From positions 186,001 through 250,000 of the forward strand of contig NZ_CP090371.1 in NCBI RefSeq assembly GCF_021431925.1: a DNA stretch of 64,000 bases. The letters run 5' to 3'. The position numbers and the translations under genes were made by a program. Each line of letters begins with the position of its first letter. Positions within the stretch are counted from its first letter, which is position 1. Shown piece by piece: positions 1 to 64,000 of this stretch. The stretch is from Halobaculum sp. CBA1158. GTDB lineage: Archaea > Halobacteriota > Halobacteria > Halobacteriales > Haloferacaceae. The notes beneath the pieces were generated by a model that saw only the letters and a list, made by a program, of their open reading frames with translations, was not told the origin of the DNA and ran no database searches.

Positions 1-403
1 TGATCGTCCCCGCCGTGTCGTCGCCGCCCGCGCCGGCGCGCATGTCCCTGACCGCCTCCTGCGAGCAGAGGAAGTCCGCGCGCGGACCCACCTTGTACGC
101 CCGGTCGAACGCGTCGAGGTCGGTGTCCGTGAGGCCGGTCCACCCGGCGGCGCTGGCGTGGTTCACGAGCACGTCTACGGGGCCCAACGCCGCCCGAACG
201 CGGTCGAACGCCGTCGAGATGTCCTCCGGGTCGGCCAGGTTCGTCGGGGCCGCGACCGCCTCGGTCGGGAGGTCGGCCGCCAACTCCTCGATGTACCCCT
301 CGCTTCGCGCGAGCAGCCCCAGGTCACAGCCCTCGGCGGCGAACCGCCGCGCGATCGACTCGCCCAGTCCGGGTCCGACGCCCGCGATCACCGCTGTCGT
401 CAT
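1..403 (-). CDS. SDR family oxidoreductase, C-terminus cut by window edge
   Basis: Short-chain dehydrogenase/reductase, probably an NAD(P)-dependent oxidoreductase of unknown substrate. Reading from the ATG at 403, the protein opens MTTAVIAGVGPGLGESIARR. This is the TGxxxGxG-type Rossmann nucleotide-binding loop directly after the first beta strand. Around residue 80 is VLVNHAS, the SDR NNAG-equivalent. About 134 residues are visible. The catalytic YxxxK lies beyond the window edge, so activity cannot be judged. The gene is divergent from valS, with 140 bp between the two starts. Confidence 0.85.
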   Translation of the reverse strand, partial: MTTAVIAGVGPGLGESIARRFAAEGCDLGLLARSEGYIEELAADLPTEAVAAPTNLADPEDISTAFDRVRAALGPVDVLVNHASAAGWTGLTDTDLDAFDRAYKVGPRADFLCSQEAVRDMRAGAGGDDTAGTI

Positions 404-543
404 GCGCGGTGGATCGGACGCGCGACGCATAACCGTTGGCGCGAGGACGCCGGCACCCGGCGGAGGCGACGGCGCTCCCGCCGTGTGACCGCCCCTCTCA
501 CAACCGAGGCGCTTAACAGTCGTTCGGGGGAAGTACGGGTGAA

Positions 544-3207
544 ATGCCCAGTGGGGACTACGACCCGGAGACCACAGAGCCCGAGTGGCAGCGGCGCTGG
601 GTCGACCAGGAGACGTACGCGTACGACGAGGAGGCCGCGACCGACCCGAACACCGTCTTCTCCATCGACTCCCCGCCGCCGACGGTATCCGGCGACCTCC
701 ACATGGGCCACCTGTACGGCTTCACCCTGCAGGACTTCGTCGCCCGTTTCGAGCGCATGAACGGGGAGACGACGTTCTTCCCGTTCGGCTACGACGACAA
801 CGGCATCGCCTCCGAGCGGCTCACCGAGGACGAACTCGACATCCGCCATCAGGACTTCGAGCGCCGGGAGTTCCAGCGAAAGTGCCGCGAGGTGTGTGCC
901 AACTACGAGGAGCAGTTCACCGAGAACATCCAGGGGCTGGGCGTCTCGGTCGACTGGAACCACACGTACCAGACGATCGAGCCGCGCGTCCAGCGGATCT
1001 CCCAGCTCTCCTTCGTCGACCTGTACGAGCAGGGCCGCGAGTACCGCGAGAAGGCCCCGGCCATCTGGTGTCCCGAGTGCGAGACGGCGATCTCGCAGGT
1101 CGAGACCGAGGACGACGAGCAGGACAGCCACTTCCACGACATCGAGTTCCCGGTCGGGAGCAGCGACGACGACGAGACGTTCACCATCTCGACGACGCGC
1201 CCCGAACTCCTGCCCGCGTGCGTCGCCGTCTTCGTCCACCCCGACGACGACGAGAACCAGCACCTCGTCGGCGAGTCGGCGGAGATCCCGCTGTTCGGCC
1301 ACGAGGTCCCGATCCTCGCCGACGATGGCGTCGACATGGAGACCGGGTCGGGGATCGTCATGTGCTGTACGTTCGGCGACCAGAACGACATCGAGTGGTA
1401 CCAGATCCACGACCTGGATCTGCGCGTCGCCATCGACGAGTCCGGTCACATGACCGAGGTCGCCGGCGAGTACGAGGGGATGCACTCGGAGGAGGCCGGG
1501 GAGGCCATCGTCGAAGACCTCGACGACGCGGGGGCGCTCCTGGACCGGCGCGCCATCACGCACACCGTCAACGTCCACGAGCGCTGCGGCACGAGCGTCG
1601 AGTTCCTCGTCACCGAACAGTGGTACATCGAGATGCTCGACAGGGCCGACGAGTACCTCGAGGCCGGCCGGGAGATGGAGTGGTTTCCCGAGAAGATGTT
1701 CACCCGGTACGAACACTGGATCGAGGGGCTGCAGTGGGACTGGCTCATCTCCCGCCAGCGTTCATCGGGGATTCCGTTCCCGGTGTGGTACTGCGCCGAC
1801 TGCGACGAGGAGGTCATCGCCGACAAGGCCGACCTCCCGGTCGACCCCCTCTCGGACGACCCGCCCGTCGACGCCTGTCCCGCGTGCGGGCACGACGAGT
1901 TCGTTCCCGAGGACGACGTGCTCGACACGTGGGCCACCTCCAGCCTGACGCCGCTGATCAACGCCGGCTGGGACTGGGACGACGAGGCCGGAGAGTTCAC
2001 GATGGAGCACCCGGAGCTGTACCGCTTCGACATGCGCCCGCAGGGCCACGACATCATCAGCTTCTGGCTGTTCCACACAGTCGTCAAGTGCTACGAGCAC
2101 ACCGGCGAGGTCCCGTTCCACGAGACGCTCATCAACGGGATGGTCCTCGACGAGAACCGCGAGGCGATGTCGAAGTCGAAGGGGAACGTCGTCCTCCCCA
2201 AGGAGGTGCTCGCGGAGTACCCCGTCGACGCCGCGCGCTTCTGGGCCGCCGGCTCGGCCGTCGGCGACGACCTCCCGTACAACGAGAAGGGGCTGCGCGC
2301 CGGCGAGAAGCTGCTCCAGAAGCTGTGGAACGCCTCGAAGCTCGTCGAGTCCTTAGTCGGCGACGCGCGCGAGGACCGCCCCGCCCTCGCCCACGAGGAC
2401 CTGCGGGAACTCGACCGCTGGCTGCTCGCGGAGCTGGACGACCTCACCGAGACGCTCACCGAACAGCTCGAGAACCGCGAGTTCTCGAAGGCCCGCGACG
2501 ACCTCAGGGGGTTCTTCTGGCACACGTTCTGTGACGACTACCTGGAGGTCGCCAAGACGCGCGTCCGGGAGGCCGAGGACGACGACCCCGCCGCACGGTA
2601 CACGCTGTCGGTCGCCCACGAGCGTTTCCTGACGCTGTTCGCGCCGATGCTCGCCCACGTCACCGAGGAGCTGTGGCAGGACATGTACGCCGAGGAGCGC
2701 GCGGGAGAGGACTTCGACTCGATCCACCTGCGCGAGTGGCCCGAGCCGCTGGGCGTCGAGGCCGACCACGAGGCGGGCGTCGCCGCGATGTCGGTCGTCG
2801 GCGCGCTCCGGCGCTACAAGAGCGAGCGCGGGCTTCCCCTCAACGCCGAGGTCGACCGCGTCGAGGTGTACGGCGCGGGCGACCTCGCGGCGTTCGCCGA
2901 CGACATCCGCGGCGTGATGAACGTCGGCGACCTCGCGGTGCTCGCGGACGAGCCCGAGATCGAGTCGGTAGTCACGGGGATCGACCTCGACTACGCGCAG
3001 GTCGGCCCGCAGTACGGCGAGCGGGTCGGCGACATCGAGGCCGCGATCGCGAGCGAGGACTACGAGATCGCCGACGGCGAACTCCGCGTCGCCGGCGAGA
3101 CGCTCGGCGCGGACCTGTTCGAGGTCGAGCGCGAGCGCCGCTACTCCGGTGAGGGCGAACTGCTCCAGCCGGAGGACGCGGTCGTCATCGTCCACGACGG
3201 CGAGTAG
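544..3207 (+). CDS. valS: Valyl-tRNA synthetase
   Basis: Class I aminoacyl-tRNA synthetase that charges tRNA-Val and edits misactivated threonine; cytoplasmic. The 887-residue length fits archaeal ValRS. The class I signature is PTVSGDLHMGH (HMGH at residues 53-56). The second signature is AMSKSKGNVV near residue 541, with Ala in place of the first Lys of KMSKS. Between them lie the CP1 editing insertion (STTRPELLPA) and Cys pairs (WCPEC, ACPAC) that look like zinc ribbons. An anticodon-binding domain follows. The ATG at 544 is right after the upstream promoter region. The gene is monocistronic or leads the small membrane gene at 3265. Confidence 0.96.
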   Translation: MPSGDYDPETTEPEWQRRWVDQETYAYDEEAATDPNTVFSIDSPPPTVSGDLHMGHLYGFTLQDFVARFERMNGETTFFPFGYDDNGIASERLTEDELDIRHQDFERREFQRKCREVCANYEEQFTENIQGLGVSVDWNHTYQTIEPRVQRISQLSFVDLYEQGREYREKAPAIWCPECETAISQVETEDDEQDSHFHDIEFPVGSSDDDETFTISTTRPELLPACVAVFVHPDDDENQHLVGESAEIPLFGHEVPILADDGVDMETGSGIVMCCTFGDQNDIEWYQIHDLDLRVAIDESGHMTEVAGEYEGMHSEEAGEAIVEDLDDAGALLDRRAITHTVNVHERCGTSVEFLVTEQWYIEMLDRADEYLEAGREMEWFPEKMFTRYEHWIEGLQWDWLISRQRSSGIPFPVWYCADCDEEVIADKADLPVDPLSDDPPVDACPACGHDEFVPEDDVLDTWATSSLTPLINAGWDWDDEAGEFTMEHPELYRFDMRPQGHDIISFWLFHTVVKCYEHTGEVPFHETLINGMVLDENREAMSKSKGNVVLPKEVLAEYPVDAARFWAAGSAVGDDLPYNEKGLRAGEKLLQKLWNASKLVESLVGDAREDRPALAHEDLRELDRWLLAELDDLTETLTEQLENREFSKARDDLRGFFWHTFCDDYLEVAKTRVREAEDDDPAARYTLSVAHERFLTLFAPMLAHVTEELWQDMYAEERAGEDFDSIHLREWPEPLGVEADHEAGVAAMSVVGALRRYKSERGLPLNAEVDRVEVYGAGDLAAFADDIRGVMNVGDLAVLADEPEIESVVTGIDLDYAQVGPQYGERVGDIEAAIASEDYEIADGELRVAGETLGADLFEVERERRYSGEGELLQPEDAVVIVHDGE

Positions 3208-3264
3208 CCGACGCGTTCACCGACCGACCCAAACCCTCTTTTCGTCGCCGGCGCTTCCACACGC

Positions 3265-3537
3265 GTGCACAGACGCGCCCTCTCGCTCGGCGGATTCGTC
3301 GTCGCCGGCGTCTCCCAGTTGCTCCTCGGCGTCGCCATGTACGCCGCCGGCGACTCCCCCGCGAATCCGCTGTTCTCGGTGCTGGGCGGGCTGTTAGTCG
3401 CGGGCGTGTTCACGCGAGCGCTCCTGCAGGGGAACGACCTGAACGGCCTCGCGACCCGCCCGCTGTTCGTCGCCGTCGGCGTCGCCTCCGGCGTCCTCTC
3501 GGCCGTGCTCACCGGCGCGGTACTGTTCGGCGCGTGA
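3265..3537 (+). CDS. Small membrane protein, hypothetical
   Basis: A 90-residue hydrophobic protein with a GTG start. Three hydrophobic stretches are visible: residues about 6-26 (LGGFVVAGVSQLLLGVAMYA), 33-50, and 65-88. It is therefore probably a three-helix integral membrane protein. I recognise no catalytic motif. It lies 57 bp after valS in the same direction and ends 5 bp before the stop of the convergent pyrD gene. Codon use and composition match the neighbours, so it looks like a real haloarchaeal gene of unknown function. Confidence 0.7.
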   Translation: MHRRALSLGGFVVAGVSQLLLGVAMYAAGDSPANPLFSVLGGLLVAGVFTRALLQGNDLNGLATRPLFVAVGVASGVLSAVLTGAVLFGA

Positions 3538-3542
3538 CCGAC

Positions 3543-4598
3543 CTACAGGTCCGCGCCGACCGCGTCGCCGACGGAGTCGAAGCCGTCCCGTTCGAGCAGG
3601 TCCAGCAGGCCCTCGTTGATGTCGCGCGCGAGGCTCGGCCCCTCGTACACGAGGCCGGTGTACAGTTGGACGAGGCTCGCCCCCGCTCGGATCTTCGCGT
3701 ACGCGCCCGCGGCGTCGGAGACGCCGCCGACGCCGACCACCGGCACGTCCGTCCGCTCGGCGATGAACCGGACCATGCCCGTGGCGCGCTCCTCGATCGG
3801 TTTCCCCGACAGGCCGCCCCGTTCCGCCTGCTGGGGGCTTTCGAGCGTCTCCGGACGCTCCGTGGTCGTGTTCGTCGCGATGACGCCGTCGAGGTCGAGG
3901 TCGTCGACGACTGCCAGCGCCTCTTCGATCGCCGGCTCTGGGAGGTCCGGGGAGAACTTCACGAGCAGGGGATCAGCGCCGGCGTCCGCGAGGGTGCCGA
4001 GGATCCGCTCCAGCGACTCGCGATTCTGGAGCGAGCGCAGCCCGGGCGTGTTCGGCGAGGAGACGTTGACCGCGACGTAGTCCGCGTGCGCGCCCACGCG
4101 CTCGAAAGTGTACAGGTAGTCGTTCGCGGCGTCCTCGAGGGGCGTGGTCTTCGACTTCCCGACGTTGACGCCGAGCGGGACCTCCGGCGCGGGCTCGCGG
4201 TCGAGTCGGTCGCCGACCCGGTCGGCTCCTTCGTTGTTGAATCCCATGCGGTTGATCAGCGCCTCGTCCTCGCGCAGGCGGAACATCCGCGGACGGGGGT
4301 TTCCGGGCTGGCCCTCGGCCGTGACGCCGCCGACCTCGACGTGCCCGAATCCGAGGGCGGCGAGCGCGCGCGGCACCCGGGCGTTCTTGTCGAAGCCGGC
4401 GGCGACGCCGATCGGGTTCGAGAACTCGAGGCCGAACGCGTCCGTTCCCAGTCGCTCGTCGTCGACGACGTACCGGTCGCGAAGGAGCGACTCGACCGGC
4501 GTCCCCTGTGCCGCGCGTAACAGTCGGTGTATCCCCTCGTGGGCGGTCTCGGCGGGTAGCGCGTACAACGCGGGCTTCGCCAGGTCGTAGGCCCTCAT
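3543..4598 (-). CDS. pyrD: Dihydroorotate dehydrogenase (quinone), class 2
   Basis: Oxidises dihydroorotate to orotate in de novo pyrimidine synthesis, passing electrons through FMN to membrane quinone. The protein has 351 residues, the class 2 length, including the N-terminal helical membrane-association segment (MRAYDLAKPALYALPAETAH). Family motifs are NPIGVAAGFDKNA (61-73), INRMGFNN (115-122), the active-site loop NVSSPNTPGLRSLQ (178-191, with the catalytic serine of class 2 enzymes) and the C-terminal phosphate-binding GVGGVSDA. It stands alone, convergent with the small membrane protein, and is not next to other pyr genes. Confidence 0.95.
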   Translation of the reverse strand: MRAYDLAKPALYALPAETAHEGIHRLLRAAQGTPVESLLRDRYVVDDERLGTDAFGLEFSNPIGVAAGFDKNARVPRALAALGFGHVEVGGVTAEGQPGNPRPRMFRLREDEALINRMGFNNEGADRVGDRLDREPAPEVPLGVNVGKSKTTPLEDAANDYLYTFERVGAHADYVAVNVSSPNTPGLRSLQNRESLERILGTLADAGADPLLVKFSPDLPEPAIEEALAVVDDLDLDGVIATNTTTERPETLESPQQAERGGLSGKPIEERATGMVRFIAERTDVPVVGVGGVSDAAGAYAKIRAGASLVQLYTGLVYEGPSLARDINEGLLDLLERDGFDSVGDAVGADL

Positions 4599-4657
4599 GT
4601 CGATAGTCGGGCGGAGGTCCGCCCGGGTCGGCCTTGAACTGCGGGGGTCTCCTCCGG

Positions 4658-4855
4658 TCAGAAGTCGTGCTCGACCTCGTCTGAGTCGGCCTTCTGAATG
4701 ATGATCTTTCCGTCTCGGACGCGAACGAACACCTCGTCGCCGATGTCCATCCCGGCGACGGCGAGTTCGTCCTCGTGGAGGTTCACGTGAACGTTGTGGT
4801 ACTCGCCGTCCTCGTCTTTCGCGCCACTCGGGCTGAGCGTCTTCTTCCGGACCAT
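4658..4855 (-). CDS. AbrB/SpoVT-like small DNA-binding or stability protein
   Basis: A 65-residue acidic protein starting MVRKKTLSPSGAKDEDG. The beta-rich pattern HVNLHEDELAVAGMDIGDEVFVRVRDG resembles the swapped-hairpin AbrB/SpoVT (antitoxin-type) fold, although the match is only by pattern. I chose the internal ATG at 4855 because the upstream extension is rich in Arg/Ser and crosses the promoter. No toxin gene is adjacent, so it is more likely a stand-alone regulator than an antitoxin. It is divergent from the MC1 gene. A TATA-like element on the minus strand lies at about 4890-4901. Confidence 0.7.
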   Translation of the reverse strand: MVRKKTLSPSGAKDEDGEYHNVHVNLHEDELAVAGMDIGDEVFVRVRDGKIIIQKADSDEVEHDF

Positions 4856-5071
4856 CGCGTTCGGTGTCCCGTGAGTCGAGAGACGAGACACATAAGTATT
4901 GTTTCCCCCCGATCGCCAGCGCCCCACGGCGTCATCGATGTGATTCCGACGCGCGCACGAGCGAGTTCGGGCCTCGATCGGCGGCGATTCCCTCGATCGA
5001 CCGGGCAAATCGCGTGGCGGCGACAGCATAATATAAGTGCTTTGTGACCGATTCGGGTCGAACCCCCGATA

Positions 5072-5108
5072 CGTTTATCATATAGTGTGTGTTCGCTTCA
5101 CACGGAGG
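5072..5108 (+). promoter_or_regulatory. MC1 promoter and ribosome-binding site
   Basis: The sequence CGTTTATCATATAG (from 5072) is a haloarchaeal TATA box. GGAGG at 5104-5108 is a Shine-Dalgarno sequence 9 nt before the MC1 ATG at 5118. This supports the internal ATG over upstream start choices. Confidence 0.6.
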
Positions 5109-5117
5109 CGAAAAACC

Positions 5118-5426
5118 ATGGTACGTGAGGACGGTAAGCGGAACTTCGCGCTGCGAGAGAGCGACGGATCCGAGGAGAGCGTCTTCTCCGGCAACACGCC
5201 GCGCCAGGCGGCGCTGAAGGCCGCCCGTCGGCTCGAACCGGCCAGTTCGGAGGACGCGGCCGATCGGATCGAACTCAGGCTCCGAGAGAAGGGTACCGAC
5301 AAGGTACACATCTACGAGGGCTGGTCGTGGCGCGAGACCGCCCCGGACAACAAGCCGGACTGGATGCCCGACGAGATCACCGAGGCGAACGTCTCGAAAC
5401 AGGGCATCGAGCATCTCGAGAGCTGA
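5118..5426 (+). CDS. Non-histone chromosomal protein MC1
   Basis: An abundant monomeric DNA-bending protein of the MC1 family, which compacts the archaeal chromosome. The 102-residue protein begins MVREDGKRNFALRESDG and carries the family core VFSGNTPRQAALKAARRLEP, where the small residues and Arg/Lys pattern are typical of MC1. The C-terminal half has the conserved aromatic region YEGWSWRE and PDWMPDEITEANV. It is slightly longer and more acidic than methanosarcinal MC1, as expected for a halophile. A strong promoter and RBS precede it and the rRNA operon follows downstream. Confidence 0.9.
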   Translation: MVREDGKRNFALRESDGSEESVFSGNTPRQAALKAARRLEPASSEDAADRIELRLREKGTDKVHIYEGWSWRETAPDNKPDWMPDEITEANVSKQGIEHLES

Positions 5427-5599
5427 ACTCGCGAGCGTCGACGGTTCTTTCCCGAGCCGATTCGTCCTCCAGCGACAGCACAGCGTCGACCGCGCTCGCC
5501 CGCTGTCACGACGGCTCGAGCGCACCTCTGCGACCGGCTTACCGTCGGCGGGCCGTTCGTCGTACCGCGCCGTGAAACCGCATGACGTGGCGTCCTCGA

Positions 5600-5650
5600 G
5601 ACGACGACCTTTTACGTACCCCTGCCATTCGATGTGATGCGAAGGTCGCC
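5600..5650 (+). promoter_or_regulatory. rRNA operon promoter, upstream copy
   Basis: The stretch ACGACGACCTTTTACGTACC followed by CCTGCCATTCGATGTGATGCGAA has the arrangement known for haloarchaeal rRNA promoters: a purine-rich BRE, TTTTA(C/T)GTA TATA box and an initiation region with TGATGCGAA about 25 nt later. It is about 400 nt upstream of mature 16S. Assigned by pattern. Confidence 0.6.
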
Positions 5651-5652
5651 CG

Positions 5653-5690
5653 GTCACCCGGGTGACACGGCACGCCCCTTCGGGGCGTGT
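5653..5690 (+). other. Paired palindromes between rRNA promoters
   Basis: GTCACCCGGGTGAC (5654-5667) is a perfect palindrome. CACGCCCCTTCGGGGCGTG (about 5671-5689) is an 8-bp hairpin with a 3-nt loop. They sit between the first and second promoter-like elements. They may end transcripts from the first promoter or bind a regulator. No T-run follows, so a terminator is not certain. Confidence 0.45.
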
Positions 5691-5697
5691 CGGAGGA

Positions 5698-5740
5698 CGT
5701 TCCGACGGCCTTATGTGCGAACATGGCCTCGGAGAGAACG
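5698..5740 (+). promoter_or_regulatory. rRNA operon promoter, second copy
   Basis: CCGACGGCCTTATGTGCGAA has the same layout as the first copy: BRE-like CGACGG, TATA CCTTATGTG, then GAGAACGCGAAG about 25 nt later. Repeated promoters of this type are normal for haloarchaeal rRNA operons. Confidence 0.55.
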
Positions 5741-5799
5741 CGAAGACACAGGCGCGAACTGAGGCGGTTCGATTCCGTCGCCGTTCGCCGCGTTCGACC

Positions 5800-5850
5800 G
5801 CGCTTCGAAGGGGTTAAGTCCCCTCGTGGCGTTGGTTGAGATCCGCAAAA
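5800..5850 (+). promoter_or_regulatory. rRNA operon promoter, third copy closest to 16S
   Basis: TTCGAAGGGGTTAAGTCCCC contains a BRE-like TTCGAAGGG followed by the TATA-like GGTTAAGTCC (5812-5821). The predicted start would be near 5845, about 165 nt before the 16S. The region 5427-6009 has no credible gene. It holds these three promoters, the pre-16S processing stem and two leader hairpins. Confidence 0.5.
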
Positions 5851-5897
5851 GATGAGGATTCCGCCCCTGCGGTCCGCCGCAAGACGGTATCTGATGT

Positions 5898-5929
5898 GAG
5901 CCTCGACAGTTCGGTGTCACCCGATCGGT
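5898..5929 (+). other. Pre-16S processing stem, 5' arm (bulge-helix-bulge)
   Basis: GAGCCTCGACAGTTCG (5898-5913), followed by CCCGATCGG, is the exact complement of the segment at 7538-7568 downstream of 16S, with small internal mismatches between the two helices. Pairing would loop out the whole 16S. This is the known substrate form for the archaeal tRNA-splicing endonuclease during rRNA maturation. Confidence 0.85.
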
Positions 5930-5956
5930 GTCGCCGAACTTGGACCACGCAATGGT

Positions 5957-6006
5957 GAAGTCACGCATTGCGCGTGACTTCCCGCCAACCCTCCCTCTTT
6001 GAGGGA
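5957..6006 (+). other. Two hairpins in the 16S leader
   Basis: GAAGTCACGC (5957-5966) pairs perfectly with GCGTGACTTC (5972-5981) over a 5-nt loop. TCCCTC (5992-5997) pairs with GAGGGA (6001-6006) over TTT, ending 3 nt before mature 16S. They probably help leader folding or final 5' trimming. Confidence 0.6.
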
Positions 6007-6009
6007 GAC

Positions 6010-7482
<1,473 letters not shown>

Positions 7483-7537
7483 CAGATCGAGACCGGGCCG
7501 ACGCGCCCGGCTCACCTTCAGCGGTCCGTTCCCGACG

Positions 7538-7568
7538 CCGATCGGGCACCTTCGAACTGTCGAGGCTC
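7538..7568 (+). other. Pre-16S processing stem, 3' arm
   Basis: CCGATCGGG followed by CGAACTGTCGAGGCTC (7553-7568) is complementary to 5898-5929. Together they form the bulge-helix-bulge that releases pre-16S. The arm lies between 16S and tRNA-Ala, as in other haloarchaea. Confidence 0.85.
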
Positions 7569-7590
7569 GCTCGCTCCCCCGAGAGGGGGT

Positions 7591-7662
7591 GGGCCCATAG
7601 CTCAGTGGTAGAGTGCCTCCTTTGCAAGGAGGATGCCCTGGGTTCGAATCCCAGTGGGTCCA
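7591..7662 (+). tRNA. tRNA-Ala (anticodon TGC)
   Basis: A 72-nt tRNA without encoded CCA. The acceptor GGGCCCA pairs with TGGGTCC and includes G3:U70, the alanine identity element. The anticodon loop is TTTGCAA inside stem CCTCC/GGAGG. The T-arm is GGGTTCGAATCCC. Its place in the 16S-23S spacer is standard for haloarchaea. Confidence 0.98.
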
Positions 7663-7878
7663 TGTACTCGTGGTTCACCGCGAACCGTGTGCCTTATACG
7701 GCAGACGGCGATACGGTGAATCCCGACGCAAGACCGATGCACCATTCCGCGAGAGCGGGAATGGGAAGGGTTGAGCACGCTCGCGTGACACCCACGTGAC
7801 GTGCGATGACGACCGTATGTACGTGCAATCCAGACGTCCACTGGACCCGTTCACTGGGTCACAGTGTACCATCAGTCA
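7663..7878 (+). other. tRNA-Ala to 23S spacer with 5' arm of 23S processing stem
   Basis: GTACGTGCAATCCAG (7819-7833) and TGGACCC (7842-7848) pair with 10830-10844 and 10815-10821 beyond the 23S, forming its bulge-helix-bulge. Before this lies the hairpin CCATTCC/GGAATGG (7742-7748/7758-7764). A TATA-like CCTTATACGG near 7691 resembles the upstream rRNA promoters and could be an internal promoter. No protein gene is credible here. Confidence 0.75.
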
Positions 7879-10795
<2,917 letters not shown>

Positions 10796-10814
10796 TGCAC
10801 TGGGACCCACGAAC

Positions 10815-10844
10815 GGGTCCAGGCGTTAGCTGGATTGCACGTAC
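10815..10844 (+). other. Pre-23S processing stem, 3' arm
   Basis: GGGTCCA (10815-10821) and CTGGATTGCACGTAC (10830-10844) are complementary to TGGACCC and GTACGTGCAATCCAG upstream of the 23S. This completes the second bulge-helix-bulge of the operon. Confidence 0.85.
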
Positions 10845-10967
10845 ACCACGGTTACCACACACATACCGGACCCCACAAGTCCACACCCGAATCCGAACCC
10901 GGGATCACCCCCGGGTTCGATTCACCACCGACGACGGCGTACATCGGATCATTCCCGATGGTCGGAA

Positions 10968-11089
10968 TTCGGGCGGCCACAGCGGCGGGGAAACACCCGT
11001 ACCCATTCCGAACACGGCCGTTAAGCCCGCCAGCGTTCCGGCAAGTCCTGGAGTGCGCGAGCCTCTGGAAACACCGGTTCGCCGCCCAC
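10968..11089 (+). rRNA. rrf: 5S ribosomal RNA
   Basis: About 122 nt. It carries GGCGGCCACAGCGGCGGGGA at the 5' end, the conserved loop CCATTCCGAACACGG, TAAGCCCGCCAGCGTTCCGG and the closing strand GGTTCGCCGCCC that pairs with the 5' end. It lies 170 bp after 23S in the normal haloarchaeal order. Exact ends are estimated from pairing of the terminal helix. Confidence 0.95.
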
Positions 11090-11123
11090 CACTCATACAC
11101 ACACACGAACCAGAGTCATCCAC

Positions 11124-11155
11124 GCCCACCGGTCGCCACGCCCGTGGGCATTTTT
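11124..11155 (+). terminator. Putative terminator after 5S rRNA
   Basis: GCCCAC (11124-11129) can pair with GTGGGC (11144-11149), followed by ATTTTT. T-runs end archaeal transcripts, so most rRNA transcripts could stop here before tRNA-Cys, which has its own TATA box. Confidence 0.5.
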
Positions 11156-11270
11156 CATATACACCGACCGTTCCACCAGCGACAGCGCACACCCCTCACG
11201 AGCGACGGCGTTCACCGCCCGCGCGATCTCCCGCACGCGAACCCACGACCGCGGGGGGCGGATCCGCTAG

Positions 11271-11279
11271 GCTTAAACG
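11271..11279 (+). promoter_or_regulatory. TATA box of tRNA-Cys
   Basis: GCTTAAACG lies 25-33 nt before the tRNA 5' end, the correct archaeal spacing. It suggests the tRNA can be transcribed independently of the rRNA operon. Confidence 0.6.
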
Positions 11280-11303
11280 CCCCACACGACTCGATTTACA
11301 CGC

Positions 11304-11379
11304 GCCAAGGTGGCAGAGTCTGGCCATACGCATCTCCCTGCAGAGGAGAACCACGCCGGTTCAAATCCGGCCCTTGGCT
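11304..11379 (+). tRNA. tRNA-Cys (anticodon GCA)
   Basis: A 76-nt tRNA. The acceptor GCCAAGG pairs with CCTTGGC and the discriminator is U, typical of tRNA-Cys. The anticodon stem TCTCC/GGAGA holds the loop CTGCAGA, giving GCA. The T-arm is GCCGGTTCAAATCCGGC. It follows 5S as in other haloarchaeal rRNA operons. No intron. Confidence 0.97.
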
Positions 11380-11438
11380 TCGTACCTTCTCTTCGAACGC
11401 GGACACGCGGCAGCGGCCGGTGTTCAACGAAAGAAAAC

Positions 11439-11448
11439 GGTTAAACTC
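11439..11448 (+). promoter_or_regulatory. TATA box for the membrane gene at 11470
   Basis: GGTTAAACTC lies 22-31 nt before ATG 11470. At this spacing the transcript would be leaderless or nearly so, which fixes the start codon. Confidence 0.6.
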
Positions 11449-11469
11449 CGGGCGACCTGTCCATCGGGT

Positions 11470-12312
11470 ATGCAACGACGTGCCGCGGCTATCTACGTCG
11501 CGTTCTTCCTCGTCGTGGGTGCGGCTTCGTTCTCGCTCATCGCGACGGCGAGCGCGCCGCAGCTCTCCTTCGAGAATCCCGACCACAGCCTGAGCGAAGG
11601 CGAATCGATCACCGTCGACGGGGAGGAGTATCTCGTCCAAGACATCTCAGCGGAGACCGAGGAGGGGGAACTCACCCGTTCGGGGACGCTGAACACGACC
11701 AACGAATCGGCACGCTACGCCATCGAATGGGCGAACGATTCGACCGTCACCTACGACGGCACCGACTGGACCGTCTCGACGGATAACGAGTCGGAGACGT
11801 TCACGCTGACCGAGGAGATCGACCGCGCGGCGATCCTCCAGAACGACTCCGACGTCGAGAACGAGACGACGACCGTCGACGGCCAGGAGTACGTCGTCGA
11901 GCGTGCGAGCGGTAACGAGAGCCGAGAGCTGATTCCCGTCGACGAGTACTTCCCCGCGCCGGAGACGCGCGAGTACGCCGTCGGCGACGAGATCGAGAAC
12001 GTCGAGAACGAGACCGTGACCGTCGCCTCGGTGACCACCGACGCGGCGACGCTGGAGTACTTCGCCCCCGAGACGACCGAGATAGCGGTGTCCGACGAGG
12101 CGAACGTCACCGTCGGCTCGACGACCTACTTCGCGCACTTCCCGGACAACTCGACGATGGTGCTCACCCAGGAGTTCGAGACGTACGACCAGTACGAGGA
12201 GGAGGTCGCGATGCAGACCACGATGACGAACGGACTGTGGGGCGTCAGCATTCTCAGCGGCCTGTCGGCGTTCTTCCTCCTCGGGCTGGCGTACCTGCCC
12301 TCGCGGTACTGA
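11470..12312 (+). CDS. Two-helix surface-exposed membrane protein, hypothetical
   Basis: A 280-residue protein. It has an N-terminal hydrophobic helix (AAAIYVAFFLVVGAASFSLI, residues 5-24) and a C-terminal one (WGVSILSGLSAFFLLGLAYL). Between them lies a very acidic, Thr/Glu-rich domain of about 220 residues. The middle has at least two related repeats marked by TVDGEEYLVQ and TVDGQEYVVE, so the exposed domain is probably beta-rich. Several NxT/NxS sites could be glycosylated. A longer open frame reaches back through 5S and tRNA-Cys, but that extension is an artefact of high G+C. Function unknown. Confidence 0.8.
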   Translation: MQRRAAAIYVAFFLVVGAASFSLIATASAPQLSFENPDHSLSEGESITVDGEEYLVQDISAETEEGELTRSGTLNTTNESARYAIEWANDSTVTYDGTDWTVSTDNESETFTLTEEIDRAAILQNDSDVENETTTVDGQEYVVERASGNESRELIPVDEYFPAPETREYAVGDEIENVENETVTVASVTTDAATLEYFAPETTEIAVSDEANVTVGSTTYFAHFPDNSTMVLTQEFETYDQYEEEVAMQTTMTNGLWGVSILSGLSAFFLLGLAYLPSRY

Positions 12313-12378
12313 GTCGCCTGCCCTCGCTCGGCGCTTGCGTCTATTCTTTCGGGCTACCGCTTCCGCGACAGCGACGCC

Positions 12379-12756
12379 TCAGCCGTCGAACCGATACAGC
12401 GACGTGACGAACGGCAGGCGGTTGAACATCCAGTAGGCGACCGGTAGACCGACCACGGTCACAGCGAGGAACGCGGCGACGTTGGCCCACAGGAGGCTGG
12501 CCCACCACCCGACGAACAGGAAGTAGACGCCGCGAACGACCAGCGATCGCTGGCCGCGACCCCCCTCGGGTGCGGACAGCGACCGCGGCTCCTTCAGCGA
12601 CAGCACCGTCGGAACGACGTTGATCAGCTTGATCCCCAGCGGGAGGCCGATGACCGTCGCGTTGAGGAACCACGCGACGTTGACGACCGCGGGCGTGGCC
12701 CACCAGCCGACGGCGACGAACCACAGCGCGCGTGTGAACAGCGAGCGTTGTGCCAT
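12379..12756 (-). CDS. YccF-domain membrane protein
   Basis: A 125-residue integral membrane protein of the YccF (DUF307) type. It is built of two similar halves: FVAVGWWATPAVVNVAWFLN, followed by ATVIGLPLGI, and FLFVGWWASLLWANVAAFLA, followed by VTVVGLPVAY. The repeated GWW and GLP motifs are the family signature. The function of the family is not known. The ATG at 12756 (MAQRSLFTRAL) is chosen over an upstream start because the extension is non-conserved and acidic. It faces away from the tRNA-Arg locus. Confidence 0.8.
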   Translation of the reverse strand: MAQRSLFTRALWFVAVGWWATPAVVNVAWFLNATVIGLPLGIKLINVVPTVLSLKEPRSLSAPEGGRGQRSLVVRGVYFLFVGWWASLLWANVAAFLAVTVVGLPVAYWMFNRLPFVTSLYRFDG

Positions 12757-12925
12757 GCTCGAGGGAACGCGCTCGCCGGGTGAAGCCTTTGTCCCGACTC
12801 GAGCGAGATGCCCCCCATCGTCGCTGTCGCTCGGGAGCCGGAATACGGGCGCGACGGGAGTCACGCGAGCGAACGGCGTGAGCGAGTGTGACTACGTCGC
12901 GGTTGTGAACGAACGAAGTGAGTGA

Positions 12926-13020
12926 ACGGGCGCGACGGGATTTGAACCACGCCGAGACGTGCTCGCTCCGCTGTGCGCGCCTCGTTTAGTTCAAATCCCG
13001 CGTGCCGGTTCGCTCGTCGC
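12926..13020. repeat. Partial tRNA-Arg 3'-end copies and haloarchaeal short repeats
   Basis: ACGGGCGCGACGGGATTTGAACC (12926-12948) repeats exactly, in direct orientation, the last 23 nt of the tRNA-Arg locus (13036-13058). The 12-mer GTTCAAATCCCG at 12989-13000 is an inverted copy of the same T-arm. Around them are GAGCGAACGGCGTGAGCGAG-type imperfect repeats (about 12880-12925 and 13007-13033). No gene lies between the YccF gene and the tRNA. The block looks like an integration scar or a decayed tRNA copy. Confidence 0.75.
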
Positions 13021-13036
13021 TTCGCTCCTCGCTGCA

Positions 13037-13142
13037 CGGGCGCGACGGGATTTGAACCCGCGACCGTCGGATGGCTCCCCACGCCGGTACCCCGGCGCGG
13101 TTAGAAGTCCGACGCTCTGAATCCGGACTGAGCTACGCGCCC
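13037..13142 (-). tRNA. tRNA-Arg (anticodon TCT) with a 29-nt intron
   Basis: On the minus strand the acceptor GGGCGCG pairs with CGCGCCC. The D-arm is GCTCAGTCCGGATTCAGAGC and the anticodon stem TCGGA/TCCGA. The loop CTTCTA(A) gives anticodon TCT. Between positions 37 and 38 are 29 extra nt (ACCGCGCCGGGGTACCGGCG then TGGGGAGCC), the canonical archaeal intron site. The T-arm is GCGGGTTCAAATCCCGT. After removal the tRNA is 77 nt including discriminator G. A TATA-like GCTTTTGGCG lies 26-35 nt upstream on the minus strand. Confidence 0.9.
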
Positions 13143-13278
13143 ACGAACGGTGACAGACGCGGCGTCGCCAAAAGCGGCGCGGTCGCGCCCGACGGCGACG
13201 CGTCCGGTCCCCGTCTCGGCGTTGACGGCGGTCGTTCGTCTCGCAGGGTTTAATCCGGCCAACGGCGAACCACGGACG

Positions 13279-13896
13279 ATGCGAGTCATCGGAACGGTCG
13301 GCCTGCCCGGAAGCGGGAAGGGCGAGGCCGCCGCCGTCGCCGAGCGGGAGGGCGTCCCCGTGGTCACGATGGGCGACGTCATCCGCGCCGAGTGTCGCGA
13401 CCGCGGGCTCGACCCCGCACAGCACCACGGCGCGGTCGCGCGGGCGTTGCGCGAGGAGGAGGGCCCCGCCGCCATCGCCGAGCGCTCGATCCCGCTGATC
13501 GAGGACGCCGCCGCGGACGACGCGGACGCCGTGCTCGTCGACGGCCTGCGCGCGCCGGTCGAACTGGAGCGCTTCCGCGAGCGCTTCGGCGAGGGGTTCA
13601 CCCTCGTCGCCATCGAGGCCCCGTTCGACCTCCGAGCCGAACGGCTCGGCGCGCGCGGCCGCGACGACTCCGACCTCGACACGGAGGCGCTTCGCGACCG
13701 CGAGGAGCGCGAACTCGGCTTCGGGATGGGCGAGGTCATCGACGCCGCCGACGTGACCGTCGAGAACACCGACAGCCTCGAGGCGTTCCGCGAGCGCGTC
13801 CGCGGGATCCTCCGCGGCGACGCCGCCGCCGGAGGAACGGACGACTGCGCCGGGCCGGACGGGCCCGCGGCCGCCGACGCGGGGGTGGAGAAGTGA
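13279..13896 (+). CDS. UPF0200-family nucleoside kinase-like P-loop protein
   Basis: A 205-residue P-loop NTPase similar to adenylate and dephospho-CoA kinases. It starts MRVIGTVGLPGSGKGEAAA, with the Walker A GLPGSGKG at residues 8-15. A lid-type segment follows (ERLGARGRDDSDLDTEALRDRE). The UPF0200 family is archaeal and its substrate is not established. The C-terminus ends in a low-complexity Gly/Ala/Asp tail. The ATG at 13279 fits the conserved first beta strand. The stop overlaps the next gene's GTG by 4 nt, so the two are translationally coupled. Confidence 0.8.
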   Translation: MRVIGTVGLPGSGKGEAAAVAEREGVPVVTMGDVIRAECRDRGLDPAQHHGAVARALREEEGPAAIAERSIPLIEDAAADDADAVLVDGLRAPVELERFRERFGEGFTLVAIEAPFDLRAERLGARGRDDSDLDTEALRDREERELGFGMGEVIDAADVTVENTDSLEAFRERVRGILRGDAAAGGTDDCAGPDGPAAADAGVEK

Positions 13897-14315
13897 CGAC
13901 CGTCTACAGCGTGGACGCCCGGATCGAGGCCCCGGTGCACGACACCGAGGTCACCGACCGCGTGCGCGACGCGGTCGAGGCGCTGTTTCCCAACGCCGAG
14001 TTCGTCTCCGAACCGGGCCGGCTCGTCGCCGAGACGCACACCCTCGACGACTTCTCGGACAGACTCCACGAACAGGAGATCCTCGACACCGCCCGCCGGG
14101 AGTTCCGGCGCAACCGCACCGACGACGGCTTCAGGTTCTCGCTGAAGAAACAGGCCGCCTTCCAGGGCGTCGTCAACTTCGCCGTCGGCGAGTCCGACGA
14201 ACTCGGCGAGATCGACGTCGAGGTGACGGTCCGGTCGCCGTCGGTCGACGAGTACGTCGACCACCTCGCCCCGCCGACGGAGGACGGTACTCCCGTCGAC
14301 CCCGACGGGCGCTGA
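13893..14315 (+). CDS. UPF0201-family protein
   Basis: A 140-residue protein with a GTG start overlapping the preceding stop (GTGA). Residues such as VDARIEAPVHDTEVTDRVRD and LFPNAEFV fit the UPF0201 family, which folds like a ribosomal L5/RNA-binding domain. The motif RREFRRNRTDDGFRFSLKKQ is basic and could contact nucleic acid. In several archaea UPF0200 and UPF0201 occur side by side or fused. The overlap seen here supports a shared task, still unassigned. Confidence 0.8.
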   Translation: MTTVYSVDARIEAPVHDTEVTDRVRDAVEALFPNAEFVSEPGRLVAETHTLDDFSDRLHEQEILDTARREFRRNRTDDGFRFSLKKQAAFQGVVNFAVGESDELGEIDVEVTVRSPSVDEYVDHLAPPTEDGTPVDPDGR

Positions 14316-14371
14316 CCGGGGACGGCGCGCCCGTCGACACGGACCCTCGCCGACCACGGTCGCGCTGCCGG

Positions 14372-14815
14372 CTACGCCGACCGAGCCGGCTCGACACGCG
14401 CTTTGAGGTTCTCCAGGGTCCTGCGGAGCTGGCGCTCGTTGTACCGCACCGCGAGGGGATCGGCGACCGCCCCGAGCACCCCGCCGGGCAGGTCGTACTC
14501 GGCGGCGTACGTGACGTGCGTCCCCCCGTCGTCCTCCTCGAACGTCCAGGTGAGCGTCCCCGTGAGGTCCCCGTCCATCTCGAAGACGATGCGTTCGTTC
14601 TCGACGTATTCGGGCGTGGTGAGGGTCCCGGTCAGCTCGACGCCGATCATTTCGTAGGTGTACTCGAGGCGCTTGCCGCCGTTGTCGAGCGGCTCGACGT
14701 TCGAGACCGCCGTGATACTCGGCGTCAACTCCACGTGGTTCTCGGGTTCGTCGACGCACGCGAACACTTCCCCGACGGGGGCGTCGACGCGGACCGTGTG
14801 GCTGGCGGCTGCCAT
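14372..14815 (-). CDS. SRPBCC (START-like) family protein
   Basis: A 147-residue protein of the SRPBCC/polyketide cyclase-like fold, which forms a deep hydrophobic ligand pocket. It begins MAAASHTVRVDAPVGEVFAC, the usual first strand of the family. FEEDDGGTHVTYAAEYDLPG is the typical late strand. The C-terminal helix (LRRTLENLKARVEP) closes the pocket. The ligand is unknown. It lies next to the winged-helix gene on the same strand, 77 bp downstream, so they may be co-transcribed. Confidence 0.8.
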   Translation of the reverse strand: MAAASHTVRVDAPVGEVFACVDEPENHVELTPSITAVSNVEPLDNGGKRLEYTYEMIGVELTGTLTTPEYVENERIVFEMDGDLTGTLTWTFEEDDGGTHVTYAAEYDLPGGVLGAVADPLAVRYNERQLRRTLENLKARVEPARSA

Positions 14816-14892
14816 CCTCGATGGATACGGTCGCGGAGGCAAAAACGGCGGCGTCGAGTCCTGTCGTCCGGACGCGCCAGCCCCCCGGCGGC

Positions 14893-15354
14893 TTAACGAC
14901 CGTCGAGGTGGACGTGGATCGTCCGCCCGCAGTCGACCTCGCCGCACACCGGACACGCGCCCTCCCCGTCGCCGCCGCCCCCGCCCGTCCGCCCTTCGGC
15001 CAGCGTCGCCGCCCCGTCGGGGTCTAGGTCGGCGGCCGCGAGGACGACCCGCTCGCCCGCGTGTCCGAGGACGTAGCCACCGTCGCGCTCGCGAACGAAC
15101 CGTCCGCGAAGCTCCCCGAGGTGGTAGTTGAACCGTCCGGTGTCGCGCATTCCGACCCGCTCGCGCAGCTCCGAGAACGTCAGCGGGGCGTCGGCGGCCG
15201 CGAGCTCGCGGAGGATCGCGACGCGATGTTCGGAGGCGAGCGCCGAGAGGTCGTCGGCGGCGTCGCGGGCGGTGCCCCCGGATCCGCGACTCGTCTCGTC
15301 CCCATCGTCGTTCCCAGTCCCGCCGTGACGCCCGCTGTTCGGCGTGAACTCCAT
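14893..15354 (-). CDS. Winged-helix transcriptional regulator with C-terminal zinc ribbon
   Basis: A 153-residue ArsR-like regulator common in haloarchaea. After a disordered N-terminus comes the HTH core LSALASEHRVAILRELAAAD with APLTFSELRERVGM and FNYHLGELRG, the recognition helix region. The C-terminal part holds CPVCGEVDCGRTIHVHLDGR, whose three Cys and two His suggest a metal site or zinc ribbon. It may sense ligand or metal. The much longer open frame reaching to 17289 is antisense to surE and not real. Start ATG 15354 chosen (MEFTPNSGRHG). Confidence 0.8.
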   Translation of the reverse strand: MEFTPNSGRHGGTGNDDGDETSRGSGGTARDAADDLSALASEHRVAILRELAAADAPLTFSELRERVGMRDTGRFNYHLGELRGRFVRERDGGYVLGHAGERVVLAAADLDPDGAATLAEGRTGGGGGDGEGACPVCGEVDCGRTIHVHLDGR

Positions 15355-15456
15355 GGTCGACGGCCGACCGCCGCCGTGACATACTTTCTGTGTCGGCGAT
15401 CGAACAGAAACGTCGTTCGCGGAACGCGTTTCACGGCCCCCGCCGTCGAGGCGGGC

Positions 15457-16155
15457 ATGTCCGGTGCCGATATCGAGTTCCGGTTCGAGTCGACCGACGA
15501 CGAGGAACGGTTCGTCCGGGAGTACCTGCCCGACGCGTGGACGCGGTTCGAGACGGCGGACTACTGGGAGACGGGGTGGTTCTGGCGGTACGGCGGTTTC
15601 GCGGAGTACGATTCGGGACCCGACGGCGGGCTCGTTCGCCTCGTCCTCGAGGGCGACCCCGACGGGATCGTCGACGCGGAGTCGCCCCGGTGGGACGCGT
15701 TCGAGGGGCTCGACTCGTGGGAGCTGCGCCGGTATGAGGAGACGGACGAGGGGTACGACTCCCTGCTGGCACAACAGCGCGACGCGAAAGGGCGCGTCGG
15801 CGGGGAGCGCGAGTACCTGCTGAAGCCGCTTGCGGCGCGGTTCGTTCTCGACTACTACCGCACGTTCGAGGAGTCGCTCCCGGCCGTCGGGGAGGCGGCC
15901 GACGAGAACCCGGCCGGGGTCGGCTTCTGGGCGCACCTCCACTTCGCGATGATCCAGGCGGGGTACGACTGGTACGACGAGACGGAGGCGTGTCTGAAGG
16001 GACTGCGAAACCGGCTGAAGTCGCTCGCGAGCTACCGCGGTGGCGACGCGGCCCGCAGGGAGTACGAACGGCTCCGCGAGGACTGGCAGGCGTACGGGGA
16101 CGAACTGGAGACGTGGATCGCCGAGCATCCGACCGGGGAGGCGAGCGAGCCGTGA
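15457..16155 (+). CDS. Hypothetical acidic protein
   Basis: A 232-residue soluble, acidic and aromatic-rich protein. The N-terminal FEFRFESTDDEERFVREYLP-like region and the Trp/Tyr-rich stretch YWETGWFWRYGGFAEYDSGP could form a compact domain. The C-terminal half is helical with many Arg/Glu pairs. I recognise no family or catalytic motif. It is divergent from the winged-helix gene with about 100 bp between them, so it could be a target of that regulator. ATG 15457 chosen because the upstream extension runs through the divergent promoter. Confidence 0.7.
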   Translation: MSGADIEFRFESTDDEERFVREYLPDAWTRFETADYWETGWFWRYGGFAEYDSGPDGGLVRLVLEGDPDGIVDAESPRWDAFEGLDSWELRRYEETDEGYDSLLAQQRDAKGRVGGEREYLLKPLAARFVLDYYRTFEESLPAVGEAADENPAGVGFWAHLHFAMIQAGYDWYDETEACLKGLRNRLKSLASYRGGDAARREYERLREDWQAYGDELETWIAEHPTGEASEP

Positions 16156-16308
16156 GTGGGGGACGACCCGCGCGACCGATCCCCTACCCGAACAGTACCA
16201 CCGCGGCGAACAGCGCGACGACCCCGGCGCGTCGACCCTCCGGAGCCGTGTCGACGCCGGCGATCGCCGACCGACGCGCACTTGTCCTCGAGCGCCCACG
16301 TTCCGCCG

Positions 16309-17274
16309 ATGACCGCCTCCCGGCCGCACGTGTTGGTGACGAACGACGACGGGATCGACTCGCCCGGACTCGCGGCGCTGTACGAGGAACTGCGCGCCGT
16401 CGCCGAGGTGACCGTCGTCGCCCCCGCCGAGGACCAGTCGGGGGTGGGTCGCTCGCGCTCTCGCGCGGTCGACGTGGACGACCACGAGTGGGGCCACGAG
16501 GTCCACGGCACGCCCGCCGACTGCGTCGCGTTCGCCCTCCGCGCGCTCGAGGCGGAGTTCGACCTCGTGGTCTCGGGGTGCAACCTCGGGCCGAACTGCG
16601 GCGAGTACATCATGGGCCACTCGGGCACGGTCGGCGCGGCCGTCGAGGCGGCGTACCTCGGGGTGCCCGCGCTTGCCGTCTCGGCGTACCACCGCGAGGA
16701 GTTCTTCCCGCCCGCCGAGTTCACCTTCGAGACGCCGGCGCGGGTCACGCGACTGCTCGCAGAACACGTCCTCCCGACCGCCGGCGACGACGAATCGACG
16801 CCTGACGACGAACCGACGGACGGCGACGGGGAGAACGACGCGGCCGCCGGCGCGCCCCGCGCGGATCTGGCCGGGGCGGACTTCCTGTCGGTGAACGCGC
16901 CCGTCGACGGGAGCGACGGAGTCGGCGGGACGGACGGCGATCTCCGTCTGACGGAGCCGCTCGCCGACTACGGCGTCGAGGTCCGCGAGGCCGACGCCGA
17001 CGAACGCGAGACGTACGGCGGCGACTGGCGGCTGGCGTCGGACTTCTGGGCGCGACTGGACCAGCCCGACCGCCACCCGACGCTGGAGCAGGTCGGCGAC
17101 TCCTACCCCGCGTGGTCCGACCGCGCGGCGGTCGTCGACGGCGACGTGAGCGTCTCCCCGCTTCGGGTGCCGCAGACGCCGGTCCACTCCGAGCGCCTGG
17201 ACGCCCTCGTCGCCGCGGTGAACCGCGACTGGCGGGCCGAGCGCGAGGCCGTCGCCGCCGCGGACGACGACTGA
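16309..17274 (+). CDS. surE: 5'/3'-nucleotidase SurE
   Basis: A metal-dependent nucleoside monophosphate phosphatase. The 321-residue protein starts MTASRPHVLVTNDDGIDSPG, with the diagnostic NDDG metal site. Further motifs are VVAPAEDQSGVG, the metal-binding VSGCNLGPNCGE and HSGTVGAAVEAAYLGVPALA. Two features differ from bacterial SurE: an acidic low-complexity insertion near residues 160-195 (DDESTPDDEPTDGDGEND) and a long C-terminal region. Both are typical halophilic elaborations. It stands alone, convergent with the MBL-fold gene. Confidence 0.93.
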   Translation: MTASRPHVLVTNDDGIDSPGLAALYEELRAVAEVTVVAPAEDQSGVGRSRSRAVDVDDHEWGHEVHGTPADCVAFALRALEAEFDLVVSGCNLGPNCGEYIMGHSGTVGAAVEAAYLGVPALAVSAYHREEFFPPAEFTFETPARVTRLLAEHVLPTAGDDESTPDDEPTDGDGENDAAAGAPRADLAGADFLSVNAPVDGSDGVGGTDGDLRLTEPLADYGVEVREADADERETYGGDWRLASDFWARLDQPDRHPTLEQVGDSYPAWSDRAAVVDGDVSVSPLRVPQTPVHSERLDALVAAVNRDWRAEREAVAAADDD

Positions 17275-17301
17275 GGCTCGCCGCCTCACCCGGCGGGACG
17301 C

Positions 17302-18123
17302 CTACACGACGGCGGCCTCGCCGTCGGCCCAGACCTCGTAGCCGACCTCGCGGCCCCGCTCCTCGACGGCGTCGGTGTGCATGCGGAGTATGTGCTCGGA
17401 GACGTTGGTCGCGACTCGCCGGTCCGCGTCCAGGCGAGCGATCCCCTCGTGCAGGATCACGGCGTCGGCGTGGAGTTCCGCCCCGAGGACTGACCCCTCC
17501 GCGAACAGCAGGTCCAGCGCGTTCGCCGGAACGGCCCCGGGGCCGGGCGCGGCGTTCAGGTCCGGAAGGTAGCCGACGGCGGCCTCGTCGGTGTCGCCGG
17601 TGGTCCCGGAGAGCCCACGGACGACGTACCCGAGCGTCGGGAACAGCGGCTCGCCGTGTTCGACTCGGAGCGCCTCGACGGTCACCGGGCCGACGCCGAC
17701 GCGCTCGCCCGGCGCGACGACCGCCAGTCGGAGGCGGTCGGCCAGCCCCGGCCGCTCCGTAGCGTATCTCTGGAGCACGCTCCGCGGCACGCGCACCTGG
17801 AACGGCTCCGCGACCGGGTGGTCGTGACCGAGTTCGGTGCCGTTCCGGAGGTGTCGGTCGTAGCGTGCGTGATTCAACTCCGAGAGCCCGGCGGAGTGGT
17901 CGTAGTGGCCGTGGGTGAGGAAGGCGGCGTCGAGGTCGGTCACACCGGCCTCGTGAAGTCCCCGGGTCACGTCCGGCGGCGCGTCGAGGAGTACGGCCGT
18001 TCCGGCGGCCTCGACGAGCAGACCGGGCCGTCGTCGCGGGTCGCTCTCCGCACAGTACTCACACTCACACAGCGGCGCGGGGACGCCGACGGCATCGCCC
18101 GTGCCGAGCAGGGTGCAGCGCAT
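17302..18123 (-). CDS. MBL-fold metallohydrolase, PhnP-like
   Basis: A 273-residue metallo-beta-lactamase fold hydrolase. The N-terminus MRCTLLGTGDAVGVPAPLCE is followed by a Cys cluster CECEYC, as in PhnP-type phosphodiesterases that carry a structural zinc. The metal-binding HxHxDH is THGHYDH near residue 80. Later ligands include the His in ALRVEHGEPLFPTLGYVV and the Asp in VGYLPDLNAAPG. PhnP cleaves cyclic phosphates, but no phn genes are nearby, so the substrate is open. The start is set at ATG 18123 by the family's first strand. Confidence 0.85.
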   Translation of the reverse strand: MRCTLLGTGDAVGVPAPLCECEYCAESDPRRRPGLLVEAAGTAVLLDAPPDVTRGLHEAGVTDLDAAFLTHGHYDHSAGLSELNHARYDRHLRNGTELGHDHPVAEPFQVRVPRSVLQRYATERPGLADRLRLAVVAPGERVGVGPVTVEALRVEHGEPLFPTLGYVVRGLSGTTGDTDEAAVGYLPDLNAAPGPGAVPANALDLLFAEGSVLGAELHADAVILHEGIARLDADRRVATNVSEHILRMHTDAVEERGREVGYEVWADGEAAVV

Positions 18124-18218
18124 ACGGATCCGAGGCGCACCTCGGACTACCAGATTGCGAACACGCAGACGACCTGTCGGTCCACGCCGCCCGTCCGTTC
18201 GGGCCACCGCTCGGCCGA

Positions 18219-19517
18219 TCAGTCCACCACCGCGACGACGCCCGTCAGCGCCACGGCGGCGATCATCGCGGCCGCGAGTAGGCCGAACGCGACGCGGAAG
18301 TCGGTCGCGTCGGCGACGCCGCCGACGACGGCGGGCGCGAGCGCGCCGGCCCCCATCAGCAGCGTGCGGACGACCCCGAGGCCGCCGCCGGCGGCGGAGT
18401 CGGGGATGACCGCCGCGAGGTACGCCCCGCGCACCGGGCGAAAGCCGTGACAGCCGAGGCCGAACGCGACGACCGCGCCCCCGACGAGGAGGACGCCGGA
18501 CACCGACAGCATGGCCGCGAGGCCAGCCGTCGCCAGCACGAGCGTCGCTGCGATCACCGGGAGTCGGCCCACGCGGTCGGAGAGGTCACCCGTCACCAGT
18601 TGGACGAGCGAGACGACGAACAGTCCGCTGTACAGCAGCGAGGCGGTCGTCTCGGGGAGGCCGGCGGCGTCCGTCAGGAACAGCGGGAGGAACGCGACCG
18701 CGCCGTTGTACGCGAACGAGAAACAGATCGTGAGGGCGACGAACGTCGCGAAGGCGGGATCGCGAAACAGCGCGGCGTACGCGCGGAGTCCGCGGGTGTC
18801 GTCGCCGTCGCGGTTGCTGTCGTGGTTACCGTCTCCGTCGCGGTTGCTGTCGTCGTCGCGGTGGCGACCGGCGGCGTTCTCTCGGTCGCGATCGTCGCGG
18901 GGAACTCGGCGAGCGAACAGCGCCGCGAGTCCGCCGGCGGCGACCGCGCCGGCCAGGAACAGCACGTGCCAGTCGAGGGAGACGCCGTCGAGGCCAACGA
19001 CCGCGAGCGTCGTACCCGTCACCGCGACGACGGCGGCGGGCGCGGCGACGCCGCCGAACGCGCCGAGGGTGTCGAGGATCCCCAGCGCCCGCCCGGTCCG
19101 GGCGGGGTACATGCGCGCGAGCAGGCGAACGGCGACGGTCTTGTGCGCGCCTGTGCCGAGGCCGACGAGGAGCATCCCCGCGCCGATGGCGACGAGCGCC
19201 GCCGACTCGGGGACGGGAACCGCGAGCACGAGCGCGCCCGCGCCGGTGACGGCCGCGCCGGCGACGATGACCGCCCGCGCGCCGACCCGGTCGGCGAGCG
19301 CGCCGCTGGGGAACTGCATCGCGGCGTAGACGGTCAACATGGCGGTGAACGCCAGTCCGAGGACGCCGTTCGAGACGCCCAGCGAGTCGCGAAGCGTCGG
19401 GAACAGCGGGGGGAAGGCGTACCGGAGGAACTTCGCGAGAAACCAGATGAGCGCCGAAAGCGCCAGCACGTCGTAGTCGGCCAGCGCCCGAAGTCGACCG
19501 CGCGATTCTGCTCCCAT
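18219..19517 (-). CDS. Major facilitator superfamily transporter
   Basis: A 432-residue, 12-helix MFS permease. The loop 2-3 motif GALADRVGARAVIVAGAAV is the MFS signature, and DLSDRVGRLPVIAATLVLAT is its copy in the second half. The central loop (about residues 215-245) is a hydrophilic insertion built of DSNRDGD repeats, coded by a duplicated CGTCGCGGTTGCTGTCGT unit at about 18805-18856. Substrate unknown; the family includes sugar, drug and nitrate carriers. No partner gene indicates which. Start ATG 19517. Confidence 0.88.
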   Translation of the reverse strand: MGAESRGRLRALADYDVLALSALIWFLAKFLRYAFPPLFPTLRDSLGVSNGVLGLAFTAMLTVYAAMQFPSGALADRVGARAVIVAGAAVTGAGALVLAVPVPESAALVAIGAGMLLVGLGTGAHKTVAVRLLARMYPARTGRALGILDTLGAFGGVAAPAAVVAVTGTTLAVVGLDGVSLDWHVLFLAGAVAAGGLAALFARRVPRDDRDRENAAGRHRDDDSNRDGDGNHDSNRDGDDTRGLRAYAALFRDPAFATFVALTICFSFAYNGAVAFLPLFLTDAAGLPETTASLLYSGLFVVSLVQLVTGDLSDRVGRLPVIAATLVLATAGLAAMLSVSGVLLVGGAVVAFGLGCHGFRPVRGAYLAAVIPDSAAGGGLGVVRTLLMGAGALAPAVVGGVADATDFRVAFGLLAAAMIAAVALTGVVAVVD

Positions 19518-19616
19518 TCGTCTCTCGGGAGGCCCCTGGGGGGCAAAAGACGCGCGAATGCGGTCGATACAGCACGGGCGAGGCGCGTCGCGAAGTGGCT
19601 TGGCCGGCCCGCGCGG

Positions 19617-19708
19617 TCGTCCGTTGTGCCGCGCTTCGTTCCTACGCTTCTCCTGCTCTTCTCCTGCCTTTCGTTCCTACCCTTCTCCTGCCCTTCGTTC
19701 CCGCGTTC
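19617..19708. repeat. Pyrimidine-rich tandem repeat
   Basis: TTCGTTCCTAC and CTTCTCCTGC recur two to three times in irregular tandem between the MFS and cupin genes (TTCGTTCC at about 19626, 19672 and 19698). The plus strand is almost pure pyrimidine. It follows the stop codon of the cupin gene, so the nascent RNA would be purine-rich. No coding potential. Confidence 0.55.
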
Positions 19709-19709
19709 G

Positions 19710-20030
19710 CTACGGGGCCCCGGCGAGCACGAACGTGCTCTCGGCGTCGCCGTTGCGGATCTGCCGGCTCGACTCCGGGGGGATGCGAATCGCGTCGCCG
19801 GCCTCCATGTCGACCGCCTCGTCGTCGACGGTCACGGTCGCTTCCCCGTCGATCAGGAGGTACACCTCCTCGTGGTCGCGCTCGGCGTGATCGTGCTCCT
19901 TGCCGGTCCACCCCGGCTCGCAGTCGACGACGGTGACGCCGACGTGCTCACACTCCAGCGGGTCGCGCAGGAAGTGCATCGCGCCCGCGGTCGGTTCCAC
20001 GTCTCGGTAGTTGACTCGGGTGTACGACAC
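19710..20030 (-). CDS. Cupin-domain protein
   Basis: A 106-residue single-domain cupin. Motif 1 contains the metal ligands in GKEHDHAERDHEEVYLLIDG, with two His and the Glu. Motif 2 is GDAIRIPPESSRQIRNGD, which lacks the usual His at its end. Small cupins of this type bind metal and may be sensors, isomerases or dioxygenases. The loss of the second-motif His makes a dioxygenase less likely. It is 114 bp downstream of the srp54 stop, on the same strand. Confidence 0.85.
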   Translation of the reverse strand: MSYTRVNYRDVEPTAGAMHFLRDPLECEHVGVTVVDCEPGWTGKEHDHAERDHEEVYLLIDGEATVTVDDEAVDMEAGDAIRIPPESSRQIRNGDAESTFVLAGAP

Positions 20031-20144
20031 GTAGTACCGATCGACGCGATCCGCCGTGTAGCTGACGGCCGTTCCCGCGTCGGACGAAGGCAGCGCTGGG
20101 GAGTCGGACGGCTGCCGGGAGCGCGGGCCGGGACGGAACTCTGA

Positions 20145-21545
20145 CTACCCGAACGGACCCATGCCGCCACCGCCCATTCCGCCCATTCCGCCGCCACCGC
20201 CGCCCTGCTGTTGCAGCTTCTTCATCATGCGCTGCATGTCGCCGTCGCCCATGTTTCCGAACTGGTCCATCGTCCGCTTCATCATGTTGTACTGCTCGAG
20301 CAGTTCCTCGATGCGCTCCTCGGGGACGCCCGACCCGCGGGAGATCCGTTCGAGGCGGTCGCTTCTGATGATCGACGGGTCCTCCATCTCGGCCTCGGTC
20401 ATGGAGTCCATCGCGATCTCGAAGCTGCGCATGCGCTCTTGGGTCACGTCCATCGCGTCGTCGGGAAGTTGGTCCATCATCCCGCCGCCGAGTCCGGGGA
20501 TCATGTCCATGACCTGGTCGAGGGGGCCCATCTTGTCCATCGCCTTCATCTGGTTTCGCATGTCCGTGAGGGTGAACTCCCCCTCCATCATGTCCTCGGG
20601 GTCCCAGTCGTCCTCCTCGCCGGTCTCGCTCATCGCGCGCTCGACGCGCTCGGAGAGCTGCTTGAGGTCGCCCATCCCGAGCAGCCGCGAGATGAAGCCG
20701 TTGGGCTCGAAGCGCTCGATGTCCTGGACCGTCTCGCCGCTGCCGAGGAACGCGATCGACGAGCCGGTCTCGTTGACCGCGGTCAGCGCGCCGCCGCCCT
20801 TCGCGGTCCCGTCGAGCTTGGTGATGGCGACGCCGTCGATGCCGATCGACTCCTCGAACTGGCGGGCCTGATCCTTGGCTCCCTGCCCGATCGCGGCGTC
20901 GAGCACGAGCAGCGAGCGGTCGGGTTCGACCACGTCGTCGATCCGTTCGATCTCGTCGATGAGGTCGTCCTCCAGCGCGTGGCGGCCGGCGGTGTCGACG
21001 ATGCGCACGTCGGCGTCCTCGGTGGCCTCGAGCCCCTCGCGTGCGATCTCGACGGGGTCGTCGGCGTCGGGGTCGCCGTAGAACTCCACCTCGGCGTTCT
21101 CGGCCATCTGCTCGGCCTGCTCGTACGCGCCGGGCCGGAACGTGTCGGTCTGGATGACCGCCGGACGAAGCCCCTTCTTCGAGAACCACCACGCCATCTT
21201 GGCGGCCGTCGTCGTCTTCCCCGACCCCTGGAGCCCGGCGAGCATGATCGTCTGCTCCTCCAGCGGGATCTCGGTCGACTCGCCGATGAGGTCGACCATC
21301 TCCTCGTAGACGATCTTGAGGACGTGGTCGCGGGCGGTGGTGCCGCCGGGGGGCTCCTCCTCGAGCGCGCGGGTCTCGATGCTGTCGGACAGCTCCATCA
21401 CGAGATCCACGTCCACGTCCGCCGCCAGCAGCGAGCGCTGGATCTGCTTGACGACTTCCTGCACGTCGTCCTCGTCGATGCGGGACTTCCCGCGGAGCGA
21501 GTCCATCGTGCCCCGGAGAGAGCTTCCCAGGTCGTCGAGTACCAT
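20145..21545 (-). CDS. srp54: Signal recognition particle 54 kDa protein
   Basis: GTPase of the signal recognition particle; binds signal sequences and 7S RNA and delivers ribosomes to FtsY. The 466-residue length is normal. The N domain is helical ([16 protein letters not shown]). The G domain has [15 protein letters not shown] (G1), [17 protein letters not shown] (G3) and [10 protein letters not shown] (G4). The M domain is rich in Met ([23 protein letters not shown]) and ends in a Gly/Met tail. Its receptor gene ftsY is at 28125. The 7S RNA gene is not in the window. Confidence 0.97.
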
Positions 21546-21788
21546 TGGTCTTACCCGAGGTTGTCGGTCCGTGCGGTAAAGGCTTCCCTGTCCTCGATCC
21601 GTGATCGTGGTCGGGGTTCGCGGTTCCGGTTCGTGGTTCGCGCGAGCGGCTCGGATGAGTGAGACGAGGCCAGCGGTGGCTCCGGCGACCTCGAACGCCT
21701 CCGCTCAGTCACGCCCGCCGCGACCGCAGCGCACTCGCCCTCCGGATCGCACCGGAACGCCTTCTGTCGATAGCGCGAATACGGAGCC

Positions 21789-22457
21789 GTGCTCGCCGTC
21801 GACCCCGCCACCCTCGCCGCCTACGTCGCCGCCGCGGGCGCGCTGATCCTCGTCCCCGGTCAGGACACCCTCGTCGTCCTCACCCACGGCCTCGCCTCTC
21901 GGAGGGCGGGCGTCGCCGCGGCGGTCGGCGTCGCCGTCGGCGTCCTCGCGCACGCGACGGCCGCGGCGCTGGGGCTGGCTGCCGTCTACCGCGCGGTCCC
22001 GGCGGCCGCGACGACCGTGACGCTCGCGGGCGCTGCGTACCTCCTCTGGCTCGCCGTCGAGACCGCTCGCGGGGACGGGATCGGGTCGACCGCGACCGAT
22101 GCCGGGGCGGGCCCCGACGCCGGCGACGACGCCTCGCGAGCCGCCGGTCTCCACACCGGCAGCGCGGCCGCCCGCGCCGGCTTCCGTCGCGGGCTGGTCA
22201 CCAACGTCGCGAACCCGAAGGTGGCGCTCTTTTTCCTCGCGTTCCTCCCGGGGTTCGTCGGGGGCGGCGAGACGGCTGCGATGATCGCCCTCGGGGGCGT
22301 GTACTCCCTGCTCACCGTCGCGTACCTCGGCGCGGTCGGCGCGCTCGCCGGCCGGATCGGTGCCGTGGCGACCGGACAGACCGCGCGAGCGATCCGGCTC
22401 GGCTCGGCGACGGTGCTGGTCGCGCTGGCGGCGGCGCTGGTCGTCCGGGTCGCGTGA
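21789..22457 (+). CDS. LysE/RhtB-family exporter
   Basis: A 222-residue membrane transporter of the LysE family, which exports amino acids or related metabolites. The N-terminal LILVPGQDTLVVLTHGLASR is the conserved PGP/D-type motif of the family. The second-half signature RRGLVTNVANPKVALFFLAF (N-P-K) is clear. About six hydrophobic helices are present. A 25-residue Ala/Gly/Asp-rich loop (ATDAGAGPDAGDDASR) splits them. The GTG start at 21789 gives the expected first helix. It stands alone. Confidence 0.87.
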   Translation: MLAVDPATLAAYVAAAGALILVPGQDTLVVLTHGLASRRAGVAAAVGVAVGVLAHATAAALGLAAVYRAVPAAATTVTLAGAAYLLWLAVETARGDGIGSTATDAGAGPDAGDDASRAAGLHTGSAAARAGFRRGLVTNVANPKVALFFLAFLPGFVGGGETAAMIALGGVYSLLTVAYLGAVGALAGRIGAVATGQTARAIRLGSATVLVALAAALVVRVA

Positions 22458-22501
22458 GTCGCCGCCTCCGTAGATGGTCGCCTCCGCGGATACGGCTCCC
22501 G

Positions 22502-23668
22502 TTACGCGGACGCCTCCCCACCGTCCAGGTCGCGTCCGCGGAGGCGGTCGATCCGGTCGCCCAGGGCGACGTTCGCCGAGAGCGGGTTCGGCACCCGCCG
22601 ACGCGACGGCTCCATCGCGTGCACCTCGGCGTACCGCTCCAGCGCGTCGGCGACGGCGTCGGCACCGACCGACCCGGCCGCGCGGTCGTCGGCCGCGACG
22701 ATCCCCCGGCGCGCGTACCACAGCCCCCCGACGAGCGCGACGCAGGCCACGGCGACGAGCGGGCCGTTCGGACCGCCCGAACCGGAGAACGCGGCGATCA
22801 GCGGGACGGCCGCGGCGATCACCGCGCCCATGCGACGCGACAGCGCCCGCGAGCGGACGCGTCCGGCCTGAACGGCCAACAGCGCGGCGGCGGTCTCGTC
22901 GTCGAGGGCGTCGAGGAACGTGCTCGTCACGAACAACCGGCGGGCCGGGCCGATCCCGCGGACGAACGCGTTCGCGGTCTCCTCGTCGTCGGTATCGAGC
23001 ACGCGAACCTCGTCGACGAGCCCCGACCCGACCCCGGCGCGCTCGCGAAGGCGGTCGATCCGGGCGGCGTCGTCGCCGGACGGCTTTCGCGTCGACCGGA
23101 GCACGCCGACTACCCACGGCGACGCCGCGAGCGCCCCGACCACCAGCACGATGAGCCCGACAGCGACGGTGACGGTCGACGTTCCGACCCCCAGTCCGAG
23201 TCGAAACGGCGTGATGACGAGCGCGAAGACGGCACTCGCGCCGAGCAGCCACCGGGCCATCAGGGCGACCGCACGGCCCGTCCCGAGGTCGATGTCGCGG
23301 ACGGCGCGGACGCCGCGAACCGTCGGGGCGTACGCGACGAGCGCGACGGTGCCGGCCGCCGCCATCGTCAGGAACTCCGAGAGGAACACGTCGACGGCGA
23401 CGGTGCCGGTCGATCCGCCGGCGAGCGCCGCGCGGACGGCCGCCCCCAGATCGAGGACCGACAGGAGGCCGTACGCCAACACCCCGAGCGGGAGGACGCC
23501 GCCGACGTACAGCAGGCGATACTTTCCGACGGGGTTCGAGAGCCGGCGGGCGACGGCGCTGCCGACGACGCCGACGACCGCCCCGAGCAGACAGAGGAGC
23601 ACCCAAAAGGCCACCGGCGGGCCGAGATCGGCCGTGGAGGACGCGACTGCGGACTGAAGCGGGACCAT
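22502..23668 (-). CDS. M48-like membrane protein lacking the zinc site (pseudopeptidase)
   Basis: A 388-residue protein with the layout of M48/HtpX-type proteases. Helices occupy residues about 16-38, 53-72, 95-115, 135-153 and 162-185, then comes an M48-like domain with [20 protein letters not shown] and [20 protein letters not shown]. Where HtpX has the zinc motif HELAH this protein has VQAGR (266-270). The later Glu ligand and downstream HP are also missing. The fold therefore seems kept but proteolysis lost. It could be a membrane chaperone, regulator or inactive homologue. Start ATG 23668. Confidence 0.7.
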
Positions 23669-23792
23669 GCGCGGCGATCCATTCGCGCGGATGAAAACCG
23701 TGCCGAACCGCCGGGCTTCCGGGAGCAGTCTCGGCGACGAGCTCGGTGCCGGCCCCGACGGACTCAAGGACGGCCCCGCCGTCCCCCCGCCC

Positions 23793-24644
23793 ATGCGCAT
23801 CGCCGTACCCAACAAGGGCCGCCTCCACGAGCCGACGATGGCGCTGCTCGAACGCGCCGGCCTGCACGTCGAGGAGACGGCCGACCGGCAGCTGTACGCC
23901 GACACGGTCGACCCCGACGTGTCGATCCTGTTCGCGCGGGCCGCGGACATCCCGGAGTACGTCGCCGACGGGGCCGCGGACGCCGGGATCACCGGGCTCG
24001 ACCAGGCTCGCGAGTCCGGCCGAGAGCTGGCCGAGCTGCTGGATCTGGAGTTCGGTCGCTGCCGACTCGTGCTCGCCGCACCCGAGGACGGCGACGTCCG
24101 GTCGCCGGCGGACGTGGCCGGCGGCACCGTCGCCACCGAGTTCCCCCGGATCACCCGCGAGTACCTCGACGGCGAGGGCGTCGACGCCGAGGTGGTCGAG
24201 GTGACCGGCGCGACCGAGCTCACCCCCCACGTCGACATGGCCGACGCCATCGTCGACATCACCTCCACCGGCACTACTCTTCAGGTGAATCGCCTCGCGA
24301 TCATCGACGAGGTGCTCGCCTCCTCGGTCCGACTGTTCGCCCGCCCCGACGCGGCCGACGACGAGAAGGTCACGCAGGTCGCGACCGCCCTGGAGTCGGT
24401 CGTCGCCGCCGAGGGGAAGCGCTACCTGATGATGAACGCCCCCGCCGACAGCCTCGACGACGTGAAGCGGGTGCTCCCCGGAATGGGCGGTCCGACCGTG
24501 ATGGACATCGCGGACGGCGACGACGACCACGTCGCCGTCCACGCCGTCGTCGACGAGCGCGACGTGTTCGAGACGATCACCGCGCTCAAAGGCGTCGGCG
24601 CGAGCGACGTGCTCGTCACCGAGATCGAACGGCTCGTGGAGTAG
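23793..24644 (+). CDS. hisG: ATP phosphoribosyltransferase, long form
   Basis: First enzyme of histidine biosynthesis: joins ATP and PRPP to form N1-phosphoribosyl-ATP. The 283-residue length is that of the HisG long form with a C-terminal ACT-like regulatory domain for histidine feedback. Seen motifs are [15 protein letters not shown], the DAGITGLD region, [11 protein letters not shown] and the PRPP-binding [14 protein letters not shown]. The C-terminus ([14 protein letters not shown]) is the regulatory domain. It is convergent with the CPBP gene and unlinked to hisI at 54067. Confidence 0.95.
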
Positions 24645-24669
24645 TCCCGTCGTCCGAGGCGACGCCGCC

Positions 24670-24765
24670 TCCCCGTCTCGCCCTGCCCCGCCCCGCCTCG
24701 TCTCGATCCGTCCCGCCCCGCCTCATCTTCCCCGTCCCGCCCCGACTCGTCTTCCCCGTCCCGTC
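24670..24765. repeat. Pyrimidine-rich tandem repeat between convergent genes
   Basis: CCCGCCCCGCCTCGTCTCG-like units repeat about four times (GTCCCGCCCCG twice, CTTCCCCGTCCC twice). The block fills the gap between hisG and the convergent CPBP gene. No open frame in it is credible. It may act as a transcription end zone for hisG, whose transcript would be C/U-rich here. Confidence 0.6.
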
Positions 24766-24766
24766 C

Positions 24767-25843
24767 TTAGTCCTCGTTCGTGGTTGCCGGCGTGGTCGAT
24801 CGTGATCCCCCGTGTTCGTCCCCGTTCTCGCTCTCGCTCTTGCCACGGAGGTCGGGCACGGCGATCCGGGAGTCGATCAGCCCCTCGGGCAGGCCATCGC
24901 GGACGCGGACCCACCACGCGGTCGCCGCGACGCCGACGAGGACCGCGCCCATCCCCAACAGGCCGGCCTCCGGGCCGAACGACCCGCCGGTGACGAGCGT
25001 CGGGCCGGTCGGCTCCAGGTCGACGACGGCCGCCTCGACGCCCAGGCCGCTCACGGGGAAGCCGAACACGAGCCCCTGGGCGGCGTTCCAGGACACGTGG
25101 ACGCCCACCGGGAACGACAGCCGCCCCGTCAGCGCGAAGCCGACGCCGAGGAACAGCCCCGCGAGGGTGATCCCGACGGTCGACGCCGTCGACGCCCCCG
25201 GGTTGCCCGCGTGAAGGAGTCCGAACGTCGCCGAGGAGGCCGCGAGCGCGACGCCGACGGCGACGCGGTCGCCGGCGAACCGGAGCCCCTCGGCGACGTT
25301 GACAAGCAGCAGCCCCCGGGCGAACAGTTCCTCGTACACGCCGACGACGAGGAACACGAGGAGGACGGTCGCGCCCCCGGCGACGCTGCCGACGAAGGCG
25401 TCGACGACGCGGAACCAGCCGGCGGCGACCCCGACGCCGGCGATCAGCGCCTGGAGGAGGACGCCGAGCGCGAGGCCGGCCCCGAGGTCGGCGATCCACC
25501 CCGGCTCGCGACGCAGTCCGAGGTCCGACAGCCTGCGACGGTCGACGTACCGCGCCGAAAGGAGGGTCGCGCCGGCGACCGCGAGCATCGGGAGGACGGT
25601 CGAAAGCGGGGCGGAGAGGCCGGCGACCGCCGCTCCGCTCCCGGCGACCACGAGCGCGACGACGGCGAGCGCGGCCGCCGTGAGGAGTCGGACCGGCGCG
25701 CGCGGTCTGTGCTCTGCGGCGTTCCACACCGGGGAGACGAGACGGCCGAGCAGCGAGGGCTCGCGGGAGTCGCGGTCGCGGTCGCCGTCGGCGGGCGGTT
25801 CGTCTCCATCTCGCTCGGGGTCGCCGACGCGGTCGTCGCTCAT
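24767..25843 (-). CDS. CPBP-family intramembrane metalloprotease
   Basis: A 358-residue membrane protein of the CPBP/Abi (CAAX-type) family. The catalytic motif EELFARGLL (EExxxR) is in the fourth or fifth helix. The second and third motifs are FGLLHAGNP and HVSWNAAQG, supplying the metal-binding His residues. About eight helices. Both termini are acidic and disordered (RDGDEPPADGDRDRD at the N-terminus). The family processes prenylated proteins or bacteriocin-related substrates; the target here is unknown. Its start overlaps the upstream gene's stop by 4 nt (ATGA). Confidence 0.88.
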   Translation of the reverse strand: MSDDRVGDPERDGDEPPADGDRDRDSREPSLLGRLVSPVWNAAEHRPRAPVRLLTAAALAVVALVVAGSGAAVAGLSAPLSTVLPMLAVAGATLLSARYVDRRRLSDLGLRREPGWIADLGAGLALGVLLQALIAGVGVAAGWFRVVDAFVGSVAGGATVLLVFLVVGVYEELFARGLLLVNVAEGLRFAGDRVAVGVALAASSATFGLLHAGNPGASTASTVGITLAGLFLGVGFALTGRLSFPVGVHVSWNAAQGLVFGFPVSGLGVEAAVVDLEPTGPTLVTGGSFGPEAGLLGMGAVLVGVAATAWWVRVRDGLPEGLIDSRIAVPDLRGKSESENGDEHGGSRSTTPATTNED

Positions 25844-26193
25844 ACGGGCGCGGTCTGATACACCGCGAGCACCCGCTGGACCCCGACGGCCGCGATGACC
25901 GTGAGCGCGTAGTGCATCGCCGTGATCATCGCGGTGCCGCGGCGGTCGAGTCCGTACGCGAGTCGGACCATGACCGCGTCGACGACGAGCGCGAGCGCGA
26001 TGACGGCGGCGGCGGGGAGCACGGCCGCCGTGAGGCCGACCAGCGCCATCGCGACGCCCGGGGGAACCGCCTGTCGGAACTCCGCCTCGTCGCCGAGGAC
26101 GAAGTAGGCGGACGTGTTGGCCAGCAGGGTCGACAGCACCGCGATCAGGACGAGGCCGCCCAGCAGGCCGACGACGGCAGTCTGAAGCAGCAC
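25840..26193 (-). CDS. Four-helix membrane protein, hypothetical
   Basis: A 117-residue protein of nearly continuous hydrophobic segments: residues about 4-26, 45-60, 62-80 and 87-110. It resembles a haloarchaeal DUF membrane protein conserved next to tbp; I cannot assign a function. It begins 1 bp after the tbp stop region and overlaps the CPBP protease start, so the three genes tbp, this one and the protease probably form one transcription unit. Confidence 0.75.
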   Translation of the reverse strand: MLLQTAVVGLLGGLVLIAVLSTLLANTSAYFVLGDEAEFRQAVPPGVAMALVGLTAAVLPAAAVIALALVVDAVMVRLAYGLDRRGTAMITAMHYALTVIAAVGVQRVLAVYQTAPV

Positions 26194-26194
26194 G

Positions 26195-26755
26195 TCAGCC
26201 GAACAGCCCGAGCTCCGAGAGGCGCTCGGAGATCACCTCGACCGCCGCGTGGGCGTCGGCGGGCTCCTTCCCGCCCGTGATGACGAGCTTGCCGGAGCCG
26301 AACAGCAGCGCGACCACGTCGGGGTCGTCGAGGCGGTACACCAGTCCGGGGAACTGCTCCGGCTCGTACTCGATGTTCTCCAGCCCCAAGCCGATCGCGA
26401 TGGCGTTGAGGTTGAGGCTCTCGCCCAGGTCCGCGGAGGTGACGATGTTCTGTACAGTGACCTCGGGGTCGTCGCCCACGGGGATGTCGAGCTCGCGCAG
26501 CTTCTCGAACACGATGTCGAGCGCCTCGTGGACCGCGTCGGTGCTGTTCGCGCCCGTGCAGACGATCTTCCCGGACCGGAAGATGAGCGCCGCGCTCTTG
26601 GGATCGATCGTCCGGTACACCAGTCCGGGGAACTGCTCGGGGTCGTAGTCGGCCCCTTCCAGGTCCATGGCGACCGTCTGGAGGTCCAACTCCTGGTCGA
26701 TTCCCGTCGACGCGACGACGTTCTCGATGTTGATCGACTCCGTGGGGTCAGCCAT
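26195..26755 (-). CDS. tbp: TATA-box binding protein
   Basis: General transcription factor that binds promoter TATA boxes and recruits TFB and RNA polymerase. The 186-residue protein consists of two direct repeats. Each contains EQFPGLVYR followed by IFRSGKIVCTGA (first) or LFGSGKLVITGG (second), the DNA-contacting saddle. Lengths and motifs match archaeal TBP. Haloarchaea carry several TBPs; this one heads a three-gene unit and is in a housekeeping context. Promoter listed separately. Confidence 0.97.
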   Translation of the reverse strand: MADPTESINIENVVASTGIDQELDLQTVAMDLEGADYDPEQFPGLVYRTIDPKSAALIFRSGKIVCTGANSTDAVHEALDIVFEKLRELDIPVGDDPEVTVQNIVTSADLGESLNLNAIAIGLGLENIEYEPEQFPGLVYRLDDPDVVALLFGSGKLVITGGKEPADAHAAVEVISERLSELGLFG

Positions 26756-26781
26756 TCTCTTGTTTAAGTGTCGGCGCTGGC

Positions 26782-26790
26782 GTTTAAAGT
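26782..26790 (-). promoter_or_regulatory. tbp promoter TATA box
   Basis: On the minus strand ACTTTAAACG lies 27-35 nt upstream of the tbp ATG, so the mRNA would be leaderless or nearly so. A second AT-rich stretch (CTTAAACA) lies just before the ATG. Confidence 0.55.
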
Positions 26791-26946
26791 AGTACCGCCG
26801 CGCCCGGTGGGGGTTCCCGGCCGCGCTCCCGGCGACGCGGGGGGGACCGACGGGTCGCGGGCCGTCGCGAGGCGCTTCGACCCGTCGTGAACCGTCGTGA
26901 ACTGCGAACCCGTGCGTTCAAGCGCGCCGGCGCGCCACGTCCGGGC

Positions 26947-28011
26947 GTGTACGGACTCGAGTTCGTCGGCGAGGAGGACGCCTTCGCCGCGCGGGAGGCG
27001 CGGGTCGCCGCCGCCGGCGTCGACCGCGTCGCCCCGGGAGTCGCGGTCGCCGACGCCGTCGACGCCGAGCGGGTCCGCGGGCTGGCGTACACCCGCACGG
27101 CCCTGGACCTCCTCGGCCGCGCCGACGCCGACCTCCACAGCGCCCGCGCGGTCGTCGAGGCGGCGTCGCTCGACCGCGCGGGCACGGTCGCCGTCCGAGC
27201 ACGCGTCGTCCGCGACTCGGCGGCCGTCTCGACGGGCGAGGCCGAACGCGCGTGCGGCGCGGCGCTGGTCGAGCGCGGGTACGACGTGGACCTGGACGAC
27301 CCCGACCACACCCTTCGGGTGCTGTTCGCGGGCGACGCCTGTCTGGTCGGGTGGGTCGTCGCCGAGTCGCGCCGGGACTTCTCGACGCGCCGGCCGACCG
27401 ACCGGCCGTTCTTCCAGCCGGGGAGCATGGCACCGATGGACGCCCGCGCGTACGCCAACGTCGCCGGCGCGGGCCCTGGAAGCCGAATCCTCGACCCGAT
27501 GTGCGGCACCGGCGGCGTGCTCATCGAGGCCGGCCTCGTCGGCAGCGACGTGATCGGCAACGACGCGCAGGCGAAGATGGTCCGGGGCGCACGCGAGAAC
27601 CTCTCCCACTACCTCGATGCGGCGGGAGGATCGGCGAGCGTCGCCGGCGACGATACCGACGACAGCGACGACAGCGCCGTCGCCGCCGCCGACGACGCGG
27701 CTGACGGCACCGTCGACTGCGACGTGATCCGCGGGGACGCGACGGACCTGGGTGTTCGCGACGACGCCGTCGACGGCGTGGTGTTCGACGCGCCCTACGG
27801 TCGGCAGTCGAAGATCGCACGCCACGACCTCGCGGACCTCGTGAGCGAGGCGCTCGAGGAGGCCGTCCGCGTCGCGCCGCGAGGCGTGCTGATCGCGGAC
27901 CGCTCGTGGCACGAGGAGGCCGTCGCCGCCGGCTGGCGCGTCACCGACACCTTCGAGCGTCGGGTCCACAGAAGCCTCGTCCGCCACGTGCACGTGTTAG
28001 AGCGGACGTGA
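26947..28011 (+). CDS. Trm-G10-like tRNA (guanine-N2) methyltransferase
   Basis: SAM-dependent enzyme related to archaeal Trm-G10, which methylates G10 of tRNA. An N-terminal THUMP-like region (about residues 1-150) is followed by a Rossmann methyltransferase domain. Motif I is ILDPMCGTGGVLIEAG and the catalytic motif is VVFDAPYGRQSK (the NPPY-type motif as DAPY). A 30-residue Asp/Ala-rich insertion (DDTDDSDDSAVAAADDAADG) interrupts the domain. I chose GTG 26947 because VYGLEFVGEEDAF matches the usual start. GTG 26887 would add 20 residues. Confidence 0.87.
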   Translation: MYGLEFVGEEDAFAAREARVAAAGVDRVAPGVAVADAVDAERVRGLAYTRTALDLLGRADADLHSARAVVEAASLDRAGTVAVRARVVRDSAAVSTGEAERACGAALVERGYDVDLDDPDHTLRVLFAGDACLVGWVVAESRRDFSTRRPTDRPFFQPGSMAPMDARAYANVAGAGPGSRILDPMCGTGGVLIEAGLVGSDVIGNDAQAKMVRGARENLSHYLDAAGGSASVAGDDTDDSDDSAVAAADDAADGTVDCDVIRGDATDLGVRDDAVDGVVFDAPYGRQSKIARHDLADLVSEALEEAVRVAPRGVLIADRSWHEEAVAAGWRVTDTFERRVHRSLVRHVHVLERT

Positions 28012-28124
28012 TCGACCGGATCCGTCGCGGCGTCGCTCCGGTCGTGACGGTGCAGTCGACCTCGCTGTCGCTCCGGTCGCGAGACGCCGACTGAGAAGTC
28101 CGTCGGGGTCGAGCCGAGCGCGGT

Positions 28125-29234
28125 CTACTCCTCGCCCAGCAGCGAGTCGACCAGTTCCTCGGGGTCGAACAGCTCGAGGTCGTCGTACCCCTGCCCGACG
28201 CCGAGAAAGAGGATCGGCTTGCCCGTGACGAACGCGATGGAGATGGCCGCCCCGCCCGAGGAGTCGGCGTCGGCCTTCGTGAGCACCGAGCCGTCGACGC
28301 TAGCGGCGTCGTTGAACTCCTGGGCGCGCTTGACGGCGTCCTGGCCGGCGACCGCCTCGTCGACGAAGAGGGTGAGGTCCGGGTCGACGACCCGGTCGAT
28401 CTTCTCAAGCTGCGCCATCAGGTCGTTGCTCGTGTGGAGGCGACCCGCGGTGTCGCCGAGCACCACGTCGATGTCGTTCGCCTCGGCGTACTCGACGCCG
28501 TCGTAGATGACGGCGGCGGGGTCGCCGCCCTGCTCGTGGGCGATGATCTTCCGGTCGAGCGCGTCGGCGTGCTCGCGGAGCTGCTCGTTCGCCCCGGCAC
28601 GGTAGGTGTCGCCGTTCGCCAGCACCGACGAGTAGCCTCGCTCGTCGAGCCACTCCGACAGCTTCGCGATCGTGGTGGTCTTGCCGACGCCGTTGACGCC
28701 GGTGAACACGATGGTGACGGGCTTGTCGGACTCGGCGATGCGCTCCTCGAAGTCGAACTGGCCGACGGAGATGACCTCCAGCAGCGCGTCGTGCAACGCC
28801 TCCGTGACGAGCTGGTCGGTCGTCTCCACCTGCGCACGCGTCTCGCCGACCATCTTCTCGCGTACGGTGTCGAGGATCTCGCTGGCGACGCTCATCTCCA
28901 CGTCGCTCGAGAGCAACGCGAGCTCGAGGTCCTGAAGGGGCCCCTCGAGGTCCTCCTCCTCGATGATGACCTTCCCGGTGGCCAACGCCGCGGCGCGTTT
29001 GAGCCGACCCGGTCCGGCGTCCTCGCCGTCGCCGTCGGCCGCATCGGCGTCGACGCCGTCGGCGGCTCCGGCGGAGTCGTCGGGTCCGGCCGTCTCGGCC
29101 GCGTCGGCGGGGGCCTCGGCGACCGCGTCGCTCTCCGATTCGGCCTCGGCCTCGGCGTTCGCGGCCTTCTCCTCGACCTCCTCGGCGGCGTCCTCGCGGA
29201 AGGAGGAGAGCTTGTCCTTCAGCCCGTCGAACAT
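28125..29234 (-). CDS. ftsY: Signal recognition particle receptor FtsY
   Basis: Membrane-associated GTPase receptor for SRP. The 369-residue protein has an acidic A domain (residues about 15-70, EVEEKAANAEAEAESESDAV) for membrane contact, then the NG domain. G motifs are FTGVNGVGKTTTIAKLSEWL, DTYRAGANEQL, GDTAGRLHTSNDLM and TKADADSSGGAAIS. LFLGVGQGYDDL is the closing conserved segment. Last gene of the L39e-L31e-IF6-LX-pfdA-ftsY cluster; it starts 3 bp after the pfdA stop. Confidence 0.96.
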   Translation of the reverse strand: MFDGLKDKLSSFREDAAEEVEEKAANAEAEAESESDAVAEAPADAAETAGPDDSAGAADGVDADAADGDGEDAGPGRLKRAAALATGKVIIEEEDLEGPLQDLELALLSSDVEMSVASEILDTVREKMVGETRAQVETTDQLVTEALHDALLEVISVGQFDFEERIAESDKPVTIVFTGVNGVGKTTTIAKLSEWLDERGYSSVLANGDTYRAGANEQLREHADALDRKIIAHEQGGDPAAVIYDGVEYAEANDIDVVLGDTAGRLHTSNDLMAQLEKIDRVVDPDLTLFVDEAVAGQDAVKRAQEFNDAASVDGSVLTKADADSSGGAAISIAFVTGKPILFLGVGQGYDDLELFDPEELVDSLLGEE

Positions 29235-29237
29235 CCC

Positions 29238-29732
29238 TTACTCGTCCCCGTCGTCGCTCTCGTCGGCCATCTGCTGCATCTGCTGCATCTGCTGTTGCTG
29301 CATCTGCTGTTGCATCTGCTGGGCCTGCTGTTCGAGCTGCTGGCTCTCGGCCTCGAGGTCGGCCTTCTCCTCGCGGACGCGCTCGATCTGCTCGTCGAGG
29401 GCGTCCTTTCGGTTCTCGAGCGCGTCGACGGCGTCGCCCTCCTCCAGCTCAGCGGCGTAGTCGCCGCCGAGGCTCACGACGATCTCGTCGAGGTCCTGCA
29501 CCTCGGCGCGGACGTACGCGCCGCCGCCCAGCGGGACCTGCACCGTCGAGCCGGTGTCGATCTCGCCGATCGCGTCGATCGCCTCGTCCATTTCGCGCTG
29601 CTCCTGCTGGAGGTCGTTGATCTCCTCGTCGAGCTCGTCGATCTCCCCCTCGATCGCCTGGATCTCCTGGGAGATCTGCTGCATCTGCTGCTGGCCCGGA
29701 CCGCCGCCGCCGCCGCCACCACCGAGGCTCAT
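29238..29732 (-). CDS. pfdA: Prefoldin subunit alpha
   Basis: Chaperone subunit that holds unfolded proteins for the thermosome. The 164-residue protein has two long coiled-coil helices: IQAIEGEIDELDEEINDLQQ, and QIERVREEKADLEAESQQLE. Between them is the beta-hairpin region TGSTVQVPLGGGAYVRAEVQ used for hexamer assembly. The N-terminus has a run of eight Gly and the C-terminal end is a Gln/Met-rich tail. Its start overlaps the LX stop by 4 nt. Confidence 0.95.
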   Translation of the reverse strand: MSLGGGGGGGGPGQQQMQQISQEIQAIEGEIDELDEEINDLQQEQREMDEAIDAIGEIDTGSTVQVPLGGGAYVRAEVQDLDEIVVSLGGDYAAELEEGDAVDALENRKDALDEQIERVREEKADLEAESQQLEQQAQQMQQQMQQQQMQQMQQMADESDDGDE

Positions 29733-29905
29733 TCGGCGACCACCTCGCCGATCTCGATCTGGCTGCGATTCAGGTTGTGCTCGGCTCCGAACTGCGAGAG
29801 GACGTGCTCGCGGGCGACGTTCTCGTTGACCGCGTCGATGCTGCGTGTGAACGTCTGCAGCCCGTCGCGCGCTTGGAACTCGCCGCTCACGGTGAACTGG
29901 CTCAT
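29729..29905 (-). CDS. rpl18a: 50S ribosomal protein L18Ae/LX
   Basis: A 58-residue archaeal large-subunit protein (LX, also named L18a or L20e). It begins MSQFTVSGEFQARDGLQTFT and includes ENVAREHVLSQFGAEHNLNR, both standard for the family. The small size is normal. It lies between eif6 and pfdA in the conserved archaeal cluster and overlaps pfdA by 4 nt. Confidence 0.93.
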   Translation of the reverse strand: MSQFTVSGEFQARDGLQTFTRSIDAVNENVAREHVLSQFGAEHNLNRSQIEIGEVVAE

Positions 29906-30167
29906 GTGCCTCAAAAACCGCTCGGGAGCGGGAAGTACCTTCCGACTCGGACCCCGTAGCCGGGTCGACGCCCGCGGCGACGGCGAACGTCGGATCGGCC
30001 GGTGGTCCGGGTCTCGCTTCTTCGATGGGCGGCGCGCCCGCAAGCGCGCCGCCACCTGTCTGTCGCCTCGCTCGCTACGCTCGCTCGGCGACGCGTCCTT
30101 CATGGGCGGCTCGGCACGATGACCTCGCCGCCGTTAGGCGAGCCGCTCGCTACGCTCGCGGCTCGCC
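29906..30167 (-). other. Non-coding gap between eif6 and LX with repeats
   Basis: In many archaea eif6 and LX are closely spaced, but here 262 bp separate them. The 15-mer GCTCGCTACGCTCGC occurs at 30070-30084 and 30145-30159. Open frames here are G+C shadows. The gap may hold a promoter for the LX-pfdA-ftsY half of the unit, although I see no clear TATA box. Confidence 0.6.
30137..30167 (-). other. Hairpin directly after the eif6 stop
   Basis: GGCGAGCCG (30137-30145) pairs with CGGCTCGCC (30159-30167), 9-10 bp with a 13-nt loop. It abuts the eif6 stop codon. It could stabilise the mRNA end, cause partial termination or be a processing point. No T-run follows. Confidence 0.6.
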
Positions 30168-30833
30168 CTACTCGATGAACCCGAGCGTGTCGTCGATCCG
30201 ACCCAGCTCCGGCCCGGTCGTGTCCTCGCCGACGGCGTACCCGTCGTCGTTGGCGAGCAGTCCCGAGCCGACCAGCGGCGCGCCGTAGTTGACCGTGCCC
30301 AGGTCGGCGTACACGTCGAGGTGCTCCTCCAGCGCCTCCAACTCCGGCTCCTCGCTTTGCGGGTGACAGAGGACGCCGGTGTTGGTGGCGACGGCGGCGG
30401 TGCCGACGGTGTTGACGCCGCCCAGCGAGCCGCGCTCGACGGGCACGTCGAGCGTCTCGGCGACGGTGTCGACGGCCTCGTCGGTCAGCTCCGGGTGGAC
30501 GTACGCGCCGTAGTCGTTGGCGAGCACGACGTTGCCCGCGGCGTTGAGCTTCCCCGGGAGTCGGGCGACGGGGTCGCCCGTCGCCTCCGCGAGGGCGTCG
30601 ACCTCGCGGTCGGTCGCCTGTCGGGAGACGAGCGTCCCGTGCTCGTTGCCCGCGACGAGCGACCCGACCGTCCCGGAACCGCCGACGGTCGTGGCGAGCA
30701 CGTCGACGCCGAACTCGTCGCCGAGTCGGTCGACCAGGTCGTCCTCGACGTCGGGGCGCACGATGAGGCAGTCGCTGGCGGCGTGCGCGTAGACGCCGAC
30801 GTACGACGACCCGGCGAACGAAACGCGAAGCAC
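30168..30833 (-). CDS. eif6: Translation initiation factor IF-6
   Basis: Ribosome anti-association factor that binds the 50S subunit near L14/L23. The 221-residue protein starts (GTG) [20 protein letters not shown] and shows the five-fold pentein repeats, with related segments such as [54 protein letters not shown] and [22 protein letters not shown] 30833 is 4 bp after the rpl31e stop. Confidence 0.95.
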
Positions 30834-30837
30834 GCCG

Positions 30838-31113
30838 TTAGGCGGGCTCCGCCTCGACGACGACCGAACCGTCCTCGTCGAAGCGGGCCGCGCGCAGGCG
30901 CACCTTGCTCGGCGGCTTCTTTCGACCGCGCTCCCAGACGGTCTCGTTGACCGCGGGGTCGAGGCGCACGTCGGACTCGTCGACCGAGAAGTGCTTCGCC
31001 AGGTGCTCGCGGATGAGCGACATCGCCTTGTCGCCGCGCTCCTGGGCGGGCGCACGCTTCGCTTCGCGCAGCGGGACCGTGACGACGCGCTCCTCGAAGT
31101 CGCTTGCGCTCAT
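30838..31113 (-). CDS. rpl31e: 50S ribosomal protein L31e
   Basis: A 91-residue archaeal/eukaryotic-type ribosomal protein near the peptide exit tunnel. [20 protein letters not shown] and [20 protein letters not shown] match the family, as do [20 protein letters not shown]. It follows rpl39e directly (adjacent stop and start) and precedes eif6. Tandem L39e-L31e is the normal archaeal order. Confidence 0.95.
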
Positions 31114-31266
31114 TTACTCGTCGGTGTCCGAGCGCCGCCAGTGGCGTCGCTTCGGGTTGCGGGTCACTTCCATGTCGGTCTTCATCATCACCCACGCCGG
31201 AACGCGGCTGTTCTGCCGCTCCAGCTTGGCCAGGCGCTTCTTCTTGGCCTTGGATTTCTTGGTCAT
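31114..31266 (-). CDS. rpl39e: 50S ribosomal protein L39e
   Basis: A 50-residue basic ribosomal protein lining the exit tunnel. [20 protein letters not shown] and [20 protein letters not shown] are near-invariant family sequence. First gene of the L39e-L31e-eif6 cluster. The stop codon TAA overlaps no gene; the next start is adjacent. Confidence 0.96.
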
Positions 31267-31280
31267 GGTATCCGGCAGAT

Positions 31281-31514
31281 TCCACGCCGGAAGGGAAAAC
31301 CCTGTCCATCCGCGAGCGGACCCCGGTACGGCCGGCGAACTTTTATTCGATCGCCAACGCCCTCCACCGCACCGAGGGCTGGGACGAGTACCGCTTCAGT
31401 TGGCGACCGAGCGACCTCCCCGACGAGGTGTACCTCTCGCTCGGCGTCGCCGTCGTCTGGGAGGCCGATGCTACCCACTACCTCGATGACGTGCGCGTCG
31501 AGGCGATCCGGTAG
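31281..31514 (+). pseudogene. Gene remnant or short hypothetical frame without clear start
   Basis: The plus frame ending at 31514 reads like protein: [20 protein letters not shown], then WRPSDLPDEVYLSLGVAVVW and DATHYLDDVRVEAIR. It has no in-frame ATG near and the first part overlaps the rpl39e promoter. A short protein from GTG 31428 (VYLSLGVAVVWEADATHYLD) is possible but has no RBS that I can see. It is more likely the end of a decayed gene. Function unknown. Confidence 0.3.
31340..31349 (-). promoter_or_regulatory. Putative promoter of the rpl39e cluster
   Basis: GAATAAAAGT on the minus strand is TATA-like and lies 74 nt upstream of the rpl39e ATG, predicting a leader of about 45-50 nt. 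It overlaps the doubtful open frame at 31281-31514. Confidence 0.4.
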
Positions 31515-31530
31515 TTCCGCCGCCTCCTCG

Positions 31531-32019
31531 TCACAGCCCCGAGAGGGAGCCGAGTCCCGCGCCGACGGCGGCCGCGAGCGCGCCGCCGAGGACGACCCGG
31601 ACGGCCGCCTCCACCACGTCGCCGCCGACCAACTGCACGCGCAGGCCGGCGACGACTCCCAGTTCGACCGCGACGACGGCGACGCCCGGGAGGAATCCAC
31701 CGGCCAGTCCCGACGACACCACGAGCGAGGGGAGCGCGCCGGCGAGGAACCCCCCGCCGGCGGCGATCCCCGCCCGTCGGATCGGCTCGTCGGCCGCCGA
31801 GAGCGCGCCGTCGTCGTCGCGGGCGGCCGCCAGTCCCGCGTGCAGCGCGACCCCGACGGTCGCCGCGAGGCCGACGAGTCCGCCGGTCCACGGCCCGAGT
31901 GCCACGGTGGCGGCGAACAGCGGAGCCGGAACGACGACCGCGCCGGCGGTGAGGTCCGACACAGCGGGCTCGCTCACCCGGTGGCGCACGGTCGTCCGCG
32001 TCCGGCCGCGTCGGCGCAT
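31531..32019 (-). CDS. Multi-pass membrane protein, hypothetical
   Basis: A 162-residue hydrophobic protein with about four helices: AGAVVVPAPLFAATVALGPW, GLVGLAATVGVALHAGLAAA, LAGGFLPGVAVVAVELGVVA and VVLGGALAAAVGAGLGSLSG. The N-terminus is basic (MRRRGRTRTTVRHR). No family motif recognised. It is divergent from the nucleoside-recognition gene, with 109 bp between starts. Confidence 0.7.
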   Translation of the reverse strand: MRRRGRTRTTVRHRVSEPAVSDLTAGAVVVPAPLFAATVALGPWTGGLVGLAATVGVALHAGLAAARDDDGALSAADEPIRRAGIAAGGGFLAGALPSLVVSSGLAGGFLPGVAVVAVELGVVAGLRVQLVGGDVVEAAVRVVLGGALAAAVGAGLGSLSGL

Positions 32020-32128
32020 TCGCTCGGTGTTTTCAGGGTGACATCATAAACCCCCCGTCGGGGACGCGGTCGGCGAGGGAGGCAGTCGTGCGAAACCGGC
32101 TTGTGGACGCGACCCCGTCCCATCGGTA

Positions 32129-33214
32129 ATGGCGACCCCCGGCGTCGACGCGCTCGCCCTCGCGATCGCGGACCTGCTCCCGCTGGTCGCGGACGCGCTC
32201 GTCCGGGTGGCCCGGATCGCCGTGCTCGTCGCCGTCGGCGTCCTGCTGGCGAACGTCGCCGTCGAGTTCGGCCTCGTCGAGCGGATCGCGGGGTTCTCGC
32301 GGTACCTCACCGGTCCGGCGAACCTCCCGGACGAGGCGGGCACGGCCATCGTCACGACCGCGGCGTCGACGACGGCGGGGTACGGGATGCTCGCGGACTT
32401 CCGCGAGTCGGGCCGCCTCTCGGACCGCGCGACGCTGGTCGCCGTGACGATAAACACGTTCTTCGGGTTCGTCCAGCACCTGTTCACGTTCTACGTCCCC
32501 GTAGTGATCCCGATCCTGGGCCGCGAGACGGGCGTGCTGTACGTCGCAACGAGGGGGGCCATCGCGCTGGGGATCACCCTGACCGGCGTGCTCGGGGGCG
32601 CGCTCCTGCTCCGGGGCGAGGCGGCCGACCGCGCGGACTCCGATCCGGACTCGCTCCGGGAGGCGACCGACGGCGGCACGGCGGACGATACGGACGCCGA
32701 CGGCGACCGCGCGAGCGACTCCCCCGCCGACGGCGGCACGGCGGGCGACGCGGACGCCGACGCGACGGCTCGCGAGCGCGTCGCGGCCGCGGCGCGGTCG
32801 ACGTGGTCGACGCTCCGGCGGATCCTCCCCCGCCTCGCGGTCGTGTACGTGTTCGTCACCGTGCTGGTCGCTCGGGTCGACCTCCGGGCGCTGTCCGGTG
32901 ACGTGGCCGGCCCGTTCGCGGAGGTGTTCGGGCTGCCGGCGGCGACGATCCCCGCGATCGCGGTGTTCGTGTTCGATACGACCGCGGGGGCGGCGGCGTT
33001 CGCGCCGCTCGTCGGGACGACGCTGACGCCCGAGCAGGCCGTCGCGGGGATGTTGATCGGGGGGATCGTCTCGTTCGCGTTCTCCACGTTCAAGCGGTCG
33101 ATCCCGTTCCAGTACGGCGTCTGGGGTCCGGCGTTCGGCTCGAAGGTCGTGCTGTTGAACACGACGCTGAAGGTCGCGTTCATCGGCGCGGCGCTGGTCG
33201 CGTTCCTGGCGTGA
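32129..33214 (+). CDS. Nucleoside-recognition (Gate) domain membrane protein
   Basis: A 361-residue integral membrane protein with two halves of the nucleoside-recognition/Gate domain. The first half contains AGFSRYLTGPANLPDEAGTA and TINTFFGFVQHLFTFYVPVV. The second half has ATIPAIAVFVFDTTAGAAAF and a final gate-like AFSTFKRSIPFQYGVWGPAF. A charged loop (DGDRASDSPADGGTAGDADA) of about 60 residues separates them. Such proteins may transport nucleosides or related compounds. It precedes an amidohydrolase that acts on adenosine-type compounds, so the pair may salvage nucleosides. Confidence 0.82.
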   Translation: MATPGVDALALAIADLLPLVADALVRVARIAVLVAVGVLLANVAVEFGLVERIAGFSRYLTGPANLPDEAGTAIVTTAASTTAGYGMLADFRESGRLSDRATLVAVTINTFFGFVQHLFTFYVPVVIPILGRETGVLYVATRGAIALGITLTGVLGGALLLRGEAADRADSDPDSLREATDGGTADDTDADGDRASDSPADGGTAGDADADATARERVAAAARSTWSTLRRILPRLAVVYVFVTVLVARVDLRALSGDVAGPFAEVFGLPAATIPAIAVFVFDTTAGAAAFAPLVGTTLTPEQAVAGMLIGGIVSFAFSTFKRSIPFQYGVWGPAFGSKVVLLNTTLKVAFIGAALVAFLA

Positions 33215-33292
33215 GCGGTCGCCGGCGCGGTCGCCGTGCGGGGCAAATCCGATCCCGACGGATTCACGCCCCCGCCGCCGCCACCCACCAAC

Positions 33293-34594
33293 ATGACCGA
33301 CACACTCGCCGTCGCGGGCGGCCGCGTGCTCACACCCGAACTCGCCGTCGTCGAGGCGGACGTCCTCGTCGACGCGGACGCCGGCGATATCCTGGAGGTC
33401 GCCCCGGACCTCGCGGGCGACGCCGACGGCGTGCTCGACGCCGCCGACGGCCTCGTGATCCCCGGACTCGTCAACGCCCACTGTCACGCCGCGATGACGC
33501 TGCTGCGCGGCTACGCCGACGACGAACCGCTCGAGACGTGGCTGCGCGATCACGTCTGGCCGGTCGAGGCGGAACTCGGCCCTGACGACGTGCGCGTCGG
33601 CACCGAGTTGGGGCTCGTGGAGATGGTCCGCTCGGGCGTCACCGCGTTCGCGGACATGTACTTCCACGTCGACGAGGTCGCCGACGCGGTCGAGCGCGCC
33701 GGCGTGCGCGCCCGCCTTGGCCACGGCGTCGTCACGGTGGGCAAGGACGACGAGGCCGCCCGCGAGGACCTCGACGAGTCAGTCGCGGTCGCCGAGCGCC
33801 TCGACGGCGCGGCCGAGGGACGGATCCGAACCGCTGTGATGCCGCACTCGCTGACGACCGTCTCGGACGACCTGCTCGCCCAGGCCGCCGACCGCGCCCG
33901 CGACGCGGCCGTCCCGATCCACTTCCACCTCAACGAGACCGAAGCGGAGGTGGAGCCGATCGTGGACGAACACGGCGTCCGTCCCAGCGAGCACGCCGAC
34001 GACCTCGGTCTGCTCCGCGAGGACACCTTCGTCGCCCACGGCGTCCACACGGACGCCGCGGAGATCGAGACGCTGGCCGAGCGCGGCACAGCCGTCGTTC
34101 ACTGCCCGGCCTCGAACATGAAGCTCGCGTCCGGGATGGCACCCGTGCAGGAGCTGCTCGACGCGGGCGTTCCAGTCGCGCTCGGCACCGACGGGGCGGC
34201 CTCGAACAACGACCTCGACGTGTTCGACGAGATGCGCGACGCCGCGATGCTCGGCAAGCTCGCCGCCGACGACGCCGCGGCCGTCGACGCCGAGTCCGCG
34301 GTCCGGATGGCGACGACGGGCGGCGCTGCCGCCCTCGGCTTCGACTCCGGCCGGATCGAGGCGGGCGCGAACGCCGACCTCGCCGTGCTCGACCTCGACG
34401 CCGCCCACCTGACGCCCGAACACGACCTCGTCTCCCACCTGGTGTACGCCGCCCGCGGCGGCGACGTGCGCCACACGGTCTGCGACGGCGAGGTGCTCAT
34501 GCGCGACCGGGACGTGCTCGCGTTCGACGATGCGGCCGTCCGCGAGCGGGCCCAGCAACACGCGGAGGCGGTGGTGTCCCGGGCCGAGGAGTAG
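33293..34594 (+). CDS. Amidohydrolase, SAH/methylthioadenosine/5'-deoxyadenosine deaminase type
   Basis: A 433-residue metal-dependent deaminase of the MtaD/DadD group, which converts adenosine derivatives such as S-adenosylhomocysteine or 5'-deoxyadenosine to inosine forms. Metal ligands are visible: GLVNAHCHAAMTLLRGYADD (HxH), HFHLNETEAEVEP, FVAHGVHTD and ALGTDGAASNNDLD (conserved Asp). The SAH-type deaminases have exactly this set. The transporter-like gene upstream and ahcY downstream point to SAM by-product recycling. ATG 33293 chosen (MTDTLAVAGGRVLTPE). Confidence 0.9.
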   Translation: MTDTLAVAGGRVLTPELAVVEADVLVDADAGDILEVAPDLAGDADGVLDAADGLVIPGLVNAHCHAAMTLLRGYADDEPLETWLRDHVWPVEAELGPDDVRVGTELGLVEMVRSGVTAFADMYFHVDEVADAVERAGVRARLGHGVVTVGKDDEAAREDLDESVAVAERLDGAAEGRIRTAVMPHSLTTVSDDLLAQAADRARDAAVPIHFHLNETEAEVEPIVDEHGVRPSEHADDLGLLREDTFVAHGVHTDAAEIETLAERGTAVVHCPASNMKLASGMAPVQELLDAGVPVALGTDGAASNNDLDVFDEMRDAAMLGKLAADDAAAVDAESAVRMATTGGAAALGFDSGRIEAGANADLAVLDLDAAHLTPEHDLVSHLVYAARGGDVRHTVCDGEVLMRDRDVLAFDDAAVRERAQQHAEAVVSRAEE

Positions 34595-34686
34595 CGAGGA
34601 GAGGGAACGGAAGGAACCGCGACCGGACGCCGCGACGGATCCCGCGTCCGCGACACGGACCACGAGGAATCCCAGCCGAACCGGCT

Positions 34687-34703
34687 GTGCGAAATTATCG
34701 CAC
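34687..34703. promoter_or_regulatory. Palindromic operator-like site upstream of the kinase gene
   Basis: GTGCGAAATTATCGCAC has perfect 6-bp arms around AATTA, 42 nt before the GTG start of the histidine-kinase-like gene. The centre is AT-rich in a G+C-rich region. It could bind a dimeric regulator or be part of the promoter. Confidence 0.5.
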
Positions 34704-34744
34704 GACCGAGGGGCGTTTACGGGACTGTTCGGCGAGGTGTCGCC

Positions 34745-36262
34745 GTGGCGCTTCCCTCCGCAGGAGACGAGCGCGTCCTCAAACCGAGCGGTCTCCTCAT
34801 CGCCGTCGTCGCCTTCCTCCTGACCCGGTTCCTCGTGGCGGACCTGATCTACACGACCGCGGCCCCCACGCCGCGGATGACGGTCCTGCGAACCGTCCCG
34901 TTGGTGTTCGGCTTCGCGGTGGTGTTGTACGGATTCAACCTCGGGATATCGACGTACGGCAGGCGGTACGTTCGCACCGTCGCCGGCTGGTTCGCCGTCG
35001 GCTGCGTCTTCTTCGCGGTGACCTCCCTCGTCGCCGTGACGGGGGCGATGGGGGGTCCGATGGGGTCGCGCCTCGGCGGGGTCGTCGCGACGATGGTGCT
35101 CACCGGCGGGGCGGCCGGCGCTGTGATCGGGACGCGTTCGGCGACCGCCGACCGATACCGGAACCGACTCGAACGGCAGGCGGACCAGGTGATCCTGCTC
35201 GACCGGAAGCTCCGCCACGAGGTCCGCAACTCGATCACCGCCATCCGAGGGCACGCCGACCTGCTCGCCGACGGCGACGCCCCGGACGCCGACCGCAGCC
35301 ACGCCGCGATCCGGTCGGGGATCGACCGCATCGAGCGGACGATCGAGGGGCTCGAGTTCCTGACCCGGTCCTCCAGCGAGACGAACGCGTCGCTCGCGCC
35401 GGTTCCGCTCGGCGAGGCGCTCGCGTCCGCGCGCGAGGCGGTCGACGGCTACGTCACGGTTCGGGGCGACGACGTCGGGTCGGTCTCGGTGCGCGCGGAC
35501 TCGGACCTCGCGACGCTGCTGGTGGAACTGTTCTCGCTGCCGCCGGCATCGACCGACGACTCGACGACCGTCGACGTCGCGATCGACGCGACGACGGTCA
35601 CGGTCGCCGTCGAGGCCCCCGGCTCGTGGCTCTCCGACCGCGAGACGGACGTGCTGGTCGACGGCGTCCCCGAGTACGAGCGCAACGACGTCGACTACGG
35701 GGCACCGATCCTCCACCTCCTCGCCGCGCAGTACGGCGGCGGGGTGGAGGTCGTCCGCGACGCCGGCCGGACCCGGGTGGCGGTCCGCCTGCTCCGGACC
35801 GGTGAACACGCCCCTCCCGGGAACGACCCGGGCGTGAAGCCGGAGACGCTGCGACGGTCGCTGGTCGCCGGACTCGTCGCCGGAGTCGCGATGGGGGCGA
35901 TCCTGGAGGCGACGACCGGGTCGCTCGCCGTCATCGGCGCGCTGTACGGCACCAGCGCCTCGCTCAGCGGGTGGGTCGCACACCTGTTCCACAGCGCGGT
36001 CTTCGCGACGGTCTTCGTCGCCGGGCTCTCGGCGTCGCCCGCGTCGGCGGCCCTCGGCTCCCCACGCCGATCGATTCCCCTCGGGATCGCGTACGGCGTC
36101 GCCCTCTGGCTCGTCGCCGCGGGCGTCGTCATGGGGCTGTGGCTGAACAGCGTCGGGATCCCGACGGAGCTTCCGAACCTCACGCTGCCGTCGCTGCTCG
36201 GTCACGTCGTCTGGGGCAGTCTCGTCGGGGCGTTCGCCCCGCTCGTGGCCCGGAACGGCTGA
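34745..36262 (+). CDS. Membrane histidine-kinase-like protein fused to C-terminal membrane domain
   Basis: A 505-residue protein with GTG start. Four helices (residues about 16-36, 50-66, 80-100, 112-130) precede a dimerisation helix with LRHEVRNSITAIRGHADLLA (phospho-His about 158). The ATPase-like region (235-345) lacks the N-box Asn: the expected NA is LP in LLVELFSLPPAS. Its G-box is weak (DYGAPILHLLAAQYGGGVEV). A second membrane region of four helices follows (about 370-505, e.g. GLVAGVAMGAILEA). It is thus a probable kinase relic fused to a membrane domain. No response regulator is adjacent. Confidence 0.75.
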   Translation: MALPSAGDERVLKPSGLLIAVVAFLLTRFLVADLIYTTAAPTPRMTVLRTVPLVFGFAVVLYGFNLGISTYGRRYVRTVAGWFAVGCVFFAVTSLVAVTGAMGGPMGSRLGGVVATMVLTGGAAGAVIGTRSATADRYRNRLERQADQVILLDRKLRHEVRNSITAIRGHADLLADGDAPDADRSHAAIRSGIDRIERTIEGLEFLTRSSSETNASLAPVPLGEALASAREAVDGYVTVRGDDVGSVSVRADSDLATLLVELFSLPPASTDDSTTVDVAIDATTVTVAVEAPGSWLSDRETDVLVDGVPEYERNDVDYGAPILHLLAAQYGGGVEVVRDAGRTRVAVRLLRTGEHAPPGNDPGVKPETLRRSLVAGLVAGVAMGAILEATTGSLAVIGALYGTSASLSGWVAHLFHSAVFATVFVAGLSASPASAALGSPRRSIPLGIAYGVALWLVAAGVVMGLWLNSVGIPTELPNLTLPSLLGHVVWGSLVGAFAPLVARNG

Positions 36263-36317
36263 GGCGGCGTGATCGGAGTTCGGCGGGATTATACCGCCCC
36301 CGACCCACCTCCTTCAC

Positions 36318-37607
36318 ATGAGTACGCAGTCGTATCCGCCCGTCACCGACCACCTCGACGACCCCGAGTCGGCCCGCGAAGAGGGCCGTCGCAAGATGGA
36401 CTGGGCGCTCCAGCACATGCCCATCCTGAACCACCTCCGGGAGTCGTTCGAGGCCGACCAGCCGTTCGCCGGCCAGACGATCGGCATGGCGATGCACGTC
36501 GAGGCGAAGACCGCCAATCTCGTCGAACTGCTCGCCGAGGGCGGCGCGGAGGTCGCCATCACCGGCTGCAATCCCCTCTCGACGCACGACGACGTGAGCG
36601 CGGCGCTGGACGCCCACGAGAACATCACCTCCTACGCCGTGCGCGAGGTCGGCGACGAGGACTACTACGCCGCCATCGAGTCGGTCATCGCCCACGAGCC
36701 GACGATCACGGTGGACGACGGAATGGACATGGTCGCGGCCATCCACGAGGACTACCCCGAACTCATCGACTCCATCGTCGGCGGTGCCGAGGAGACGACC
36801 ACCGGCGTCCACCGCCTGCGCGCGATGGACGCCGACGGCGAGCTCCACTACCCCGTCTTCGCCGTGAACGACACGCCGATGAAGCGGCTGTTCGACAACG
36901 TCCACGGCACCGGCGAGTCCTCCCTCGCCACCATCGCCATGACGACGAACCTCTCCTTTGCCGGCAAGGACGTCGTCGTCGGCGGCTTCGGCTACTGCGG
37001 CAAGGGCGTCGCCAAGAAGGCGGCCGGCCAGAACGCGAACGTCATCGTCTGCGAGGTCGACTCCCGCAAGGCGCTCGAGGCCCACATGGAGGGGTACGAC
37101 GTGATGCCGATGGCGGAGGCCGCAAAGGAGGGCGACGTGTTCATCACCACCACCGGCAACCGCGACGTGATCACCCGCGACCACTTCGAGGAGATGCAAG
37201 ACGGCGTGCTGCTCGCCAACGCCGGTCACTTCGACGTGGAGATCAACCTCGACCAACTCGACGACCTCGCGGTCGACCGCTACGAGGCCCGCGACGGCGT
37301 CGAGGCGTACGAGCTGGCCGACGGCCGGCGGCTGAACGTCCTCGCGGAGGGGAGGTTGGTGAACCTCGCCGCGCCCATCGCGCTGGGCCACCCGGTCGAG
37401 GTCATGGACCAGAGCTTCGGCGTGCAGGCCGTCTGCGTGCGCGAACTCGTCGAGAACGGCGACGCGTACGACGCGGGCGTCCACGAGGTCCCCGACGAAC
37501 TCGACCGCGAGGTCGCCGAGGTGAAGCTCGCCGCCGAGGGCGTCGAGTTCGACGACCTCTCCGACGAGCAGCGCGAGTACATGGGCTCCTGGCAGCACGG
37601 GACCTGA
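36318..37607 (+). CDS. ahcY: Adenosylhomocysteinase
   Basis: Hydrolyses S-adenosylhomocysteine to adenosine and homocysteine, removing the product inhibitor of SAM methylation. The 429-residue enzyme shows MAMHVEAKTANLVELLAEGG, the NAD-binding GGFGYCGKGVAKKAAG, the VGGAEETTTGVHRL region and VNLAAPIALGHPVEVMDQSF, all family motifs. NAD-binding Asn/Asp and catalytic Lys/Asp regions are present. It is the archaeal size (shorter than eukaryotic). It lies 56 bp downstream of the kinase-like gene. Confidence 0.95.
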   Translation: MSTQSYPPVTDHLDDPESAREEGRRKMDWALQHMPILNHLRESFEADQPFAGQTIGMAMHVEAKTANLVELLAEGGAEVAITGCNPLSTHDDVSAALDAHENITSYAVREVGDEDYYAAIESVIAHEPTITVDDGMDMVAAIHEDYPELIDSIVGGAEETTTGVHRLRAMDADGELHYPVFAVNDTPMKRLFDNVHGTGESSLATIAMTTNLSFAGKDVVVGGFGYCGKGVAKKAAGQNANVIVCEVDSRKALEAHMEGYDVMPMAEAAKEGDVFITTTGNRDVITRDHFEEMQDGVLLANAGHFDVEINLDQLDDLAVDRYEARDGVEAYELADGRRLNVLAEGRLVNLAAPIALGHPVEVMDQSFGVQAVCVRELVENGDAYDAGVHEVPDELDREVAEVKLAAEGVEFDDLSDEQREYMGSWQHGT

Positions 37608-37645
37608 CGCGAGCCGCTCCTCCTCTCCTCTCCTCTCCTCACCGC
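37608..37645 (+). terminator. Pyrimidine-rich tract after ahcY
   Basis: CTCCTCCTCTCCTCTCCTCTCCTC is a TCCTC/CTCCT tandem tract directly after the ahcY stop. Pyrimidine-rich tracts can end archaeal transcripts. The call is tentative. Confidence 0.35.
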
Positions 37646-37696
37646 CGATCGCTCGGCTCGGTATCCCCCTCGCGAGCGGCTGGGTCGCCCGGCGCG

Positions 37697-39322
37697 TTAC
37701 CGCGACTCGCCGAACCGGAAGCCGTCGTCGTCCGACCCGCCGTCGGTCGCCGCCACGGCTCCGTCCGCGCCGGTCTGGCCCCCGGAGGTCGCACTTCCGG
37801 GTCCGTCGCCGTCGGCGTCGTCGGCCGTCTCGAAGGCGTCGACGCGCTGATCGAGGCGTCCAGCCTCCTCGCGGAGCGCGTTCGCGCGCTCTGCGGCGTC
37901 GCCGACGGCCGTCGCCCCGCGACCGGCGGCGTCGTCTGCGCGGTCGGCCGCCTCCGCCATCGTCCGCCCCGCCTCGCGCGCCTCCTCGGCGGCCGTGACG
38001 ACCGACTCCGCCGTCGCCGCCTGGTCGTCGGTCGCCCGCGAGATCGCCTCCACCGAGTCGGCGGCCGACTCGACCGCGTCCGCGAGGTCGTCCATGCGCC
38101 CGACGGCCGACTCGACGGCCGACGCGCCCGACTCCATCCGGTAGCTCATCCGACCCATACGGTCGGAAGTCTCCCCCGTCGCCTCGGTCACCTCGTCGAT
38201 GGTCGCGGCGATCTCCTCGGTCGCCTCGCCGGCCTCCTCCGCGAGGGTCTTCACCTCCTCGGCGACGACCGCGAAGCCGCTGCCAGCCTCGCCCGCGCGG
38301 GCGGCCTCGATGTTGGCGTTGAGCGCCAGCAGGTTCGTCTCGGCGGCCACCTCCTCGATCAGCGCCACCATCTCCGTGATCTCGTCCATGCGCGACTCCA
38401 GCGTCACCACCGCCTCGTTCGCCTTGTCCACCTGGTCGCCGATGGCCGACATCTCCTCGGCGGCCTCGCCGGCGGCCTCTCGACCGGCCTCGCCCAACTC
38501 CGCGGCGTCCTCGACCTCGCGTGCGACCTCGTCGGTCTGGCTCGCGACCTCCTCGACGGTCGCCGAGAGGTCGCTCAGGTCCGCCGCGACCGCCTCCAGC
38601 CGGTCGCGCTGGTCGTCCGCCGTGCCCGCGATGTCGTCGACCGCCGCGGTCGCCTCGTCGATCGCGGTCGCGGCCGCCCCCACGTCGTCGGCCAGGGCGT
38701 CGCTGTCGGCGTCGACCGCCCGCGCGTCCGCTTCCACCGCGCCGACGGTCGACTCCAGGTCCGTGAGCATCTCGTTCGCGGCCGCCTCCAGGTCCGCCAG
38801 CGCCGCCTCATCCGTCTCGGCGTCGAGCCTGACGGTGAGGTCGCCCGCCGCCGCGGCCGCAAACGCCGTCTCGTACTCGTCGACGGCCGTCCGCATCTCC
38901 CGGACGACGCCCTCGGCGCGCTCGCGCGCCGCCGTCGCCTCCTCGCGAGCGTCCCGGGCCTCGTCCAACCGCTCGCGCAGCGACTCCTTCAGTTCCGTGA
39001 GCGCGTCGTTCAGTTCGCCCAGTTCGTCCTCGCGGTGCTCGTCGAACGTCTCGGAGAAGTCGCCGTCGGCGAGCGACCGGGCGCTCTCAGTCAGCCCGTT
39101 CGAGACGCCGATGAGGTCCATCGAGATGATCGCGCCGCCGCCGACGAACCCCGCGGCGGTGACGCCCCAGCCGAACGCCGCCGCCGACAGCGGAAGCCCG
39201 AGGGCGGTCGCACCCCCGGCGGTCACGGCCGCGGCGACGACGGCGATCAGCCCGTACGTCGCCATCACCTCGGTGATCATCCGTTGTCGTAACACGCGCG
39301 GCATCAACGAGACGACGTCCAT
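37697..39322 (-). CDS. Methyl-accepting chemotaxis transducer
   Basis: A 541-residue Htr-type signal transducer. Two hydrophobic helices (about residues 21-45 and 47-67) form a hairpin with almost no external loop, so there is no classical outside sensor domain. Then come a HAMP region ([20 protein letters not shown]), long coiled coils and the highly conserved signalling tip [20 protein letters not shown] followed by [20 protein letters not shown]. It probably senses membrane state or a partner protein and signals CheA/CheW. No che genes are nearby. Confidence 0.93.
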
Positions 39323-39344
39323 GCCGAGGGTGGGTCCGTCCGAA

Positions 39345-39354
39345 TGATAAACCG
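39345..39354 (-). promoter_or_regulatory. TATA box of the transducer gene
   Basis: CGGTTTATCA on the minus strand lies 23-32 nt upstream of the ATG at 39322, the right spacing for a leaderless archaeal transcript. Confidence 0.55.
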
Positions 39355-39418
39355 TTTCGACCCAGCTATTCGAACCGATAACGCCGGAATACCGGCGGGA
39401 CGACGGTACCGCCGCGGG

Positions 39419-40021
39419 CTACAGCGACACCCGCGCTCGCGTCTCGTACTCCGGCCCTTTCTCCGTCAGCGTCGACTCAGTCAGCCGGATCTCGTCGACC
39501 TCGAACCGCCCGACGGTCGGATCCGTCTCCAGGTACTCGAGCACCCGATCCTTCCCCCGAGCGTCGTCCATCCGGGCGAGCGTGACGTGCGGCGTGAACT
39601 CGTGGTCGGCCTCGTCGAACCCGAGCGCGACCGTCGCGCGCTCGACGGCCCCGGCCAGCCGCGTCAGCTCGGCCGCGCCCTCCCCCTCCCGGACGCCGAC
39701 CCAGATCACGCTGACGTACTCGCGCGACGGGAAGACGCCGAGTCCGCCTACCTCGGCGTCGAACGGGCCGACGCCGGCGTCGTCGGACTCCGTTCGGCTC
39801 TCCGCGGCGCTTCGCGCCGCGCTCGCAACGGCGCGCTCCAGCGCCTCGGTCACGTCGCCGACGCGGGACTCGTTGACCTCGCCGAAGAACTTCAGCGTGA
39901 CGTGCGCCTGTTCCGGGTCGGTGAACCGGAGGCTCGGAACGTCCCGGAGGGGGTCCTGGAGGGCGGCGACGCCGTCTGCGAGCCGGTCGGGGAGGTCGAC
40001 TGAGACGAACAGTCGCGGCAT
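39419..40021 (-). CDS. thpR: RNA 2',3'-cyclic phosphodiesterase ThpR
   Basis: A 200-residue 2H phosphoesterase, formerly called 2'-5' RNA ligase, acting on RNA 2',3'-cyclic phosphates such as those produced in tRNA splicing. The two catalytic motifs are HVTLKF (residues about 40-45) and HVTLAR (about 150). The N-terminus MPRLFVSVDLPDRLADGVAA fits the family. An Ala/Ser/Glu-rich loop (ASAARSAAESRTESDDAG) lies between them. The window's intron-bearing tRNA-Arg could yield such substrates, but the link is only by role. Confidence 0.92.
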   Translation of the reverse strand: MPRLFVSVDLPDRLADGVAALQDPLRDVPSLRFTDPEQAHVTLKFFGEVNESRVGDVTEALERAVASAARSAAESRTESDDAGVGPFDAEVGGLGVFPSREYVSVIWVGVREGEGAAELTRLAGAVERATVALGFDEADHEFTPHVTLARMDDARGKDRVLEYLETDPTVGRFEVDEIRLTESTLTEKGPEYETRARVSL

Positions 40022-40096
40022 ACGGTAGCGTTCACCGCCGCCGGAGAAAAATCGCACGCGCAACATACATCCGTCCACGCGGTCGACACACGACCA

Positions 40097-40966
40097 ATGA
40101 GCGACGACGAGCCCGAGAGAGAGTCCCACCAGTTCTCGGAGGGACAGGGCCTCAACGAGGACTACGAGGAGTTCACGCTCGACCCCGAGGAGCTGAACGC
40201 CGACCCCTCCCAGGTCGACCCCGTCGACACCCGCGTCATCGCGGACCTGCTCGACGAGCGCAACATCCCCAAGGACCGCGTCGACGTGGAGAGCCTGATG
40301 GAGGTCGGCCTCTCCTACATGGGGATCAACCGCTTCGAGGAGGCGACGGAGACGTTCGAACGCGCCGCCCAGTTCGCGGACGACGACTCCCTCGAACAGC
40401 AGGAGGCGTGGGTGAACAAGGGCGCGGCACACGCGCAGTTGGAGGAGTGGGACGAGGCCATCGGCTCCTACCGCGAGGCGCTGCGCATCGACGACGACTC
40501 CGAGCACGCCGCAAGCGCCGAGACGAACCTCGCGTACGCGCTCCACGAGAACGGGCAGGGAGAGCAGGCGCTCGAGCACGCCGAGAAGGCCGTCGAGATC
40601 GACCCGCGCTTCCCGCAGGCGTGGTACAACCGCGGCTTCTTCCTCGTCGAGCGCGGCCTCCTCGAGGACGCCGTCACCGCCTTCGACAACGCGATCCGGC
40701 TGGGGATGCGCAACGCCGAGGTGCTCGAGGAGAAGGCGCGCGCGCTCGACGAACTCGGCCGCGAGGACGAGGCCGAGCGCGCGGCCGAGCGCGCCGAGGA
40801 GATCCGCGAGGAGGCCGAACAGCGAATGGTCGAAGAGCAGGCGGAGGGCGGCGCGATGGGCGCGGGCGGCGCGGGCGGTGCCGGCGGTGCGCCCGGCGAT
40901 CCCGGGCGTCGCGACGGCGACGCCGGCGGACTCGACGGCGACGACCTCGACCTCGGGGGTCTGTAG
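40097..40966 (+). CDS. TPR-repeat protein
   Basis: A 289-residue soluble protein with about four tetratricopeptide repeats between residues 75 and 220, for example LSYMGINRFEEATETFERAA, AQLEEWDEAIGSYREALRID and WYNRGFFLVERGLLEDAVTA. These mediate protein-protein contacts. The C-terminus is an Arg/Glu-rich helix followed by a Gly/Ala/Asp tail. The next gene (DUF424) starts directly after its stop, so they are co-transcribed. Partner unknown. Confidence 0.87.
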   Translation: MSDDEPERESHQFSEGQGLNEDYEEFTLDPEELNADPSQVDPVDTRVIADLLDERNIPKDRVDVESLMEVGLSYMGINRFEEATETFERAAQFADDDSLEQQEAWVNKGAAHAQLEEWDEAIGSYREALRIDDDSEHAASAETNLAYALHENGQGEQALEHAEKAVEIDPRFPQAWYNRGFFLVERGLLEDAVTAFDNAIRLGMRNAEVLEEKARALDELGREDEAERAAERAEEIREEAEQRMVEEQAEGGAMGAGGAGGAGGAPGDPGRRDGDAGGLDGDDLDLGGL

Positions 40967-41344
40967 ATGGACCCCGACGGCGACGGGGGTGCTGACGACG
41001 TCGACCGCGACGCGGCCGACAGCGACGCCGATGTCGACGCCGACTACCTGCTCACGCGTCGGGAGACGCCCGAGGGAACCCTCGTCGCCGTCTGCGACAC
41101 GGCCGTGCTCGGGGAGACGTTCGAGGAAGGGTCCGTCTCGCTCGAGGTGACCGAGGAGTTCTACGGCGGCGCGGACGCCGAGCCGGCCGAGGCCGACGCG
41201 GTCGTCGAGGGACTGTACGACGCCGACACCGCGAACCTCGTCGGCGAGGGCTGCGTCACCGTCGCCGTCGACGCCGGCGTCATCGACGCCGAGCGCGTGC
41301 TCGAGGTCGGCGACACCCTGCACGCGCAGTTGCTCTGGCTGTAG
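40967..41344 (+). CDS. DUF424 domain protein
   Basis: A 125-residue protein of the archaeal DUF424 family. After an Asp-rich leader (DRDAADSDADVDADY) come LLTRRETPEGTLVAVCDTAV and LGETFEEGSVSLEVTEEFYG, the conserved core, and VGEGCVTVAVDAGVIDAERV. The family is found only in archaea and has no defined function. The ATG immediately follows the TPR gene's TAG, suggesting coupling. Confidence 0.78.
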   Translation: MDPDGDGGADDVDRDAADSDADVDADYLLTRRETPEGTLVAVCDTAVLGETFEEGSVSLEVTEEFYGGADAEPAEADAVVEGLYDADTANLVGEGCVTVAVDAGVIDAERVLEVGDTLHAQLLWL

Positions 41345-41461
41345 GCGGGCGTGGACCGCGATCGAGATCCGCGTCGGACCCGGCCGAGCGTGCCTCAATT
41401 CGGTTACGTCGACCCCGAACGACCGAAGGGATGTTACCCCTCCGCGCCCTCGTATCCGGTA

Positions 41462-42751
41462 ATGGAAGCGCCTGAGCAGGAGTCACAGCCGTATCCGCTC
41501 GACGTGGAGGCCGTCCGCGCCGACTTCCCCATCCTGGAGCGGAAGGTCGGCGGCGACGTGACCGTCCCCGGCGAGGACGAGGGCGACACGGAGCCGCTCG
41601 TCTACCTCGACAACGCGGCGACGAGCCACACGCCCGAGCCGGTCGTCGACGCCATCGCGGACTACTACCGCTCGTACAACTCGAACGTCCACCGCGGCAT
41701 CCACCACCTGAGCCAGGAGGCCAGCGTCGCCTACGAGACGGCCCACGACCGCGTCGCCGAGTTCGTCGGTGCCGAGGGCCGCGAGGAGGTCGTCTTCACG
41801 AAGAACACCACCGAGGCGGAGAACCTCGTCGCGTACGCCTGGGGCCTGAACGAACTCGGCCCCGAGGACAACGTCGTGCTCACGGAGATGGAGCACCACG
41901 CCTCGCTGGTCACCTGGCAGCAGATCGGCAAGCGGACCGGCGCGGACGTGCGCTTCGTCCGCGTCGACGAGGACGGTCGCCTGGACATGGACCACGCCCG
42001 CGAACTCGTCGACGACGACACCGCGATGGCGAACGTCGTCCACGTCTCGAACACCCTCGGCACGGTCAACCCGGTTCGCGAGTTCGCGGACCTCGTCCAC
42101 GATCACGACGGGCTGATCTTCGTCGACGGCGCGCAGTCGGTGCCGCACATGCCGGTCGACGTGGGGGCGATCGACGCGGACTTCTTCGCCTTCTCGGGAC
42201 ACAAGATGTGCGGCCCCACCGGGATCGGCGTGTTGTACGGGAAGGAGCACCTGCTGGAGGAGATGGAGCCGTACCTCTACGGCGGCGAAATGATCCGGAA
42301 GGTCACGTTCGAGGACTCCCAGTGGGAGGACCTCCCGTGGAAGTTCGAGGCCGGCACGCCCGTCATCGCCCAGGGGATCGCCCTCCACGCCGCTATCGAC
42401 TACCTGGAGGACCTGGGTATGGAGAACGTCCACGCCCACGAGCGACTGCTCGCGGAGTACGCCTACGACCGGCTGACCGAGTACGACGACGTGGAGGTGT
42501 ACGGCCCGCCGGGCGACGACCGCGCCGGCCTCGTCGCGTTCAACCTCGACGGCGTCCACGCCCACGACCTCTCCAGCATCCTCAACGACCACGCCGTCGC
42601 CGTCCGCGCCGGCGACCACTGTACCCAGCCGCTGCACGACAAACTCGGCGTCGCGGCGAGCACCCGCGCGAGCTTCTACGTCTACAACACGCGCGAGGAG
42701 ATCGACAAACTGGTCGAGGCCGTCGACGACGCGCGCCAACTGTTCGCGTAG
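41462..42751 (+). CDS. sufS: Cysteine desulfurase SufS
   Basis: PLP enzyme that removes sulfur from cysteine and gives it to SufU for Fe-S cluster assembly. The 429-residue protein contains VYLDNAATSHTPEPVVDAIA, TEMEHHASLVTWQQ, VDGAQSVPHMPVDV and the PLP lysine motif FAFSGHKMCGPTGIGVLYG. The catalytic Cys region is RAGDHCTQPLH. ATG 41462 chosen; a longer frame starts at 41351. The gene precedes sufU. SufBCD genes are not in the window. Confidence 0.95.
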   Translation: MEAPEQESQPYPLDVEAVRADFPILERKVGGDVTVPGEDEGDTEPLVYLDNAATSHTPEPVVDAIADYYRSYNSNVHRGIHHLSQEASVAYETAHDRVAEFVGAEGREEVVFTKNTTEAENLVAYAWGLNELGPEDNVVLTEMEHHASLVTWQQIGKRTGADVRFVRVDEDGRLDMDHARELVDDDTAMANVVHVSNTLGTVNPVREFADLVHDHDGLIFVDGAQSVPHMPVDVGAIDADFFAFSGHKMCGPTGIGVLYGKEHLLEEMEPYLYGGEMIRKVTFEDSQWEDLPWKFEAGTPVIAQGIALHAAIDYLEDLGMENVHAHERLLAEYAYDRLTEYDDVEVYGPPGDDRAGLVAFNLDGVHAHDLSSILNDHAVAVRAGDHCTQPLHDKLGVAASTRASFYVYNTREEIDKLVEAVDDARQLFA

Positions 42752-42894
42752 GCGCTCGCCATCGGGGTCCGTTCCCGCTCCGCGAGAGAGGAGTGACCTC
42801 GCTCCGCATCTTACCGAGCGAGCGCCGAAGCCGTTCACGCACCGCGAGCGGCGGCGGAACCGTTTTCCCTCGCACTCGCCAATTCCCGTCAACA

Positions 42895-43323
42895 ATGGGC
42901 ATTGGCGGCGGCTCCGACATGTATCGCCAGCAGATCCTCGACCACTACAAGAACCCGCGCAACTACGGCGAACTCGACGACGCCACGTTCTCCCACACCG
43001 GCGAGAACCCCTCCTGTGGCGACACGATCACCGTCGACGTGCGGCTGGAAGACGACGGGGAGACCATCGAGTACGTGGCGTTCTCCGGCGACGGCTGCGC
43101 CATCTCGCAGGCGTCGGCGTCGATGCTCTCCGAGCGCCTGCCGGGCACGACCCTCGACGAACTCGAGGCGATGGACACCGACGACGTGACCGAGATGCTC
43201 GGCGTCGACATCTCCCCGATGCGGATCAAGTGCGCCGTGCTCGCCAGGCAGGTCGCACAGGACGGCGCGAAGCTCCACGAGGGCGACATCGACGACCTCG
43301 ACGTGACCAGAACCGAGGACTGA
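42895..43323 (+). CDS. sufU: SufU-type iron-sulfur scaffold/sulfur acceptor
   Basis: A 142-residue SufU/IscU-family protein. It keeps the three conserved Cys: NPSCGDTITVDV, FSGDGCAISQASASML and SPMRIKCAVLA. It begins MGIGGGSDMYRQQILDHYKN. SufU accepts sulfur from SufS in a zinc-dependent way. The IscU/SufU distinction is supported by the adjacent sufS and the extended insertion between motif two and three. A gap of 143 bp separates it from sufS. Confidence 0.93.
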   Translation: MGIGGGSDMYRQQILDHYKNPRNYGELDDATFSHTGENPSCGDTITVDVRLEDDGETIEYVAFSGDGCAISQASASMLSERLPGTTLDELEAMDTDDVTEMLGVDISPMRIKCAVLARQVAQDGAKLHEGDIDDLDVTRTED

Positions 43324-43378
43324 GCGGTCGGTCGGTCGCCCCCGAGTCGCGGCCCGTCGCGTCACGCCTCGCCTCGGC

Positions 43379-44368
43379 TCAGGGTACCCGCCCGAACAGG
43401 TCGCGATTGACCGCCTCGTACTCGAGCGTTCCCCGTTCGAGTTGCGTTCGCCTCGTCTCCGCCCACTCCGACAGCGTCGCGTCCGCGACCGCGCCCGATT
43501 CGCGAACCGACGCGACCACCGTGTCGAGGACCGTCTCCAGGAAGGTCGCCTCGTCGGCCGGGTAGCCGTCCCCCTCCTCGCTCGCCCCCTCGCCCGCCAC
43601 GTCGCCCGCGACGACCCAGTCGGCGCGCGCGTCGACCGCCGGCGGCGACCCCGCCGCCCGGAGCCGTTCGACCAGCAGCGTCGCCGCCCGTCCCCGATTC
43701 CGCATCGTCCCGTGGAAGGCGTCGATCACGGCGTCGTCCGCGGGGTGGTCGGGCGCGAACCGCGTCTCGCCGTCGAAGGTGAGCGGCAGGTGATACCAGC
43801 CCTCCGGCGCGGCCGAGCGGAGCAGGGCGAGCACGTCCTCGGGGGCCAGCAGGTCCGCGAACGACCGAGCGACGACGCCGTCGAACGGCTCTTCGCTCCC
43901 GTCCTCTGCGACCGCGCGGGCGTCGTCGACCCGGAAGCGGACCCGCAGGGCGGCGTCGCGGTCGCGGTGACCGATCCGAACTCCGGTACCGCCCGCCGTC
44001 TCACCTCCCTCGCTCACCGCGGTCGAGTCGACCGCGTATCCGGCCTCGGCCGCCTCCTCGCACAGCCGCGCTCGGCCGGCCGCGAGCGCGCGCTCGTCGG
44101 TGTCGACGGCGACCCACTCGCCGAGGGGGAGCGCGCCGTCGGCGACGAGGCGACGGAGCACCCCGCAGGTGCCGGCACCGGCTTCGAGCACGCGGACGCC
44201 GCGGTCCCCATGGTCGTCATGGCCGCCGTGGTCGCCCTCGTGCCTCCGATCAGTCCCTCGATCGCCCCCGACCAGCGCCGACCGGAAGGCCGCGGTCGCG
44301 GCGTCGCTGTGGGCGCGGTCGTCGACCGTGCGCGCGGCCTCGAGGTACGCCACGTCGTCACCCTCCAT
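43379..44368 (-). CDS. Class I SAM-dependent methyltransferase
   Basis: A 329-residue methyltransferase. Motif I is VRVLEAGAGTCGVLRRLVAD, with WVAVDTDERALAAGRARL as motif II. RSFADLLAPEDVLALLR follows as a later motif. Before motif I is a His/Asp-rich insertion (HEGDHGGHDDHGDRG) that could bind metal. The substrate is unknown. It is the third gene of an overlapping unit after the pterin-synthase-like and GT4 genes: its start overlaps the GT4 stop by 11 bp. This suggests it methylates the product of those two. Confidence 0.82.
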   Translation of the reverse strand: MEGDDVAYLEAARTVDDRAHSDAATAAFRSALVGGDRGTDRRHEGDHGGHDDHGDRGVRVLEAGAGTCGVLRRLVADGALPLGEWVAVDTDERALAAGRARLCEEAAEAGYAVDSTAVSEGGETAGGTGVRIGHRDRDAALRVRFRVDDARAVAEDGSEEPFDGVVARSFADLLAPEDVLALLRSAAPEGWYHLPLTFDGETRFAPDHPADDAVIDAFHGTMRNRGRAATLLVERLRAAGSPPAVDARADWVVAGDVAGEGASEEGDGYPADEATFLETVLDTVVASVRESGAVADATLSEWAETRRTQLERGTLEYEAVNRDLFGRVP

Positions 44369-45599
44369 CGGCCACCTCCGCGAGGAACCCGGCGACGCCG
44401 GCGACCGTGTCGCCCCACGGGGGGTGGGACGCGAAGCGGTCGAGCGCGGCCGCGCCCATCCGCGCCAGGGCGTCGCGGTCGGTCGCGAGCGTCGCGAGCG
44501 CGTCGCGGACGCCGGCCACGTCGCCCGGATCGACGAGGAACCCGGTCTCGCCGTCGGCGACGACCGAGGACGCCCCGCCGGCCGCCGAAGCCACCGCCGG
44601 CAGGCCGAATCCCATCCCCTCCAGATACGCCATCCCGAACCCCTCGTACGTCGAGGGGACCGCGAGCGCGTGCGACTCGCGCAGCACCGCGGCGAGGTCG
44701 GGCGTCGACAGCCGCCCGCGAAACGACACGCGGTCGGCGACGCCCAGATCTCCCGCGAGCGCCCGGACCCGGCGGCGGTGTTCGGGGTTCGGTTCGGGGC
44801 CGACGACGGCGAGCCGCCAGTCGGGGACGGTCGTCTCGCGGTCGCTGTCGCGGTCGCGGTCGGCGTCGCGGTCGCTGTCGCGGTCGGCGTCGCGGTCGCT
44901 GTCGCGGTCGGCGTCGCTCTCGCGGGCACAGCACGCGCCCTCCTCGTCGAGCCCGGCGAGCGCCTGCAGCAGCGTCCCGTGTCCCTTTCGGGGGACGAGC
45001 GAGCCGAGCGCGACGACGCGGAACGGCGATTCTCCCGCCCGCCGAGTCACGTCGGCCGCCGTCACGTCCGGGTCGAACTGGTCGGCCGGCGGCGGCGCGA
45101 CGTGGGTCGGCACGTCGTCGCCGACGAGCGCCGTCACGTCACGCGCGGTCGTATCGCTCACGCAGACGGCCGCCGAACACCCCCGTAGGAACAGCCGCTC
45201 CAGTCGCGCGGCGACGGGCGCGAGGCGACCGCCCTCCGCGTGCCGGAGGTGATGCACCAGCGCCACGGCCGGCGTCCCCCCGCGGCGGAGTCGGCGGACG
45301 AGCCCCCACGCTCCGGGGTGTGCCAGCTCGTCGACGACCACGGCGTCGGCCTCGCGAAGGCCCGTGGGGATTCCCGTCGCGAGCCCCGGGGCGTCGAGGA
45401 CGCCGATGGGATAGCGACGCCACGGCACAGAGAACGCTCGAACGGACGCGCCGGCCGCGCGCAGGCCGGCGACGAGTCGGCGGTCGTAGCGAAACCCTCC
45501 GGAGGTGGTGTCGGGGTCGCCCGGCACGACGAGCGCGACCGTGAGGCCGTCGTAGGCGGCGGAGTCGCCTGCTGTCCCGCGAGACGGCGACTCAGCCAT
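44358..45599 (-). CDS. GT4-family glycosyltransferase
   Basis: A 413-residue GT-B glycosyltransferase. Conserved are FRYDRRLVAGLRAAGASVRA in the N-lobe and, in the C-lobe, VALGSLVPRKGHGTLLQALA, VSFRGRLSTPDLAAVL and the nucleotide-sugar EX7E motif in YEGFGMAYLEGMGFGLPAVA. A tandem DSDRDADR insertion of about 25 residues follows VALGSLV (about 44827-44932), coded by a GCGGTC hexamer repeat. It likely lies in a surface loop. Middle gene of the unit with overlaps on both sides. Confidence 0.87.
   Translation of the reverse strand: MAESPSRGTAGDSAAYDGLTVALVVPGDPDTTSGGFRYDRRLVAGLRAAGASVRAFSVPWRRYPIGVLDAPGLATGIPTGLREADAVVVDELAHPGAWGLVRRLRRGGTPAVALVHHLRHAEGGRLAPVAARLERLFLRGCSAAVCVSDTTARDVTALVGDDVPTHVAPPPADQFDPDVTAADVTRRAGESPFRVVALGSLVPRKGHGTLLQALAGLDEEGACCARESDADRDSDRDADRDSDRDADRDRDSDRETTVPDWRLAVVGPEPNPEHRRRVRALAGDLGVADRVSFRGRLSTPDLAAVLRESHALAVPSTYEGFGMAYLEGMGFGLPAVASAAGGASSVVADGETGFLVDPGDVAGVRDALATLATDRDALARMGAAALDRFASHPPWGDTVAGVAGFLAEVADGG
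44827..44932. repeat. Hexanucleotide repeat inside the glycosyltransferase gene
   Basis: TCGCGGTCGCTG and TCGCGGTCGGCG units of 12 nt alternate about eight times. On the coding strand they encode Asp-Ser-Asp-Arg/Asp-Ala-Asp-Arg. All changes are multiples of 3 nt so the frame stays open. Slippage could vary the loop length. Confidence 0.8.
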
Positions 45600-46029
45600 C
45601 GCCGCCCGTTTCGCGGGCGTCCTCGGCGGCGTCGGAGTCGCCGGCGGCGGCGATCGACCCCTCGTAGCCCGCGGCGGCCTCGTCGTCCTCCCAGACGGTG
45701 ACGCGCAGCGTCTCGGCGGGACCGTCGGCGGCCGCCGGGGCGAGTCGGTCGTGGAGGACGCGCGCGAACCGCTCGACGCTGGGATTGTACCCTTCGAACT
45801 CGGGCAGGTCGTTCAGCGTCGCGTCGCGGTAGCGTCCCTCGGCGTCGTCGAGGGCGTCGCGCACGTCGTCGATGTTGACCAGGTAGTCGTACTCGGTGAG
45901 CGACTCGCCGGCGAAGGTGGCCTCCACCGAGAACACGTGCGAGTGGAGGGTTCCCTCGGGACCGGGATCGGGAACCGTGAGGTAGTGCTGTGCGACGAAC
46001 TGTCGTGTGACGGTCGTGCGGTATGTCAT
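45592..46029 (-). CDS. QueD/PTPS-fold pterin-binding protein with altered active site
   Basis: A 145-residue protein of the 6-pyruvoyl/6-carboxytetrahydropterin synthase fold. Zinc ligands are kept: His15 in RQFVAQHYL, and His29 and His31 in TLHSHVF. The pterin-anchoring Glu is Glu114 in VTVWEDDE. The catalytic Cys position (CxxxHGH in QueD) is Glu25 (EGTLHSH), as in PTPS-III enzymes. The Asp-His pair of the QueD triad is replaced by Arg68-Asp69. It overlaps the GT4 gene by 8 bp. The role is more likely a modified pterin step than queuosine synthesis. Confidence 0.8.
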   Translation of the reverse strand: MTYRTTVTRQFVAQHYLTVPDPGPEGTLHSHVFSVEATFAGESLTEYDYLVNIDDVRDALDDAEGRYRDATLNDLPEFEGYNPSVERFARVLHDRLAPAAADGPAETLRVTVWEDDEAAAGYEGSIAAAGDSDAAEDARETGGDG

Positions 46030-46196
46030 GCGTGGAGACCGACGGCCGGACGCGGCGTCGCGACGCGACGATCCGGCCTCCCGCCGTCGCGTCGGTCGAA
46101 CTGCTGAGAGATGCCAACGGCTCCGACGCCCTAAACGTGTCGCGAGCCTTCGGGTCACAGGACGGGGCCGGTCGCTCCTCGTTCGGCCCCGACCGA

Positions 46197-46754
46197 TTAT
46201 CCGACGAACTCCTCGACGACCGGCGGGAGTCGACGGCGGACGAGCGCGTACGCGACGCCGAGGGCGACGCAGGCGGCCGCGATCGCCGGGAGCGGTCGCG
46301 GGTAGTACGCCACGACCGGCACCGCGAGCACGGCGGTCGCGGCGGCGTCCTCGGGAGCGCCGTCGTATCGGATCCGGTAGCGCGGTCGGATCCACCGCCC
46401 GTGAAGGTGGTCGAACACCGCCTCCGAGGAGGTCCGTTCCCACGGGCGTATCTCGTCGCCCGCGCCGAGTGCGTCCGTCCCGGCGTGAACGGCGAACGAG
46501 GCGGCGAACGTCGCCGCCGACACGGTCGAGAGCGTCGGGACGGCGACCGCGACGGCGACGGCCGGGACTGCGAGCGCCCACCCCAGGACAGGGAAATGGA
46601 GCGTCCGGCGGTGGCGGCCGACGAACAGGTCGACGTCGGGCACCAGCCCTCCGACCACCCCGGCGAGCGCGGCCGGCACGGCCAACTCGGGCGCGAGCGC
46701 GACGACCGGGGCGGCGACCAGCGCGCCGACCAGCGCGTGCGTGAACGCCATCAT
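46197..46754 (-). CDS. DUF457 (YdjM-like) metal-dependent hydrolase family membrane protein
   Basis: A 185-residue protein with about four or five helices. The N-terminal MAFTHALVGALVAAPVVAL carries the family His, GLVPDVDLFVGRHRRTLHFP has the Asp/His set, and FAVHAGTDALGAGDEIRPWE is the later DUF457 motif. Such proteins are membrane-bound putative metal-dependent hydrolases. Substrate unknown. The initiator may be the second Met (46751). Confidence 0.82.
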   Translation of the reverse strand: MMAFTHALVGALVAAPVVALAPELAVPAALAGVVGGLVPDVDLFVGRHRRTLHFPVLGWALAVPAVAVAVAVPTLSTVSAATFAASFAVHAGTDALGAGDEIRPWERTSSEAVFDHLHGRWIRPRYRIRYDGAPEDAAATAVLAVPVVAYYPRPLPAIAAACVALGVAYALVRRRLPPVVEEFVG

Positions 46755-46782
46755 CGACGGACGGATCGCGGTCGCACGGCCG

Positions 46783-47157
46783 TTAGGACTCCCGGCGGTA
46801 CAGCACGACGAGCACCGCGATCAGCGCCACCTGCACCACCTTGTCGGCGATCCCGGTCGCGCCGAACTCCGGGGCGTTCGCGACGTACCACAGCGGGATC
46901 TGCCCGGCGGTGAATGGGATCCCGAGCAGGTAGAACAGCCGCCGTCGATATTCGAGCAGCACCGCCGCGATGCCGCCGAGGAAGCCGACGCCGGCGACGA
47001 GGAACGCGACGGCCATCCCCGCCTCCGACCGGAACGCCCACGCGAGCCACAGGTGGATGACGCCGGTGACGGCCGACAGCGCGACCCCCGCCCAATGGAG
47101 TCCTGTCAGCGAGTCCGTCTGCAGCGTGCTACCGCCAGGCGCGGTTTGGGTGCTCAT
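46783..47157 (-). CDS. Four-helix membrane protein (DUF7475-like)
   Basis: A 124-residue membrane protein. Helices: LHWAGVALSAVTGVIHLWLA, AGMAVAFLVAGVGFLGGIAA, RRLFYLLGIPFTAGQIPLWY and VVQVALIAVLVVLYR. It resembles a haloarchaeal membrane family of unknown function. The ATG at 47157 is chosen because the N-terminus then starts directly before the first helix. It lies 28 bp upstream of the DUF457 gene on the same strand, so both may be co-transcribed. Confidence 0.75.
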   Translation of the reverse strand: MSTQTAPGGSTLQTDSLTGLHWAGVALSAVTGVIHLWLAWAFRSEAGMAVAFLVAGVGFLGGIAAVLLEYRRRLFYLLGIPFTAGQIPLWYVANAPEFGATGIADKVVQVALIAVLVVLYRRES

Positions 47158-47258
47158 GGCCGTGTACTGGGGCGGAATCCTGTTAAAAACTCGCGTCGCG
47201 GTGGCTCCTCGGCCCGCTCGGTCGCGGGGCCTCTCGCGGACGCCGACTGACCCCGTGC

Positions 47259-48290
47259 TTACTCGGGCTTCAGCCCCTCGTTCTGGACGCGCATCACGGC
47301 CTCGCCGTCGGCGAGGTTCGGCGCGTCGACGAGCCGGACGATTCGCTTGTCGCCCTTCGACTTGCGCAGGTAGATGCGGAACGTGGACTTGTGACCGAGG
47401 ATGTGGCCGCCGATCGGCTGGGTCGGGTCGCCGAAGTACGAGTCGGGGTTGGCCGCGACCTGGTTCGTCACGAGCACGGCGACGTTGTAGAGGTTGCCGA
47501 CCTTGTCCAGTTCGTGGAGGTGCTTGTTGAGCTTCTGCTGGCGCTCGGCGAGCTCGCCGCGGCCGACGTACTCGGCGCGGAAGTGGGCCGTGAGCGAGTC
47601 GACGCACAGCAGGCGGATGGGGTACTCGCTGTCCTCGTGCTCGCTGGCCAGCTCGTTGGCCTTCTCGGCGAGCAGGATCTGGTGGTTGGCGTTGAACGCC
47701 TTCGCGACGTGGATGTAGTCGAGGAAGTCGTTCACGAGGTCCTCCATCGCCTCGTCGTCGTCCGGCGAGCCCTCGATCTCGCGGCGCTCGAGTTCGTCCT
47801 CGAGGATCTCGTCGTCGAGTCCGCGGACCATGTCGTCGATCCGCTCCGGGCGGAACGTGTCCTCGGAGTCGACGAAGATACAGCCGCCCTCCAGACCGCC
47901 GTTCTCGTTCGACAGCTGGACGTTCACGGCCATCTGGTGGGTCACCTGCGACTTACCCGAGCCGAACTCGCCGTACACCTCGGTGATCGACTGCGTCTCC
48001 AGTCCGCCGTCGAGCAGGTCGTCGACCTCGTCGATCTGCCAGGAGAGCTTCCCGATCTCCTCGCGTCGCTCCAGCACGGCCGCGCCCGTCTCGAAGCCGC
48101 CCACGTCGGCGGCCTCGCGTGCCCCGTTGATCACGTCCGCTGCGGTCGACTCGCCGATGTCGGCGGTGTTGCCCAGGTCGCCCGGGCTCGCGACCGCGAG
48201 ACTCTGATAGCTGCTGAAGCCCGCGTCGACGAGCTTGTCCGCCGTCGCCGGCCCGACTCCCGGAAGCGCCTGTAGATCGTCTTCTGGCAT
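47259..48290 (-). CDS. radA: DNA repair and recombination recombinase RadA
   Basis: Archaeal RecA/Rad51 homologue that forms filaments on single-stranded DNA. The 343-residue length is standard. An N-terminal helix-hairpin-helix region ([20 protein letters not shown]) precedes the ATPase core. Walker A is [29 protein letters not shown] is Walker B and L1, and [20 protein letters not shown] is L2. [20 protein letters not shown] ends the core. Promoter listed separately. Confidence 0.97.
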
Positions 48291-48316
48291 CGTACTCCGT
48301 CCTTGCTCGGCTCTAC

Positions 48317-48326
48317 ACATAAACCC
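48317..48326 (-). promoter_or_regulatory. radA promoter TATA box
   Basis: GGTTTATGTG on the minus strand lies 27-36 nt upstream of the ATG at 48290. The GTTAAC palindrome next to it is also AT-rich. Confidence 0.6.
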
Positions 48327-48479
48327 TCGTTAACAGCAAAGTGAAAGTGAAACGGCGGTACGCGGACGGGTCGCTCACGCGAGGTGTGCGAGGGTTCAGA
48401 AGGGATCGGGCGGTCGACGACGGGCTACCGCGGGCGACGGATCACCGGGGGCGGTGCGACGATCGGAACCGGCGCGCGC

Positions 48480-49112
48480 TCAGCCCCACGGGTGGCCGTT
48501 CGGCGCGTCGGGCCACAGCGGGTACCAGTACTCCTTGTCGGACTCGATACCGAGTTCGCCGTCGAGCACGGACTCCAGTTTGAACTCGATCCTGCTGTCG
48601 CGGTCGTCGGTGCCCGTCGGCGCGAACGGGTAGTACGCGCCGCGGCGGAACGAGTACACCCAGTACGCGCGGTCGCCGTCGCCGGCGCAGCCGCTTCCGC
48701 CGCCAGACCGCTCGAACCCGAATACGGCCGCCAGCAGCCGCGAACCGTAGCCGCGCTCGACGAACTCGTCCGCCGCGAAGTGGACGGAGGTGACCAGGTC
48801 CTCGGGGTCGTCGTCGGCGAGGACGACCCACTGGTAGCCGTAGTCGTCCGCGTGTCGACGGAACTCGGTGCCGGTCTCCTCCTCGCCGGCGTCGAGGATC
48901 GATTCGACGGCGTCGACCGTCTCGGCGAAGTCTGTGGAGTCGACCGAGGAGAAACACAGCGCCGCCTCGCCGACCGAGCGGAAGTCGAGATCCGCCTCCA
49001 TCGTGACGTAGGCGGTGCTCATCCCGAAGAGGTCCTCGGGGTCGGCGTCGCTGACGGCGTCGGTCTCCGCGCGGGAGCCGAGCATCGACCGGAGTGTGTC
49101 GAGAATGCCCAT
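48480..49112 (-). CDS. PspAB-like (PspA-associated) protein
   Basis: A 210-residue soluble protein matching the haloarchaeal PspA-associated family PspAB, as far as I recall it. Signatures are SDADPEDLFGMSTAYVTMEA, YGYQWVVLADDDPEDLVTSV, FVERGYGSRLLAAVFGFERS and AYWVYSFRRGAYYPFAP. The family accompanies PspA and HtpX in membrane stress control. Here HtpX is 800 bp away on the same strand with a LURP-one gene between. Assignment is by memory of the family pattern. Confidence 0.72.
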   Translation of the reverse strand: MGILDTLRSMLGSRAETDAVSDADPEDLFGMSTAYVTMEADLDFRSVGEAALCFSSVDSTDFAETVDAVESILDAGEEETGTEFRRHADDYGYQWVVLADDDPEDLVTSVHFAADEFVERGYGSRLLAAVFGFERSGGGSGCAGDGDRAYWVYSFRRGAYYPFAPTGTDDRDSRIEFKLESVLDGELGIESDKEYWYPLWPDAPNGHPWG

Positions 49113-49200
49113 CGTCGGTACTGACAGGTCGGCGCGGCGGCGTGTTCAAGCCGTCGGCTCCGGCGGTGCCGATCCGTCGTCGCGGGTCCGGTCGCCGTGG

Positions 49201-49260
49201 CAGTCGCGGTCGCTGTCGGTGGGTCAGTCGCAGTCGCGGTCGCTGTCGGTGGGTCAGTCG
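49201..49260. repeat. 30-bp direct tandem repeat
   Basis: A 30-nt unit starting CAGTCGCGGTCGCTGTCGGT occurs twice exactly (49201-49230 and 49231-49260), then degenerates into GTGGCGATCGCTATCGCC. It lies in the 215-bp gap between the PspAB-like and LURP-one genes. The frames it opens (AVAVAV or TATATA) are not genes. Confidence 0.9.
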
Positions 49261-49327
49261 CCGTGGCGATCGCTATCGCCGTCGGCAACCCTCCCGGCCT
49301 CTCCGGCGGCGATCGGGCCCTTCGGCG

Positions 49328-49906
49328 TCAGTTCCCCTGGATGGCGTCGATCACCATCGCGGCGGCGACGACGGGCTCTTTCGGCACGTCGCTGGCGTCA
49401 TCGATCGTGATCTCGTAGGTGTCGCGCAGCGAGAACTTCCCGGCGATCGTGCCGACGTGGCCGCCGTCCGCGTCGGTGATCTCGTAGCGGTGCGGGATTA
49501 GATAGCCGAACGGGAGGACGTTGCGCGCGATCGTCGTCGCCGCGCCGCGGGAATCGATCCGCGCGATCACGGCCTCGGTGTCGGCGTCGCGGATCGTCCA
49601 CGTGTCCTGGAGGATCGAGTAGTCGTTGTCGAGGATCACCAGGTCCTCGCCGGTCCGGGAGTCGGTGAGGACGTAGTTGCCCGCCACGTCGACGATCCCG
49701 CCCGCGCGCACCTCGAACACGTCGTTGCCGTCGGCGTCGACGAACGGGAACTGCTCTTTCAGCTTGAACATCTTCTGCTTGCCGCGCAACACGACGTTCC
49801 CGGCGGAATCCTCCGCGCGGTACTTGTTGCGGACGAGGCTCTGGACGACGGTGTAGGTGTCGTCGGTGAGGGCGATGCCGGCGATGTCGTATGCGGGGTC
49901 GCTCAC
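49328..49906 (-). CDS. LURP-one/scramblase-like protein
   Basis: A 192-residue LURP1-related protein with the tubby-like beta-barrel. Successive strands are seen in DTYTVVQSLVRNKYRAEDSA, GNVVLRGKQKMFKLKEQFPF and the repeat-like DADGNDVFEVRAGGIVDVAG. DIAGIALTDDTYTVV starts it. GTG 49906 is chosen because GGAGG lies just upstream and the extension is non-homologous. The barrel usually binds lipid or acts in membrane remodelling. The position between PspAB-like and HtpX genes suggests membrane stress. Confidence 0.8.
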   Translation of the reverse strand: MSDPAYDIAGIALTDDTYTVVQSLVRNKYRAEDSAGNVVLRGKQKMFKLKEQFPFVDADGNDVFEVRAGGIVDVAGNYVLTDSRTGEDLVILDNDYSILQDTWTIRDADTEAVIARIDSRGAATTIARNVLPFGYLIPHRYEITDADGGHVGTIAGKFSLRDTYEITIDDASDVPKEPVVAAAMVIDAIQGN

Positions 49907-49956
49907 GACCTCCGATTCCGCGGACTCGTATTTGAACGTTCGTGTGGGACGACGCC

Positions 49957-50835
49957 TCAGCGCGTCTCCATCTCGCGCTCCAGGTCGCGGAGGCGCTCGA
50001 CGCGCTTCTCGGTGCTCGGGTGCGTGGAGAACAGCTTTCCGACGAAGCCGGACCTGATCGGGATGACGAAGAAGGCGTTCATCTCGGCGGTGTCGCGCAG
50101 GTCCTCCTTCGGAACGCGGTCCATCCCGCTGTCGATGGTGACCAGCGCCGACGCGAGCGCGCCCGGCTTGCCAGAGATGGCCGCCCCGCCGCGGTCGGCC
50201 GCGAACTCGCGGTAGCGCGACAGCAGGCGGATGAGCAGGAACGAGATCACCCACACGACCAGCGAGACGACGATCGCGACGAGCACGGGTGCCTGGTTAC
50301 CGCCGCCGCGGTCGCCGCCGCCGCCGAACAGCCAGCCCCACCGAACGACGATGAACGCCAGCGTCGACAGGAACGACGCGATGGTCATCACCATCACGTC
50401 GCGGTTCTTGACGTGCGCCAGCTCGTGGGCGAGCACGCCCTCGAGCTCCTCGTCGTCGAGCGTGCGGAGCAGGCCGGTCGTCACGCAGACGGTCGAGTTC
50501 TTCTGCGAGCGCCCGGCCGCGAAGGCGTTCGGGACGCGCGTGTCCGCGACTGCGACCGTCGGCTTCGGGAGGTCGGCCTGCTGAGAGAGGCGCGTGATCG
50601 TCCGGTGAAGCTCCGGATACTCCTGTTCGGACACCTCGGTCGCGCCCATCGAGTACAGCGCGAGCTTGTCGCTGAAGAAGAACTGCCCCAGCGAGAACAG
50701 CCCCATGATCGCCACCATCGCGAACAGCCCGACGAAGCGGGACAGCACCGCGATGAACACGATGTAGAGGGCGAACAGCAGGAACCCCGTGATGACCATT
50801 CGGCCCCGGAGGCCCCAGTCCGTCTTCCATTCCAT
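49957..50835 (-). CDS. htpX: HtpX-type M48 zinc metalloprotease
   Basis: Membrane-bound zinc protease for quality control of membrane proteins. The 292-residue enzyme has two N-terminal helices (GRMVITGFLLFALYIVFIAV and FAMVAIMGLFSLGQFFF). The zinc motif is GVLAHELAHVKNRDVM (HELAH), followed by two helices. The third zinc ligand lies in SRYREFAADRGGAAISGKPG. The C-terminal LFSTHPSTEKRVERL completes the family. A canonical active homologue, in contrast to the M48-like gene at 22502. Confidence 0.95.
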   Translation of the reverse strand: MEWKTDWGLRGRMVITGFLLFALYIVFIAVLSRFVGLFAMVAIMGLFSLGQFFFSDKLALYSMGATEVSEQEYPELHRTITRLSQQADLPKPTVAVADTRVPNAFAAGRSQKNSTVCVTTGLLRTLDDEELEGVLAHELAHVKNRDVMVMTIASFLSTLAFIVVRWGWLFGGGGDRGGGNQAPVLVAIVVSLVVWVISFLLIRLLSRYREFAADRGGAAISGKPGALASALVTIDSGMDRVPKEDLRDTAEMNAFFVIPIRSGFVGKLFSTHPSTEKRVERLRDLEREMETR

Positions 50836-50856
50836 GCCGTCCACTACCGGGCGGAC

Positions 50857-50868
50857 GAATTAAACGCT
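50857..50868 (-). promoter_or_regulatory. htpX promoter TATA box
   Basis: GCGTTTAATTCG on the minus strand is 22-33 nt upstream of the ATG at 50835. Confidence 0.55.
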
Positions 50869-50950
50869 GTCGTGGCTGGCCGTCCGTCGTGACCGGTCCG
50901 CTCGCGATGTTCTCGTGTCCCGAGATAGCACGTGTGATAACCGGACCGAA

Positions 50951-50960
50951 CCGATTAACT
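50951..50960 (+). promoter_or_regulatory. Pilin gene TATA box
   Basis: CCGATTAACT lies 26-35 nt before the GTG start at 50986, typical archaeal spacing. Confidence 0.5.
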
Positions 50961-50985
50961 GAGATTTGACCGTATTTCGGACAGA

Positions 50986-51879
50986 GTGCACCATCGCGCG
51001 CAGTCGGAGGTCGTCAGCACCATCACCATGGTGGCGGTGGTGCTGTTGACCACCACGACGGTCGGGTTCGCGTTCGTCGAGTCGACGGGCTCCGGCGACG
51101 CCGCCGCCGGTCCGCTGGCGACGATCGCCGTCGAGAACGACGGCGGGGACCTGACGATCACGCACCGCGGCGGCGACGCGCTCGCGGTCGACGAGATCGC
51201 GGTCACGGTCGCCGACGCGACGTTCGAGGGTGCCGACGGCGACATCTCGGGACCGGACGTCGCCGACGGCGAGTTCTCCGTCGACGACGCCTTCACGCTG
51301 AACGCCTCGGCCGCGCTCGCCGACGCCGACGGCTCGGTCGTCGTTCGGATGGTCCACCGTCCCAGCGGGAGCGTCGTCGACGAGGGCCGCGTCGCCGCCG
51401 ACGCCGGGTCGTCGCCGGCGACCGCGACGCCCGAATCGACGCCGACTGCCACCGCTACCGCGACGGGGACGCCGACGGCCACCGCGACCGCGACGCCCCC
51501 GCCCGACGACGACCCGCCGACGATCGGCGAGTTCGACGCCGATGGCGAGGGCGACCGGATCGAGATCACCGTCCGCTCGGACGAGGCGCTCGACACGCTC
51601 GACGTGCGCGTGTCCGACGACGACGGCGACGTGGTCGCCCGACTCGACCGCGACGCGTTCGTGCTGGACACGGGCGACGACTACACCTACACGGCCAGCC
51701 TCGGCGTTGACTCGGGTGAGTACACCGTCTCGTTCGTCGGCGCGACCGACGATGCCGGCAACGATGCAGTCGGTGAGGACGACGACACGCTCGATGACCG
51801 CGAGGTCGATATCGAGGAGGAGGAGGAGGACGACGATGACGACGACGACGATGACGATGACGACGACGACGATGACTAA
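50986..51879 (+). CDS. Type IV pilin-like secreted protein with acidic tail
   Basis: A 297-residue archaeal type IV pilin-like protein. The N-terminus MHHRAQSEVVSTITMVAVVL carries the prepilin peptidase site RA|QSEV and the hydrophobic assembly helix. An approximately 120-residue domain follows. Then comes a Thr/Pro/Ala linker (TPTATATATGTPTATATATP), probably O-glycosylated. A second beta-rich Ig-like domain follows (RIEITVRSDEALDTLDVRVS). The C-terminus is about 20 consecutive Glu/Asp. The matching peptidase gene lies at 52758. GTG start fits the promoter. Confidence 0.85.
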   Translation: MHHRAQSEVVSTITMVAVVLLTTTTVGFAFVESTGSGDAAAGPLATIAVENDGGDLTITHRGGDALAVDEIAVTVADATFEGADGDISGPDVADGEFSVDDAFTLNASAALADADGSVVVRMVHRPSGSVVDEGRVAADAGSSPATATPESTPTATATATGTPTATATATPPPDDDPPTIGEFDADGEGDRIEITVRSDEALDTLDVRVSDDDGDVVARLDRDAFVLDTGDDYTYTASLGVDSGEYTVSFVGATDDAGNDAVGEDDDTLDDREVDIEEEEEDDDDDDDDDDDDDDDD

Positions 51880-52213
51880 CGACCCGACCGCTCCGAGCGC
51901 GTCCCTCACGACGGTCATCGAGTCCGGAAACCGTTCGACACCGACCGGCGCACTCGGCGACTCCCACCGGGACCGTCCCCCGATCGGACGGACGCGACGG
52001 GATGCGCCGGGGTGAAACGGGACGACACGAGGCGGACGAACCGCGTCGAACGGCGGCGGCGACGAGCCGTCGATCCACCGGTCGGCCGGGACCACGATCG
52101 ATCACGCGGACGATCGGATCCTCCGATTTTGGCACACCTAAAGGCCGTACGACGGCGATATCTGCCGAGAGATAGCAACACCTAATGGTGCGGGAGGTCA
52201 AACCGAGGACGAG
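51880..52213 (+). other. Gap between pilin and ferredoxin
   Basis: A 334-bp stretch with no credible gene. CACCTAA occurs twice, at 52135-52141 and 52181-52187, and the second copy is close to the ferredoxin start. AT-rich patches (GATTTTGG, GATATC) may hold the ferredoxin promoter, but no clear TATA box stands out. Codon-like pattern in one frame is a shadow. Confidence 0.5.
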
Positions 52214-52603
52214 ATGCCCACGGTCGAATACCTCAACTACGAAGTGCTGGACGACAACGGCTGGGACATGGACGACGACGACCTCTTCGAGCAGGCCGCC
52301 GACGCGGGGCTGGACGCCGAGGACTACGGCGAACTGGAGGTCAACGAGGGCGAGTACATCCTCGAGGCCGCCGAGGCCCAGGGCTACGACTGGCCGTTCT
52401 CGTGCCGCGCCGGCGCGTGTGCGAACTGCGCGGCGATCGTGAAGGAGGGCGAGATCGAGATGGACATGCAGCAGATTCTCTCCGACGAGGAGGTCGAAGA
52501 GAAGAACGTCCGTCTCACCTGCATCGGGTCGCCCCAGGCCGACGAGATCAAGATCGTCTACAACGCGAAGCACCTGGACTACCTCCAGAACCGCGTCATC
52601 TGA
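52214..52603 (+). CDS. fer: [2Fe-2S] ferredoxin, haloarchaeal type
   Basis: A soluble electron carrier of the plant/cyanobacterial type. The 129-residue protein has an N-terminal acidic insertion ([20 protein letters not shown]), seen only in halophiles. The cluster-binding motif is [13 protein letters not shown] and the fourth Cys is in [13 protein letters not shown]. The strong negative charge is a salt adaptation. It is the main haloarchaeal ferredoxin used by pyruvate and 2-oxoacid oxidoreductases. No partner gene is adjacent. Confidence 0.96.
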
Positions 52604-52757
52604 TCTAAATCCGCGTCGGCTTCGGTTCGGACGTCGGCGTGACGCCACCCGTTTTCCGATTTTTCACCGATACAGCGGCGTCATCGATCGCCGCACCCGA
52701 TCTCACGTCTGAGACGCCGAGGGCAACGCCTAACTCCTCGGCCCGACGCGACCGGGT

Positions 52758-53927
52758 ATGACCGTTCTCGGCGTCGCCGCCGCGGCCGACCTCCTGCGCC
52801 TGCTCGTCCTCCCGGGGTTCGCGTGGGCCGCCTACCGCGACGTCCGCACCCGCCGCGTCGCGAGTCGCCTCTGGGTTCCGCTGCTGGCGATCGGCGCGCT
52901 GGCGTTCGCCGTCGAGGCCGCGGGGGCGTACCCGTTCGCCGACTACGCGGGACGACTGTTTCTCGTCCGCGCCGGGTTCTCGCTGCTGTTTCTGATCCCC
53001 TTCTCCCTGCTCGCCTACCGGCTGGCGGCCTTCGGCGGCGCGGACGCGAAAGCGCTCGTCGTGCTCGCTGTGGCGTTTCCGACCACGCCGCAGTACGTCG
53101 TCCCGCTGTGGCTGTTCCCGGAGGCGACGTGGCTCCACACGGTCGCGTTCCCGGTGTACCCGTCGACGCTGGGCGTCGGGGCCATGTCGGCGCTGACGAA
53201 CGCCGTGCTCCTCGGCGCGGTGTACATCGTCGCGCTCGCGGTCGCAAACGCCGTCGCGGGGCGGTTCTCCCCGGCGATGGCTGTCGGCCGGTGGACGCCC
53301 GTCGACGACCTCCCCGAGACGCACGGCCAACTGCTTCGCGTCTCGGGACTGCGTCCCGAGCGCGGCCTCGACCTGGACGCCCTCCGGATGTACCTCCGGT
53401 GGCGCGGCACCACGCTGGCGGCGCTTCGGGCGGACCCGGCCGCCCACCGCGACCCCGGTTCAGTCGAGGAGACGCACGCGCCGACCGACGGCGCGGTCCA
53501 CGACGGCCCGCGGACGGACGGGGGCGTCGACGACGGCGGCTTCGAGTTCCCCGACTCCGAGGGCGACGCGACCGGCGACACCGACGCGACCGGCGACCCG
53601 TCCGACGCCGCCGACACGACCGGCGACACGTCCGCCGCCGGCGACGCGGCCGGCGACACCGACGGGTCCGACACTGACGGCGACGGCGACACGCTCACCG
53701 TCGACGATCCGTGGGCCGCCGAGCGGTTCCTCACGGACATCGAGGGCAGCGCCTACGGCACCACCCCGGAGACACTCCGTGAGGGACTCGACCGCGTGAC
53801 ACGCGAGGAGGCGCTGTGGGTGTCGCCGGGGCTTCCGTTCCTCGTCCCGCTGTTCGCGGGACTGGTGCTCGCGCTCACCTACGGCGACGTGCTCACGGTC
53901 GCGCTCGGCGCGCTCGGCCTGGTGTGA
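52758..53927 (+). CDS. A24-family prepilin/preflagellin peptidase (PibD-like)
   Basis: Membrane aspartyl protease that cuts type IV prepilins. The two catalytic Asp are in [18 protein letters not shown] (first helix end) and [16 protein letters not shown] (the GxGD motif as GGAD). About seven helices. Between residues about 225 and 320 lies a large hydrophilic insertion with Thr/Gly/Asp repeats ([20 protein letters not shown]), which is unusual for the family. A final helix ([20 protein letters not shown]) ends the protein. The pilin gene is 880 bp upstream. Confidence 0.88.
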
Positions 53928-54066
53928 GCGGTCGCGATCGCTCGCGTCCGCCGGGGCGGCCGGCGGAGTCGTCGCGGTGGATGTGGTCGCTGCGGTCGAT
54001 GCGGTCGCCCCGCTGCGACGCCGCCGCACAAAAGACCTATGCGCGCCAGTCACGACCGCTCGATCG

Positions 54067-54462
54067 ATGAGTGACCCGCAGGCCGACGCCGCGAGCGACG
54101 GCGGCATCGACGTGGACTTCGGGGAGGACGGCCTCGTTCCCGCGGTCGCACAGGACGCCGACTCCGGCGAGGTGTTGATGCTCGCGTACGTGAACCGGGA
54201 GGCGCTCGACCGCACCCGTGACACCGGGCGCGCGCACTACTACTCGCGGTCCCGGGAGGAACTCTGGGAGAAGGGCGCGACCAGCGGTCACACCCAGTCG
54301 GTCGAGGAGGTACGCGTCGACTGCGACGCCGATACCCTCCTGTACCTGGTCGACCAGACCGGCGGCGCGTGTCACACCGGCCACCGCTCCTGTTTCCACC
54401 GCACCGTCGACGGCGAGCACGTGGGCGAGCGCGTGTTCGACCCGGACGCGGTGTACGAGTAA
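54067..54462 (+). CDS. hisI: Phosphoribosyl-AMP cyclohydrolase
   Basis: Third step of histidine biosynthesis: opens the purine ring of phosphoribosyl-AMP. The 131-residue enzyme shows [40 protein letters not shown] and the zinc-binding [20 protein letters not shown] followed by TGHRSCFHR. No fused HisE domain. It lies 140 bp after the peptidase gene and 3 bp before the coiled-coil gene. It is not linked to hisG in this window. Confidence 0.95.
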
Positions 54463-54465
54463 CCG

Positions 54466-55758
54466 ATGGGGAGCGACGCAGACCGGGGCGCGGACGGCGA
54501 CGACCGCGCGGGCGACCGGGGTGCGGCCGGGTCGGACGCGACGAGCACCGACGCCACCGCCGCGGATCCGTCGCCGGACGCGACGGCGACGCCCGACCCG
54601 CTTCCGGACGCAGACCGCGACGCCGCCGATCTGCTCGACGCGCTGGAGGCGGCCCGGACGCGTCACGAGGACGCCGAGGCGGCCGTCGCCGAACACGGCG
54701 CGGACGCGCTCCGCGAGGTCAGCGAGGCGGTCCGCGAGGCCGACCGGCTGTTGAACAGCTACGAGGACTCCGCCACCGGCACCGGCGACTTCAAGGCGTA
54801 CGTGCGGTTCCAGGGCGAGTTCGCCGACGTGGCGGAGGGGTTCGACGACGACCGCCCGGGAAGCGACGCGCTCGAGCGGGCCAACGAGGCGGTCGACGGC
54901 CGTCGGCTCTCGGACTCGGACTTCGAGCGCGCCCGCGAGGCGCTCGCGCCGGCCCGCGAGCTCGCCGCCCGACTGGACGAGCGCGAGGACGCCGAGGCGG
55001 CCGTCTCAGAGGCCGAGCGCGACGTGAACCGCCGGATCGACGCGCTCGACGATCGGATCGCCGACCTGGAGCGGCTGGTCGACCTTGGCGAGGCGGACCT
55101 CGACGCGCCGACCGACGAGCTCCGCGAGCCGATCGCGGCGTACAACGACGCCGTCCGCGACGCCCTCGACGACTTCCGTCGGGAGGCGAGCGCGCGGGAG
55201 TTCCTCGCGTTCGTCGCCGAGGCGGCCGAGACGCCGTTCGTCGACTACGACGCGCCGCCGTCGGAGCTTCGCGAGTACCTCGAGAACGCGCCGACGGGCG
55301 CGGAGCCGATCCCGGACCTGCTCGACTACGTCGACTACTCCGCCTCGAAGCTCGACCACTACGTCGACGACCCCGGCACGTTCACGGCCCGGGTGCGACC
55401 GCATCGGACCTACCTCGAACGGCTCTCCGCGGAGCCGCTGACGGTGGCGTGGCCCCCGCCGCCGGCCGGGACGCTCCGGTTCCAGCGCCGGGAGCTCGTC
55501 TCGCTGACCGCGAAGTTCGCCCCCGAGTCGGTCGTCGCTCGCGCGCGTGCCCTGCGAGAGGTCGCCGACCACCCCGAGTATCGGCGACTGCGTCGCGCCG
55601 CCGAGGCGGAGGCGGAGCTGTCGGACGCCGAGGTCGAGCGGGTCGCCGCCGGCGAGGCCGCCGCGGAGCTTCGCGCGGCGCGGGCCCGGCGGGCGGCGCT
55701 TCGCGCGGCGCTGGCGGGCGAGGACGCAGCCGTCCCCGCGAGCGGTGTCGACGCCTGA
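54466..55758 (+). CDS. Coiled-coil protein (DUF7118-like), hypothetical
   Basis: A 430-residue acidic protein. After a disordered N-terminus (about 45 residues, rich in Asp/Ala/Thr) come long helices with heptad-like pattern: ALEAARTRHEDAEAAVAEHG and AERDVNRRIDALDDRIADLE. A more ordered region with LEYLENAPTGAEP-like and TYLERLSAEPLTVAWPPPPA follows. I believe this is a haloarchaeal DUF7118-type protein with unknown role. It starts 3 bp after hisI and is surely co-transcribed with it. Confidence 0.75.
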   Translation: MGSDADRGADGDDRAGDRGAAGSDATSTDATAADPSPDATATPDPLPDADRDAADLLDALEAARTRHEDAEAAVAEHGADALREVSEAVREADRLLNSYEDSATGTGDFKAYVRFQGEFADVAEGFDDDRPGSDALERANEAVDGRRLSDSDFERAREALAPARELAARLDEREDAEAAVSEAERDVNRRIDALDDRIADLERLVDLGEADLDAPTDELREPIAAYNDAVRDALDDFRREASAREFLAFVAEAAETPFVDYDAPPSELREYLENAPTGAEPIPDLLDYVDYSASKLDHYVDDPGTFTARVRPHRTYLERLSAEPLTVAWPPPPAGTLRFQRRELVSLTAKFAPESVVARARALREVADHPEYRRLRRAAEAEAELSDAEVERVAAGEAAAELRAARARRAALRAALAGEDAAVPASGVDA

Positions 55759-55795
55759 CGATGCGAAGCGCGCGCGTGACCCGGTCCCGGCTCCG

Positions 55796-56320
55796 CTATA
55801 GCGGCTGCGCGTACACCGTCGTCGGGTACGCCGTCCCCTCCACCTCGAACGACGATGCGCCCACGCGCTCGAAGCCGCGGGCCTCGTAGAAGCCGCGGGC
55901 GTCGTCGTTCTCGCGGAACGTCTCGAGGACGAGTCGCCCGTGACGGTCGGGAGCGCGCTCGACCGCCTCGGCGAGCAGGGCCGAGCCGATCCCCTCGCCC
56001 TGCCGGTCGGGGGCGACGTACAGCGCCCGCAGTTCGGCGTCGTCGCGCTCGCAGAACGCCTTTCGCCCCTCGCCCCACACAGCGCCGGCGAAGCCGACGA
56101 CGGCCCCGGGCTCCCGGTCGACGGCGACGAGGAACGTCCGGCCGTCGCCCGTCGAGCGCTCGTATCGCTCCTGCAGGTCGACGCCGTCGGGGACGCCCAT
56201 CGACTCCAACTGCTCCGCGGGGAGGATGTCGACGTAGGCGTCGCGCCAGGCGTCGCGGTTGACCACCATCGCCGCGCGGAACTCCGTCGGCGACGCGACC
56301 GGCCGTATCTCCACGGACAT
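55796..56320 (-). CDS. GNAT-family N-acetyltransferase
   Basis: A 174-residue acetyl-CoA-dependent transferase of the GNAT fold. The acetyl-CoA motif A is LYVAPDRQGEGIGSALLAEA (Q/RxxGxG/A). Motif B is YEARGFERVGASSFEVEG. The acceptor is not predictable: this subfamily includes small-molecule and protein N-terminal acetyltransferases. It faces the glmM gene on the same strand, 48 bp from its stop. Confidence 0.9.
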   Translation of the reverse strand: MSVEIRPVASPTEFRAAMVVNRDAWRDAYVDILPAEQLESMGVPDGVDLQERYERSTGDGRTFLVAVDREPGAVVGFAGAVWGEGRKAFCERDDAELRALYVAPDRQGEGIGSALLAEAVERAPDRHGRLVLETFRENDDARGFYEARGFERVGASSFEVEGTAYPTTVYAQPL

Positions 56321-56368
56321 GGCCGAACCTGGGAAGCCGGCCGCGAAAAACCCTGGTCCTCGGCAGCC

Positions 56369-57748
56369 TCAGTCGTCAGCCGCCTCGCGCTTGGCGTCCG
56401 TCAGGGCCGCGACGGCCCCCTCGGCCAGCGCGGCCGCGCGGTCGGGATCGCGCGACTCGGCGTACACGCGCAGCTTCGGCTCCGTCCCCGACGGACGCAC
56501 GAGCACCCAGGCGTCGCCGTAGTCGAGCCGGTAGCCGTCCTTGGTGTCGGGCTCGGCGTCGGCGCGTTCGGCGTACTCCGCGGCGGCCGAGAGCATCGCC
56601 TCCAACTGTTCCTCGGAGTCGTACGCGACGTTCTCGCGGACGTTCGTGTAGTCCTCGTAGGGGGCGATCACCTCGCTGACGGTCGCCCCGCGTTCGGCCA
56701 GCAACTCGAGGAACTTCGCGGCGATGAACGCGCCGTCGCGCACGAGCCGGTAGTCGGGGAAGAAGACGCCGCCGTTGCCCTCGCCGGCGACGGGGACCGA
56801 CTCGCCGGCGGCCCACAGCTCGCGGACGCGGGTGATGATGTTCGTCGAGCCGATCGGCGTGAGTTCGAGGGTCGCGCCGACGGCGTCGCACACGTCCACG
56901 AGCCGCTGTGAGACGTTGACTGCGGCGACGGTCGTGTCGCCCTCGCTCAGGTCGCGCTCGGCCAGCGCCGCGAGCGAGGCGTCGCCCTCGACGTAGCTCC
57001 CCGTCTCGTCGAAGAAGACGGCGCGGTCGGCGTCGCCGTCGTGGGCGATCCCCACGTCGGCGTCGGCGGCGCGGACGAGCCGACCCAGGTCGTCGAGGTT
57101 CGCCTCGACCGGCTCCGGATCGCGGCCGGGGAAGTGGCCGTCCGGCTGGGCGTTGACCGTCACCACGTCGCAGCCGAGTTCCCGGAAGAACTCCGGCGAC
57201 GTGAGCGCGCCGGCTCCGTGGCCGGGGTCGAGCGCGACCGTGAGATCCGCGGCGGCGATCGCGTCGCGGTCGACGGCCGCGAGCAGGTCGGCGACGTAGT
57301 CGTCGTTGGCGTCGTCGACGCGGCGGGAGTCGCCGACGGCGTCCCAGGCGACGGTCGTCGCCTCCTCCGACAGCAGGCGCTCCTCGATCGTCTCCAGCCG
57401 GTCGACGGGGAGTTCGACGCCGTCGTCGCCGACGAGCTTCACGCCGTTGAATTTCGGGGGGTTGTGCGACGCGGTGATCATCACGCCCGGGACCGATTCG
57501 ATGTCGCAGTAGCGGACCAGACTCGGCGTGGGAACGACCCCCAGGCGCTCCACGTCGACGCCGGCGGCGGTGACGCCGGCGGCGGCGGCGTCGGCGAACG
57601 TCCGCCCCGAGGTGCGGGTGTCGCGGCCGAGGGCGACGCGGTCGGCGTCCCACGTCGCCGCCGCGGCCGCGGCCACGCGCGAGACGAACTCGGGGGTGAA
57701 CTCCTCGCCGACGACCCCGCGAGTGCCGCTGGAACCGAAGACCTTCAT
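56369..57748 (-). CDS. Phosphohexomutase of the GlmM/phosphoglucomutase type
   Basis: A 459-residue alpha-D-phosphohexomutase interconverting hexose 1- and 6-phosphates, such as glucosamine phosphate for UDP-GlcNAc. The start MKVFGSSGTRGVVGEEFTPE is the GTRG motif. The phosphoserine loop is TASHNPPKFNGVKL. The metal loop is GDADRAVFFDE. The sugar-binding DGAFIAAKFLE-type loop and the phosphate-binding RPSGTEPKLRVYAE complete the four domains. The archaeal enzymes can be GlmM or PGM/PMM, so substrate is not fixed. Start ATG 57748. Confidence 0.9.
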   Translation of the reverse strand: MKVFGSSGTRGVVGEEFTPEFVSRVAAAAAATWDADRVALGRDTRTSGRTFADAAAAGVTAAGVDVERLGVVPTPSLVRYCDIESVPGVMITASHNPPKFNGVKLVGDDGVELPVDRLETIEERLLSEEATTVAWDAVGDSRRVDDANDDYVADLLAAVDRDAIAAADLTVALDPGHGAGALTSPEFFRELGCDVVTVNAQPDGHFPGRDPEPVEANLDDLGRLVRAADADVGIAHDGDADRAVFFDETGSYVEGDASLAALAERDLSEGDTTVAAVNVSQRLVDVCDAVGATLELTPIGSTNIITRVRELWAAGESVPVAGEGNGGVFFPDYRLVRDGAFIAAKFLELLAERGATVSEVIAPYEDYTNVRENVAYDSEEQLEAMLSAAAEYAERADAEPDTKDGYRLDYGDAWVLVRPSGTEPKLRVYAESRDPDRAAALAEGAVAALTDAKREAADD

Positions 57749-57922
57749 TCGGTTCGTTGGTCCGACGGCCGTCGGGATAGTGGTTCCGAACCGGCGCGTG
57801 GTCGGCTCGGCCCGTCGTATCGCCGAGGCCGTCACATATGTCGATCCTACCCGACTGTCTCCCGAAGCGATACCGCATAGCCGAGAAACTAACTAACGGC
57901 TCTCGGCGCGAAGCGCGCCCCC

Positions 57923-59041
57923 ATGAAACTCGGATCGGGCCCCGGGAATCGTGTCTACGCGACGCGCGGGCTGACCGTCGGCAGCGTCACGGCGCGCGGG
58001 GAGTTCGAGCCACGCGGGGACCTGCCGAACCCACGGGTCCCGTTCTCCGGCAAACAGCGCGTCAACTTCGGTCCGCTGAACCGCTGGCGGACGAGACGGC
58101 TGCTCAGTCCGTTCACCGGCTGGTACACGACGACGAACGTCTGGGCGGTCGCCGACGGCGTGTTGTTGGCCACCGTCGGCCACCACCTCTACCGCTCGGT
58201 CGACGACGGTCGGTCGTGGTCGCACGTCCGCGAACTCCCGTTCGACTCGGGCCCGATGGGCTCGCTGCCGACGTCGGTGTGCGTCGCCGACGGCCGCGTG
58301 TTCCTCGCGGAGTACACCTTCGAGACGGAGCCCGCTCGCGTCCTCGTCAGCGAGGACGACGGCGCGTCCTGGCGACCGTATCTCGAGACCCGCGACCACC
58401 GTCACTTCCACGGCGTCTTCTCGGACCCGTACTCGGACACCGTGTGGGCGACGGCGGGCGACACCGACGAGGAGAGCGCGATCGGCCGGCTGGAAGACGG
58501 GGCGTTTCGGCCGGTCGGGACGGGGAGTCAGCGATGGCGAGCGGTGGGGCTCGCGTTCCTCCCCGACGCCGTCGTGTGGGGGATGGACTGTTCGTACGCC
58601 GAGGAGGTCCGCCTGTTCCGCCTGCCCAGGGACGCCGTCGGCGAGCAGGCTCCGAGGCCGGAGCAGATCGGCACGGCCGACGCCTCCGTCTACTACGCCG
58701 AGACCGTCTCGGTCGACGGCGAGGAGTGGGTCGCGCTCGCGACGGCGGCCGAAAGCGGCGTCGACGACACGTCCCCCGCCGGTTCGGTGAACACCTGTTC
58801 GCGGTCCGCTCGAGTGCTCGTCGCCGGGTCCGACTCGAACTACGAAGCATGGCACGAACTGTGTTCGTTCGACCGCCGGCGAACGGTCAACGAACACGTC
58901 TCGGGACTTCCCGACGCGAGCGCGTACGTCTTCATCGAGTCGACCGGCCGCGGCGAGCTGCTCGTGAACCCGTTCAACACGGCGACTCGACACGGGGAGG
59001 TCCTGGCGTTCGGTCCGGACGACCTCTCCGCGCTGCGGTAG
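57923..59041 (+). CDS. Asp-box (BNR) beta-propeller protein, hypothetical
   Basis: A 372-residue protein of beta-propeller type. Two clear Asp-boxes (SxDxGxxW) are SVDDGRSW and SEDDGASW. TTNVWAVADGVLLATVGHHL and VCVADGRVFLAEYTF look like blades. Asp-box proteins include sialidases and photosystem assembly factors, but no catalytic Arg triad is evident and there is no signal peptide. So it is a soluble propeller of unknown use. It converges on the AAC(3)-like gene (47 bp apart), and the two may form an accessory pair. Confidence 0.75.
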   Translation: MKLGSGPGNRVYATRGLTVGSVTARGEFEPRGDLPNPRVPFSGKQRVNFGPLNRWRTRRLLSPFTGWYTTTNVWAVADGVLLATVGHHLYRSVDDGRSWSHVRELPFDSGPMGSLPTSVCVADGRVFLAEYTFETEPARVLVSEDDGASWRPYLETRDHRHFHGVFSDPYSDTVWATAGDTDEESAIGRLEDGAFRPVGTGSQRWRAVGLAFLPDAVVWGMDCSYAEEVRLFRLPRDAVGEQAPRPEQIGTADASVYYAETVSVDGEEWVALATAAESGVDDTSPAGSVNTCSRSARVLVAGSDSNYEAWHELCSFDRRRTVNEHVSGLPDASAYVFIESTGRGELLVNPFNTATRHGEVLAFGPDDLSALR

Positions 59042-59088
59042 AAGACGGCCGCGATCGCGTAACCGAACGACGGTCGTCGCCGGATCGG

Positions 59089-59874
59089 TCAGGTCACGAG
59101 GTAGTACGGATCCGCGGCCATCTCGCGGCCGACGAACCGGTCGAGTTCCCTGATCGGCGTGACGTACACGCCGAGCCCGTTCAGATCGTAGCTCTCGAGG
59201 ACGCCCGCGGCGTCGAGATCACGCTGGAGCTTGAGCTTGTTGAACGTCCAGAAGATGCTGTCGTAGTAGTTCGTCCGCTGTTCGATCTCGGTGGCCTCGC
59301 CGTCGTCGTGTACGACTCCCTCGATGGTTCGCTCGACCGAATAGGGGGCGTCGTACTTGGCCTCGAGGTGGTGGAGGTACGAGCACTTCCAGTGGGGCGT
59401 TCCGATCGCGACGACCAGCACGTCGTCCTCGTAGAGCCGCTGGAAGCAGCCGTCAGCGGCGAACGTGTCCCGGTGGGTGCAGCCGTCGAACCGATACTCT
59501 CCCGCGACGAGGATCGACTTGCACGGATCGCTCGTCCGGTAGTCGGCCTCCTCGAGAAGGAGGGTGGAGAACGTCCCGTGCATCGGCTTCGAGTGCTGTC
59601 TGTCGAAGACCCCCGACTCCCGGAAGTAGTCCGTGAACCCGGGCGCGAGCACGGAATCGAACGCGTCGGTCAGGGCGTCCACGAGCAGTTCGTACGGGTT
59701 CCCGTCGAAGGCGGCGTTGACGTCGCTCAGCCCCACGTGAACGAACACCTCGTCGTAGTCTGCGTACGCGTCCAGGACCCGCTCGAGGCGGCGTCTGTCG
59801 CTCCGCTCGACTCGGCGGGGTCGGTTCTCCCACGCCTTGTTGACCGCGATCGTCGGCCATCGAGTTAGCTTCAC
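59089..59874 (-). CDS. AAC(3)-fold acetyltransferase-like protein
   Basis: A 261-residue protein with features of the aminoglycoside 3-N-acetyltransferase family: EVFVHVGLSDVNAAFDGNPY, VLAPGFTDYFRESGVFDRQH, YRTSDPCKSILVAGEYRFDG (RSxHP becomes RTSDP) and IGTPHWKCSYLHHLEAKYDA (the T-x-LH-x-x-E motif). In archaea such proteins are usually tied to sugar or surface-polymer biosynthesis rather than drug resistance. The HP-to-DP change may alter CoA or substrate binding. Promoter not obvious. It is convergent with the propeller gene. Confidence 0.7.
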   Translation of the reverse strand: MKLTRWPTIAVNKAWENRPRRVERSDRRRLERVLDAYADYDEVFVHVGLSDVNAAFDGNPYELLVDALTDAFDSVLAPGFTDYFRESGVFDRQHSKPMHGTFSTLLLEEADYRTSDPCKSILVAGEYRFDGCTHRDTFAADGCFQRLYEDDVLVVAIGTPHWKCSYLHHLEAKYDAPYSVERTIEGVVHDDGEATEIEQRTNYYDSIFWTFNKLKLQRDLDAAGVLESYDLNGLGVYVTPIRELDRFVGREMAADPYYLVT

Positions 59875-60072
59875 GAGAGAGCGGAGCAGCCGCTGACGCC
59901 TTAGTAATCGGCAAAAACCGGAAGTAGGGCCGCGTTACCGATATCGAGTGGACGGCCGGACCGGCGAACGGACGCTCCGACGACCCTCGCGGCGGTGAAC
60001 AGCCGGATCCGACGTTTCAGCCCTGATAGCTGGGGCCGAACGGTTATCCTCCGTCCCGGCCCCGGTCGGGGC
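59875..60072. other. Non-coding gap
   Basis: 198 bp between the divergent AAC(3)-like gene and the small ORF at 60073. The patch TTAGTAATCGGCAAAAACCG (from 59901) is the most AT-rich segment nearby and may carry the promoter of the minus-strand gene. No other structure seen. Confidence 0.4.
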
Positions 60073-60165
60073 GTGAACGCGAAGCACATGTCCACGGTGT
60101 CGATCGGCATGCTACTGGCGATGGCGACGGGCGTCGCCGCCCTCGTCGCCGTACAGGTGATCTGA
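60073..60165 (+). CDS. Single-helix membrane miniprotein
   Basis: A 30-residue frame from GTG 60073: MNAKHMSTVSIGMLLAMATG, then VAALVAVQVI. It has a short polar head and a single hydrophobic helix ending at the C-terminus. ATG 60088 gives a shorter version of 25 residues. The hydrophobic pattern and clean stop suggest a real small membrane protein. GGTTATCC (60043-60050), centred about 27 nt before the GTG, may be its TATA box. It is 54 bp upstream of the beta-CASP gene. Confidence 0.4.
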   Translation: MNAKHMSTVSIGMLLAMATGVAALVAVQVI

Positions 60166-60219
60166 GCCGTCGACGGCGAACCGACGGACCCAACCCCGCC
60201 GAGCGCCTGCGCTCTCCCG

Positions 60220-61458
60220 ATGGAGATCCAGTTCCTCGGCGGTGCCCGCGAGGTGGGGCGATCGGCGGTCCTCGTCGACGACGCGCTCCTCCTCGACTAC
60301 GGGATGGGCACCGGGGAGCCGCCGCGGTACCCCGTCGACCGACCGGAGCCGGACGCCGTCGTCGTCAGCCACGGGCACCTTGACCACGTCGGGCAGGTGC
60401 CGGCTCTCCTTCGCGGCGACCGTCGTCCGTCGATCTACTGGACGCCGCCGACGGCCGAACTCGCGCGGGTGCTCGCGCGAGACACGCTCAAGCTCCGCGG
60501 CTACGACTGCACCTTCACCGACAGCCACGTCCAGCGCCTCGGCGAGGTCGAACAGCGCCACGGGTACGGCGAGCCCTTCGAGGTGAGCGCCGGCGGCACC
60601 GACTACGAGGTCACGTTCTTCGACGCCGGCCACATCCCCGGAAGCGCGCACGTCCTCGTCAGCGACGGGGAGACGCGACTGCTGTACACCGGCGACTTCC
60701 ACACGGACGACACCCGTCTGCTGTCGGGATCGACGGCGCGACCCGATGCCGACGCCGTGATCTGCGAGAGCACCTACTCGGACGCGGCCCACGAGGACCG
60801 CGCCCGCGTCGAGGAGCGCTTCGTTGAGACGGTACGCACCACCCGATACGAGGGCGGAACCCCGTTGATCCCGGCGTTCGCCATCGGCCGCACCCAGGAG
60901 GTGCTGTCGGTGCTCGCGGACACCGAGATCCGGCCGTACCTCGACGGGATGGGGCAACGGATCACCGACATCGTCCGCGAGCATCCCGAGTACGTCCGCG
61001 ACCCGGATCTGCTTCGACGGGCGAAAGCCGGCGCGCGCTACGTCACCGGCGACGACGGCCAACGCGAGCGGATCGCCGCCGACAACGAGGCCATCGTCAC
61101 CACGGCCGGGATGCTCTCGGGCGGTCCGGTGATGCGGTACCTCCCGATGCTCCGGTCGAACCCCACGAATCGGGTGTGTCTCACCGGCTACCAGGTCGAG
61201 GGAACCAACGGCCGGCGACTGCTCGACCACGGGCGGTGCGAACTCGACGGCGGCGTCGTCCCCGTCGCCGCCCGCGTCGACCTGTTCGACTTCTCGGCGC
61301 ACGCCGACCGCGACGGCCTGCGCGCGTTCCTCGACGACTACCGCGACGCACGGGTCCTCGTCAATCACGGCGATCGTTGCCCGGCGTTCGCAGAGGAGTT
61401 GCGCGGCGACGGCTACGCCGCCGCCGCGCCCGAACTCGGCGACCGTGTCGCGATCTGA
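60220..61458 (+). CDS. Beta-CASP MBL-fold nuclease, aCPSF2-like
   Basis: A 412-residue metallo-beta-lactamase/beta-CASP protein, predicted RNase. MEIQFLGGAREVGRSAVLVD is the typical first strand. Zinc motif 2 is VVSHGHLDHVG (HxHxDH). AGHIPGSAHVLVSDGE and YTGDFHTDDTRLL give motifs 3 and 4. The beta-CASP region contains PLIPAFAIGRTQEVLSVLAD, TTAGMLSGGPVMRYLPML, and FSAHADRDGLRAFLDDY, then NHGD. It lacks the N-terminal KH domains of aCPSF1/FttA, so it resembles aCPSF2 or RNase J-like enzymes. Confidence 0.9.
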   Translation: MEIQFLGGAREVGRSAVLVDDALLLDYGMGTGEPPRYPVDRPEPDAVVVSHGHLDHVGQVPALLRGDRRPSIYWTPPTAELARVLARDTLKLRGYDCTFTDSHVQRLGEVEQRHGYGEPFEVSAGGTDYEVTFFDAGHIPGSAHVLVSDGETRLLYTGDFHTDDTRLLSGSTARPDADAVICESTYSDAAHEDRARVEERFVETVRTTRYEGGTPLIPAFAIGRTQEVLSVLADTEIRPYLDGMGQRITDIVREHPEYVRDPDLLRRAKAGARYVTGDDGQRERIAADNEAIVTTAGMLSGGPVMRYLPMLRSNPTNRVCLTGYQVEGTNGRRLLDHGRCELDGGVVPVAARVDLFDFSAHADRDGLRAFLDDYRDARVLVNHGDRCPAFAEELRGDGYAAAAPELGDRVAI

Positions 61459-61602
61459 CCCCGATGCCGGGGCGCTCGCCCTCCAGAACCGATCGACGGC
61501 CGGGCGCGACGCGGACGGGATACGGTGGCGACGCGGACGCGACACGGCCGCAGCATCCGGTGCGGCGTAATATCCAATGAGTTCCCAGCCGTACTAACGC
61601 GC

Positions 61603-62025
61603 GTGTCCGAAGACGGGGATCCGATCGACCCGGAGTCGATCATCGAACGGCGGGACCGTCGGCTGTCGCGCCAGGGACACGCCGCGGTCAGCGGAGCGCT
61701 GGCCACGTCGGCGCTCGCGGTCGCGGTCCTCTCGCTGTCGGTCGCGCTCGGGCTGGTCGGCACGCGCGCCCTGTATCCCGTGTTCATGCTCATCGCGCCG
61801 GGCGCGATCGGGGGCGTGTGGCTCAACACCGTCCTGATCGACTACGTCGACCGGCCCGTCCGGTGGTTCAGACGGATCGTCGGCGGGGTGCTGGGCGTGG
61901 ACGCGGCGGTGTTCTCCGCCGCCATCGCCCTGGGCGGCGCGGAGTTCGATGCGGTCCGGCTGCTCGGGGCCTTCTTCGCCGTCGCGTGGCTCGTCGGCGT
62001 CGCGGCCGTCTGGCGGTTCGGGTGA
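61603..62025 (+). CDS. Membrane protein, hypothetical
   Basis: A 140-residue protein from GTG 61603. An acidic/basic head (DPESIIERRDRRLSRQGHAA) is followed by four helices: SGALATSALAVAVLSLSVAL, YPVFMLIAPGAIGGVWLNTV, IVGGVLGVDAAVFSAAIALG and LLGAFFAVAWLVGVAAVWRF. No family recognised. The AT-rich GGCGTAATATCC at 61564-61575 may be its promoter, 27-38 nt upstream. It is 144 bp after the beta-CASP gene. Confidence 0.65.
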   Translation: MSEDGDPIDPESIIERRDRRLSRQGHAAVSGALATSALAVAVLSLSVALGLVGTRALYPVFMLIAPGAIGGVWLNTVLIDYVDRPVRWFRRIVGGVLGVDAAVFSAAIALGGAEFDAVRLLGAFFAVAWLVGVAAVWRFG

Positions 62026-62096
62026 CCGTCTCCGGGAGCAACAGCGGTCCCGAAATCGTCGACGGCTATTCCAATCGGCGTCCCGTCGTCGTGGTC

Positions 62097-63482
62097 ATGG
62101 ATCGACACGAACGAGCCGCGTCGCTCGACCGGCGAGAACTCCTCCGTCGTACGGGAGCCGCGGGGACCCTCGCGGCGGTCGCCCTCCCGGGGTGTGTCGG
62201 GTCCTCCGGTGCACCCCGGGCATCGACCGACGGGACGCCGTCGAGCGGACCCACGTCGACCACCTCGACCGAGCCGACCGAGCCGACTGAGGCGACCGCG
62301 CCGACGGCCCTCGCGACCGACCTCGTCGCCGAGGGGTTCGACGCTCCGCTGGGGCTGGAAGCGCCCGCCGGCGTCGACGGCCGCCTGTACGTCGTCGACC
62401 AGGGCGGCACGGTGACCGTCGTGAGCGGGAGCGGAGACGGGCGGTCGACGTTCCTCGACGTGACGGGGAGACTCGCCCGCGCGGGCGGCGAGATGGGGCT
62501 GCTGGGCCTCGCGTTCCACCCCGAGTTCCCCGACGAGGACCGCGTTTACGTCCGGTACAGCGCCCCGCTGGGCGACGACGCGCCCGGCGAGTACAGCCAC
62601 ACGTTCGCGCTCTCGGAGTTCCGCGCGACGCCCGAGGGGGCCGACCCCGACAGCGAGCGCGTCCTGCTCGAGGTCCCGGAACCGCAGCCCAATCACAACG
62701 CGGGCTCGGTCGTCTTCGGCCCCGACGGTCTGCTGTACGTCGGGGTCGGCGACGGCGGCGGCGCGAACGACCGGGGGACGGGTCACGTCGAGGACTGGTA
62801 CGACGCGGTCCCCGGCGGCAACGGCCAGGACCTGACCGAGAACCTCCTCGGGAGCGTCCTCCGGATCGACCCGCTCGGCGGCGACGGCGTGGGCGTCGAC
62901 GGCGACGGCGACCCGTACGGGATCCCCGAGGACAATCCCCTCGTCGGGGTCGATGGCCTCGACGAGCAGTACGCGTGGGGACTCCGCAACCCCTGGCGGT
63001 TCGGCTTCGACCGCGAGACCGGCGACTTCCTCGTCGCCGACGTGGGACAAAGCGCGTACGAGGAGGTGAACCGGGTCGAACGCGGCGGCAACTACGGCTG
63101 GAACGTGCGGGAGGGGTTCCACCCGTTCGGGGCCGAGGAAGCCCCGACGGAGACGCCCGACGGCGAGCCGCTGCTCGACCCCGTGCTGGAGTACCCGCAC
63201 TCGGACGCCGAGGTGTCGGGCGTCTCGGTCATCGGCGGCTACGTCTACCGCGGCGACGCGGTCTCCGACCTCGCGGGGACGTACGTCTTCGGCGATTACC
63301 GACCCGGCGGCGACCTCTTCCTCGCGGAACCACGAGAGTCCGGGCGCTGGCCGATCCGGGCGGTGCCGACGGAGGGACTCGGCGAGGGCCTGCTGTCGTT
63401 CGGCGAGGGGCCCGACGGAGCGCTGTACGTCTGCACCGTCGGCGACGGCGGCGGCGCGGTGCGCCGGGTCGTGGACGCCTGA
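62097..63482 (+). CDS. PQQ-dependent sugar dehydrogenase, Tat lipoprotein
   Basis: A 461-residue exported soluble aldose-sugar dehydrogenase (Gdh/Asd type). The Tat signal has twin Arg (RRELLRRTGAAGTLAAVALP), followed by the lipobox Cys of PGC, so it is likely lipid-anchored outside. A Thr/Pro/Ser linker follows. The propeller motifs are GEMGLLGLAFHPEFPDEDRV, EPQPNHNAGSVVFGPDGLLY, VGVGDGGGANDRG and GLRNPWRFGFDRETGDFLVA, with DVGQSAYEEVNRVERGGNYG. It oxidises sugars with PQQ if that cofactor is available. Start ATG 62097. Confidence 0.92.
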   Translation: MDRHERAASLDRRELLRRTGAAGTLAAVALPGCVGSSGAPRASTDGTPSSGPTSTTSTEPTEPTEATAPTALATDLVAEGFDAPLGLEAPAGVDGRLYVVDQGGTVTVVSGSGDGRSTFLDVTGRLARAGGEMGLLGLAFHPEFPDEDRVYVRYSAPLGDDAPGEYSHTFALSEFRATPEGADPDSERVLLEVPEPQPNHNAGSVVFGPDGLLYVGVGDGGGANDRGTGHVEDWYDAVPGGNGQDLTENLLGSVLRIDPLGGDGVGVDGDGDPYGIPEDNPLVGVDGLDEQYAWGLRNPWRFGFDRETGDFLVADVGQSAYEEVNRVERGGNYGWNVREGFHPFGAEEAPTETPDGEPLLDPVLEYPHSDAEVSGVSVIGGYVYRGDAVSDLAGTYVFGDYRPGGDLFLAEPRESGRWPIRAVPTEGLGEGLLSFGEGPDGALYVCTVGDGGGAVRRVVDA

Positions 63483-63501
63483 GATCGGGGGCGACCGGGA
63501 G

Positions 63502-64000
63502 TCACAGCCAGCCCTCTCGGCGGAAGTACGCGACGAGCACGACGGCGATGCCGGCCATCCCGAGCATCGTCGCGTGGTAGGCGTACGGCCACGTCAGCTC
63601 CGGCATCGTCTCGAAGTTCATGCCGAAGACGCCGGCGACGAACGTCAGCGGGAGGACGACCGTCGCGACGACGGTCAGCCGGCGCATCACCTCGTTGGTC
63701 GACTGCGAGAGTGTGTTGAGGTAGATGTCCCGCGCGCCCGCCGTGAGGTCGCGATACGTCTCGGTCAGCTCGACCAGCTGGACGAGGTGGTCGTACACGT
63801 CGCGGTAGTACTTCTCGGTCTCCCCGGCGACGTGGTCGGCGTCGCCCCGCGAGAGCGCGTTCATCGCGTCGCGCGTCGGCCACACGACACGCCGCACCGA
63901 CAGCAGCTCCCGCCGAAGCTCGTTGATCACCGGGAGGGTGTCCGGGTCGGGGGCCTCGACGACCCGCTCTTCGACGGTCTCGATGTCGTCCTCCAGCTCC
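63502..64000 (-). CDS. corA: CorA-type magnesium transporter, N-terminus cut by window edge
   Basis: C-terminal part of a CorA divalent cation channel. About 165 residues are visible: ELEDDIETVEERVVEAPDPD, then the stalk helix RRELLSVRRVVWPTRDAMNA. The first membrane helix ends with GMNFETMPEL, the invariant GMN pore motif and MPEL loop. The second helix (YHATMLGMAGIAVVLVAYF) and basic end (RREGWL) follow. The start is outside the window. Confidence 0.95.
   Translation of the reverse strand, partial: ELEDDIETVEERVVEAPDPDTLPVINELRRELLSVRRVVWPTRDAMNALSRGDADHVAGETEKYYRDVYDHLVQLVELTETYRDLTAGARDIYLNTLSQSTNEVMRRLTVVATVVLPLTFVAGVFGMNFETMPELTWPYAYHATMLGMAGIAVVLVAYFRREGWL

Follow-up and report, generated by a model that had tools for sequence, protein, structure and literature searches.

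The structurally characterised protein closest to the one described here is SCO6650, a triad-less Streptomyces relative whose structure (3d7j) was solved in 2008; the structure paper reportedly found neither zinc nor triad, and no activity of the PTPS kind. The subfamilies are told apart by short motifs: CxxxHGH in QueD (PTPS-I), CxxxxxHGH in PTPS-II (BH4), ExxHGH in PTPS-III, where the Glu stands three residues before the first His (PMC5041015), and FGPAQ in PTPS-IV, whose neighbours carry PF00925 and RibD_C (PMC5445326). AGeNNT names the PF00925 neighbour FolE2, which is another reading of that partner (PMC5445326), and a 2016 review of COG0720, referring to unpublished work, assigns PTPS-IV a part in the synthesis of F420 (PMC5041015). 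In the literature, we found no relevant paper on SCO6650, SCO6655, phosphohalopterin or the six-gene combination.

An overlapping gene unit in Halobaculum

We compare with these systems a locus of Halobaculum sp. CBA1158, contained in a window of 64,000 nucleotides (NZ_CP090371.1, positions 186,001 to 250,000), with the following features.

43379..44368, minus strand: class I SAM-dependent methyltransferase (MT), 329 aa, assigned by fold, with Pfam scores just below cut-offs
44358..45599, minus strand: GT4-family glycosyltransferase, 413 aa (PF00534, E 1e-30), in the same position in congeners
44841..44925, minus strand: 24-bp tandem repeat of 3.5 copies, coding for an Asp/Arg insert in the GT4
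45592..46029, minus strand: PTPS-like T-fold protein, 145 aa (PF01242, E 1.3e-24; alignment, tree and AlphaFold2 model)
46197..46754, minus strand: YdjM-like membrane protein (PF04307, E 3.5e-4, below cut-off), in the same place in four congeners
46783..47217, minus strand: DUF7475 small membrane protein (PF24287; congeners and neighbourhood counts)

The PTPS-like and GT4 genes overlap by 8 bp and the GT4 and MT genes by 11 bp, all three on the minus strand, and the coordinates, start codons and overlaps given for them in the original prediction are right. Both overlaps are kept exactly in two congeners; a third keeps the 11-bp overlap, with its PTPS-GT4 junction 48 bp apart at a start codon chosen by script. 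Values of dN/dS against congeners (PTPS 0.15-0.32, GT4 0.29-0.34, MT 0.27-0.35) indicate that the compared genes are under purifying selection and, since the overlaps are conserved as well, chance gene overlap was ruled out. Furthermore, the order RadA-DUF7475-YdjM-like-PTPS-GT4-MT, facing SufU/SufS, is kept in four same-genus genomes, and a gap of 167 bp separates the YdjM-like gene from the PTPS gene. As judged from gene arrangement, the YdjM-like gene is probably a member of the PTPS-GT4-MT transcription unit, and so, probably, is the DUF7475 gene. A gene for PspAB (PspA-associated protein B) lies at window positions 48480-49112, upstream of radA. The Asp/Arg-rich insert in the GT4 is of low complexity (DRDADRDS-type), and the protein, at 413 aa, is longer than its counterparts in three congeners (361-376 aa). 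The MT scores only just under the Pfam cut-offs, has the predicted fold of a class I SAM methyltransferase and shows the conserved features TFDG.T.F.P and H219/W302/R306.

Active site and family placement

In the PTPS-like protein, alignment places the zinc ligands at H15, H29 and H31 and the pterin-anchor position at E114, with E25 where E. coli QueD, the reference sequence, has its catalytic Cys and R68-D69 where it has the Asp-His pair, as had been proposed at the outset. Across 42 haloarchaeal homologues, ten residues (E25, H29, S30, D69, N73, N82, P83, S84, E86 and E114) never vary, H15 and H31 are kept in 40/42 and R68 in 32/42, and the Cys/Asp/His triad is replaced in all homologues aligned. 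At residue 52 (45874-45876) the window protein has Asn, whereas Asp is found in 41/42 haloarchaeal homologues and in each of the four congeners. The AlphaFold2 model, built on an alignment including one Streptomyces row, has a mean pLDDT of 91; its best PDB match is 3d7j (SCO6650), followed by QueD.

The haloarchaeal motif is ExxxHSH, with E25 at -4 from the first His and Gly26 at -3 in 37/42. It is neither the CxxxHGH of PTPS-I, where the protein scores 38.3 bits against a TIGR03367 cut-off of 89.25, nor the motif of PTPS-II. PTPS-III is similar in having a Glu close to the His pair, but here the Glu stands one position earlier than in ExxHGH and the Gly of HGH is replaced by Ser; PTPS-III identity was thus rejected, and the analogy with PTPS-III enzymes drawn in the original prediction fails. 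The FGPAQ signature is found in bacterial members, the haloarchaeal consensus being PGPEG. In an IQ-TREE phylogeny, haloarchaeal and bacterial FGPAQ proteins form one clade with 99/96 support, which excludes the QueD proteins of haloarchaea and E. coli as well as rat PTPS, and a haloarchaea-only profile matches 3d7j at 6e-17 over the full length versus QueD at 1.4e-10 over part of it. Since the haloarchaeal proteins lack FGPAQ, keep all three zinc His residues and carry an R-D pair (R68 mostly, D69 always), they are, by sequence, a sister branch of PTPS-IV and not PTPS-IV proper, and the altered zinc/Glu-Asp site predicted for this branch is a new point. The original prediction knew of no such pathway described in halophilic archaea; the unit is a conserved orphan, but its family, sister to PTPS-IV, has already been named in the COG0720 literature. 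The Halobaculum genome encodes QueC (C1:1762216) but no QueD-type PF01242 protein, and a QueD-type protein is likewise missing from about half of the haloarchaea with a PTPS-IV-like protein.

Gene neighbourhoods and genome-wide co-retention

Within the stretches fetched around 42 haloarchaeal PTPS loci, an MT is encoded in 37, the dehydrogenase discussed below in 36, a CDP-alcohol phosphotransferase in 26, DUF7475 in 21, GCH III (identified by PF05165, E 5.6e-88) in 17, GfoAKR in 9, PAP2 in 5 and a creatininase-like protein in 2. A GT4 gene occurs in 32/42, directly downstream of PTPS in 31 of them, while 10/42 have none nearby; the MT is directly downstream in 10. Because a GT4 is absent near PTPS in about a quarter of the loci, glycosylation may not be a core step. 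The order dehydrogenase-PTPS-(GT4)-MT recurs in annotated bacterial records of Streptomyces, Microbacterium, Thiodictyon and Methylosinus and, with gaps, in Palleronia, Neorhizobium and Rhodobacteraceae; bacterial loci variously add RibD, CDP-alcohol phosphotransferase, GCH II and creatininase. Seven cassette families, CDP-alcohol phosphotransferase included, are present in 68/68 full-length Streptomyces loci, and the Microbacterium locus encodes a lysylphosphatidylglycerol-synthase-type membrane protein. RibD near PTPS was seen only in bacteria, and neither PF00925 GTP cyclohydrolase II nor RibD_C was found in the Halobaculum window. Elsewhere in the Halobaculum genome, a gene for a CDP-alcohol phosphotransferase is found at 1.09 Mb, next to one for a Gfo/Idh-aldo-keto reductase fusion (C1:1086000-1098000, at about 5977-9005 of that stretch); proteins of both families are also encoded near haloarchaeal PTPS loci and may belong to the pathway.

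The sample for co-retention comprised 117 haloarchaeal genomes, 66 with the PTPS-like gene and 51 without. A dehydrogenase orthologue, defined by a best E no higher than 1e-40, is present in 64/66 of the former and 0/51 of the latter (Fisher p 3e-31, which ignores kinship and is indicative only), and the two exceptions are assemblies 71% and 78% complete; for the MT family the counts are 61/66 and 0/51. At least 15 genomes have one partner gene, or both, over 25 kb from PTPS or on a different contig, so linkage alone does not explain the co-retention, and in Halobaculum sp. CBA1158 the dehydrogenase gene is 453 kb from PTPS. Genomes acquire and lose the PTPS, dehydrogenase and MT families as a set, and this genome-wide co-retention is a new point. 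The co-occurrence of the three families that the original prediction proposed to look for is thus borne out by the adjoining GT4 in most loci and by the MT counts, and the three-gene unit is real, conserved and co-retained, but it is part of something larger, in which the obligately co-occurring BchC-like dehydrogenase had been missed. About half of the haloarchaeal genomes have the cassette, as do several groups of bacteria, and its genes are retained together even where they lie scattered.

The dehydrogenase is nearest to BchC (E 6.6e-21), the bacteriochlorophyllide dehydrogenase, whose substrate is a ring with a hydroxyethyl side chain that it oxidises, but it is not a BchC, as its score of 74.7 falls below the cut-off of 291. 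By comparison with a LADH reference sequence, the catalytic zinc ligands Cys46 and His67 are absent in haloarchaea, with Ser in 33/34 and Tyr in 34/34, and the bacterial branch likewise has Ser and Tyr at the two positions. A BchC-like partner devoid of catalytic zinc ligands is also a new point. The MDR dehydrogenase at L162:8535-9614 is annotated as zinc-binding elsewhere, yet it is without both catalytic zinc ligands.

Proposed precursor and product, and competing readings

FAPy is the product of GCH III. In the annotated PTPS neighbourhoods, GTP cyclohydrolase I was not recognised, only GCH III (haloarchaea) or GCH II (bacteria). In the GCH II of the Streptomyces cluster, Met replaces the Tyr105 of E. 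coli in 75/75, a change reported to make SCO6655 stop at FAPy; Tyr is retained in the GCH II of Palleronia. The match of the bacterial RibD-like protein to the model for the archaeal diaminopyrimidine reductase (E 2.5e-31) falls below the cut-off. GCH III, the FAPy-type GCH II and the RibD-like partners thus point to a diaminopyrimidine, and a precursor from the riboflavin branch appears more likely than dihydroneopterin triphosphate. On the other hand, GCH III is single-copy in the Halobaculum genome (at 2.09 Mb, 1.86 Mb from PTPS) and haloarchaeal arfA is required for riboflavin (PMC8305020), so that proximity of GCH III to PTPS elsewhere may reflect flavin/F420 supply only.

From the protein families, the fold, the conserved residues, gene order and co-retention, we infer a precursor, a set of reactions, their order and a product. 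The operon would be the split haloarchaeal form of a conserved orphan cassette, MDR dehydrogenase - PTPS-IV-like - (GT4) - MT, often with a CDP-alcohol phosphotransferase, acting on a FAPy-derived diaminopyrimidine, and we regard the chances of this proposal as evenly balanced. GTP would be opened to the formamidopyrimidine FAPy by GCH III in haloarchaea or by the FAPy-type GCH II in Streptomyces, deformylated by a creatininase/ArfB-like enzyme and reduced by a RibD/ArfC-like enzyme to the diaminopyrimidine ribosyl/ribityl intermediate common to riboflavin and Fo. The PTPS-IV-like protein would hold a pteridine-like substrate via E114, with the haloarchaeal zinc and the E25/D69 pair carrying out a side-chain or ring-forming step, and the BchC-like, zinc-ligand-less dehydrogenase would oxidise or reduce a hydroxyalkyl side chain. 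The MT would then cap the molecule, GT4, where present, would glycosylate it, and the CDP-alcohol phosphotransferase may tie the product to a membrane lipid. What the gene set makes is probably a small molecule not yet discovered, built from the GTP-derived precursor that riboflavin also has; this product is probably pteridine-like and methylated, with a sugar added in most members. A glycosylated, methylated pterin was a fair guess as far as a modified pterin-like product goes, but the cyclohydrolases point to a riboflavin-type diaminopyrimidine and GT4 is missing in about a quarter of loci. A broader and tentative version, which we consider rather improbable as a whole, is that haloarchaea, actinobacteria and proteobacteria share one horizontally spread pathway leading from FAPy to a new class of pteridine or lumazine that is methylated, glycosylated and perhaps anchored in the membrane; the zinc/Glu-Asp catalytic centre of the haloarchaeal enzyme would then be new, and the bacterial enzyme would have lost the third zinc ligand.

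Were the substrate instead a folate-branch dihydroneopterin (tri)phosphate supplied by MptA/FolE, the product would be a true pterin, glycosylated by GT4 and methylated by the MT, like cyanopterin or solfapterin. The retained pterin-anchor Glu and zinc ligands and the GT4 adjoining PTPS in 31/42 loci would suit such a route, and pterins carrying a sugar are known from cyanobacteria and, in the form of solfapterin, from Sulfolobus (cited in PMC3546692); we nonetheless consider it unlikely, as the triad for dihydroneopterin triphosphate side-chain chemistry is replaced in all homologues and the annotated neighbourhoods show GCH III, GCH II and RibD-type reductases, with GTP cyclohydrolase I not recognised. 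It is quite unlikely, too, that the cassette serves to make a headgroup linked to a lipid or to the cell surface, with the CDP-alcohol phosphotransferase, GT4, PAP2 and membrane proteins at its core and the PTPS-like protein only supplying or binding a small precursor. The frequency of the CDP-alcohol phosphotransferase (26/42 haloarchaeal and 68/68 full-length Streptomyces loci), DUF7475 (21/42) and PAP2 (5/42), the YdjM-like and DUF7475 membrane proteins upstream in the window and the lysylphosphatidylglycerol-synthase-type protein of Microbacterium argue for such a role, but the CDP-alcohol phosphotransferase is unlinked in 16/42 loci.

A supporting role for the PTPS-IV-like protein in F420/Fo biosynthesis seems improbable to us. 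Every one of the 97 good-quality haloarchaeal genomes has CofD but only 57/97 have a PTPS-IV-like protein, so the latter cannot be obligatory for F420, and the F420 pathway is not known to need a glycosyltransferase; these points stand against the shared FAPy precursor, the GCH III neighbours and the statement on PTPS-IV made without data in the 2016 review (PMC5041015). Finally, the protein is the sole PF01242 match in its own genome, where QueC is present, and might thus be that genome's QueD, feeding archaeosine synthesis. It has 38 bits against the QueD cut-off of 89 and no catalytic Cys, and there is no trade-off with QueD-type proteins, found in 34/66 genomes with PTPS-IV-like proteins (counted as a second PF01242 protein) and in 30/51 without (counted as at least one; p 0.46). 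Replacement of QueD was thus rejected, and we hold this identity to be very improbable. The significance lies in treating as one pathway a set of proteins whose default annotations include queuosine enzyme and alcohol dehydrogenase; with its unusual active site and its zinc-ligand-less dehydrogenase, such a pathway turns the long-standing orphan PTPS-IV subfamily into a testable problem.

Compared with known systems, the PTPS-like protein has in common with QueD (PTPS-I, E. coli 4ntk) the T-fold, the zinc-site His residues and the Glu anchor, but Cys is replaced by Glu and Asp-His by Arg-Asp, and the gene is unlinked to QueC/QueE. The cyanobacterial pteridine glycosyltransferases (PgtA/BGluT) share the concept of a glycosylated pteridine, a likeness of concept and not of sequence, and the precursor inferred here differs from theirs. 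SCO6650 and PTPS-IV are similar to the haloarchaeal branch in having no catalytic Cys or Asp-His and in keeping the Glu anchor, and their genes share as neighbours the dehydrogenase, GT4, MT and CDP-alcohol phosphotransferase. The third zinc ligand, on the other hand, is His in the haloarchaeal branch and Ala in the sampled bacterial PTPS-IV, and the two branches may thus not catalyse the same reaction. The D69 position is Tyr and the R68 position Asn, Asp or Ala in bacterial PTPS-IV, and the cyclohydrolase neighbour is GCH III in the haloarchaeal branch whereas it is GCH II in the bacterial one.
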